In this document: positions 1-39,895 of the stretch, piece by piece | Layout of the letters: every line of letters starts with the position of its first letter | How positions within the stretch are numbered: the stretch's first letter is position 1 | From: Gemmatimonadota bacterium | GTDB lineage: Bacteria > Gemmatimonadota > Gemmatimonadetes > Gemmatimonadales > Gemmatimonadaceae | Direction of reading: 5' to 3' | Assembly: GCA_031127095.1 (NCBI GenBank) | Contig: JARIEX010000017.1 | Location: forward strand, 1 to 39,895 | Length of the DNA: 39,895 nt | Program-made: the position numbers and the translations under genes | The notes under the pieces: generated by a model | The model's database searches: none | What the model saw: the letters and a program-made list of their open reading frames with translations, nothing else | Told to the model about the DNA's origin: nothing

Positions 1-417
1 CCCGCCTGCGGCTCTCCACCGTGCGAACCCTACAATACGACCCTGATCGTGCTCGAGCGAGCTATGGCGGGTTCGGCGGCAACGACCATCAAAAGACCAT
101 CATCTCAGGACCGCGAGCTGGGAAGGTTCCGCACCCGCTACCTCGTCGCGCGACAGCCGACCGCCACTCACGTCGTTGCCTCCCAGTTGGGTAGTCTGAG
201 CTCGTGCACCACGTCGCCGAACCGATGAAAGCGGCATAAGTGCAATGCCCGCGCGCGACCAACCGGTTGCCTGCCTCGACAGGGGCACTCACGATCCCGC
301 CCATCCGGCCGCTGTACCTTTCGCATGCGTCCACGTCATTCTTTTGACGATGCATGCCCGCGCACGGTGTGGGTCAGCCGGCCGACCTGCACGGCGTCAC
401 CTCAGCACCCATGTCAC
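1..417. other. Stretch without a recognisable gene
   Basis: No coding region can be supported here. A frame open from the window edge runs to a TGA at about 226, but its roughly 75 residues contain no motif I recognise, so it could be the end of a gene cut by the window or chance. The part from 325 to 417 is in frame with the exported protein that follows and would be its N-terminal extension if the ATG at 325 were used. No tRNA, terminator or strong promoter is evident. Confidence 0.4.
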
Positions 418-1101
418 GTGACCACACGCGTTCGCGAGCACCTTGCCGCCCATTGCCTATACGCGTTGCTGCTCTGCCTCGCGACGAACACCGCGCTCGC
501 TGGACAAACGCCCGACACGCGCGCCGTGCTGAAGACGGTGTTCCCCGAACAGATCGAACGGGACTTGGCGGTGTCGGCGGCGCCGGAGCATCTGCACGCC
601 GGCGCGACGGTGTATGTCTACGGCGCAAAGGGTTTCCGCACAGTGCAATCCGGCACCAACGGATTCACCTGTCTCCTCAATCGCGATGCGTTCTTCTACG
701 GTCGGACTGCGTTCAAGCCAACTTGCTGGGATGCCGAAGGTGCCACCAGCTACGTGCCCGTGATGCTGCGTGTTGCCGAACTGCTCGCCGTCGGTAAGTC
801 GGTCGAGGAAATTCGCGCCGACGTGGACGCCGGCTTCAAGGACGGGCGATTCCATCGTCCACGGCGCACCGGTGTGGCCTTCATGCTCGCCGGTGACATC
901 GAGCTGGAGCCAGCCACCGGGAAGCTCGTGAAGCAGGCGTTCCCGGGGCACTATATGATCTACGCCCCCGGGGTATCGAGCGAGGACCTCGGCTATTCAC
1001 GCGAGGCCGCCACAGCCAATCCCAGCCTGCCGGTCATTTTCCGTTCCGGCGCGGGCGGCGCGGAGCTCGGCTATCTGATCATCGTACCGCAGCACGAGTA
1101 A
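418..1101 (+). CDS. Exported protein of unknown function
   Basis: The open frame can start at ATG 325, but I prefer GTG 418. From there the protein begins with a basic n-region, a hydrophobic core (LYALLLCLA) and an ALA-like signal peptidase site near residue 27, whereas the preceding 31 residues look non-coding. Neither start has a convincing ribosome binding site. The mature part (about 200 residues) looks globular and has two cysteines, one before LNRDAFFYG and one in TCWDAEG. I do not recognise the family. It is probably periplasmic or secreted. It stands alone, with no close partner on the same strand. Real coding is supported by the signal peptide and by length; the function is unknown. 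Confidence 0.6.
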   Translation: MTTRVREHLAAHCLYALLLCLATNTALAGQTPDTRAVLKTVFPEQIERDLAVSAAPEHLHAGATVYVYGAKGFRTVQSGTNGFTCLLNRDAFFYGRTAFKPTCWDAEGATSYVPVMLRVAELLAVGKSVEEIRADVDAGFKDGRFHRPRRTGVAFMLAGDIELEPATGKLVKQAFPGHYMIYAPGVSSEDLGYSREAATANPSLPVIFRSGAGGAELGYLIIVPQHE

Positions 1102-1383
1102 TTACGGCCGATCGCGAAGACCGTCGTCGGCGTTCCCCCAATCTCAAGTCTAATAATTATGTAAGAGACGGAGTTCGGGCTCCTGCGTGCTTCGCTCTTC
1201 GGCCGGTTGTGCCGTCTTTCCGCAATCCATTGCCGCCGGCCACGCCGCAGATGCCACCGCATTCTCGCGTGGTGTCCGGATGGCGACACGATGCAATGTG
1301 CGGTATATCGATTTGCAGGAGTCTGGCGTATCGCCAAAGAAATCCGAGCTTAGGAGCTTCATGGCTCAAGGGCGCGTGTTTAT
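1102..1383. other. Gene-poor segment with an AT-rich spot
   Basis: No gene can be supported here. The segment contains an unusually AT-rich stretch at 1151-1164, with the palindrome ATAATTAT at 1153-1160, in otherwise GC-rich DNA. It lies just before a truncated Fic fragment. The combination looks like a footprint of past DNA gain and loss, but no transposase, integrase or tRNA is visible. Confidence 0.4.
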
Positions 1384-1698
1384 GTGTCCATCTCAAGGAA
1401 GGTCGCTGAGATACACGACGCCGAAGAGGTTGTACGTCGCGCGTCGGCGATCAACACGGAGCTCAACCCCCGACAGCTCGCGCTGATCAACCACGCGCTG
1501 AAAAAGGCCACGGCTCGCTACACCGTGGAGTCACACCGGCTGTCGCATGGCGTCAGCTACGAGACCGCGCGCAGTGATCTGCTCAAGTTGGTCGGGCAAC
1601 AGCTCCTGACGCAGCGGAAGGTTGGGAAGATGTTCGTGTTTACGCCTCGTACATCGTCTCGCCCCCCACCACGGTGCGCACGATGGCGATATCCTTGA
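1384..1698 (+). pseudogene. C-terminal remnant of a Fic-family protein
   Basis: The frame starting at GTG 1384 encodes about 62 residues (roughly 28-89) that look like the winged-helix domain closing many Fic proteins: LNPRQLALINHALKK, then ARYTVESHRLSHGVSYETAR, then LLTQRKVGKMFVFTP. The catalytic Fic core (HxFx(D/E)GNGRxxR) is absent upstream in any frame I can see, so this is most likely the tail of a lost gene. Resemblance stops near 1651, and the last 12 or so codons are read through the 3' end of the amidohydrolase on the other strand (stop at 1640). It could be expressed as a small DNA-binding protein, since it keeps an intact frame, but a remnant is the simpler reading. Family assignment is by remembered motif. 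Confidence 0.6.
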
Positions 1699-3364
1699 TT
1701 ACGTCGGGCTTCACCGTGTGCGGATCGTCAGACAGCATGACGAAGTCGGCCAGCTTGCCCACGGTGATGGAACCTTTGATCGATTCCTCGTGCGCGGCGT
1801 ACGCGCCGTGGAGCGTGTTCACACGCAGCGCTTCGCTGACGCTGATGCGCTGATTCAGGCCCCACGAGGTGCCGTCCCAGCCGGTGCGGGTGACCATCCC
1901 CTGCATCCCCATGAGTGGCGCGAAGGGGCCCGGGCTGAAATCCGACCCGGCCGCGGCCCGCACGCCGGCGTCCAGCAGCGTGCGGAAGGCCATGCTGCGC
2001 TGCATGAGCGACTCGCCGTAGAACGGAAATTTGTCGGTGTTGTAGTAGGCGTACGTGGTGAACATCGACGGGATCGCGTCGAGCGCTTTCATGCGCCGGA
2101 CCAGATCATCGGTGACGAGCGTACAGTGCGTGATCTTGGGGCGCGCGTCGGCCCGCGGAAACTGACGCTGCGCCCGTTCGAAAGCCGTGAGATACATGTC
2201 GATGGCTACGTCACCGTTGGCGTGGCAGTTCACCTGAATACCGGCGCGGTGCACACGCGCCACCCACGCGTCCAGGGTGTCCTGTGATTCGGTGACGTTG
2301 CCTCGATAGTCCGTCCCGGCGTACGGCACGCTCATGGCCATCGTGCGCTCGGAGAACGAGCCGTCCACGGTGTGCTCCGACGTTGCACCGAACCGGATCC
2401 AGTCGTCGCCGAAGCCGCTGCGGATGCCGCTGGCGATCATCCCTTCCAGCACGGCGCCCGACGCCTCGTAGTTGATGCGGTGCCGAAGGTCGCCGCGCGC
2501 CCGGACGTCCTGCATCGCCGCCAGATCGCCACCCTCGTGGTGCACGGTCGTGAGACCGTAGCGCGCGAACTGCTTCGACATGTGGGCGATGCCATCCCGG
2601 TCGCGCCGCGCGCGCTCGGCGTCCGAGAACTGCGGCCGCGTCCCCACGGCATTGAGGACATTCATCGCGCGATCCGTCACGCGCCCCGACAGTTCGCCCG
2701 TGGCATCCTTGTCGAACGTTCCACCGGCGGGATTGACGGTATCCTTCGTCACCTTTGCCCACTCGAACGCCCGGCTGTTGTAGAACGCCGTGTGTCCGCC
2801 GCGATGCCGCACGACCACGGGGTGCTCGGTGCTCACCCGGTCGAGATCCTGCCGCGTGAGCTGCCGCTTGTCGGTGAGTTTCGTATCGTCGTGAAAGTAT
2901 CCGGACACCCACGTACCGGCCGGCGTCTCCCGCGCCCGCGCGCGCAGTTTATCGACGATGCTCTCGATGCTGACGAATTCCACGTCGAATGGATTGCCCA
3001 CCAGCACCTCGTACAGCAGCGTACTGCCGCCCGCATGATTGTGCGTGTCGATGAATCCCGGCACGACCGTGAGACCGCCGGCATCGATCACGCGCGTGCG
3101 TGCTCCCGCCATTGCCTTCACCGCGGCCGTGGTGCCCACGGCGACGAACCGGTGCTGACTGACCGCAAAAGCGTCGGCGCGCACCCCGTCCATCGTGTAG
3201 ACCTTGGCGTTGATGACCACCAGATCCGGGTCGATGGCGCGGGCGGTGGGCACCGGCCGCGACGCCGGTTGGCGCAGGGCACCGAGCCAGGACGGGGTCA
3301 GCGCGCCAACCGCGCCAGCCATGGTCAGGCCCATGAAATCGCGCCGCGAGCGTTGGTTGGTCAT
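1640..3364 (-). CDS. Exported amidohydrolase, YtcJ-like (amidohydrolase 3 family)
   Basis: The start is ATG 3364, preceded by GGAGA about 5 bases upstream; the 152 further codons of open frame upstream look non-coding. The 574-residue protein begins with a twin-arginine signal (SRRDFMG, R7-R8), so it should be exported folded. A metal-binding motif PGFIDTHNH sits at 103-110 (HxH at 108 and 110). The central region has the CHANGD element and the C-terminal part SDFSPGPFAPL, which carries the late metal-binding Asp of this family. Length fits YtcJ-like enzymes (about 520-580). Members hydrolyse C-N bonds of varied small molecules; the substrate cannot be read from sequence. It is divergent from the Tat-exported sulfatase, with 271 bases between the starts. 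Its 3' end overlaps the Fic remnant. Confidence 0.9.
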   Translation of the reverse strand: MTNQRSRRDFMGLTMAGAVGALTPSWLGALRQPASRPVPTARAIDPDLVVINAKVYTMDGVRADAFAVSQHRFVAVGTTAAVKAMAGARTRVIDAGGLTVVPGFIDTHNHAGGSTLLYEVLVGNPFDVEFVSIESIVDKLRARARETPAGTWVSGYFHDDTKLTDKRQLTRQDLDRVSTEHPVVVRHRGGHTAFYNSRAFEWAKVTKDTVNPAGGTFDKDATGELSGRVTDRAMNVLNAVGTRPQFSDAERARRDRDGIAHMSKQFARYGLTTVHHEGGDLAAMQDVRARGDLRHRINYEASGAVLEGMIASGIRSGFGDDWIRFGATSEHTVDGSFSERTMAMSVPYAGTDYRGNVTESQDTLDAWVARVHRAGIQVNCHANGDVAIDMYLTAFERAQRQFPRADARPKITHCTLVTDDLVRRMKALDAIPSMFTTYAYYNTDKFPFYGESLMQRSMAFRTLLDAGVRAAAGSDFSPGPFAPLMGMQGMVTRTGWDGTSWGLNQRISVSEALRVNTLHGAYAAHEESIKGSITVGKLADFVMLSDDPHTVKPDVIKDIAIVRTVVGGETMYEA

Positions 3365-3635
3365 CGGGTCTCCGTGAAAAATCAGCAGGTGGACGGCGAG
3401 TCTGCGTGAGAGTATGCCGCCCCGTGAGAAGCTTGGCGAGGGCGCGCGGCGTGGCCTGGCCAGCGCCACCGGCCATTGCCCGCGCTCTGCGCCGACCGCA
3501 GTTTGACTCATTCGACCGACTGCGCACCTGTGTGCCGCACCGTGTCCCACCACGTTCGCCCCCCTTCGGTCTGCGTCGCCCGTGCGATGCGCCCACCAAT
3601 CGCCACCGGTGCTGCCGGGCGGCTCCGGATCGCTC

Positions 3636-5156
3636 ATGCCACGTGTTTCGCGCAGGACATTCATTGGAGGGCTCGCCGCTGGCGGGATCGGCCTCGCCAT
3701 TGGAAGCCGGTATCTACTGGGCGAGAAGCGGGCGCCCTTTCCCGCGCCACGCGCCATCGGCGATATCCTGGCGCTCGACCCCACCTTCACGGGGCGGCCG
3801 CCGAACGTCATTCTGATCAACTGCGACGATCTCGGCTACGGGGATCTCGGGTGCTACGGCAGCAGTGCGGTGAAGACACCGCATATCGATGCGCTGGCCG
3901 CGGGCGGTATGCGCTTCACCGATTTTCACGCGTGCGATTCGGTCTGTACCCCGTCGCGGGCGGGGCTCCTGACCGGCCGGTACCCGAAGCGGATGCGGCT
4001 CGACTTCCCGCTTATGCCGAGCACGACGGCGATCAAGACCAAGCTGGTGAATCAGCTTGGCTTTGCGGCCGGTTCCGCCGGGGTGATGGACATGGACTCC
4101 GAGGTTGGCGCGGAGGGGCTGGATGCGTTCGAAGTCACGATGGGTCAGGCGCTGCAACAGCGTGGGTACCGCACGGCGATGATCGGTAAATGGCACCTCG
4201 GCGATTTCACGAATGCGCCGCAGTATCATCCGCTCGAGCATGGCTTCCAGAGCTTTTACGGCGTGCCGCACAGCAACGACATGCAGCCGTTTCCGCTCTA
4301 CCGGGGACGTGATGTCATCGAGGCGAACGTGCAGGACCGCACGGCGCTCACCCGCTTGTATACCGATGAAGCGATCAAGGTCATTGAGGCGAATACCGAG
4401 ACGCCGTTCTTCCTGTATCTCGCCCACACCTACCCACACCGTCCGCTCGCCGCGTCCACGCAGTTCAAGAACACGTCGGATGGTGGTCTCTACGGTGATA
4501 CCGTTGAGGAGATCGACTGGAATGTGGGGCGTCTCATCGAGACGCTCACGCGACACAACCTCGACGCGAATACGCTCGTGTTATTCACGAGCGACAATGG
4601 GCCGTGGTATGATGGCAGCCCAGCGGGCTTTCGCGGACGGAAGGGACAGAGCTTCGAGGGCGGTCACCGGGTGCCGATGATTGCCCGCTGGAACGGGACG
4701 ATCCCGGCGGGCCGGTTGTGCGAGGCACCGACGATGAACATCGATGTCTTCCCCACGATGCTGTCGCTCGCCGGCATCGGGATGCCGTCGGACCGTCTGA
4801 TCGACGGGGAGTCGATGGTGAATCTGCTGACCCAACCCGACGTGCCGCCGGCGACGCCCCGCGAGCTCTACTTCTATCACCAGGGCACGCTCGAAGGCAT
4901 GCGCTCCGGCGACTGGAAGTTCATTCGGACCGTCAATCACTACGTGTGGCCACTGCCGGTCAACCAGATTCTCGGCTGGCTGAGCCGACAGACCACCGGC
5001 CCGCTCCCGCTGCTCTATAATCTCCGCAGCGACCCCGGCGAGGCGTACAATCTCGCTGGGCGCTATCCGGAGCGCGTCCGCGCCCTCAACGACGGGATGG
5101 TCCGCTGGGAGACGGCGATGGCGCAGAACCTGTTCGGACTGCGGACCCCGGGCTGA
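3636..5156 (+). CDS. Tat-exported sulfatase (arylsulfatase family)
   Basis: ATG 3636 is chosen because the protein then opens with a twin-arginine signal (SRRTFIGG), giving 506 residues. No clear Shine-Dalgarno precedes it. Metal-binding CDDLGYGDLG lies at 63-72. The sulfatase signature CTPSR is at 104-108, with Cys104 the residue converted to formylglycine. GKWHLG is at 184-189, and FLYLAHTYPHRPL and FTSDNGPW supply later active-site residues. All catalytic motifs look intact, so an active type I sulfatase is expected, acting in the periplasm on a sulfate ester of unknown identity. A formylglycine-generating enzyme is needed but not seen in this window. The adjacent amidohydrolase and TonB receptor may belong to the same uptake or degradation route; that is inference. 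Confidence 0.92.
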   Translation: MPRVSRRTFIGGLAAGGIGLAIGSRYLLGEKRAPFPAPRAIGDILALDPTFTGRPPNVILINCDDLGYGDLGCYGSSAVKTPHIDALAAGGMRFTDFHACDSVCTPSRAGLLTGRYPKRMRLDFPLMPSTTAIKTKLVNQLGFAAGSAGVMDMDSEVGAEGLDAFEVTMGQALQQRGYRTAMIGKWHLGDFTNAPQYHPLEHGFQSFYGVPHSNDMQPFPLYRGRDVIEANVQDRTALTRLYTDEAIKVIEANTETPFFLYLAHTYPHRPLAASTQFKNTSDGGLYGDTVEEIDWNVGRLIETLTRHNLDANTLVLFTSDNGPWYDGSPAGFRGRKGQSFEGGHRVPMIARWNGTIPAGRLCEAPTMNIDVFPTMLSLAGIGMPSDRLIDGESMVNLLTQPDVPPATPRELYFYHQGTLEGMRSGDWKFIRTVNHYVWPLPVNQILGWLSRQTTGPLPLLYNLRSDPGEAYNLAGRYPERVRALNDGMVRWETAMAQNLFGLRTPG

Positions 5157-5194
5157 CGGGACACGCGCGCGGAGGCCGAACGAATCCACCAGTC

Positions 5195-5227
5195 CGGCCA
5201 GCGTCGCACGGTGGGCGACGCTGGCCG
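5195..5227. terminator. Hairpin between convergent sulfatase and TonB receptor genes
   Basis: A 13-bp perfect stem, CGGCCAGCGTCGC at 5195-5207 with its complement at 5215-5227, encloses a 7-base loop. It sits between the stop codons of two converging genes (5156 and 5250). No T-tract follows on either strand, so it is a likely but not classical bidirectional terminator. Confidence 0.65.
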
Positions 5228-5249
5228 AACGGTGGGTGATCTCACGCGA

Positions 5250-7694
5250 TCAGAAGGACGTGCTGACCGAGAAGAAGATCTGCCGCGGGGCACCGGTCAG
5301 GAACGTGGTGTTGTCGCCGCTGGCCGTGAAGCCGCCACTGCCCATGGTGCCGATGTACCGCTCGTCGAGCAGGTTGTTCATGTTGAGCTGCAGCTCGAGC
5401 ATCTTGAGTGCGCCGATGCGGCCCAGGCGGTAGCGCGCCGAGAGATCGGACACGAAGTAGCCCGGCACCTTGCCTTCTCCGTCGCCCGCCGTGTTCAGGT
5501 CGTTCGTGTACGTGAAGTACCGCTCGCCCACATAACGGCCACCCAGCGTGAGATTGAGCTTGGCGCGCGTGTAGGACAGCGACGCCGTAGCCATCTGCTT
5601 CGGCGCGTCCTGCACGTACTTGTCCTTGGTGCTCACGCGCGACGACGCGTTGGCCTGATTGGCGAGGTAGTCGTCGCCGAACTTCGAGCTGTTGAAGGAC
5701 GCCGAACCGAACGCGCGCAGGCCATTGCCAAGATCCGCGTTCACCACGCCTTCGAGTCCGACTGTGTTCACCGATCCCACGTTGCCGAAGCCGGTCGCGC
5801 AGGTGACCGTCTGCGGGCAGAGCGCGATGCCGAGCAGGCGGTTGCGATAGTCGATCGTGTAGCCGGTCACGCCCGCTTCGACCTTGCCGCGGCGCGTCCG
5901 GGCGCCGACTTCCAGGGTCGTCGCGCGCTCAGCCTTCGCGGTGGTCTTGAAGAACTCGAAGGTTGCCGGCGCCGCATTGTACACGCCACCAGCCGGACTG
6001 AGGGGAAACTGGTTCACATTTTCCGACCAGTTGGCAAACACTTCATTGTTTTCATTCATCTTGAACACCGCACCGACCTGCGGGAGGATTCCCGCGTCCG
6101 TCTTCACGTTGAGCGAGGGGCGCGTGGCATCCGCAAAGATCGGCGCCACGATGCCGGCCGTCGGAGTGTTCCCGTTGTTCGTGAAATCCGCGTTGACCGT
6201 GAGCAGCTTGGCGCCGTACGAGAGCGTGAGCCGATCCTGGAGCAGACGATTCGTGTTCTGCACGTGCAGCTGCGTGGTGCTGACGTCGGCGGTGCGGTCA
6301 TAGTCGAGTCGGAGCACCTTCGTGAAATCCACTTCCGGGCTGGCCTGATAATTCTTCATCCGCCAGCGCGGACGACGGTTGCTCGATTCATTCATTTCGT
6401 ACCAGCCACCGACTTCGAACTGGTTGGACACGCCGCCGATCATGAACGATGATGTCGCCTTCGCCATGAGGCCGGAGCGGTTGGCCTTGTACTGCGTCTG
6501 GCGGAACATGATCGGGTCGGGGCTGTAGGCCGCACCGTAGCTGGGTGCATGCCAGTCTCCGCCACCGCGATTGAGGTGCAGATACGGCTGCACTTCGATG
6601 CGGGTTGATGCCGTCGGCTTGAATTCACCCTTCAGGTACGCGAGGTGATCAAGGCGTGCGCCCTGCGCCGAGCTGTAGTACGAGGCATCGGTCAGCGGCG
6701 TGTACGTCGGCAACGATGCCTCGGCGAACTGCTTCGCCGTGGCCCAGCTGGTGTGGTAGTCGAACATCGGTCCGAAGCCGAACGTGCTCGATCCCGGCGC
6801 CGTCGCGTTGAACACGCCGAGCGACAGGTCCATGTAATCGCTTTCCTTCTTGTTCGCGTAGTTGTAGAACGCCGTGAACTTGCTCGAACCGATGAACAGG
6901 TTGGACTTCAGGTTGATCTGCTCATGCCAGTTCTGGCCGGCGCCACCAATGAATCCATTCTGACCGAAGAGCAGGTTCTGCTCGCCGGGGAAGTTGGAGA
7001 GCCGCTCACCGCCGCCCTTCCACTTGTCGGAGTCAAACCGGGACACCGACATGAATGCGGAGACGCCATTGCCGCCACCGAACGTCTTCAAGCCCATGTC
7101 GTAGCGCAGCAGCGTGCGGCGCGCGCTGTTCTGACCGCCCATCTGCTGCAGCAGGAACTGCTGCTTGCCCGCCGGTTCGGCGGTCGCGTACTGCACCACG
7201 CCACCGAGGTTGTTGGCGGATGCGGTGCCCAGCGCGCCGCTACCCTGCGCCACGGCAGTCGACTCCAGGTTCGACGCGTCAACCGCGCGGCCTACGCCAA
7301 GACCGTTCCAGTTGCCGTATGACATGTCGCCGAGCGGAATGCCGTCCATCGTCTGTCCGATCTGCGCGGTCTGGAAGCCACGCATCGTGATTCGATTGGA
7401 CCACTCGTACATCCCGAAGCCGTCCACCGACTGCATGTTGACGCCGGGGATGCGCTCGACTGCCTTGAGTGCACTGGTACCGGGGGCGGCGGCCTTGAGC
7501 ACGGCACTGTCAATGCCGGACGCGGCGCGCACGCTGCCTCGGCCGGTGACACCTGAAATCGTCACCTTGCCGAGTGCCTGCGCGGAATCGCGCTTGGTGG
7601 TGGCCTGCGCGTTGAGGAGTGACGCGGAGAGTAGCAGCGACGAGGACGCCGCGGCGAGGAGCGTCAGGAATGCCGGTCGGGAATCGTGATGCAT
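5250..7694 (-). CDS. TonB-dependent outer-membrane receptor
   Basis: The 814-residue protein has an N-terminal signal peptide (hydrophobic LTLLAAASSSLLLSASLL, ending LNAQA). A plug domain follows, with typical elements ALKAVERIPGVNMQSVDG, NRITMRGFQ, MDGIPLGD and LGGVVQY at about residues 75-170. The rest is a beta-barrel of alternating aromatic strands ending in ISVSTSF-like IFFSVSTSF, whose terminal Phe is the usual barrel-assembly signal. There is no N-terminal carboxypeptidase-like domain, unlike the second receptor in this window. It imports a ligand across the outer membrane using TonB energy; the ligand is unknown. The asparaginase stop lies 190 bases upstream on the same strand, so the two might share a transcript, but the gap allows a separate promoter. 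No good ribosome binding site precedes ATG 7694. Confidence 0.93.
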   Translation of the reverse strand: MHHDSRPAFLTLLAAASSSLLLSASLLNAQATTKRDSAQALGKVTISGVTGRGSVRAASGIDSAVLKAAAPGTSALKAVERIPGVNMQSVDGFGMYEWSNRITMRGFQTAQIGQTMDGIPLGDMSYGNWNGLGVGRAVDASNLESTAVAQGSGALGTASANNLGGVVQYATAEPAGKQQFLLQQMGGQNSARRTLLRYDMGLKTFGGGNGVSAFMSVSRFDSDKWKGGGERLSNFPGEQNLLFGQNGFIGGAGQNWHEQINLKSNLFIGSSKFTAFYNYANKKESDYMDLSLGVFNATAPGSSTFGFGPMFDYHTSWATAKQFAEASLPTYTPLTDASYYSSAQGARLDHLAYLKGEFKPTASTRIEVQPYLHLNRGGGDWHAPSYGAAYSPDPIMFRQTQYKANRSGLMAKATSSFMIGGVSNQFEVGGWYEMNESSNRRPRWRMKNYQASPEVDFTKVLRLDYDRTADVSTTQLHVQNTNRLLQDRLTLSYGAKLLTVNADFTNNGNTPTAGIVAPIFADATRPSLNVKTDAGILPQVGAVFKMNENNEVFANWSENVNQFPLSPAGGVYNAAPATFEFFKTTAKAERATTLEVGARTRRGKVEAGVTGYTIDYRNRLLGIALCPQTVTCATGFGNVGSVNTVGLEGVVNADLGNGLRAFGSASFNSSKFGDDYLANQANASSRVSTKDKYVQDAPKQMATASLSYTRAKLNLTLGGRYVGERYFTYTNDLNTAGDGEGKVPGYFVSDLSARYRLGRIGALKMLELQLNMNNLLDERYIGTMGSGGFTASGDNTTFLTGAPRQIFFSVSTSF

Positions 7695-7884
7695 GCGTCG
7701 GTCAGGGGGAAGGGAACGCGATCAAGCGGATCACCCTGACTTTTCACGCCTTCTGTCTCGAACGCCCTCACGACACGCTATCAACGTGTCTCGGTGATGT
7801 CACAGGCCGATCACCAACGCTCTCAGAATCTCGGGTAGCGGCACCCTTTTAGTACGAGGGACGCTCGGTGCGATCCGTCGTGGA

Positions 7885-9054
7885 TTAGTACCGCAGAAAA
7901 TACCGCTGGATCTCGACCGGATTGTTCGTGCGGGTGAGGGCCAGCATGAGCAGAATCCGCGCTTTGGCCGGTGTGAGGTGCTGCGCCGTGACCATCGGCG
8001 GCGCGGGTGGCAGCGTTGGCGTCCTGGTGGAGTCACCAGCAGTGGCCGTGCTGTCGGTGCGCGCCGGCGTGGCGCGCGGTTCCGCGCGCGGGGCATCTGG
8101 ATCGCGTGCGGCGCTCATGTTGTCGCCGTACGCGAACACCGTGACCACCACCACGCCGGCGCGGCGCAGCGCCGTGTACACCTCCGACTCGGCGCGCGTC
8201 ATCCCGTTGCTGGCCACGGCCACGCCGGCCGGTTGTCCGTCGAATCGCGGACCGGTGCCCCCCGGATAGGAGTATTCGAGCTCCACCCGCGGCAGTGAGT
8301 CCACCTTCCGCATGTCGAACTCACTGTCCTCGCCGTGCCGCCGAACCGGCGCGAACAGAAAGTCGGGGCCGTTGCCACCGACCACGCCCAGCATCCCCAT
8401 CTCGCCACCGCTGAAGCCGCCGGTGCGCTGATACAGCTTGCGCACCTCGCGCGCCGAGAGGATGCGATCGTCCATCACGACCATCACGCCCTTGCCGACC
8501 GCCTGCCGATCGGCCGCCACCCGTACCGCGGATAGCAAGTTGATCGGCCCATCGGGGCTGATGCCCGTAGCCGGTCGCTGCGCACCGACCACCACCACCG
8601 GCTTGTCGGAACGGACGGAGAGATACAAAAAGAACGCCGTCTCTTCGAGCCGGTCGGTGCCGTGGGTAACGACCACGCCCGCGAGATCATCGCGATCCTT
8701 GAGCACCTTCTCGATGCGCTTCGACAGCGCCAGCCACTGCGCCGGCGTGATCGATGTGCTCGGCACATTCGAAAACTGCTCGGTTTCGATCTGTGCGTGC
8801 TTGGACAGCTCGGGGACCGACGCGATGATCTGTTCGGCGGTCAGCGTCCCGGCGCGGTAGCTGCCGAGGGAACCCGGCGCATCCTGCACGCCGGCGATGG
8901 TGCCACCGGTGGCGATGAGCAGCACTTTGGGGAGGCGCGTATTGGGCTTCGCGTCGTTGCTCTGCGCGCGCACCGTGCCGACGGTGAGGAGCAGCAGGGC
9001 GCCAAGGCGGATGGCACCGGTGCGCGCCGTCACGCGGCGAATGGCCAAGGTCAT
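7885..9054 (-). CDS. Exported L-asparaginase (type II)
   Basis: Start ATG 9054 is supported by AGGA six bases upstream and by a signal peptide (LGALLLLTVGTVRAQ). The 389-residue protein carries both asparaginase signatures: ATGGTIAG with Thr52, and VVTHGTDRLEET with Thr133-Asp134; the substrate-loop element QRPATGISPDGPINLLSAV follows. It should hydrolyse asparagine (perhaps also glutamine) to aspartate and ammonia in the periplasm. Family members are normally about 330-350 residues. Here the extra length is a Pro/Thr/Ala-rich insert of about 45 residues near 300-350, before the last helical segment. The upstream small exported gene ends in a TAG that overlaps the ribosome binding site, so the two are an operon. 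Confidence 0.92.
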   Translation of the reverse strand: MTLAIRRVTARTGAIRLGALLLLTVGTVRAQSNDAKPNTRLPKVLLIATGGTIAGVQDAPGSLGSYRAGTLTAEQIIASVPELSKHAQIETEQFSNVPSTSITPAQWLALSKRIEKVLKDRDDLAGVVVTHGTDRLEETAFFLYLSVRSDKPVVVVGAQRPATGISPDGPINLLSAVRVAADRQAVGKGVMVVMDDRILSAREVRKLYQRTGGFSGGEMGMLGVVGGNGPDFLFAPVRRHGEDSEFDMRKVDSLPRVELEYSYPGGTGPRFDGQPAGVAVASNGMTRAESEVYTALRRAGVVVVTVFAYGDNMSAARDPDAPRAEPRATPARTDSTATAGDSTRTPTLPPAPPMVTAQHLTPAKARILLMLALTRTNNPVEIQRYFLRY

Positions 9055-9061
9055 GTCGTTC

Positions 9062-9550
9062 CTAGGGAATGCGGAGATAGGTCGCAAAGGTGACGCCGGT
9101 GGTCTGACCCGGCTCGCCTTCGCGCATGTAGATCACCGCGATCGTCTGGTGATCCGGGGACAGCACGTTCGTCAGGCGCTGCGTGACGCGCCCGTTGTTC
9201 TTGTTGACGATCTCGTTCACCAGCGGACTGATGACGCGCACGGCAGCGTGTGTCTGGCCGGCGTTCCCGGTGACCGGCATATCCTGCCCGTCAAATTCCG
9301 TGGCATACGACCACCGCGTGGTGTCGCCCCGGGCATTCACCGACTGGATCGTCACCTGCATGCCGGTCGTTCCGCGCGGTTCGTACGTCATGATATTACT
9401 CGCCGGCGCCGGCGCCTCTGACTTGAGCAGCCACCGGCCGAATCGCGGATTGGCCGCGGTCGCGCGCTGTTGAGCCTGCGCGCGCGAGGCGCCGGTGGCG
9501 GCAAGGAGCAGGAGGGCGGCGAGCAGGCGATGCGACCACGGACGCGTCAT
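9062..9550 (-). CDS. Small exported protein of unknown function
   Basis: ATG 9550 gives 162 residues with an ideal signal peptide (RLLAALLLLAATGASRAQAQ); an upstream ATG at 9589 would add 13 residues. The mature part is probably all-beta, with recurring strands such as MTYEPRGTTGMQVTIQSVNARGDTTRWSY in short form and a C-terminal IAVIYMREG segment. I do not recognise the family. It is the first gene of a two-gene unit with the asparaginase, whose start codon lies 7 bases beyond its stop, so it may be a periplasmic accessory of that enzyme, or merely co-transcribed. It is divergent from argG, leaving 155 bases for both promoters. Confidence 0.7.
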   Translation of the reverse strand: MTRPWSHRLLAALLLLAATGASRAQAQQRATAANPRFGRWLLKSEAPAPASNIMTYEPRGTTGMQVTIQSVNARGDTTRWSYATEFDGQDMPVTGNAGQTHAAVRVISPLVNEIVNKNNGRVTQRLTNVLSPDHQTIAVIYMREGEPGQTTGVTFATYLRIP

Positions 9551-9576
9551 GGGCAGGCTCTGGGGAAGGAGGGTGA

Positions 9577-11040
<1,464 letters not shown>

Positions 11041-11085
11041 CGCGCGTCGGTGACGTCGCGCTGACGGCGTGGCTGCAGAGTGAAC

Positions 11086-11113
11086 GGGCCGGTCACCACA
11101 TGGTGATCGGCCC
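11086..11113 (+). terminator. argG terminator hairpin
   Basis: A 12-bp stem (GGGCCGGTCACC at 11086-11097 with 11102-11113, including one G-U pair) has a four-base loop and is followed by GATTTCATT. It lies 45 bases after the argG stop. It also covers the ATG at 11100, making that an unlikely start for the next gene. Confidence 0.8.
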
Positions 11114-11135
11114 GATTTCATTCAGCCCGCCAGCC

Positions 11136-11537
11136 ATGAACGACACCCTGCTCCACGGTGAGATCACCCACGAAATCATCGGTGCGTTCTACGACACGTA
11201 CAACGCCCTGGGATGGGGATATCCCGAAAGTATCTATGCCAATGCGATGCCGATCTTTCTTTCGAAGCGTCGTCTTTCGTGTGAGCGCGAAGTCCCACTT
11301 CGTGTCACGCTCGAGGGCATCGTACTCGGAGAGTTCCGCGCCGACCTCCTCGTCGAGAAAAAGGTGATCGTCGAACTGAAGGCGTGCGATCGACTCGCCG
11401 GTGCGCACGAGGCACAGCTCATCAGCTATCTCAAAGCATCGACGTATCCTATCGGTTTGCTGCTGAACTTCGGACCCAAGGCCGAGGTCCGCAGGATCAT
11501 ATGGACCGACGATCTAAAGGTGCTGAGAGATCGCTAA
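11136..11537 (+). CDS. GxxExxY protein, PDDEXK-like nuclease family
   Basis: ATG 11136 is taken as start because the alternative at 11100 lies inside the argG terminator; the protein is then 133 residues, the usual size. The name-giving motif is seen as GYPESIY near residue 28, preceded by the conserved HEIIGAFYDTYNALGWG helix. A FRADLLV...VIVELKA block follows, carrying the D and ExK residues of a PD-(D/E)XK nuclease fold, and then QLISYLKASTYPIGLLLNFG. Function in the family is not established; nuclease activity is predicted from the fold. It occurs in many copies in some genomes. Here it directly abuts an imperfect inverted repeat starting four bases after its stop, the most suggestive part of its context. 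Codon use looks less GC-biased than in neighbours. Confidence 0.9.
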   Translation: MNDTLLHGEITHEIIGAFYDTYNALGWGYPESIYANAMPIFLSKRRLSCEREVPLRVTLEGIVLGEFRADLLVEKKVIVELKACDRLAGAHEAQLISYLKASTYPIGLLLNFGPKAEVRRIIWTDDLKVLRDR

Positions 11538-11540
11538 CGG

Positions 11541-11666
11541 CTGGAACACGGAGTGAACGGATTGCACCGATCACACAGATAAACGAACAGCGATGACGAC
11601 CACGATTTTCATCATGCTTTTGCTTATCTGCGTAATCCGTGAAATCCTTCATAATCCGTGTTCCAG
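11541..11666. repeat. Inverted-repeat element, copy A
   Basis: Two arms of about 42 bases face each other: 11541-11582 and 11624-11666. Both begin, reading inward, with CTGGAACACGGA and end with CAGATAA; between these they share GGATT, CAC and GAT with small mismatches and a 2-base length difference. The loop of about 41 bases is not recognisable. The right flank continues AGTTGCCGTTGCC, as in the second copy at 23378-23487. It lies between the stops of the convergent GxxExxY and VOC genes and would fold into a long hairpin in transcripts from either side. Confidence 0.9.
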
Positions 11667-11702
11667 CAGTTGCCGTTGCCGTTTGCCGTTCGTCCACACC
11701 CG

Positions 11703-12476
11703 TCAGTCGTGCTCGCTCATGTAGGAGAACACCGCACCCTGCGCGTCCTGGGCCACGATGATCTGACCGTACGGACTCGCGATCGGGCCGTTCAGGATCG
11801 TCCCCCCGTGTTTGGCCAGGGTGGCGTTGGCGGCGGCGAGGGAATCCACGGCAAAGTACGGCATCCAGTAGGGCGGAATGCCTTCCCACGCGGCGTCCAT
11901 CTGCATCACACCGGCGACGCCGGGCTCGCCGTCGTGCAGGATGTAGTACTCCACGGCGTCGCCGGGGAGACGTTGTGACGTGAGGCCGAACACCGCCATG
12001 TAGAACGCCGTGTTGGCCTCGGCGTTGCGGCAGGCCACCTCCGTCCAGCACATCGCGCCATGCTCCCCTTCGATGCCGGCACCGGCAAAACTGCCGTGCT
12101 CCCAGAGGCCGAATACGGCGCCGTCCGGGTCGATGGCGACGGCCATGCGCCCCAGATCGGGCGGGATCGGCATGGGCGGGACCATGATGGTGCCGCCGTG
12201 TCCCACGATTCGGGCCGCCGAGGCATCGGCATCGGTGACGCCGAAGTACACCGTCCAGGTGACCGGCGCGGCCTCCTGTCCGGGCATCTTGGGAGCAACG
12301 GCCGCCGCCGGCATGCCGCTCGCGAAGGCCATGGTGTAGAAGCCCAGCTCGGCCGGCGAGTCGCCGAAGGTCCAGCCGAATAACTCCCCGTACAAGGCCA
12401 TGGCGGCGGGAAGGTCGGACGTCGACAGGTCGAACCAGACCGGGCGATTGACGTGGCGCGCGGTTACAAGAGGCAT
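11703..12476 (-). CDS. VOC family protein (glyoxalase/bleomycin-resistance fold), two domains
   Basis: ATG 12476 has GGAGA about 6 bases upstream; the longer open frame is not coding. The 257 residues form two tandem vicinal-oxygen-chelate modules. The first begins WFDLSTSDLPAAMALYGELFGW and the second WTEVACRNAEANTAFYMAVFGL; each ends with a phrase like ...DPDGAVFGLWE or ...DAQGAVFSYM that carries the expected metal-ligand Glu position in the first module. Such proteins bind a divalent metal and act as lyases, dioxygenases or resistance proteins; the substrate cannot be assigned. It has no signal peptide and should be cytoplasmic. It is divergent from the exported protein at 12619, with 142 bases between the starts. 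Confidence 0.88.
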   Translation of the reverse strand: MPLVTARHVNRPVWFDLSTSDLPAAMALYGELFGWTFGDSPAELGFYTMAFASGMPAAAVAPKMPGQEAAPVTWTVYFGVTDADASAARIVGHGGTIMVPPMPIPPDLGRMAVAIDPDGAVFGLWEHGSFAGAGIEGEHGAMCWTEVACRNAEANTAFYMAVFGLTSQRLPGDAVEYYILHDGEPGVAGVMQMDAAWEGIPPYWMPYFAVDSLAAANATLAKHGGTILNGPIASPYGQIIVAQDAQGAVFSYMSEHD

Positions 12477-12618
12477 CGGAATCTCCGCGAGGGTGCTGCT
12501 GTGGCGTATCGAAATACCGTTCACCCTATCGCCAATCGAATTCTGACGCAAACATTCAGGTCTGCCGACTCGCCGCCATTCGCGGTCGGTCCCACCGAAC
12601 CACATCAGGAGCAATGCG

Positions 12619-13320
12619 ATGAAGCGTACGATGCAGGTCGCGCTCGCGACCGCAGCCCTCGCCCTTGTGCCGCAGCTGGTCCAGGCGCAGGAGAGCGAGA
12701 AGTCGATGGCCGTGAAGGGCGGAATTCAGATGAAGGGATGGATGGGCAAGGTTGACGCCAAGGAAGCGAAGGCCGGGCTCACAGTGGACAGCGCAAAGTT
12801 CGTGGGGATGGGCCCGGGCATGCATGCCACGACCGGCCCGGCCATCACCTACTGGAACCCCGAGATGAAGGGCAAGGGTGACTACATGGTGAAGGCCACG
12901 TTCGCCGAGCGTGAGTACATGGGGCTCAACAACCATCCGCATCCGTACGGCATCGTCATGGCCGGCAACGACATGGGCACGGACACCGAGTCGTACCTGT
13001 ACTGCGCGGCGTACGGCAACGGCAACTTCATTGTGCGTGGCATGGGTCCGGCGCCGTTCCAGATGAATGGCCCGCGTGGCGGCATGAACGACGCCGTGCA
13101 CAAGGCCGAGGCCAAGGGCAAGCCGGTGACGCAGGAGATCGCGCTGCAGGTGAAGGGCGACAAGGTGTCGTGCCTCATCAACGGCACCGAAGTGGCGAGC
13201 TACAGCAAGGCTGAGCTGGTCGCGGCGGGCAAGCTGAAGAGCACGGACGGGGTGGTGGGCTTCCGCATGGGCCACAATACCGACGCGCATATCTCGGGCT
13301 TCATGATCGGCAAGCCGTGA
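12619..13320 (+). CDS. Exported protein, possible concanavalin-like fold
   Basis: Strong start: AGGAG 7 bases before ATG 12619. The signal peptide (MQVALATAALALVPQLVQAQ) is clear and the mature protein is about 210 residues. Met- and Gly-rich strands (WNPEMKGKGDYMVKATF, HPYGIVMAG, ESYLYCAAYGNGNFIVRG, VTQEIALQVKGDKVSCLINGTEV, GVVGFRMGHNTDAHISGF) resemble the beta-sandwich of LamG/DUF1080-type proteins, which often bind or cleave carbohydrates. That assignment is a fold-level guess with no catalytic motif seen. Its stop overlaps the start of the next gene (GTGA), so the two are translationally coupled although one product is exported and the other cytoplasmic. Confidence 0.75.
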   Translation: MKRTMQVALATAALALVPQLVQAQESEKSMAVKGGIQMKGWMGKVDAKEAKAGLTVDSAKFVGMGPGMHATTGPAITYWNPEMKGKGDYMVKATFAEREYMGLNNHPHPYGIVMAGNDMGTDTESYLYCAAYGNGNFIVRGMGPAPFQMNGPRGGMNDAVHKAEAKGKPVTQEIALQVKGDKVSCLINGTEVASYSKAELVAAGKLKSTDGVVGFRMGHNTDAHISGFMIGKP

Positions 13321-14294
13321 GTGTGACCGACACGGCGGTGCGCAGCGTGGATCCGCTGCGCATCGCGGTGATCGGGGCCGGTGCGGTGGGGGGCGTGTTC
13401 GGCGCCCGCCTGCAGCACGCCGGTCACGATGTGGTGTTCGTGGCCCGCGGCGCGATCCTCGACGTATTACGACGCGACGGATTGTCCCTGGAGAGCATCG
13501 ACGGCAACCTGCGGTTGACGAGTGTGCAGGTGACCGATGACGTGTCGAGTATCGGCATCGTCGATGTGGTCCTCGTGTGCGTGAAGGCCACCCAGGTCGC
13601 GGCCATCGCACCGACGTTGCGCCCTCTGGTGGGGGCTGCCACGGCGGTCATTCCGCTCCAGAACGGGGTCGAGAGCAGCAGCCACCTCGCGGCCGCCCTC
13701 GGCAGCCCGCACGTCCTCGAGGGGCTGGCACGGGTGCTGGTGGAGTTGGATGGCCCCGGGCGCATCCGCCATACCGCCGTGACCCCGATCGTCGAGTTCG
13801 GCCTCCGGGCAGGTGCACCGGCCGAGTCGCCGGCTTACGTACAGATCGCCCGCTTTGCGTCGGCGATCCGTGAGTCCGGACTGCATGCGGTCCTGCCGCC
13901 TGATATGGGGGTCGCGTACTGGGAGAAGTTCCTGTTCATCGAGCCGATCGGCGCGGTCGGCGCGGCCGCACGCGCACCGTTCGGTGTCGTACGATCGATA
14001 CCGGAAACCCGTGCGCTGCTCGATGCTGCGCTGCATGAGGTGTGCAATGTGGGTCAGGCCGTTGGCGTGGCGTGGCCAGACGATTCCGTTGAGCGGGTGT
14101 TGGCGCGCTACGACAGTTTGCCGGCAGACGGTACCACGTCGTTGCAGCGCGATCTGATGGCGGGTCGTCCGTCGGAATTCGAGGCGCAGACCGGTGCCGT
14201 AGTGCGCCTCGGGCGCCTGCATGCTGTGGCCACGCCCGTCCACGACGCCCTGTACGCGTTGCTGCTCCCCACGGCGCAGCCGGCCGCGCACTGA
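13317..14294 (+). CDS. 2-dehydropantoate 2-reductase family protein (PanE/ApbA-like)
   Basis: GTG 13317 overlaps the preceding TGA by four bases (GTGA), a coupling arrangement; a second GTG follows two codons later. The 325 residues begin with a Rossmann NADPH motif, IAVIGAGAVGGVFGARL, and contain VCVKATQ and LQNGVES as in PanE. The C-terminal helical domain carries YWEKFLFIEPIGAV, with the expected catalytic Lys; the Asn usually found four residues after it is not present, so the substrate may differ from ketopantoate. PanE proper makes pantoate for coenzyme A synthesis in the cytoplasm. No other pantothenate genes are nearby, so I leave the symbol blank. Confidence 0.82.
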   Translation: MSVTDTAVRSVDPLRIAVIGAGAVGGVFGARLQHAGHDVVFVARGAILDVLRRDGLSLESIDGNLRLTSVQVTDDVSSIGIVDVVLVCVKATQVAAIAPTLRPLVGAATAVIPLQNGVESSSHLAAALGSPHVLEGLARVLVELDGPGRIRHTAVTPIVEFGLRAGAPAESPAYVQIARFASAIRESGLHAVLPPDMGVAYWEKFLFIEPIGAVGAAARAPFGVVRSIPETRALLDAALHEVCNVGQAVGVAWPDDSVERVLARYDSLPADGTTSLQRDLMAGRPSEFEAQTGAVVRLGRLHAVATPVHDALYALLLPTAQPAAH

Positions 14295-14512
14295 CCACGC
14301 GGTGACCACGCAGCCGCGCGGTCGCGATTCGTGTGTGCAGACAAGGGTGTGCGGGCGCAACGGGATACGAGGGACTTCGTGTCCGGAACTTGCAGCGCTT
14401 ACGACTCCATCGACGTAAATTTGATGCATATCCGGCCTCCTTCCCGCCGGAGTCATCACATGAGTCAGGTGTGTGACGCCCTCGCGCGTCGCACGCCTCA
14501 GGAGTAGCCGGC

Positions 14513-17068
14513 ATGAAGCTTCTGCTCGCGTTGTCCGGAATCATCACGTCGCTGTCGATGATGGTCTCATCGTCGAACGGGAATGATGCCGTCGCAACCG
14601 CATCCGCATCGACATCCACCGTACGCCGCACAGTTCGTGCGCCGATGGTGCCTTCGACCGCGTTGCCTGCCACCCATCCAGTGCTGCGCCCGATGCGGGC
14701 GAGCAACGGGACGGGTCGTGCGCTGACGCGCGCGTCGGTGGGCGCGCGCGGCATCACGATGGGCGCGCTCGACGATGTCGTGCAGCGGTACTGCGCCGGG
14801 TGTCACAACCCCACCCAGCGGCGCGGCAATCTCGACCTCAAGCAGTACACGGTCACGAATCCGACCGCGAATCTGCCGGTGTCGGAGAAGATGATCCGGA
14901 AGCTGCGTGCGCAGATGATGCCGCCGCCCGGCTCGAAGCGCCCCACTGGCGATACTCTCGAGGCGCTCGTGGAAACGCTCGAGCGCGTGGTGGACGGGGC
15001 GGCGCCGGTGAATCCCGGCACGCGCACCTTTCAGCGTCTGAACCGTCCCGAGTACGAACGCGTCGTCCGCGATCTGCTCGGACTCGAGGTCACGGCGGGT
15101 GACTGGCTGCCGCTGGATACCAAGAGTGCGAACTTCGATAACATCTCCGACGTGCAGTCGTTATCGCCGACGTTGCTCGAGGGGTACCTGAACGCCGCCG
15201 CCGCCGTGAGCCGCATGGCGATCGGCGATCGCAAGGCGCCGGTCGGTCAGGTCACGTTCAAGACCTCACCGTTCGCGTCGCAGCATCCGTGGGATCACGT
15301 CGAGGGCACGCCATATGGCACGCGCGGCGGGCTGGTGGTGCTGCACACCTTTCCCGCCGACGGCGAGTATGAGTTCCGCCTGAATGTCGGGGGCGGCGTC
15401 GGTCGTCCGGTGGAAGATCTCGACATCTCGATCGACGGCGAGCGCGTGGCCCTGCTGCGCTACGATCGCGGCATTGCGCGCAACGGCGAATCCGCCGACG
15501 CGCCGTTGGGCGCCGACTTCATCCGCAGCGAGCCGATCAAGGTGAAGGCGGGACAGCGCAAGGTCTCCGTCGCGTTTGCGAAGTCGGCCGAAGGTCCGTA
15601 CGAGGATCTCATCAAGCCGCATGAATGGTCGCGCGCCTCCAGTGGCACCGGCGCGGCCGGTACCACCGAACCGCCCCCACTGATGGAAGTGTTCGTGGCG
15701 GGTCCGTATCGCGTAACGGGTGTGTCGGCCTCGCCGAGCCGCCAGCGGATCTTCAGCTGCGCGCCCACCGCGGCCGCGTTGCAGCGTGGCTGCGCCGAGT
15801 CGATTCTGACGCGTCTGGGCACGCGCGCCTACCGTCGTCCGCTCACCGCGACCGACAAGGCCAGCCTGATGAAGTTCTACGATCAGGGAGCCAAGGCCGG
15901 CGGCGACAACGCGTTTGAAGAGGGGGTGCGCCTGGGCGTGCAGGCGATGCTCGCGAGCCCGCACTTCCTGTTCCGGTTCGAGCGTGAACCCACCACGACG
16001 ACGGCGGGCACCGACTATCGCATCGACGATCTCGAACTCGCGACCCGGCTTTCGTTTTTCCTCTGGAGCACGATTCCTGACGATCGCCTGCTGACGCTGG
16101 CCCGCCAGAAGACCCTGCACACGCCGGCCGTCTTCTCCGCCCAGGTGAAGCGCATGCTCGCCGATCCGCGCGCCGAGGCACTGGCCACGCGCTTTGCGGC
16201 GCAGTGGCTGCGTTTGCAGGACCTCGAGAAAGTACATCCCGATGCGTTCCTGTTCCCTGACTTCGATCTCAAGCTTGCCCTCTCGATGCAGAGGGAGACC
16301 GAGCTGTTCTTCGAGGACATGGTGCGCGCGGACCGCAGCGTGCTCACGATGTTCACCGCCGATTCGACGTTCGTGAACGAGCGACTGGCGCAGCATTACG
16401 GTATTCCGAACGTCACCGGGGAAGGCTTCCGGAAGGTGGCCTACGCCGATGATCAGCGCCGCGGTGTGCTGGGCCACGGCAGCGTGCTGGTGCAGACGTC
16501 GCTGGGCAACCGCACCTCGCCGGTGCTGCGCGGCAAGTGGGTCATGGAAGTGCTGCTCGGCACGCCGCCACCGCCACCGCCGCCGAACATCCCTGACCTC
16601 GAACAGACCGCCGGCTCGAAGGAAGGCAAGCAGCTCACCACGCGCGAACGCATGGAAATGCACCGCGCCAATCCAACCTGCCGGTCGTGCCATAACTTCA
16701 TGGATCCGATCGGTCTCGCGCTGGACAACTTCGACGTGACCGGGAAGCTGCGGTATCGCGAAAACGGTGCGCTGCTGGACACGCGCGGCCAGTTGTATGA
16801 CGGCACGGCGCTGGTGACCACGAGCGATCTGACGGCGGCCCTGCTCAAGCGTCCGGTCCCGCTCATGCGCAACTTCACCGAAAACCTCATGGCGTACGCC
16901 CTTGGCCGTCGGGTCGAGGATTACGACCAGAGCACGGTACGCACGATCACGCGGGATGCCGAGCGCGCCAAGTACAAGTTTTCCTCGTTCGTGATGGGTG
17001 TAGTGAACAGCAAGGCCTTCCACAGCAAGCGCGCCGAGCCGGTTTCGGCTGATGCGTCACAGAACTGA
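14513..17068 (+). CDS. Planctomycete-type di-haem cytochrome (DUF1587/1592/1595/1588/1585)
   Basis: AGGAG lies 9 bases before ATG 14513. The 851-residue protein starts with a signal peptide, then a Ser/Thr/Ala-rich stretch to about residue 80. A first haem site, YCAGCH (C94, C97, H98), is followed by MMPPPGSKRP, whose Met may be an axial ligand. Next come the DUF1587-like region RLNRPEYERVVRDLLGL (about 175-235), LTRLGTRAYRRPLT and FEEGVRLGVQAMLASPHFLFRFE (DUF1595), LATRLSFFLWSTIPDDRLL (DUF1592), and RRGVLGHGSVLVQTS...GTPPPPPPPN (DUF1588). A second haem site, CRSCH (about 723-727), and a DUF1585 end (FTENLMAYALGRRVEDYD) close it. The family is exported and presumed redox-active, with no established reaction. 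It heads a three-gene operon with a DUF1552 and an ankyrin protein, its usual or plausible partners. Confidence 0.93.
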   Translation: MKLLLALSGIITSLSMMVSSSNGNDAVATASASTSTVRRTVRAPMVPSTALPATHPVLRPMRASNGTGRALTRASVGARGITMGALDDVVQRYCAGCHNPTQRRGNLDLKQYTVTNPTANLPVSEKMIRKLRAQMMPPPGSKRPTGDTLEALVETLERVVDGAAPVNPGTRTFQRLNRPEYERVVRDLLGLEVTAGDWLPLDTKSANFDNISDVQSLSPTLLEGYLNAAAAVSRMAIGDRKAPVGQVTFKTSPFASQHPWDHVEGTPYGTRGGLVVLHTFPADGEYEFRLNVGGGVGRPVEDLDISIDGERVALLRYDRGIARNGESADAPLGADFIRSEPIKVKAGQRKVSVAFAKSAEGPYEDLIKPHEWSRASSGTGAAGTTEPPPLMEVFVAGPYRVTGVSASPSRQRIFSCAPTAAALQRGCAESILTRLGTRAYRRPLTATDKASLMKFYDQGAKAGGDNAFEEGVRLGVQAMLASPHFLFRFEREPTTTTAGTDYRIDDLELATRLSFFLWSTIPDDRLLTLARQKTLHTPAVFSAQVKRMLADPRAEALATRFAAQWLRLQDLEKVHPDAFLFPDFDLKLALSMQRETELFFEDMVRADRSVLTMFTADSTFVNERLAQHYGIPNVTGEGFRKVAYADDQRRGVLGHGSVLVQTSLGNRTSPVLRGKWVMEVLLGTPPPPPPPNIPDLEQTAGSKEGKQLTTRERMEMHRANPTCRSCHNFMDPIGLALDNFDVTGKLRYRENGALLDTRGQLYDGTALVTTSDLTAALLKRPVPLMRNFTENLMAYALGRRVEDYDQSTVRTITRDAERAKYKFSSFVMGVVNSKAFHSKRAEPVSADASQN

Positions 17069-17092
17069 CCAGACTACCCAGGAGACTGTCCC

Positions 17093-18493
17093 ATGTCATT
17101 TATGACGCAAAAGGCCCTTCCGCGCCGCACGTTTCTGCGCAACATGAGCGCGGTGATTGCGCTGCCGTATCTCGATGCGATGGAACCGGCCGGCCGGTTC
17201 CTCGCCAAGGTCGGCGGCGCTGGTGCGCCGCTCACCGGACACAAGCGGCTGGTGACCATCGAGTCGGTGCACGGTGCCGCCGGCTCCAACACGTGGGGCG
17301 CCTCGAAGTATCTGTGGGCGCCGCAGGGCGTGGGTCGCAACTTCACGCTGAACCCGGACGGTGCGCTCGCGCCGATGGACGCGTGGAAGCACAAGATGTC
17401 GATCATCAGCAACACCGATGTGCGCATGGCCGAAGCGTTCGACGCGCCGGAAATCGGCGGTGACCACTTCCGTTCCAGCGCGGTGTTCCTGACCCAGTCG
17501 CACCCCAAGCAGACGCAGGGGTCCGATCTGTACGTCGGCACGTCGTTCGATCAGATCGTGGCGCGCAAGATCGGTCAGGATACGCCGATCCCGTCGATGC
17601 AGCTGTGCATCGAGAATCTCGACCAGGCTGGCGGCTGCTACTACAACTACGCCTGTGCCTACACCGACACCATCAGCTGGGCCTCGCCGACCGAGCCGCT
17701 GCCGATGATCCGGAATCCGCGCGCGGCGTTCGATCTGTTGTTCGGCGCCGGTACCGACAACGCCGACCGCTCGGCGCGACGCAAGGACAACGGCAGCATC
17801 CTCGACTGGGTCGTGGGTGAGATGTCGTCACTCAAGCGCCAGCTCGGGGCGACCGATCGCCGCCGCATCGATCAGTACGTGGAGAACGTGCGCGAACTCG
17901 AGCGTCGGATCCAGAAGGTCGAAGCCAAGAACGCGAGTGGCGACGAGCGCCTGCTCCCGGAAGCGCCGGCCGGCGTGCCGGACTCGTTTGAAGAGCACAT
18001 GAAGCTGATGTTCGACATTCAGGTGTTGGCATTCCAGTCGGACATGACGCGCGTGTTCTCGTTCAAGACCGGTCGTGACGCGTCGAGCCGTACGTTCCCG
18101 GAGTCGGGGACGAACAAGGGCTTCCACCCGGCGTCGCACCACGGCGGACGCGAGTCGGCGATCCTCGAGTTCAATCAGATCAACCGCTACCACATGTCGA
18201 TGCTGCCGTACTTCCTGCAGCGCCTGCAGGACACGAAGGAAGGTGACGGCTCGATGCTGGACAACACCACGATTGTGTATGGCTCGCCGATGGCCGACGG
18301 CAACATCCACAACCATCGCCGCTGCCCGCTGCTCCTGATGGGTGGCGACAGCCAGTTCGTGCCGGGTGGCACGCACCTCAAGGCGCCCGACGGCACACCG
18401 ATGGCCGACGTCATGCTGTCGCTGCTGCACAAGTACAACATCGACGTGCCCAGCTTCGGTGACAGCGTGTCGCCGTTCGCCCTTTACACCTGA
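17093..18493 (+). CDS. DUF1552 protein, Tat-exported
   Basis: AGGAG precedes ATG 17093 by about 8 bases. The 466-residue protein starts with a twin-arginine signal (LPRRTFLRNMSAVIALPYLDAM, R11-R12). The mature part matches DUF1552 by its blocks: LSIISNTDVRM-like (MSIISNTDV), GGDHFRSSAVFLTQ, GTSFDQIVARKIGQDTPIPSMQL, FDLLFG, and late GFHPASHHGG and VYGSPMADGNIHNH. Histidine/aspartate content in the last two is compatible with a metal-dependent alkaline-phosphatase-like fold, but no reaction is known for the family. It lies 24 bases after the cytochrome and 8 bases before the ankyrin gene. DUF1552 genes are typically found beside DUF1592-type cytochromes, which supports a joint extracytoplasmic role. 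Confidence 0.93.
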   Translation: MSFMTQKALPRRTFLRNMSAVIALPYLDAMEPAGRFLAKVGGAGAPLTGHKRLVTIESVHGAAGSNTWGASKYLWAPQGVGRNFTLNPDGALAPMDAWKHKMSIISNTDVRMAEAFDAPEIGGDHFRSSAVFLTQSHPKQTQGSDLYVGTSFDQIVARKIGQDTPIPSMQLCIENLDQAGGCYYNYACAYTDTISWASPTEPLPMIRNPRAAFDLLFGAGTDNADRSARRKDNGSILDWVVGEMSSLKRQLGATDRRRIDQYVENVRELERRIQKVEAKNASGDERLLPEAPAGVPDSFEEHMKLMFDIQVLAFQSDMTRVFSFKTGRDASSRTFPESGTNKGFHPASHHGGRESAILEFNQINRYHMSMLPYFLQRLQDTKEGDGSMLDNTTIVYGSPMADGNIHNHRRCPLLLMGGDSQFVPGGTHLKAPDGTPMADVMLSLLHKYNIDVPSFGDSVSPFALYT

Positions 18494-18501
18494 GGCCGAT
18501 C

Positions 18502-20637
18502 ATGATCGATCGCAATGGAGTGCGCGTCGGCATCGCTGGCGCGCTCCTGCTGGTCTCGGGCGCGCTGCGCCCGGTCACGGCGCAGACAGCGGCGCAGGAC
18601 GCCAAGTCGGTGGTGCGCGTGGCCACGGCGAAGCCGACGGCGCGCGACACGCGCGTGGCACCGGCCGTCGCTCAGGCGGCGATGCAGGGTGACCTGGCAA
18701 AGGTGCGCGCGCTGATTGCCCAGCAGAACGATGTGAACGTGGCGCAGGGCGACGGCATGACCGCGCTGCACTGGGCGGCCGATCGCGGTGATATGGCAAT
18801 GGCCGCGCTGCTGCTGCGTTCCGGTGCGAAACTCACGGGCACGACCCGGAACGGCGGCTACACGCCCCTGCATGTGGCGGCGCGCGCCGGCCATGGTACG
18901 GTCGTGCAGGCGTTGCTCGCGGCGGGTGCTGACGCGGCGACGTTGACGGCGACCGGTGCCACGGCGATGCATCTCGCGGCGGGCGCGGGTGATGCGGCGT
19001 CGGTGAAGGCGTTGCTGGCGAAGAAAGCCGATCCCAATGCACGCGAATCGGCGTGGGGTCAGACGCCACTCATGTTCGCGGCCGCGGAGAATCGTGGCGA
19101 CGCGGCGCGCGCTCTGCTGGCCGGTGGCGCAGACGCGTCGATCCGTACACGCAGCGTAGACCTGACCGAAGAGTTGGCGCGTCAGCAGGCGGCGGCGAAG
19201 AAGCGCAACGAGGTGCTGTTCTCGTATCTGCCGCAGAAGACGCGTGACTCCATCATCGACGCGGCCGCCAAGGCCGCGGAGAAGCTGGCCGCCGATGCGG
19301 CCGCGGCCCGTAATCGCGCGGCCGCCACGGCGGGCATGGCGGCGCCGGCCGCCGCTGCGCCTGCGGCCGCAGCTCCCGCGGCTCCTGCGGCTCCCGCAAC
19401 GGCCGCTGCGGCGCCGGCCGCTGCGGCCCCGGCCCCGAATCCCGCGCTGCGGGGCTACAAGATCGGCGTGGCTGCACCGCCCACACAGGAGCTCACGCCG
19501 TCGCAGATCCAGGACGCGATCGAAGCGGGACGTACGCTCTTCAAGAGCGGGCCGGTGGCCAAGACCACGGAGTCGGCCGAGCTGTTCGAAGGACAGGTGG
19601 CGGGCTACGAGGCCACGGTGGGCAGCATGGGTGGCATGACGGCGCTGCATCACGCGGCTCGTCAGGGAAACATCGATGCGGCGCTGGCCATCCTCGACGG
19701 GGGCGGAAAACTCAACGAGGTCACCACCAGCGACAGTAGCACGGCGCTCCTGACGGCGGCCATCAACGGCCACTTCGATCTGGCGATGGCGCTCGTGAAG
19801 CGTGGGGCCGACGTGAAGATCGCGAGCAGCGCGGGCCTCACGCCGCTATATGCCGCGCTCAACACGATGTGGGCACCACGGTCACGCTATCCGCAGCCGC
19901 AAGCGGTGCAGACCCAGAAGGTGACGCACCTCGAGTTGATGGATGCGATGCTGAAGTCTGGCGCGGACGCGAACGTCCGTTTGAAGAAGAATCTCTGGTT
20001 CTTCGCCTTCAACAACTGCGGCAACGCGAATTGCGGCCTCGAGGCGCTCGATGGCACTACGCCGTTCTGGCGTGCCACGTACGCGGTCGATGTCGAGGCG
20101 ATGAAGCTGCTCAAGGCGCACGGTGCCGTCGATACGGTTCCCTCGTACCGCGCGCCGGTGGCCCGTGGTAACCGGGCGCGCTTCCCCGGTGGTTTCGGCG
20201 AGGGTCCGGCGGCGTTCGTCATGAGTCCGGCCATCGACTCGGCGTCGAAGGCCACGCCGGCGGGCATCGGGGTGTATCCGGTGCATGCCGCCGCAGGCGT
20301 TGGCTACGGCAACGGCTTCGCGGGAAATTCGCACCGCCATGCCACGGACGGGTGGATGCCGGCCATGAAGTACCTGGTGGAAGTGCTGCACGCCGACGTG
20401 AATCAGCGCGACCTCAACGGCTACACCCCGTTGCATCACGCCGCCGCGCGCGGTGACAACGAGATGATTGAGTATCTGGTGAGCAAGGGGGCTGATCCCA
20501 AGGCTGTGGCACGCAACGGTATGACCACGGTCGATATGGCCAACGGTCCCGTGCAGCGCCTCCGTCCGTTCCCCGATACCATCCAGTTGCTCGAGAAGCT
20601 CGGCGCGAAGAACAGCCATCGCTGCGTCGCCTGCTGA
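18502..20637 (+). CDS. Exported ankyrin-repeat protein
   Basis: The 711-residue protein has a signal peptide (VGIAGALLLVSGALRPVTAQ) and two ankyrin blocks. The first spans about residues 52-215 (GMTALHWAADRGD, GYTPLHVAARAGH, GATAMHLAAGAGD, GQTPLMFAAAENR). The second spans about 375-700 (GMTALHHAARQGN, SSTALLTAAINGH, GLTPLYAALN, GYTPLHHAAARGD). They are joined by a charged helix and an Ala/Pro-rich linker at about 274-313. The second block has inserts, one with NCGNANC near residue 506, and the chain ends in CVAC. Ankyrin repeats bind proteins, so it may be a scaffold for the co-expressed cytochrome and DUF1552 protein in the periplasm. It begins 8 bases after the DUF1552 stop and is the last gene of the operon. 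Confidence 0.9.
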   Translation: MIDRNGVRVGIAGALLLVSGALRPVTAQTAAQDAKSVVRVATAKPTARDTRVAPAVAQAAMQGDLAKVRALIAQQNDVNVAQGDGMTALHWAADRGDMAMAALLLRSGAKLTGTTRNGGYTPLHVAARAGHGTVVQALLAAGADAATLTATGATAMHLAAGAGDAASVKALLAKKADPNARESAWGQTPLMFAAAENRGDAARALLAGGADASIRTRSVDLTEELARQQAAAKKRNEVLFSYLPQKTRDSIIDAAAKAAEKLAADAAAARNRAAATAGMAAPAAAAPAAAAPAAPAAPATAAAAPAAAAPAPNPALRGYKIGVAAPPTQELTPSQIQDAIEAGRTLFKSGPVAKTTESAELFEGQVAGYEATVGSMGGMTALHHAARQGNIDAALAILDGGGKLNEVTTSDSSTALLTAAINGHFDLAMALVKRGADVKIASSAGLTPLYAALNTMWAPRSRYPQPQAVQTQKVTHLELMDAMLKSGADANVRLKKNLWFFAFNNCGNANCGLEALDGTTPFWRATYAVDVEAMKLLKAHGAVDTVPSYRAPVARGNRARFPGGFGEGPAAFVMSPAIDSASKATPAGIGVYPVHAAAGVGYGNGFAGNSHRHATDGWMPAMKYLVEVLHADVNQRDLNGYTPLHHAAARGDNEMIEYLVSKGADPKAVARNGMTTVDMANGPVQRLRPFPDTIQLLEKLGAKNSHRCVAC

Positions 20638-20652
20638 TCCGTTCCGCCCATG

Positions 20653-20692
20653 TAGAACGCGGCGCCGTCACATGTGACGGCGCCGCGTTCTA
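20653..20692. terminator. Perfect 40-nt palindrome, bidirectional terminator
   Basis: A 20-base arm beginning TAGAACGCGGCGCC is followed at once by its exact complement, centred on CATG between 20672 and 20673. It lies between the convergent ankyrin gene (stop 20637) and the exported THxxH gene (stop 20725), so it most likely ends transcription from both sides. There is little T-tract. Confidence 0.85.
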
Positions 20693-20724
20693 TTCCAGCC
20701 CACTCACCCGACGTCGCGCACCGG

Positions 20725-21744
20725 TCAGGGTTTCTTCTCCCCTGCCAGCATCAGGGTGATGTGCTCCTGCGCCTGCTGCAGCGCGCCTTCACCACCGGCC
20801 CAGCCGATGCGGCCGTCGGCGTTGATGTCGGTCCCTGCGATGAACTGGTCGCACAACGACACGAGCTGGGACATCAGCGACGCCGCGGCGGCAGCGGTCG
20901 TCGCCGCCTGCACCTGTTTCGCCAGCGCGATGGCCTGATCACCGCGGGCCATCGTCGCCCGCGCCGCCGTGGTGATGTGCGTGGCGTGCGTCTTCACATT
21001 TGGTGATGCGGTCGGCTCCTTGGCCGCCAGCTCGATATGCTGTGCGACGCCACCGGCCGCGCGCTTCATGCCGAAGCCCTTGCCGGGTCCCGTTGCCGCC
21101 TGCGTGGGATCGATGGCATGAATGATGTGCCCGGCGTGCGTCTGCATCGATGCCAGGTTGTCAGGCGTGCGCGCGGCGAACGCGGCGTGCTGGGACGCGA
21201 TCTTTGCCTCGGCGAGGGCCATGGGCAGAAACCCGGATTTGTCGGGCGTATCCATGAAGCTCGAGACCACATGGCCGATATGCGTCCCGACCAGACCGGC
21301 CGGCAGCGACGAAGCCGCCACCGCGCCGGGCGCCAGCGGCGCGGCCGCTATCACTCCGGGAAGCGGCGCGCCGGTCATGGCCGCCAGAATGCTGTCGAAC
21401 TGCGCCCGCAACGTGGCGTCGCTGCTCACCAGAAACCGACGCCGTGAGAAGACGGAGTCCGCCAGCCCCTTCCTGGCCAGCGCGGCGGAGATCAGCTCAC
21501 GCTTCTGGAGCTGTAAATCCTGCTGTGCCTGATTGGTCTTGTTCTTCTGCTGCGCCGCCCTGTTGTCGCTGGAATCGTGAATGGCGGACACCACGAGATG
21601 CGCTTCGACCAAGGCGCGCACTTCGGCGAGTGTGAGCGCGGGTGCGGCGGCGGAGGTGCTCTGGGCAGCCAACGGCACGGCGGTGAACAACGCCGCTGAC
21701 AACGAGAGTGCCAGCGTGGCGGAAGGACGGGCGGGGAAGGCCAT
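20725..21744 (-). CDS. Exported protein with three THxxH motifs, unknown function
   Basis: ATG 21744 gives 339 residues with a clean signal peptide (TLALSLSAALFTAVPLAAQ); the upstream ATG at 21807 adds 21 unlikely residues. I do not recognise the family. The protein looks largely helical and Ala-rich. Three similar segments carry paired histidines: THIGH (154-158), THAGHIIH (202-209) and THATH (252-256), each with His-x-x-His on one helix face. Near the end, a calcium-loop-like DINADGRIG (306-314) keeps D, N and D at positions 1, 3 and 5, though the twelfth position is not acidic. The His pairs could bind metal or haem; that is inference. It is convergent with the ankyrin gene and divergent from the creatininase-like gene. 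Confidence 0.75.
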   Translation of the reverse strand: MAFPARPSATLALSLSAALFTAVPLAAQSTSAAAPALTLAEVRALVEAHLVVSAIHDSSDNRAAQQKNKTNQAQQDLQLQKRELISAALARKGLADSVFSRRRFLVSSDATLRAQFDSILAAMTGAPLPGVIAAAPLAPGAVAASSLPAGLVGTHIGHVVSSFMDTPDKSGFLPMALAEAKIASQHAAFAARTPDNLASMQTHAGHIIHAIDPTQAATGPGKGFGMKRAAGGVAQHIELAAKEPTASPNVKTHATHITTAARATMARGDQAIALAKQVQAATTAAAAASLMSQLVSLCDQFIAGTDINADGRIGWAGGEGALQQAQEHITLMLAGEKKP

Positions 21745-21917
21745 GGTGTCCGGGGGTGGGAGTCGATCGGGGCCCGTCACAACCGGGCACTGCGAAACTA
21801 TACGCATTTGCCGTGCACTCCGCTCTGGCGAAGTCGCGATTTCGGCGTCATCGTCTCGCTTCCACCTTCGTCACACCCCGGAAGACCCCCACCGTTCATC
21901 TGTACCGAGGCATCGCC

Positions 21918-22883
21918 ATGACCAGAGGCAATCGTTCACGCGCTCCCCACCGTGCGCTCCTTGTCCGCGCGATGCTGGCCGGCGCCGCGTCCATCGCGCT
22001 GGGCAGCACCGCGTTGGCGCAGGGTGGCCAGCCACGCGATCCGCGCAGCATTGGCGGTGGCAACTGCTCAGCCAACCCGTACAACTGCGTCGACGCGGTC
22101 AACCCGCTGCCCGCGCCCAACACGGTGTGGATGGAGGAGATGACGTGGATGGACGTGCGCGATGCCCTGAAGGCCGGCAAGACGACCGCCATCATTGCCA
22201 CCGGCGGCATGGAGCCGAATGGTCCGTGGCTCGTGACGGGCAAGCACAACTACGTGCTGCATACGAACTGTGAAGCCATCGCCCGGAAACTGGGCAATGC
22301 CCTGTGCGCACCGATCGTGAAGTTCGTCCCCGAGGGGAACATCAGTCCGGCCAGCGGGCACATGGCGTCGCCGGGTACGATCAGCATGCGTGAAGAGACG
22401 TTCCGAAACGTGCTGACCGACCTCGTGCACAGCCTCAAGGTGCATGGCTTCACGAAAATCATCCTGATCGGCGACAGCGGCGGTAATCAGGCGGGGCAGC
22501 GCTGGGTGGCCGACTCGGTGACCAAGCTCTGGCAGGGCAGTCCGATCGTCGCCCACATCCAGGAGTATTACGACTACGCCAGCGTTGCCAAGCACATGGA
22601 GCAGTTCGGCGTGCACCAGACGGTGGCCGAGGGGCTTCACGACGACCCGGAAATCTCGCTGAACATGTTCATCGACGACCCGAAGTCCATTCGCTACGAC
22701 GAGCGTGCCAAGGCGAAGCTGCTGACGATCAACGGGGTGTCGCTGGCCGACCGCAAGAAGGCGACGGAGTGGGCGAAGCAGATCGTGGAGTTCCGCACCA
22801 AGGTCACCATTGAGGCCATCGAAAAGGCCGTCGCAAACAAGGGCACGCTGCCGGCTCCGCCGCGGCGCCCTGCCGGGAACTGA
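21918..22883 (+). CDS. Exported creatininase-family protein with altered metal-site motifs
   Basis: ATG 21918 has GAGG about 8 bases upstream and begins a signal peptide (VRAMLAGAASIALGSTALAQ); the open frame upstream is not coding. The 321 residues follow the creatininase layout: IIATGGMEPNGPWLVTGKHNYV (92-113), SPGTISMREETFRNVL, IILIGDSGGNQ, HDDPEISLNMFI. In metal-binding members the first block reads ExHGxHLPxxTD and the third NGHGGN. Here the positions are EPNGPW, GKHN and GDSGGN, so several His/Asp ligands are missing. It may therefore use a different metal arrangement or be non-catalytic. Creatininase relatives are usually cytoplasmic amidases; an exported form is less usual. The lipoprotein gene follows 24 bases later. 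Confidence 0.85.
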   Translation: MTRGNRSRAPHRALLVRAMLAGAASIALGSTALAQGGQPRDPRSIGGGNCSANPYNCVDAVNPLPAPNTVWMEEMTWMDVRDALKAGKTTAIIATGGMEPNGPWLVTGKHNYVLHTNCEAIARKLGNALCAPIVKFVPEGNISPASGHMASPGTISMREETFRNVLTDLVHSLKVHGFTKIILIGDSGGNQAGQRWVADSVTKLWQGSPIVAHIQEYYDYASVAKHMEQFGVHQTVAEGLHDDPEISLNMFIDDPKSIRYDERAKAKLLTINGVSLADRKKATEWAKQIVEFRTKVTIEAIEKAVANKGTLPAPPRRPAGN

Positions 22884-22907
22884 ACGCGCTAGCTTGCAAG
22901 GATGTTG

Positions 22908-23369
22908 ATGCGTCGCTCCACCCGCCGGCACAGTCTGATCGCCCTGACCGCTCTTGGTCTGGCCGCCTGTGCCGGTGATCGTGCTCCAGCACCGGCGCCG
23001 CAGGCCAGCGCGCCGATCGTGTCGGTGCTGCCGCCGCTGCCCCAGCTGTCGACCGAGCGACGGGAAGTCGTGCCACCGGATCTCGAGCTCGCCTTCGAGA
23101 CAGACTCCGTGCGGCTCACGATCTCGGTGGAGCCAGGCGCCCGTGTGAACGCGCTGCTGCCCCCCGTCATTGAAGGAACCGACGGCCGTCGATTCCTGCT
23201 GCGTGCCCCGACCGTGACCGAAGACAGCGCCTACTTCGTGGAGCGCGCGTCGGTCACCGTGGCTCGGTCCGCGCTGCCGATTCGCGGGACGCTGCGCACG
23301 AGTTTCTGTCGCAGCGACGAGCGGTTGTGCCGCAGCGCCGAGCGCGCCGTGCAGCTCGAGGATCGGTAA
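22908..23369 (+). CDS. Small lipoprotein with a paired-cysteine C-terminal region
   Basis: ATG 22908 is chosen over ATG 22902 because AAGGA then lies about 6 bases upstream; from 22902 the Shine-Dalgarno would touch the start codon. The 153-residue product has a lipobox LGLAAC with Cys21 as the lipidation site, then a Pro/Ala-rich spacer and an immunoglobulin-like beta domain (DLELAFETDSVRLTISVEPG). It ends with RTSFCRSDERLCRS, whose two cysteines are seven residues apart. That ending recalls the N-terminal domain of DsbD (vQxCxxxxCxPP), but the match is short, so I give no symbol. It is probably co-transcribed with the creatininase-like gene and precedes inverted-repeat copy B. Confidence 0.75.
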   Translation: MRRSTRRHSLIALTALGLAACAGDRAPAPAPQASAPIVSVLPPLPQLSTERREVVPPDLELAFETDSVRLTISVEPGARVNALLPPVIEGTDGRRFLLRAPTVTEDSAYFVERASVTVARSALPIRGTLRTSFCRSDERLCRSAERAVQLEDR

Positions 23370-23377
23370 CAGCGAAC

Positions 23378-23487
23378 CTGCTGGAACACGGAATATGCGG
23401 ATCGCACAGAACCGCACAGATAAGCCAAAAGCGCTGTTTGCCTATCTGTGCGGTTCTGTGTGATCGGGTCAATCCGTGTTCCAGCAG
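23378..23487. repeat. Inverted-repeat element, copy B (no gene inside)
   Basis: Arms of about 45 bases (23378-23422 and about 23443-23487) both start, reading inward, with CTGCTGGAACACGGA and share GATC, CACAGAACCGCACAGATA near the loop; only a few positions differ. The loop is about 20 bases. Outer sequence, core motif and right flank (AGTTGCAGTTG) match copy A at 11541-11666. It lies between convergent genes ending at 23369 and 23514 and would form a long hairpin. Confidence 0.92.
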
Positions 23488-23513
23488 TTGCAGTTGTAGT
23501 CGCCGTTGACGAC

Positions 23514-24848
23514 CTACTTCGTCCGCGCCCGCTCCAGCTTCGTCGTCATGCCGTCACGCGCTGCGAGAATCACTACGCCGCCCGGGCCGAACCCCACAAT
23601 GGTGCGGTTCTCGGGGATCTGCACCCGATCCACCACTTCGCCCTTGGCGTTGACCACATCGTACACCGCGCCGCCGGGCGTCGGCTTCGTGGGAATCGTG
23701 CGGATCCAGATGTTGCCGTCGTCGTCGGCCTTTGCGCTGGTGGCGAAGAACGCCGGCTGATAGTCGGGCAGCTCGCTGGGCGAGATGTAGTTGATCTGCG
23801 GTGCCATGATTTGCGGTGCCGCCCCGCCGCCCGGAGGGCCGCCAGGGCCCCCGCGGGCTTCGAACCGCATGACCATCTGCGGCGCCGCCCCGCCGGCTGC
23901 TCCCCCGGTGCCCAGCGCCGCACCGAATGCCGCCGCCATCTGGTTGCCCTGCCCAGGATTCGCCGCTGCGGCACGATCACGAATTGCCTTGACCGAATCG
24001 ATGAGCGCGACCTTTTGTTCGTCGGAGAGACGCTTCCAATCGAACGCGATCTTGGGCGACGAGCGGTGCGTGCCGTCGGGCGACATCCAGTCCACATGGT
24101 AGTCCTTGCCACGGATCAGCGCGATGTCGCCGTTCGAGGTGACCGCCCACTCATCGACCACCGGCAATGGATTCACCTCGATCGAGATGCTGATCTTGCC
24201 GTCGTCGCTGCGCGTCATGTTGGTGTTCGTCTTCGGGATCTTGATGAATCCCACCGTGTCCACGGCGCGCGACTGCAGATTGACGCGCACGATGGCCATG
24301 GTGTCGGCCACCGTCGGCATCGTGGGGGCGCCACCGGGACCCATCTGCATGCGGAACCCCGGCATACCGCGGTACACCAGATAGCCGTTGCTGTAGTACG
24401 CGCCGGTGCCGAGTCCACCGGCGGCCAGCATCATCGCATCCTGCGAGCGCGGCACCGACATCACGCGCCCGATCTTGCCGGCCGGATCGATTACCAGCAT
24501 GGAGAGGGAGGCGGCATCGACGAATAACGTGGAGTCGCCGCGGAACGCGATCAGGCTCCCCGAGCGCGGGCCATAGGCATTCGCCGTGCTGCTGGTGGAA
24601 TCGGCCACGATGCTGATGGTCGTGAACGTCGAGTCGACCAGCAGCACACGACGGCTCGTGGCATCGTTGATCAGCAATCGCCCGCCGGGCAACGCCCGCA
24701 CGTTGTTCACCATGCCCAGCGAATCGGTGGTGGTGGCGTGCACCGCACCGAGTGGCCGGATGGGGGGGCGCGCCTGCGCGCTGGCGGACGAAGCGACCGT
24801 CGCGAGTAGGGTCGGAAGCGCGAGCAATCGCGCGGTGCTGAGAGTCAT
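23514..24848 (-). CDS. Exported beta-propeller-like protein
   Basis: ATG 24848 gives 444 residues with a signal peptide (LLALPTLLATVASSASAQA). A start at 24893 would overlap the upstream gene; neither has a good ribosome binding site. Repeated strands such as VRALPGGRLLINDATSRRVLLVDS, LIAFRGDSTLFVDAASLSMLVID, WAVTSNGDIALIRGKDY and ADDDGNIWIRTIPT are typical of a 6-bladed (NHL/YncE-like) propeller. Between blades, a helix RLSDEQKVALIDSVKAIRDR and a Gly/Ala/Pro/Met-rich loop (about residues 275-340) are inserted. It starts 28 bases after the stop of the large TonB receptor on the same strand, so the two are very probably an operon. A periplasmic or surface-bound partner of that receptor is a fair guess. 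No catalytic residues are evident. Confidence 0.82.
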   Translation of the reverse strand: MTLSTARLLALPTLLATVASSASAQARPPIRPLGAVHATTTDSLGMVNNVRALPGGRLLINDATSRRVLLVDSTFTTISIVADSTSSTANAYGPRSGSLIAFRGDSTLFVDAASLSMLVIDPAGKIGRVMSVPRSQDAMMLAAGGLGTGAYYSNGYLVYRGMPGFRMQMGPGGAPTMPTVADTMAIVRVNLQSRAVDTVGFIKIPKTNTNMTRSDDGKISISIEVNPLPVVDEWAVTSNGDIALIRGKDYHVDWMSPDGTHRSSPKIAFDWKRLSDEQKVALIDSVKAIRDRAAAANPGQGNQMAAAFGAALGTGGAAGGAAPQMVMRFEARGGPGGPPGGGAAPQIMAPQINYISPSELPDYQPAFFATSAKADDDGNIWIRTIPTKPTPGGAVYDVVNAKGEVVDRVQIPENRTIVGFGPGGVVILAARDGMTTKLERARTK

Positions 24849-24876
24849 GAGTGAAGTAGTTGTGATGAGAAATGAA

Positions 24877-27800
24877 CTATCGTCGGATTTCAATCATCTG
24901 CGTGCCGCCGCCCATGCCGCCGCCCATGATCATCGCGCCACCGCCGGGAATCATCATGCCGCCACCACCACCCGACGTCGCGGAGCGGATCGACTTGAGG
25001 TAGCGATCGTCGAGCGCACTGGCCACGAACGGCGGCAGCTTGCGACGCTGCACGTCGGTGAGCAGCGCCTTCACTGCCGGTGCGTATTGGCGCAGGATGT
25101 CGATGCTCGCTTCACGCGCCTTCACGTACTGCGCGTAAATGTCGTCGTGCTCGTACCGCTCGGGCAGGTCGGCGAACCGCTTCGAGATCGGCGCCCAGAT
25201 GGAATCCAGGCGCACCGTGTAGCGGCGGTTCATCGTGGCCAGACTGTCGGCCTGATCCGACGACAACTTCAGTGTGTCCTGATCGCGCAGGATCGTGGCC
25301 AGCGGATTCGGCACGCCGCCGTTGCCGAACTGCGCCTTGATCATCGCTTCGCCCGCCTTCGTGCCCGTGGTGCGACGGCCGCGGTCGAGCGACTGCGTGA
25401 GCACCTGACGCTCGCGCGTGGGGCCGATGTCGTAGCGCAGCTGCGCCGTGATCGTGACCGGCGAGCGGAAGCTGTTGAACTGCGGGTTGGTGGCGCCGAA
25501 GCGCTGGTTCACTTCGTACGTGTAGCGTTTGGTAGCCGGGTTGAAGCCGCGCACGTACAGCAGCGACTGATCGAGGAACGGCTGCTGTCCCCAGCCGCGC
25601 AGGTTGTTCTCGCCGTGCAGGATCAGGTCGGCGGCGCCGAGCGGATTGGACACGTTGAACGACAGGTTGGCGCGCTGCGGCAGGCGCAGCTTGATCGGGT
25701 TGAACGAGATCGACAGGTTGGCCGAGCTCACCCACGGGCCCTGACAGCTGTTGCGGGCGGCCAGCGTGCCAAGCTGCGAGGACAGGCACGCGCGGGCCAC
25801 TGGCGAGCCGCTGGTCAAGAGGGCCTGCATACCGGCCGCCGTGGCCGCATCGCTCGACGCCGGGTTGAACACGAACGCGCGATCGTTGCCGAAGCCGTCG
25901 CCGTTTACGTCGCCACCGATGGTGGGGGTGAACGGCGTGCCCGAACGGAACTGCCCGAACCAACCCAACCGGATCAAGTCGAACGCGTTGTAGCTCAGGT
26001 TATATGTGATCTGGTGGCGCGAATCGAACGTCGAGCGTGACCAGTTCACCGCCAGCGGATCGCCCGCCGTACTCGTGAAGCCGCGGAACTGCTCGCGGAC
26101 ATTCGAGTAGGTGTAGCTCATGCTCCAGCTGAAGTTCGTGCTGAAGTTCGTTGGCGACAGGCGCACACTGCCTTGCGCACTGCGCGAATTGAGATCGCTG
26201 CGCTGCTCCGTGACACGCTGAAACGGTGTGGCCACACGGCCGTCACCGGCGGCGATCGCACCGGTCAGCGGCACGATGCTGCTGGGCAGCACGTACACCG
26301 GACGACCGGCCTCGTTGTCCAGCGTGAAACGCTGCAGTCCGGCGAAGTTGCGATCCACGAAGCTCGACTGCCGCGTGTTGAGCGAGTACGTGGCGTCGAA
26401 GCTGGCATTGAAGCGGTTCCAGAGCACCGGCCCCGACCAGCTCAGGTTCGAGCGCAGACTGCTGGGCGCGGCGTAGTCTTTCGCGAAGAGCGTTACGTTC
26501 GGGGCGCCGTTCGAGAACACCGTGCCCGTGCTGCCGTCGGCGCATCGCGTAGGAATCAGGGCCGGATTGCCGTAGGCGTTCCAGTCGGGAATCGGTGTGG
26601 CGGGTCCCACGCAGGCGAGCTGCTGAATCGCACTGGCCAGGCCGGTGTTGTCGATGGCCGAACCGATCAGGGCGGCTTGCGGGGTGTTCTGGAACACGCC
26701 GATACCACCGCGCACCACCGCGCGCGGACCACGGAACGCGCCATCGAAGGCGCCGATCTGCGGTCCCGTGCCGTACTGCCACGAGAAGCCCACGCGCGGG
26801 CTCACGAACACGCCATTGGGCACGAGATCGTTGCGCACGCCGAGCCGGCGTTCCACCTCGGTGTTGCGCATCGGGGCGTCGAGGTACTGGTTGGCATCCA
26901 CCCGCACGCCGTACTGGAACTGCAGGCGATTGGTGCGGCGGTACGAATCACCGAGCGAGATCGCGCCCACCAGCATGCTGGAATTGCGCTCGCGCGGGGA
27001 GAGCGTGCGCGTGAACGAGATTGGAATCCCCGCCTGCAGATCGCCCAGTGAGTTGTAGGCGAACGTGCCCAGCCGGTTGACCGTCTGATCCTGCGACGAG
27101 CCATCGCGGCGCACTTCCGTGCCCAGCTTGAGCCGGTGCTTGTTGTTGGCGCTGAACCACGACAGCGTGTTCATGGCCGACAGGCTGTTCGATGTCTGCG
27201 AGGTGCCGAGAAACTGATTGCCACCGAAGGCGAGACTCTGCACGCCGTTCGTACCGTCGGCGAAGTTCGAATTCACCCGCACGCGCCCGCCAGGCAAATC
27301 CATGTACGGCGAGCCGTCGTTACTGGAGGCGCTGATGCCGCCGGAGGTCTCCGTGAGAATGCCGATGCCGCGCAGCATGAAGTAGCCGCTGTGGCGCCCT
27401 TGCAGGCCGCCGCTCAGCGAGGTGCGCTCGCCGCTGGTGGTTGGCAGCCCGGTGCCCAGCGGCGACGCAGGATTCTGATTGTTCCAGTTGCCGGTGAACG
27501 TGAGGTTGTACGCCGCGCCGCTCGTGCTCGACGGCGGCGTGAAGTCGATGGCGCCGAACACCGAACCCTGATCGCCCAGTCGGCTGGACGGCAGTCCGTT
27601 GTAGCCGATCGGCACCTTCGCATTCTGCAGAATGCCAACCAGGCGCTGCACGGAATCAGCGGCCACGCCCGACGCCTGCAATCCGGTGCTCGAGGTGTTC
27701 AGCAGCGTCTGCAGGTCGTTGCTGCGACGGCCAAGCTGAAACGACACGTTATAGAACGCCTTGTCGAAAATCAGCGGGCCCGACACGGATCCGCCCAGCG

Positions 27801-28626
27801 ATCCATTGGTGTACTCCTGCCCGTTCGCGCGCGCCGCTGCATCGCTCCACTGCAGCGTCGGGGCATCGCCCACGAAGCTCAGCCCCCGCCCAATGAAATT
27901 CGAACCGGGACGCGTGCGCAGGCTGAACTGACCGCCGGAGAATCCACCGCGCGACACGTCGTACGGCGACGTGATGAGGGAGCTGAGCACGCTCGCATCA
28001 CGCGGCAATCCCGCACCGCCGAACATCATGCCGTTGAGCGTGGTGTTGTTCTGGTCGGCGCCGAGACCGAGCACCGAGAAACCGTTTGCCCCGCCGTCCT
28101 GACCGGGAACCAGCTGTACACCGGGCAGCGTTGCGGCCATCGCTGCGAGATCCCCCATCTGGTCGGGGGGCAGCGCGTTGTTGTTTTGAATCACCCGCTC
28201 GGTGCCGCCGACATCCTGTTGCACGTCGTTGCGCGACACCTTCTCGCGCGCCGCCGTCACCTTCACCGCGTCGAGCACGGCGCCGACCTTCGACAGCTTG
28301 GCGTCGGCGATGAGAATGTCCTCGTCGGCCCCGCGCTTGAGTTCAAAGCGCTTCACGCCGTAGCCCAGCGCGCTGACGGTCACCATGTAGTCACCGTCGC
28401 CGCCTGGGAACGTCACGGTAAAGCGGCCGGAACGATCGGTGCGCGCCGTGCGATTGACGTTGCCGGAAATCGACGTGACGATGACCGCCACGTTGTCGAG
28501 CGGCTCATTCTCGGTGCCGGTGATTCGGCCACGGATCACGTCCACCTGCTGGGCGGCGGCGGGTGACACGGTCGCCGACAGGGCGAGGCAGAGCAGGACA
28601 GCGAGCGACAGGAAACGACGAAGCAC
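24877..28626 (-). CDS. Large TonB-dependent receptor with carboxypeptidase-like N-domain and unusual C-terminal extension
   Basis: The 1249-residue protein has a signal peptide (LSLAVLLCLALSATVSPAAAQ). A carboxypeptidase-regulatory-like beta-sandwich follows (about 28-115: VIRGRITGTENEPLDNVAVIV, GRFTVTFPG, YMVTVSALGYGVKRFEL). A plug domain lies at about 130-240, with LPPDQMGDLAAMAATLPGVQLVPG, FSVLGLGADQNNTTLNGMMFGG and FSGGQFSLRTRPG, and then an Oar-like barrel. The last recognisable barrel strand is ITAQLRYDIGP near residue 1065. About 180 residues follow it, mostly helical, with LKLSSDQADSL and LLTDVQRRKL, and a Gly/Met-rich tail ending MIEIRR. Barrel proteins normally stop at the last strand, so this is an added periplasmic domain. 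It probably imports a large or unknown ligand. It is followed 28 bases later by the propeller gene. Confidence 0.93.
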   Translation of the reverse strand: MLRRFLSLAVLLCLALSATVSPAAAQQVDVIRGRITGTENEPLDNVAVIVTSISGNVNRTARTDRSGRFTVTFPGGDGDYMVTVSALGYGVKRFELKRGADEDILIADAKLSKVGAVLDAVKVTAAREKVSRNDVQQDVGGTERVIQNNNALPPDQMGDLAAMAATLPGVQLVPGQDGGANGFSVLGLGADQNNTTLNGMMFGGAGLPRDASVLSSLITSPYDVSRGGFSGGQFSLRTRPGSNFIGRGLSFVGDAPTLQWSDAAARANGQEYTNGSLGGSVSGPLIFDKAFYNVSFQLGRRSNDLQTLLNTSSTGLQASGVAADSVQRLVGILQNAKVPIGYNGLPSSRLGDQGSVFGAIDFTPPSSTSGAAYNLTFTGNWNNQNPASPLGTGLPTTSGERTSLSGGLQGRHSGYFMLRGIGILTETSGGISASSNDGSPYMDLPGGRVRVNSNFADGTNGVQSLAFGGNQFLGTSQTSNSLSAMNTLSWFSANNKHRLKLGTEVRRDGSSQDQTVNRLGTFAYNSLGDLQAGIPISFTRTLSPRERNSSMLVGAISLGDSYRRTNRLQFQYGVRVDANQYLDAPMRNTEVERRLGVRNDLVPNGVFVSPRVGFSWQYGTGPQIGAFDGAFRGPRAVVRGGIGVFQNTPQAALIGSAIDNTGLASAIQQLACVGPATPIPDWNAYGNPALIPTRCADGSTGTVFSNGAPNVTLFAKDYAAPSSLRSNLSWSGPVLWNRFNASFDATYSLNTRQSSFVDRNFAGLQRFTLDNEAGRPVYVLPSSIVPLTGAIAAGDGRVATPFQRVTEQRSDLNSRSAQGSVRLSPTNFSTNFSWSMSYTYSNVREQFRGFTSTAGDPLAVNWSRSTFDSRHQITYNLSYNAFDLIRLGWFGQFRSGTPFTPTIGGDVNGDGFGNDRAFVFNPASSDAATAAGMQALLTSGSPVARACLSSQLGTLAARNSCQGPWVSSANLSISFNPIKLRLPQRANLSFNVSNPLGAADLILHGENNLRGWGQQPFLDQSLLYVRGFNPATKRYTYEVNQRFGATNPQFNSFRSPVTITAQLRYDIGPTRERQVLTQSLDRGRRTTGTKAGEAMIKAQFGNGGVPNPLATILRDQDTLKLSSDQADSLATMNRRYTVRLDSIWAPISKRFADLPERYEHDDIYAQYVKAREASIDILRQYAPAVKALLTDVQRRKLPPFVASALDDRYLKSIRSATSGGGGGMMIPGGGAMIMGGGMGGGTQMIEIRR

Positions 28627-28659
28627 GTCGGGGAGGGATTCGGGGGAGCGGGCCGGGCG

Positions 28660-28679
28660 TGTCCGTTAAGCTACGGACA
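28660..28679. promoter_or_regulatory. Short inverted repeat upstream of the large TonB receptor
   Basis: TGTCCGT (28660-28666) and its complement ACGGACA (28673-28679) flank a 6-base spacer, 33 bases upstream of the receptor start on its strand. It could be an operator or a 5' leader hairpin. No promoter boxes can be fixed with confidence. Confidence 0.35.
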
Positions 28680-28720
28680 ACCCCGTACCAGCGTTTCGAC
28701 ACCGTTCCCCCAGTATCGTT

Positions 28721-28817
28721 TCCTCTGCGCTCTCTGCGCCCTCTGCCTCTCTGCGTGGTCGGTTCCCAAGCCAACCGCCGCGAACAGATCACGCGGAGGC
28801 GCAGAGAGCGCAGGGAC
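28721..28817. repeat. CTCTGCG-type inverted repeat
   Basis: Perfect 16-base arms CTGCGCTCTCTGCGCC (28725-28740) and their complement (28798-28813) enclose a spacer. Further, less exact pairing occurs around CTGCGTGGTC (28751-28760) and GATCACGCGG (28787-28796). It lies between the murB stop (28832) and the large TonB receptor, both on the minus strand. It differs in sequence from the CTGGAACACGGA elements. Such purine/pyrimidine-biased repeats are, from memory, dispersed in several environmental bacteria; copy number here cannot be judged. Confidence 0.85.
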
Positions 28818-28831
28818 CGCCGAGAACGGCG

Positions 28832-29785
28832 CTAAAACTCGCCGATAAACCCGACTTCTGGCTGTAGTTCGTAGCCGAAGCGTTCCTTCACTGCCGCCTG
28901 TGCGTGTGCCACCAGTGCCCGTACGTCAGCGGCGGTGGCATGCCCGAGATTGACCAGGATGTTGGCGTGGATGTGCGAGATCTGGGCGTCGCCCACCCGG
29001 AAGCCCTTGAGTCCGCACTGGTCGATCAGGCGGCCGGCGCCCACGCCCTCGATCTTCTTGAAGATCGAACCGGCGCTCGGATGGACCTGCAGCCACGGGT
29101 GCCGCGACCCGCGCCATGCAAGGTTTTCCTGCAGGACCCGGTGCAGACGGGCCGGGTCGTCTGCAGTGAGCTGAAAGGTCGCGCTCAGCACCACGTCCCT
29201 CCGATGGTGAAACACGGTGTCGTCGTAGCCAAACTGGATATACGCCGCATCCACGACACGCCGGTCCCCCTCCACCGCCAGGATCTCGCACGACTCGAAC
29301 ACCTCGGCGATGAACATGGTTCGTTCGCGCTCCGGGGCGGGCGAGAGGAAGTGCAGGTTCTGCCAGAGCGCACCGCCTACCGTGCTCGGGATCCCGACAT
29401 AGTGCTCGAGCCCCGACCATCCGGCGCGGACCGTGTCGAGGACCAGATCCTGGATGATCGCACCGCTCTCGCTCCAGAGGCGGCCGTCGGCGCCCATGGT
29501 ATGCGCGGTGGCCTGATTGCGGATCACGAGGCCGCGGACGCCGCGGTCACCGATGAGTACGTTGGCCCCGAGCCCGAGCACCACCCACGGAATTCCCGTG
29601 GCTCGGGCGGCGGTGATGGCGGCGGCGAGTTCGTCTGCCGACCGGGCCTCGAACAAGACGTCGGCCGGTCCGCCGATCCGGAAGGTCGTGAACGGGGCGA
29701 GCGGTACGCCGCACGGCAGGCGGTGGCGCGGCAGCACGCCGGGCGCCGCGGCCGCGAGCGCATCAGCCATCTGGTCGGGAGTCAT
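28832..29785 (-). CDS. murB: UDP-N-acetylmuramate dehydrogenase
   Basis: MurB reduces UDP-GlcNAc-enolpyruvate to UDP-MurNAc with FAD and NADPH in cytoplasmic peptidoglycan synthesis. ATG 29785 gives 317 residues; ATG 29770 is an alternative. Seen motifs: TTFRIGGPADVLFEA at the FAD domain start, VVLGLGANVLIGDRGVRGLVI (flavin binding), GLEHYVGIPSTVGGALWQN, a YDDTVFHHRRDVVLSATFQL block holding the substrate-binding Tyr/Arg, and the catalytic HPSAGSIFKKIEG, whose Ser acts as proton donor. The C-terminal GLKGFRVGDAQISHIHANILVNLGHATAADV is diagnostic. The gene is not in a mur/fts cluster here. It is divergent from the M16 pair with 76 bases between the starts. Confidence 0.96.
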   Translation of the reverse strand: MTPDQMADALAAAAPGVLPRHRLPCGVPLAPFTTFRIGGPADVLFEARSADELAAAITAARATGIPWVVLGLGANVLIGDRGVRGLVIRNQATAHTMGADGRLWSESGAIIQDLVLDTVRAGWSGLEHYVGIPSTVGGALWQNLHFLSPAPERERTMFIAEVFESCEILAVEGDRRVVDAAYIQFGYDDTVFHHRRDVVLSATFQLTADDPARLHRVLQENLAWRGSRHPWLQVHPSAGSIFKKIEGVGAGRLIDQCGLKGFRVGDAQISHIHANILVNLGHATAADVRALVAHAQAAVKERFGYELQPEVGFIGEF

Positions 29786-29861
29786 TCCGAAAGATTCCCC
29801 GGAGCGGCCCCGTACGCCACGTTTCAGCGTGGTGACTCGCCCCTCCCTTTCCCGACGTCGC

Positions 29862-31322
29862 ATGCCTGTACCGACCGGCGCCCGCGTGCATCGCGCGCTT
29901 ACCCGCCACCCTCGCCTTCGGCCCTTTTGCCTGGCCGCCCTGCTGGCCGTGGCGGCCCCGGCCGCCATTCCTTCTGTGCTGCCGGCGCAGTCGAAGGCCG
30001 AGCTGCAGAAGGTGCTGCGTCGCACGATGCTGGCGAACGGGATGGAAGTCATCGTGATCGAAAATCACGGCGTACCCATCGCGACACTCGAGATCGACGT
30101 GCGCAACGGTGCGTTTACGCAGAGCCCGGAGTACGCCGGGTTGGCGCACATGTACGAGCACATGTTCTTCAAGGCCAACAAGGACCTGCCTGACGCGGAG
30201 GCGTTCAACGAGCGTGCCGCCGAACTGGGCGCCGTGTTCAACGGCACCACGCAGGAAGAACGCGTGAACTATTTCCTCACGCTGCCGGCCGATTCGGTGG
30301 CCGGCGGTCTGCGCTTTCTGGCCAGCGCGCTGATCAACCCGACGTTCCGTGAGGATGAGCTCAAGCGCGAAAAGGAAGTCGTGCTCGGCGAGTACGACCG
30401 CAACGAGGCGCAGCCCGGTTTCGGCTGGCAGCAACAAGCGACGACGTTGCTCTATCCGGGGCAGTTCAGCCGCAAAAACACGATCGGGGATCGCACCGTG
30501 ATCGCGAACGTCACGACGGCGCAGATGCGGGAGATCCAGCGCAAGTACTACGTGCCGAACAACTGCGCGCTGATCGTAACCGGTGACGTGAATGCCGAGC
30601 AGGTGTTCGCGCTGGCCCGTCAGGTGTTCGGTGATTGGCCTCGCGGCGCCGATCCCTTCGTGGCCGATCCCATTCCGCCGATCCCCGCGCTCGACGGCAA
30701 CAAGGCGCACATCAGCGAGGAGCCGATCAACGCAGTGGCCGTGTTGATCCAGTGGCAGGGACCCAGTGTCGGTAAAGATCCCGGCGCGACCTTCGCGGCT
30801 GATGTATTCAGCGACGTACTCAACACACCCGGCTCGACGTTCCAGAAGAACCTGGTGGACACGGGGCTGTGGCAGGGCGTCGGCGTGAACTACTACACGC
30901 TGAATCAGACCGGGCCGATTTCCATCAGCGGACAGACGACGCCCGACAAGTTCCGCGTCGCCATGGCAGCGCTCGAGCGCGAGATCGCACGCTTTACGGA
31001 TCCCACGTACGTGACGGTGCGCGAACTGGAGGCGGTGAAAGCGCAACGCACCGTATCGAGTGCGTTCGGCATCGAGAAGGCATCCGAAATCGCGCACACG
31101 ATCGGGTTCTGGTGGAGCGTGTCGAACCTCGACTATTTCCTCGGCTACACGGATACGATGGCCCAGCAGCGCATCACCGATCTCCTGCGCTACACGAAGA
31201 CCTACGTGGCCGGCAAGCCGCGCGTCACGAGCGTCCTGCTCTCCAGCGAGGCACGGAAAGCGATCGGGCTCACCGAGTCGGAGTTGCTGACGCCCACCAT
31301 GCGTCCGGTGGTGCGGCCGTGA
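29862..31322 (+). CDS. M16 family zinc peptidase, catalytic subunit
   Basis: ATG 29862 gives 486 residues with a signal peptide (PFCLAALLAVAAPAAIPSVLPAQ), so the protease is periplasmic. The inverted zinc motif HMYEH is at 96-100, and the downstream Glu ligand lies in ELKREKEVVLGEYDR. The following LLYPGQFSRKNTIGDRTVIANVTTAQMREIQRKYYVPNNCALIVTGDV marks the end of the first M16 half (motifs given piecewise: ANVTTAQMREIQRKYY, NCALIVTGDV). The second half resembles the inactive domain. The stop overlaps the next start (GTGA), and the next protein is the inactive partner, matching two-subunit M16B peptidases that form a clamshell around peptides. Likely role is degradation of exported peptides. 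No clear ribosome binding site precedes the start. Confidence 0.93.
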   Translation: MPVPTGARVHRALTRHPRLRPFCLAALLAVAAPAAIPSVLPAQSKAELQKVLRRTMLANGMEVIVIENHGVPIATLEIDVRNGAFTQSPEYAGLAHMYEHMFFKANKDLPDAEAFNERAAELGAVFNGTTQEERVNYFLTLPADSVAGGLRFLASALINPTFREDELKREKEVVLGEYDRNEAQPGFGWQQQATTLLYPGQFSRKNTIGDRTVIANVTTAQMREIQRKYYVPNNCALIVTGDVNAEQVFALARQVFGDWPRGADPFVADPIPPIPALDGNKAHISEEPINAVAVLIQWQGPSVGKDPGATFAADVFSDVLNTPGSTFQKNLVDTGLWQGVGVNYYTLNQTGPISISGQTTPDKFRVAMAALEREIARFTDPTYVTVRELEAVKAQRTVSSAFGIEKASEIAHTIGFWWSVSNLDYFLGYTDTMAQQRITDLLRYTKTYVAGKPRVTSVLLSSEARKAIGLTESELLTPTMRPVVRP

Positions 31323-32767
31323 AGACACCGTCTGGAGTCGCCCGTATGGGGTATGGTGTCGTGCTGGCGGCGGTGCTGGCGGCGTCGTCGGCCGGGGCGC
31401 TGGCGGGGCAGCCGGTGGTGAAGAAGGTGCCGGTCAAGACAAGCACGAAACCGACGCCGGCCAAGAAGGCGCCGGCCAAGCAGGCGCCGGCGAAACCACT
31501 GGAGCTTTCGCCGGCGGTGACGTCGTCCACCGACACGCTCACGTCGAAGTTCGAGGTGGCAGGGATTCCGGTGATTCTCCGTCGCGTCACGGCCAACAAC
31601 GTGGTGGCGGCGAATCTGTATTTGCTGGGTGGGACGCGGCAGCTGACGGCCAAGAGTCAGGGCATCGAAACCCTGCTGCTGGAGGCGAGTGAGCGGGGGA
31701 CAGCCAAGTATCCGCGTGATGTCCTGCGCACGAAAATGGCCCGTCTCGGCAGTGCCATCGGCGTGGGGGCAAATGCCGACTGGACCACGATCAGCCTGCG
31801 CGCCACCACGACGGGACTCGACAGCACCTGGGCCATTCTCGCCGATCGGGTGATCGCCCCGCGTCTTGATCCTGCCGAGGTCGAATTGGTGCGCGAGCAG
31901 TTCGTCACCGCGACGCGTCAGCGCAAGGACAGCCCGGATGCCCTGCTGGAATATCTCGCCGACAGCATCGCCTTCGCCGGACACCCCTACGGCCTCGAGC
32001 CTACGGGTACAGAGGCGTCGCTCACGCAGATCCGCGCCGCCGACCTCAAGGCCTATCATGACGCGCAGTTCGTCACGTCGCGCATGCTGTTGGTGGTGGT
32101 CGGCAACGTGTCCCGCACCAAGGTGGAGTCGCTGGTGCGCGAGACGCTGGGGCGGCTGCCGAAGGGGGACTACCGCTGGTCGCTCCCCGATCCGCCGGCG
32201 GAACTGCCGGGTGCCTACGTGATCGAGCAGCGCACGCTGCCAACCAACTATCTCCAGGGCTATTTCCACGGTCCGAAGGCCACCAGCCAGGATTACCAAG
32301 CGCTCCGTCTCGCGTGCGCGGTGTTGTCGGGGCGGCTGTTCGCGGAGGTCCGCGGACGGCGCAACCTCACGTACTCGGTGAACGCGCCGTTCGTGGAACG
32401 CGCTTTCTCGCTGGGTGGCCTGTACGTGACGACCACCCAGCCCGACGAAGTGCTGGCGATCATGCAGCAACAGATCCAGTCGCTGCGCGAGGGGACGATC
32501 ACCGATGAGGGGTTGGACCGTCTGGTGCAGCAGTTCATCGTCACCTACTTCCTCGACAACGAGACGAACGCGGACCAGGCGAACATGCTGGCGCGCGCCG
32601 AGCTGTATCAGGGCGACTTCCGTCGCGCGGCCCAGTTCGTCGAGGAACTGCGGGCCGTGACACCGGAGCAGATTCAGCAGGCGGCGCGCACGTACATGGG
32701 CCGGGTGCGATGGGCTTACGTGGGCGATCCGGCGAAGGTGACACCGGCCCGGATGCTGCGATTCTGA
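31319..32767 (+). CDS. M16 family protein, non-catalytic partner
   Basis: GTG 31319 overlaps the stop of the catalytic subunit; ATG 31346 is a possible alternative. The 482 residues have a signal peptide (GYGVVLAAVLAASSAGALA), then a Lys/Ala/Pro linker (PAKKAPAKQAPAK) and an M16 domain. At the position of the zinc motif the sequence reads GIETLLLEASERG, with no HxxEH, so it is not a peptidase by itself. The later substrate-contact R/Y region is kept as GRRNLTYSVNA, typical of the second subunit in M16B pairs. It should assemble with the preceding protein in the periplasm. The gene is followed 5 bases later by an unrelated DUF429 gene. Confidence 0.92.
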   Translation: MKTPSGVARMGYGVVLAAVLAASSAGALAGQPVVKKVPVKTSTKPTPAKKAPAKQAPAKPLELSPAVTSSTDTLTSKFEVAGIPVILRRVTANNVVAANLYLLGGTRQLTAKSQGIETLLLEASERGTAKYPRDVLRTKMARLGSAIGVGANADWTTISLRATTTGLDSTWAILADRVIAPRLDPAEVELVREQFVTATRQRKDSPDALLEYLADSIAFAGHPYGLEPTGTEASLTQIRAADLKAYHDAQFVTSRMLLVVVGNVSRTKVESLVRETLGRLPKGDYRWSLPDPPAELPGAYVIEQRTLPTNYLQGYFHGPKATSQDYQALRLACAVLSGRLFAEVRGRRNLTYSVNAPFVERAFSLGGLYVTTTQPDEVLAIMQQQIQSLREGTITDEGLDRLVQQFIVTYFLDNETNADQANMLARAELYQGDFRRAAQFVEELRAVTPEQIQQAARTYMGRVRWAYVGDPAKVTPARMLRF

Positions 32768-32772
32768 GCTCC

Positions 32773-33525
32773 GTGCGTCACCCGTCGCCGGGGCGCGGCG
32801 TGGCGTTGTCGGTGGATCTGGCTTGCGCCGACTACCGCGACATCGGCGTGGCGCTGGTCGTGGCCGATACCGACGGGTCGACCGAATCGCTGTCGGCGCG
32901 CGCCCTGACGGTCCCGTTCGGGGGGCGCCCCGCGGTGGAGCCGCTGGCCCGCTGGCTTCGCGAGACGGCTGATGCTGTCGGCGCGCAGTGCCTCTGTATT
33001 GACGGGCCGCTGGGGTGGAAAGGGCCCGACACGGACTCTCCGCACTGCCGGCGGAGCGAGCGTCTGGTGCGGGCGCCCGGCAAGACCGGGTTGCCACCCG
33101 ACGGGGTGAAGCCACGCAGCTATCTCGGGTTTACCACATTCTCGATCGCGCTCTTCGAGGCGCTGCGCGCTGATGGGGCATGGGCGCTGCCGGGGCAGCC
33201 CGACGCCCGCCCCGATGCCCGATTGATCACCGAGAGCTTTCCCACTGCGGCTTGGCGCGCCCTCGGGCTCACGCCGCTGATGGCCAAGGGGCGCGCCTCC
33301 GCGGCCGATATCCGCGACGCCGCCGAACGGTTGCAGCGCGGGACCGGTATCGCGCTCGAGGGGGTCGGTACGCACGACCAGTTGCAGGCCGTGGCCGGCG
33401 GCATCGCGGGCGCCTGGTGGGCGGCCGGCCACGACACGCGGGTGGCATTCACCGGCGACCCGCCATTCCTTCTCGACGGATGCTGGCGCGAGGGATATAT
33501 CATGATTCCAGCATCTCCCGCCTGA
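32773..33525 (+). CDS. DUF429 protein (RNase H-like fold)
   Basis: GTG 32773 is the first in-frame start after the M16 partner's stop, giving 250 residues; the open frame from 32710 would run back into that gene. DUF429 features seen: VALSVDLACADYRDIGVALV at the N-terminus (strand with acidic residue), CLCIDGPLGW with a second acidic residue, RSCxx-like CRRSERLVRAPGKTGLPP, and ITESFPTAAWRAL, then a C-terminal HDQLQAVAGGIAGAWWA helix. The fold is RNase H-like, suggesting nucleic-acid or nucleotide phosphoester chemistry, but no activity is established for the family. No signal peptide. It may be the last gene of the M16 operon. Confidence 0.8.
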   Translation: MRHPSPGRGVALSVDLACADYRDIGVALVVADTDGSTESLSARALTVPFGGRPAVEPLARWLRETADAVGAQCLCIDGPLGWKGPDTDSPHCRRSERLVRAPGKTGLPPDGVKPRSYLGFTTFSIALFEALRADGAWALPGQPDARPDARLITESFPTAAWRALGLTPLMAKGRASAADIRDAAERLQRGTGIALEGVGTHDQLQAVAGGIAGAWWAAGHDTRVAFTGDPPFLLDGCWREGYIMIPASPA

Positions 33526-33565
33526 GCGTCCGGCGCGTCGTTCCCGACTGATTTCCCGCCCTCTT

Positions 33566-35083
33566 ATGTCGAATCCCTATTCCCGCCGTGATTTCGTGTC
33601 CGACAGCGCGAAGCTCGCCGTCGGTGCGATGATCGTCCCGCGCGTCGTGCTTGGTGGCCCCGGTGTCGTCGCGCCCAGCGCGAAGCTCAACATCGCATGC
33701 GTGGGGATCGGCGGCATGGGCATGAGCAACATGTCCCAGATGCTCACCGAGAACATCGTCGCGGTGTGCGACGTGGATTACGGCTATGTCGAGCGGTCGC
33801 TCGAGAGTCGGCTGAAGCCCCGTCAGGGGCCGCCGAGCGCGGAGAACATCCAGCTCGGCGAAGCCTACGCGCGGGCCACGAAGTACACGGACTTCCGCGA
33901 GATGCTGGACAAGCAGAAGGACATCGATGCGGTGCTGATTGCCACACCCGACCATCTGCACGCGACGATTGCACTGGCCGCGATGTCGCTGGGCAAGCAC
34001 GTGTACGTGCAGAAGCCGCTCGCGTACTCGGTGCATGAGGTGCGACTGCTGCAGAAGGCGGCCGCGGCCAATCCGAAGCTCGCCACGCAGATGGGCAATC
34101 AGGGCCACTCGATGGAAGGCTCGCATCGTATCAACGAGATCATTGCGTCGGGGGTGCTGGGCAAGATCCGCGAAGTGCACGTATGGACCGACCGGCCGGT
34201 GCGGTACTGGGCGCAGGGGATTCCGCGTCCGCGCGCGGCCAGTGCACCGGCGCCGACCAATCCGCCCAACCCGCGTCCGCAGTGGAACATGGGCACCGTC
34301 GACAACGCGGTGCGCACCGCGATGGCCGCGAACGATTCCTCACTGCCGTCCGGGCTGAATTGGGATCTGTACCTCGGACCGGCGCCCGAGGTCGCGTACC
34401 ATCCCGCCTATCATCCGTTTGCCTGGCGTGGCTGGCTGGACTTCGGGGTGGGCTCGCTGGGCGATATGGGCGCGCACCTGATCGATCAGCCGTTCACGGC
34501 GCTCGGTCTCACGTACCCCACATCCATTGCGGCTTCGTCGAGTCCGTGGGGCGGCGGCGCGCAGAATCCGGCCACGTATCCGATGGCGACGATGGTGCAG
34601 TATGACTTCCCGAAGGTGGGCAAGCGCGATGCGCTGAAGTTGTTCTGGTACGACGGGGGCCTTATGCCGCCGCGCCCGGAGATGCTGCCCGACGACGTGC
34701 CGATGAACAATCCCGGCAGCGATGGCGGCGGCGGTGTGTTCATCGGCGAGAAGGGGATCATGTTCTACGAGACGTACGGCAACAAGCCGCGCATCTTCCC
34801 TGAGGCGATCGCGAAGAAAGCCGAGCAGGTGCCGGTGACGCTGCCGCGCATCACGGTGTCGCACGAGCAGAACTGGATTCAGGCCGCCAAGGGCGAAGCG
34901 AAGGCCAGCTCGCCGTTTTCGCAGGCCTCACCACTCACCGAAACCATGCTGCTGGGCATGGCCGCGTTGCGCGCGGGACAGGGGCGCAAGGTGAACTACG
35001 ACAGTCAGGCGATGAAGTTCACCAACGCACCCGACGCAGATCAGTATCTCACGCGGGTATATCGCAAGGGCTGGGAGCTGTAG
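33566..35083 (+). CDS. Tat-exported Gfo/Idh/MocA family oxidoreductase
   Basis: The 505-residue protein starts with a twin-arginine signal (SRRDFVSDSAKLAVGAMIV), so it is exported with its cofactor. Then follow a Rossmann motif, IACVGIGGMGMSNM, with NIVAVCDVD ending in the ribose-binding Asp, then VLIATPDHLHATIAL and KHVYVQKPLAY. The last is the family EKP motif with Gln in place of Glu and the catalytic Lys kept. The C-terminal domain has GNQGHSMEGSHRINEIIASGVLGKIREVHVW (in parts) and LDFGVGSLGDMGAHLID, typical of the exported planctomycete-like subgroup. It probably oxidises or epimerises a sugar derivative. It is followed by a hexose-mutarotase-like gene 49 bases downstream. Confidence 0.92.
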   Translation: MSNPYSRRDFVSDSAKLAVGAMIVPRVVLGGPGVVAPSAKLNIACVGIGGMGMSNMSQMLTENIVAVCDVDYGYVERSLESRLKPRQGPPSAENIQLGEAYARATKYTDFREMLDKQKDIDAVLIATPDHLHATIALAAMSLGKHVYVQKPLAYSVHEVRLLQKAAAANPKLATQMGNQGHSMEGSHRINEIIASGVLGKIREVHVWTDRPVRYWAQGIPRPRAASAPAPTNPPNPRPQWNMGTVDNAVRTAMAANDSSLPSGLNWDLYLGPAPEVAYHPAYHPFAWRGWLDFGVGSLGDMGAHLIDQPFTALGLTYPTSIAASSSPWGGGAQNPATYPMATMVQYDFPKVGKRDALKLFWYDGGLMPPRPEMLPDDVPMNNPGSDGGGGVFIGEKGIMFYETYGNKPRIFPEAIAKKAEQVPVTLPRITVSHEQNWIQAAKGEAKASSPFSQASPLTETMLLGMAALRAGQGRKVNYDSQAMKFTNAPDADQYLTRVYRKGWEL

Positions 35084-35132
35084 TGCGCCGTCGGCGTCAC
35101 GTCGGCACGGGAGCACGACGCCTCCACGTGTC

Positions 35133-35969
35133 GTGAGCAGTGCGTCCGAGGCACCGTTCGTTGAGTTGCATGCGCCCGACGGTGCCTATGCGCGGGTGTA
35201 TCTCGACGGCGGGCAGGTGGCGTCGTGGATCCCCTGCGGCTCGTCAGACGACCGGCTCTTCGTGAGTCGCGCCGCGCACTACGGGGCCGGCCGTTCCATC
35301 CGCGGCGGCATTCCCATTTGCTTTCCGCAGTTCGGCCCGTTCGGCCCGCTCGGCCAGCATGGCTTTGCACGGCTCAGCCGGTGGCACGTTGTCCAGCACC
35401 ACACCGATGGTGCGTCGGCGCGGCTCCTGCTGCGCCTGACCGACAGCGAGGTGACGCGCGCGCAGTGGCCGTACGCGTTTGCGGCAGAGCTGTCGGTTGA
35501 GGTGGCAGCCTCGGTGCTCACGGTTGCCCTGACCGTGACCAACACCGATACGCAGCCATTCGTCTTCACCGCCGCGCTGCATCCGTACTTTGCCGTCGCG
35601 GAGGCGTACGCCACGCATGTGGCGGGACTCGCGGGCACGCGGTACCTCGACGCCCTGCGCGACGGCGCCGAATCACAGGAGACCGGCGACGTCCTGGCGA
35701 TCGAGGGGCACATCGATCGGGTCTATTTCGGCACCGGGGATGTGATCGTGCTGCGCGAGCCGCACCGTGGTCTCCGTCTGGAACAGCGTGGATTTACCGA
35801 GACGGTGGTCTGGAATCCGGGCGCGGACGGCACGCGATCACGCACGGACTTTGTCGATGGTGACGAGCACCGGATGGTGTGCGTGGAGGCGGCGGTGGTG
35901 CGGCCTCCGGTGCAACTCGCTCCCGGCGCGCAGTGGACTGGCGCGCAGGTCATGACAGCGATTCTCTAG
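35133..35969 (+). CDS. D-hexose-6-phosphate mutarotase-like protein (aldose-1-epimerase family)
   Basis: GTG 35133 gives 278 residues without a signal peptide. Motifs fit the YeaD-type subgroup: RGGIPICFPQFGPFG, QHGFARLSRWHV (a conserved His), AALHPYFAV (catalytic His near residue 149) and HIDRVYFGTGD. Later ETVVWNPGADG and EHRMVCVEAA carry the second acid residue, the probable catalytic Glu. The enzyme would interconvert anomers of glucose-6-phosphate or a related sugar in the cytoplasm. It lies after the exported oxidoreductase, so both may act on sugars, but one is exported and the other not. Its TAG stop shares the four bases CTAG (35966-35969) with the stop of hisIE on the opposite strand. 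Confidence 0.88.
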   Translation: MSSASEAPFVELHAPDGAYARVYLDGGQVASWIPCGSSDDRLFVSRAAHYGAGRSIRGGIPICFPQFGPFGPLGQHGFARLSRWHVVQHHTDGASARLLLRLTDSEVTRAQWPYAFAAELSVEVAASVLTVALTVTNTDTQPFVFTAALHPYFAVAEAYATHVAGLAGTRYLDALRDGAESQETGDVLAIEGHIDRVYFGTGDVIVLREPHRGLRLEQRGFTETVVWNPGADGTRSRTDFVDGDEHRMVCVEAAVVRPPVQLAPGAQWTGAQVMTAIL

Positions 35970-36610
35970 CCGTCTGCAGGTCGGGCCCGTGCGACCAGTA
36001 CGGCGCGTACTCCATCGAGCGAGCCGCCGGCGGCGCGCAGGGCCACGAGGGCGTGATACAGCAGATCGGCCGTTTCCTCGGTGGCACGTTCCACGTCGCC
36101 GTCCACGCAGGCGGTGGCCAGTTCCACCGCTTCTTCTCCCAGCTTTTTCAGGCGCAGGTTGCGGTCGGCGAGCAGTCGCTGCGTGTAGCTCTCCGGTGCG
36201 GGTGCCGCGGTCGTGGTCGTGGCCGACTGCATGCGCGAGGCGATCGTGGCGTCGAGCGCCGAGAAGACGTCGGCAGACAATGCCTCAGCGCGGAAACAGG
36301 AGTGGGTTCCGTTATGGCAGGCGGGTCCGGCGGGGATCACGCGCGCGAGCACGGCATCGGCATCGCAATCGGCCGTGAGTGACACGACGCGCTGCACGTT
36401 GCCGCTCGTGCCCCCTTTGTGCCACAACCCGCGCGTCCGCGAGCGGTAGTGCATCTCGCCGCTCTCCAGCGTGCGCTCGAGCGCCTCGCGGTCGGCGTGC
36501 GCCACCATCAGTACGGCACCTGAAGTGGCATCCTGCGTCACCACCGTCACCAAACCGCTGCTTTTGGTGAAGTCCAGCGTATCCAGGTCGAGCGTGGCGG
36601 GGGATGTCAT
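35966..36610 (-). CDS. hisIE: Bifunctional phosphoribosyl-AMP cyclohydrolase / phosphoribosyl-ATP pyrophosphatase
   Basis: This 214-residue fusion does steps 2 and 3 of histidine synthesis. The HisI half (about 1-120) shows LWHKGGTSGNVQ, DCDADAVL (metal-binding aspartates) and CHNGTHSCF (zinc cysteines). The HisE half (about 140-214) shows YTQRLLADRNLRLKKLGEEAVELATA and ERATEETADLLYHALVAL with the acidic metal-binding residues. A Thr/Ala/Pro linker joins them. It is the last gene of the his operon: its ATG overlaps the stop of the phosphatase gene (ATGA). It converges on the mutarotase gene, sharing CTAG, so no terminator lies between them. Confidence 0.96.
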   Translation of the reverse strand: MTSPATLDLDTLDFTKSSGLVTVVTQDATSGAVLMVAHADREALERTLESGEMHYRSRTRGLWHKGGTSGNVQRVVSLTADCDADAVLARVIPAGPACHNGTHSCFRAEALSADVFSALDATIASRMQSATTTTAAPAPESYTQRLLADRNLRLKKLGEEAVELATACVDGDVERATEETADLLYHALVALRAAGGSLDGVRAVLVARARPADG

Positions 36611-37431
36611 GCGGTGCCTCCAGTCAGGGTCGCGTCCGGCGATGCGGCGTGTGTCGGTGTGATCAAGAACGGCCGGACGACGTCGCCGAGGGCGGCGTTC
36701 GTGGCGATTACGTCACCACCGAACGCCGTGTCGGCGCCACGCCAGTCGGTGAAACGGCCGCCGGCTTCGGTAATGAGCGGATACACCGCCGCGGCATCCC
36801 ACGGGTTGACGATGTCGTCGATCATGATCTCGGCGCGCCCCGTGGCCACGAGCAGATAGCCGTAGCAGTCGCCCCACGTGCGGGCCACGGCCACCTCCGA
36901 CGCCAGCGACTGCCAGTGCGCACGCCGGTGCGGACGCTCCAGGAACCGGTCGTCGGTGATCAGCGCGGTGGCTTCACGTAGTTGCGCTGTGCGGGATACG
37001 GCGGCGCGGCTGCCGTTCCACCAGCACCCCTCTCCCAAGGCGGCCGCCACGGTTTCCTGCACGGCGGGATAGCAGGCCGCCCCAGCGATCACGGTGTCGC
37101 CTTCACAGCAGGCCACGAGTGTACCCCACAGCGGCACGCCGCGCACAAAGGCCTTGGTGCCGTCGATGGGGTCGAGAATCCAGCGCCGCGGCGCATCGGT
37201 GCGCTCATCGGCGAGCTCCTCGCCGAACACACCATCGTGCGGGAACCGTTCGGCCAGCCATGCGCGGGCCGCGCGCTCCGCCTCGCGATCGGCGATCGTG
37301 ACCGGTGAGCCGTCGCTCTTGTGTTCCACGTCAACGCCGGTGCGATACCAGCGCATCGCGATTCCCGCCGCGAATTGCGCCAGCTCGGCGGCGGCCTGCA
37401 GCAGCACCGCCGGTGATTCGCGCGTGCTCAT
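36607..37431 (-). CDS. hisN: Inositol-monophosphatase family protein, probable histidinol-phosphatase
   Basis: ATG 37431 overlaps the hisF stop (ATGA), giving 274 residues; the longer open frame upstream lies inside hisF and is not coding. IMPase metal-site motifs are complete: [10 protein letters not shown] (Glu), [15 protein letters not shown] (Asp-Pro-Ile-Asp-Gly-Thr) and [14 protein letters not shown] (late Asp). The family dephosphorylates small phosphomonoesters in the cytoplasm with Mg2+. Its place inside a tight his operon supports histidinol-phosphate phosphatase, as for actinobacterial HisN; by sequence alone an inositol or PAP phosphatase could not be excluded. hisB in this operon is the dehydratase only, so a separate phosphatase is needed. 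Confidence 0.88.
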
Positions 37432-38207
37432 GCCGTCACCGGCGCGCTGGTGATGCGCACCGGCAGTCCGGCCTCGCGCATGGTCTGCTTGAGCGCTTGC
37501 ACCGTCGTCACGCCGTCGTGCAGAATCCCGGCCACGAGCACCGCATCGGCGCCGCCCCGCACGATCCCGTCCACCAGATGCTGCGCGGTGCCGGCACCGC
37601 CGGAGGCGATCACCGGGACGTGCACCGCATCGGCCACGGCGCGTGTGATCACGAGGTCGTAGCCGGTGCGGGCCCCGTCGCGATCGATCGACGTGAGCAG
37701 GATTTCGCCGGCCCCGCGCGCCACGCACTCCTGCGCCCATGCCACCGCGTCGAGCGGCGTTTCTTCACGACCGCCCTTCACCCAGACCTTGTACTCGCCG
37801 TTGGCATCACGCTTGGCGTCGATGCTGGCCACGACGCACTGCGCGCCGAAACGGTCGGCGGCTTCGATGAGCAATTCCGGGCGCGTGACGATCGCCGAGT
37901 TCACCGACACCTTGTCGGCGCCGGCCCGCAGCGCCCGCGCGACGTCGTCCACCGTGCGCACGCCACCTCCGATCGTGAGCGGGATGAAGAGACGTTCGGC
38001 GGTGCGGCGCGCCACATCGAGCAGTGTGGCGCGCTCCTCGGCGCTGGCGGAGATGTCGAGAAACGTGATCTCGTCGGCGCCGTCCTGCTCGTAGCGTTCG
38101 GAGAGCGCCACCGGATCCCCCACATCGCGCAGGCCGACGAACTGCACCCCTTTCACCACGCGCGCGCCCTTTACATCGAGGCACACGATCACGCGTCGCG
38201 TCAGCAT
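37428..38207 (-). CDS. hisF: Imidazole glycerol phosphate synthase, cyclase subunit
   Basis: HisF takes the ammonia made by HisH and forms imidazole glycerol phosphate plus AICAR from PRFAR. ATG 38207 gives 259 residues, the usual length, 4 bases after the hisB stop; the longer frame upstream lies inside hisB. The catalytic Asp near residue 9 is in [16 protein letters not shown], and the second Asp is in [11 protein letters not shown]. Phosphate-binding loops are [11 protein letters not shown] and later [16 protein letters not shown]. The insert [22 protein letters not shown] is typical of HisF and separates it from HisA. Confidence 0.97.
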
Positions 38208-38211
38208 GCGA

Positions 38212-38754
38212 TCACGCGTCCGTGATCTCGAGACGCACGCTGCCCTTGGTGCTGAATACGGCGCCGGTTTCCACGAGTGCCTCGCGCAGCGCAAACCCCA
38301 GTCCCTTGATGGCCGCTTCGACGATGTGGTGCTTGTCGACACCGCGGATCACACGCACATGCAGCGTGGCCTTGGCGTTGTCGGCGAACGAGCGCAGGAA
38401 GTGCTCGTAGAGATTGGAGGGCAGCTTGCCCTCGTAGTACGGACGGCCGCCGATGTCGAGCACGACCTGCACGAGCGCGTCGTCCATCGGTACCGTGCGC
38501 TCGCCGTAGCGCGCGCAGCCGGCCGGTGCGAAGGCCGCGACCGCCTGACCGAGCGTGATAGCGACGTCCTCGATGAGGTGATGGCGCATGTCGCCGGTAG
38601 CCTGCACGCTCAGGTCCACGCCGGCGTAGCGTGCGAATGCCACGAGCATATGGTCGAGGAACACGTCGCCGGTGGACACCGTGGCCACACCCGTGCCGGC
38701 GGTGATGGCCAGGCGGATCTGTGTCTCCTTCGATTCCCGAATGACAACGGTCAT
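38212..38754 (-). CDS. hisB: Imidazoleglycerol-phosphate dehydratase
   Basis: The 180-residue monofunctional enzyme dehydrates imidazole glycerol phosphate to imidazole acetol phosphate. Manganese-binding motifs are seen: [28 protein letters not shown] and [21 protein letters not shown]. Other conserved residues are in [24 protein letters not shown]. It has no phosphatase domain, unlike E. coli HisB, and it is shorter than most stand-alone enzymes (about 195) because the N-terminus begins directly at [10 protein letters not shown]. The start overlaps the hisA stop (ATGA). Its place between hisA and hisF is not the most common order. Confidence 0.96.
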
Positions 38755-39464
38755 GCCCCGAACTCCTCGGCGAGACGGCGCGCATCGAGCACGCCTGTGT
38801 ATAGCGCCATCCCCAGCACGGCACCGGCGAGTCCGCGGTGCTCGAGGGCGCGCATATCATCGAGCGACGTGACACCGCCCGAGGCGAACACCGGCCATGC
38901 GCTGGCGTCCGCGACATCCTCCATGAGCGGCAGGTCCGTTCCTGCCATCCGACCTTCCAGATGCACCGCCGTGACCAGCACGCCGGCCAGCGGCAGCGCG
39001 CTGAGTTCCTGCACAAAGTCGATTACGTCCAGCCGTGACGTTTCCGCCCAGCCACGCGTGACGACCAGTCGCTCGCGCACATCCGCGGCCACGATCAAGC
39101 GCCCCGGGAAGGCGTGCGCCATCTCGTGGCGCCAGTCTTCGTCTTCCACGGCGCGGGTGCCCACCACGACCCAAGTGGCGCCGTCGTCGAGCAGCGAGGC
39201 GATGCGGGACTCGTCCCGCACGCCGCCGCCCACCTGGACTGGCACCGTAGCGTCGCGGAGGATCTCCCGGATTACGTCCTGATTGTGTCCGCGCCCCGTG
39301 GCCGCGTCGAGATCCACCACGTGCAGGCGCGTGAAGCCGGTGTGCGCCCAATCACGGGCCACGGCGGCCGGGTCGTCGAGACGCACGCGCTCGTCGGCAT
39401 AGTCACCACCGACCAGCTGCACGCACTTGCCGCCGCGCAGGTCCACTGCGGGTACCGCGATCAT
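38751..39464 (-). CDS. hisA: ProFAR isomerase (phosphoribosylformimino-AICAR ribotide isomerase)
   Basis: HisA opens the ribose ring of ProFAR by an Amadori rearrangement. The 237 residues form a TIM barrel with the first catalytic Asp in AVPAVDLRGGKCVQLVGGD, the second in LIVAADVRERLV, and phosphate loops VQVGGGVRDE and VFASGGVTSLDDM. LHVVDLDAATGRG is conserved in the family. The start ATG 39464 overlaps the hisH stop by four bases (ATGA) and its stop overlaps the hisB start likewise. An actinobacterial-type dual function (PriA, also in tryptophan synthesis) is possible in principle but nothing seen demands it. Confidence 0.97.
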   Translation of the reverse strand: MIAVPAVDLRGGKCVQLVGGDYADERVRLDDPAAVARDWAHTGFTRLHVVDLDAATGRGHNQDVIREILRDATVPVQVGGGVRDESRIASLLDDGATWVVVGTRAVEDEDWRHEMAHAFPGRLIVAADVRERLVVTRGWAETSRLDVIDFVQELSALPLAGVLVTAVHLEGRMAGTDLPLMEDVADASAWPVFASGGVTSLDDMRALEHRGLAGAVLGMALYTGVLDARRLAEEFGA

Positions 39465-39895
39465 GATGCCCTCCTGAAAGAAGCCGCGAATTGCAGGAAC
39501 TCACGCACGAACGCCACGCCGGGGGCGCTGGACTTCTCCGGATGGAACTGCGTGCCGATGATGTTGCCGCGCCGCACTGACGCGGGGAAGCGGTCGCCCT
39601 CGTGTTCGCTCCACGCACTCACGAACGGCGTGTGCGCCGCGGTGGGGCGACAGACGAAGCTGTTGGCGTAGTAGGCCACGTCGAGCCCCGAGGCCAGCAA
39701 CAGTGGATCGGTAATGTTCTCGAGGCGGTTCCAACCGATCTGCGGCACCTGTGCGGCGTGCAGTTTCGTGACCTGCCCGTCTACGACCCCCAGCCCCATC
39801 CCGGGCCCTTCGTCGCTGCCAGTGAACAGCAGCTGCATCCCCAGGCAGATGCCCAGCGCCGGCAGTCCGGCCAACAGCGCGTCACGCATCACCTC
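39461..39895 (-). CDS. hisH: Imidazole glycerol phosphate synthase, glutaminase subunit (partial)
   Basis: Only the C-terminal part of about 144 residues is present; the start lies beyond the window's right edge, and the ATG at 39892 is internal. HisH hydrolyses glutamine and passes ammonia to HisF. The nucleophile Cys is in LGICLGMQLLFTGSDEG, and the His-Glu pair is in GTQFHPEKSS. Between them come GLGVVDGQV, QIGWNRL and YYANSFVC, all usual in HisH. It is the first visible gene of the operon and its stop overlaps hisA. Confidence 0.96.
   Translation of the reverse strand, partial: EVMRDALLAGLPALGICLGMQLLFTGSDEGPGMGLGVVDGQVTKLHAAQVPQIGWNRLENITDPLLLASGLDVAYYANSFVCRPTAAHTPFVSAWSEHEGDRFPASVRRGNIIGTQFHPEKSSAPGVAFVREFLQFAASFRRAS

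Follow-up and report, generated by a model that had tools for sequence, protein, structure and literature searches.

RAYT genes and the REP sequences that accompany them form the closest described system. In the excerpted text of Nunvar et al. (2010, PMC2817692), RAYTs have flanking inverted repeats with which they co-evolve and with whose presence theirs is correlated, they hold a fixed position, and the gene changes fast; the Stenotrophomonas REPs enumerated in that excerpt occur in 37-427 perfect copies (PMC2817692). A second layout of interest is that of the 23S rRNA intervening sequence, which, according to the excerpted source, carries an ORF for a four-helix-bundle protein (PMC4990558). 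The GxxExxY proteins are a common family without a known job. GxxExxY, PDDEXK_3, PF13366 and TIGR04256 are barely mentioned in the open PMC literature (preprints aside); one article names GxxExxY beside an RT gene (PMC8934634).

The GxxExxY gene that is the subject of this analysis lies in a 39,895-nucleotide stretch of DNA (the window) and is adjacent to an inverted repeat. As far as the excerpted description of RAYTs permits comparison, the likeness is considerable. GxxExxY family genes are flanked by inverted repeats (101 of 219 loci, although the window's own gene has its repeat on one side only); in the window's genus, though not in the Acidobacteriota genome G401 (an own gene is the best match of 1 of 11 sampled hairpins), gene-less copies of the repeat are scattered; gene and repeat co-evolve and co-occur; and orthologous genes hold their position. 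Fast gene change is matched in part: the gene of the window's protein clade (clade W) changes faster than argG in five genomes, and faster than a VOC neighbour in two of three. In contrast to REP/RAYT, the enzyme is of the PD-(D/E)XK type and not an HUH/Y1 transposase (PF01797; only PF13366 and TIGR04256 match at E 0.001), the repeat consists of ~9-nt units in an inverted array and (by eye) lacks a GT(A/G)G head at the palindrome's foot, and copies are few (7-23 per family by exact pattern, as against the 37-427 of the excerpt). Enzyme and repeat are of other kinds, and the system is therefore not a REP/RAYT member, though it appears to work like one. The comparison with the 23S rRNA intervening sequence and its S23p ORF, limited likewise to what the excerpt describes, also has two sides. 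An ORF lies between complementary arms in both, and the four-helix-bundle genes studied here are arranged alike; on the other hand, the present loci are intergenic and not in rRNA (the window is without an Rfam match), GxxExxY is a nuclease by family, and its stem mismatches do not look RNA-selected.

That a GxxExxY gene-repeat partnership exists is nearly certain. We favor, with moderate confidence, the more specific reading that these are partnerships resembling RAYT-REP in their working but built on an unrelated enzyme, the GxxExxY clades having their own repeats. A REP/RAYT-like link had been proposed in the initial annotation, and the computable tests of it are positive, which suggests that the proposal was sound. 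What goes beyond that annotation is that the gene sits between the arms in about half of cases, that the arms are built of arrayed ~9-nt units, and that four-helix-bundle genes behave alike. The GxxExxY family thereby gains a concrete, clade-specific candidate DNA substrate.

The GxxExxY gene and the hairpins of the window

The window is contig C142 of a draft Gemmatimonas-like genome (G000; 3.5 Mb, 229 contigs, 83% complete). The features that matter here are as follows.

9628..11040, forward strand: argininosuccinate synthase-like gene (argG; an ORF), upstream neighbour and conserved anchor of 'site A'
11085..11114, forward strand: intrinsic-terminator-like hairpin after argG (from a terminator search), outside the gene-repeat system
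11136..11537, forward strand: GxxExxY gene for a predicted PD-(D/E)XK nuclease of clade W, 133 aa, with D-ExK-QxxxY residues (ORF and profile matches)
11536..11671, no strand assigned: W hairpin linked to the gene; its inverted arrays consist of CACNGATNN-type units, and its ends are AACGGC...GCAGTT
23378..23487, no strand assigned: orphan W hairpin ('site D'), gene-less, between convergent ORFs; in congeners it may be present, shortened or missing

The upstream ORF at 9628..11040 is presumably argG; argG matches are found in 28 of the 30 genomes of the genus, counting weak and partial ones. The GxxExxY ORF matches TIGR04256 (E 4.4e-36) and PF13366 (E 3e-37), and its ATG at 11136 is favored over a start at 11100, which falls within the argG terminator. 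The physical joining of this gene to an inverted repeat, as claimed in the initial annotation, is borne out: the last base of the stop codon is 11537 and CTGGAACACGGA begins at 11541, and the paired arm of the hairpin even extends from within the stop codon (AACGGCTGG, 11536) to 11671. The gene-less second copy that had been placed ~12 kb off is a related hairpin at 23378-23487. On RNA folding the gene-linked hairpin yields -61.6 kcal/mol (z -9.0) and the orphan -76.5 kcal/mol (z -13.5), with 0 of 200 shuffles as good in either case. Both consist of ~9-nt units in inverted arrays, and the window's repeat listing carries the hairpin copies as D15, I1 and I6. No T-tract terminator is found at the gene-linked hairpin, the region 10900-11800 yielding the argG terminator only, and no Rfam match is found within the window. 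(Runs of the hexamers (AACRGC)n/(GCYGTT)n or (GTTGCC)n lie directly against hairpin feet at 11667-11690 of the window and at site D loci such as L243 and L249.) A second GxxExxY gene of the same genome (contig C147, L002) likewise has a hairpin after it, which belongs to another unit family (CGCAGAG) and is without the window's motifs.

Over 56 aligned sequences, GxxExxY residues Y34, D70, E80, K82 and N111 are invariant, and near-invariant residues include E31, H91, Q94 and Y98. By sequence, the catalytic D-ExK site of a PD-(D/E)XK (PF13366) nuclease is intact, and is accompanied by QxxxY, which we take to be the motif so named in RecB/Cas4-type nucleases. Clade W is under purifying selection (dN/dS 0.04-0.20 over 15 within-clade pairs). 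A structure model of the window protein (pLDDT 91.5) has Cas4 SSO0001 as its nearest structure (E 2.6e-4, TMq 0.56), with weaker matches (E 0.007 and weaker) to LHK exonuclease, Hjc resolvase, lambda exonuclease and MGME1; no convincing sequence relative is found among solved structures (best E 0.16). The protein thus shares the PD-(D/E)XK core with its best structural matches, Cas4, LHK/lambda exonuclease and archaeal Hjc. Unlike them it is a minimal 133-residue protein, and function is not transferable from them. A reading as phage cargo was dropped, 50,697 phage records containing no GxxExxY match at E 1e-5; among 72,556 plasmid records there are 8 with a match, all below 60% identity.

The arms are periodic: the best lag is 8, 9 or 10 nt in 24, 46 and 23 arms, respectively, making 8-10 nt the period of 93 of 121. 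The arm consensus over 58 W hairpins from fetched loci is GAACACGGAtnnCACnGATnncaCnGAA..., in which the nine leading bases are fixed by the search pattern and the second and third units are free. At N and spacer positions 11 to 25 of W hairpins the two arms pair at 0.22-0.41, compared with 0.25-0.32 for swapped partners. Since these positions pair about as they do between swapped hairpins, unit sequence is kept more than a perfect stem. The first spacer does show a slight pairing excess (0.41 vs 0.25 and 0.38 vs 0.26 for swapped partners), and inward of position 28 pairing mostly exceeds the swapped value. Selection on the unit cores was also sought in orthologous hairpins and set aside: identity is 0.63 vs 0.40 over 32 comparisons, which is weak because these are ungapped.

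RNA stems are expected to favor G.U over A.C mismatches. In GxxExxY arms, read on the sense strand, G.U (230) is no more frequent than A.C (242) among 996 mismatches in 6,483 pairs, and the same is true of four-helix-bundle arms (78 vs 101, sense strand), so that the stems look DNA-like rather than RNA-like. A small control, tRNA acceptor stems with at least 5 pairs, has 6 G.U, 0 A.C and 3 other mismatches in 126 pairs. An RNA stem or terminator role was dropped on these grounds (no G.U excess, no T tract, no Rfam match in the window).

Association of hairpins with GxxExxY genes

Relatives were collected in a single scan of genome contigs from bacteria and archaea. GxxExxY genes occur in at least 134 of 395 genomes of the phylum (Gemmatimonadota), and many other phyla are represented among the best 80 of 110 relatives, which were kept. 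Three 8-mers lie within 500 bp of the gene in a fraction of these best 80 loci and rarely or never in 323 distant 1-kb segments: ACACGGAT at 11/80 vs 0/323, AGACACAG at 11/80 vs 0/323, and ACACAGAG at 21/80 vs 5/323. Strong inverted repeats in general are concentrated at the gene. Over 180 oriented loci their density in the first 200 bp 3' of the stop is 1.12 per kb, vs 0.057 beyond 1 kb; 5' of the gene it is 0.33 per kb, vs 0.022 beyond 1 kb. Moreover, the upstream flank pairs with the downstream one (score at least 15) in 43/100 Gemmatimonadota loci vs 10/493 when flanks are swapped between loci, and in 57/75 loci of other phyla vs 17/373.

Enrichment of repeats near GxxExxY genes was a test named in the initial annotation, and the enrichment of hairpins there is strong. 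Arms or a hairpin (score 17) are found at 158 of 219 GxxExxY loci (94/124 in Gemmatimonadota and 64/95 in other phyla), and at 66 of 729 ordinary genes (47/372 of the congener G074, or 12.6%, 4/180 of the Acidobacteriota G401, and 15/177 at the loci of other phyla). At this threshold the remaining 61 of 219 GxxExxY genes have neither. Arms on both sides are found at 101/219 GxxExxY genes (Gemmatimonadota 42/124, other phyla 59/95) but at 2/729 ordinary ones (1 in G074, 0 in G401, 1 at other-phyla loci). Measured against shifted positions in the same loci, arms or a hairpin are found at 127/174 genes and 28/686 positions. These final counts cover 219 of 236 GxxExxY and 77 of 80 four-helix-bundle loci, leaving out short flanks and 8 loci from re-searched genomes; they include nine GxxExxY loci with an internal stop or frame problem, and related sequences among them are not independent. 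Loci L034-L037 share hairpins with L302, L306, L304 and L303, of which they are probably duplicate entries. Bracketing of the gene by arms thus extends over many phyla. At one locus (L125, G250:C69) the GxxExxY gene is flanked by very long arms (score 116) of higher-order repeats.

The association is not confined to GxxExxY. TIGR02436, which we take to be the family of the ORF in 23S rRNA intervening sequences, is a four-helix-bundle family whose genes have arms or a hairpin at 44/47 loci in Gemmatimonadota and 22/30 in other phyla, and lie between inverted arms in 61/77 (L142-L171, L408-L427, L458-L487). Their arms have a shorter period, the best lag being 7 nt in 9/25 and 8 nt in 6/25. No report linking four-helix-bundle/IVS genes with repeats was found in the open PMC literature, nor were the literal repeat strings.

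Co-variation of repeat family and protein clade was another of the named tests, and the two do co-vary. In the order of the protein tree (drawn without short matches and without at least one full match, G181:C52), the genus loci fall into unit families, with CACGGAT, CGCGAAGG, CGGAGG and CGCAGAG groups. Over 163 of 236 loci (those with arms and a usable protein, proteins with a stop being left out) arm similarity rises with protein identity (Mantel r 0.383, Spearman; 0 of 200 permutations as high; 13,022 non-syntenic pairs, only DNA-level syntenic pairs having been excluded, so that remaining kinship stays in). From the class below 30% identity to that above 70% (10 pairs), mean arm similarity is 0.215, 0.225, 0.275, 0.350, 0.440 and 0.560. 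Arm similarity is not higher within a genome (0.252, 103 pairs) than between genomes (0.267), and it is therefore the protein clade rather than the host that goes with the repeat.

Hairpin families in the genus

The pattern GAACACGGA-N65-95-TCCGTGTTC has 10 copies in the window's draft genome (among them the site D hairpin; the gene-linked one is longer and uncounted) and its reversed-pattern control has 0, so that the W repeat exceeds chance. It occurs in 8 of 30 genus genomes (G000 10, G074 19, G395 23, G397 9, G399 7, G400 22, G290 12, G358 15) and is absent from the other 22, the reversed pattern being absent from all 30. The argG site could be read in 26 genomes, the window's own included: 6 have the clade-W gene and W hairpins, and 20 have neither (only 213 bp and 599 bp after argG being readable in G181 and G172, respectively). 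In G172, argG is 97% identical, a different hairpin occupies site A, and there is no W hairpin. The site is unassembled or partial in four genomes, of which G269 and G396 are without W hairpins and G290 and G358 have them. The expectation that gene and repeat occupy the same genomes thus holds across the genus apart from these last two, in whose assemblies (12 and 15 W hairpins) the W gene is not found; neither has a true argG match, and their gene site therefore cannot be judged. A second pattern, of family X, is confined to 2 of 30 genomes, G172 (12 matches) and G290 (2), both with a clade-X gene; G074 also has a clade-X gene and no match to the X pattern, its repeat being a diverged form. 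The genomes of the genus are related, and these co-distribution counts are not independent.

The clade-W gene keeps its one site next to argG in 6 genomes, beside its hairpin rather than inside it. Its protein is 74-90% identical to that of the window in five genomes whose argG is at least 96% identical. With the VOC neighbour as reference, the protein has changed more slowly in G399 (90% vs 83% identity) and faster in G074 and G400 (82% and 74% vs 85%). The argG downstream site (L217-L233) is a hairpin hot spot, at which many congeners without the gene have long hairpins of other families. At site D a full hairpin is present in G000, G074, G395, G400, G290 and G358, and a remnant with 16-bp arms in G397, while G269 and G172 have no hairpin there; in G270, other-family arms occur together with a GxxExxY gene next to the orthologous neighbour. 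By eye, W hairpins at this site start AACNGC...GAACACGGA or CTGCTGGAACACGGA, and in several genomes their feet contact AACRGC/GCYGTT hexamer runs. Site D was also compared over 24 genomes (own included) as a candidate for a clean insertion site, but the gap in G269 and G172 reveals neither a duplication nor a sharp boundary. The GGCTGT left over in G269 may mark a former end or else be a scar. Among the W copies and sites compared, no target-site duplication or fresh, clear-ended insertion is found. W copies within a genome mostly differ from each other (tandem copies excepted). Many W sites are common to G000, G074 and G395 at ~80-90% flank identity; for others no partner is found among the fetched hairpin loci. 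At one syntenic pair of GxxExxY loci (L182/L190) the flanks are 95% and the genes 72% identical, the arms being likewise far more divergent than the flanks; genes and arms also diverge far more than flanks at the syntenic pairs L116/L181 and L002/L118.

The single-contig genome of the congener G074 was sampled as forty evenly spaced 20-kb pieces (800 kb). The sample contains 34 strong inverted repeats, none of them beside its one GxxExxY gene. When scored against the flanks of 256 genes of the GxxExxY and four-helix-bundle families, 28 of the 34 reach at least 25 (medians 9-12). The best match is one of G074's own 11 genes in 23/34, where 4.3% would be expected (256 genes), and an own gene is among the top three in 29/34. 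By best own gene, the 28 divide into 16 for GxxExxY (L121 6, L186 4, L172 3, L176 3) and 12 for four-helix-bundle genes (L151 4, L408 4, L410 2, L411 2); a gene of a foreign genome outscores the best own gene in 8 of them. In G401, by contrast, 400 kb yielded 11 hairpins at a laxer threshold (score at least 18), with an own gene best in 1/11, against a library of 9 own loci that holds only part of its four-helix-bundle genes. Gene-less dispersal is thus found in the genus but not in G401.

Working of the partnership and competing explanations

GxxExxY clades have their own inverted arrays of ~9-nt units, which bracket the gene or form a complete hairpin at its stop or start. The protein may recognize these units at the DNA level, probably in an extruded cruciform or single-stranded hairpin, and would cut at or near them; cutting in turn might seed, copy or maintain the gene-less hairpins, and the copies around the protein's own gene could be remnants of mobility or serve autoregulation. 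It is likely that the nuclease acts on hairpin DNA; that it also spreads the hairpins is a suggestion toward which the balance tips only slightly. If the reading is correct, the REP/RAYT lifestyle (a tamed enzyme with scattered palindromes) has emerged with at least one unrelated enzyme, and many orphan intergenic hairpins become assignable to their genes.

The order of events might instead be reversed, the hairpin being older and the GxxExxY or four-helix-bundle ORF being a homing-type parasite that invades it by cutting the empty hairpin and being copied into its loop. ORFs occupy the loops of 23S rRNA intervening sequences likewise, 101/219 GxxExxY and 61/77 four-helix-bundle genes lie between arms, site D is a gene-less W hairpin in several genomes and has other-family arms with a GxxExxY gene in G270, and genes and arms diverge within ~90-95% identical flanks at some syntenic places (L182/L190, L116/L181). 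However, the clade-W gene is fixed at one site in 6 genomes, beside the hairpin and not in it, and at sites A and D across the genus there is no pair of close sisters in which one has an empty hairpin and the other the same hairpin filled by its cognate gene. We regard homing as unlikely. A little less probable still is a role as host sites, with the hairpins serving as two-way terminators or as nucleoid or replication sites, and GxxExxY as their regulator or as a cruciform caretaker. Location of both window copies between convergent ORFs, partial conservation of positions across species and purifying selection on the clade-W gene would suit this; but clade-specific matching to paralogues is odd for a housekeeping function, the W pattern is wholly absent in close relatives such as G172, and the gene-linked hairpin is without a T-tract terminator.

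The layout recalls the four-helix-bundle ORF in the 23S intervening sequence, as the excerpted source describes it (PMC4990558), and the arms might accordingly be kept as a transcript stem for IVS-like processing or RNA binding. The mismatch counts (G.U not above A.C in either gene family, as against 6 vs 0 in the small tRNA control) and the lack of an Rfam match in the window make an RNA-level element very improbable. There is next to no chance that hairpins merely gather at certain intergenic sites where GxxExxY genes lie by coincidence, even though the argG site bears other-family hairpins in many gene-less congeners and 47/372 ordinary G074 genes have a hairpin nearby. Flanking arms at 101/219 vs 2/729 genes and the tracking of protein clade by unit family speak against it, and as a full account it is contradicted by own-gene matching in G074, the Mantel result and the enrichment counts.

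The gene-repeat partnership may have a wider extension. It is conceivable, at somewhat less than even confidence, that two unrelated small proteins, the PD-(D/E)XK nuclease GxxExxY (~9-nt units) and the four-helix-bundle 'S23/IVS' protein (~7-nt units), make up a widespread unnamed class of gene-repeat systems, each recognizing and propagating its own inverted tandem-unit hairpins. Jointly they would own most of the long hairpins in a genome of this genus (28/34 sampled), the 23S intervening sequences being stray members. The gene-in-arms layout of the four-helix-bundle genes may then explain the 23S rRNA intervening sequences, which would thus acquire a candidate origin. Locus L332 of the window's genome (G000:C138:16511-17048) consists of four tandem W hairpins, spaced 136-166 bp from start to start.
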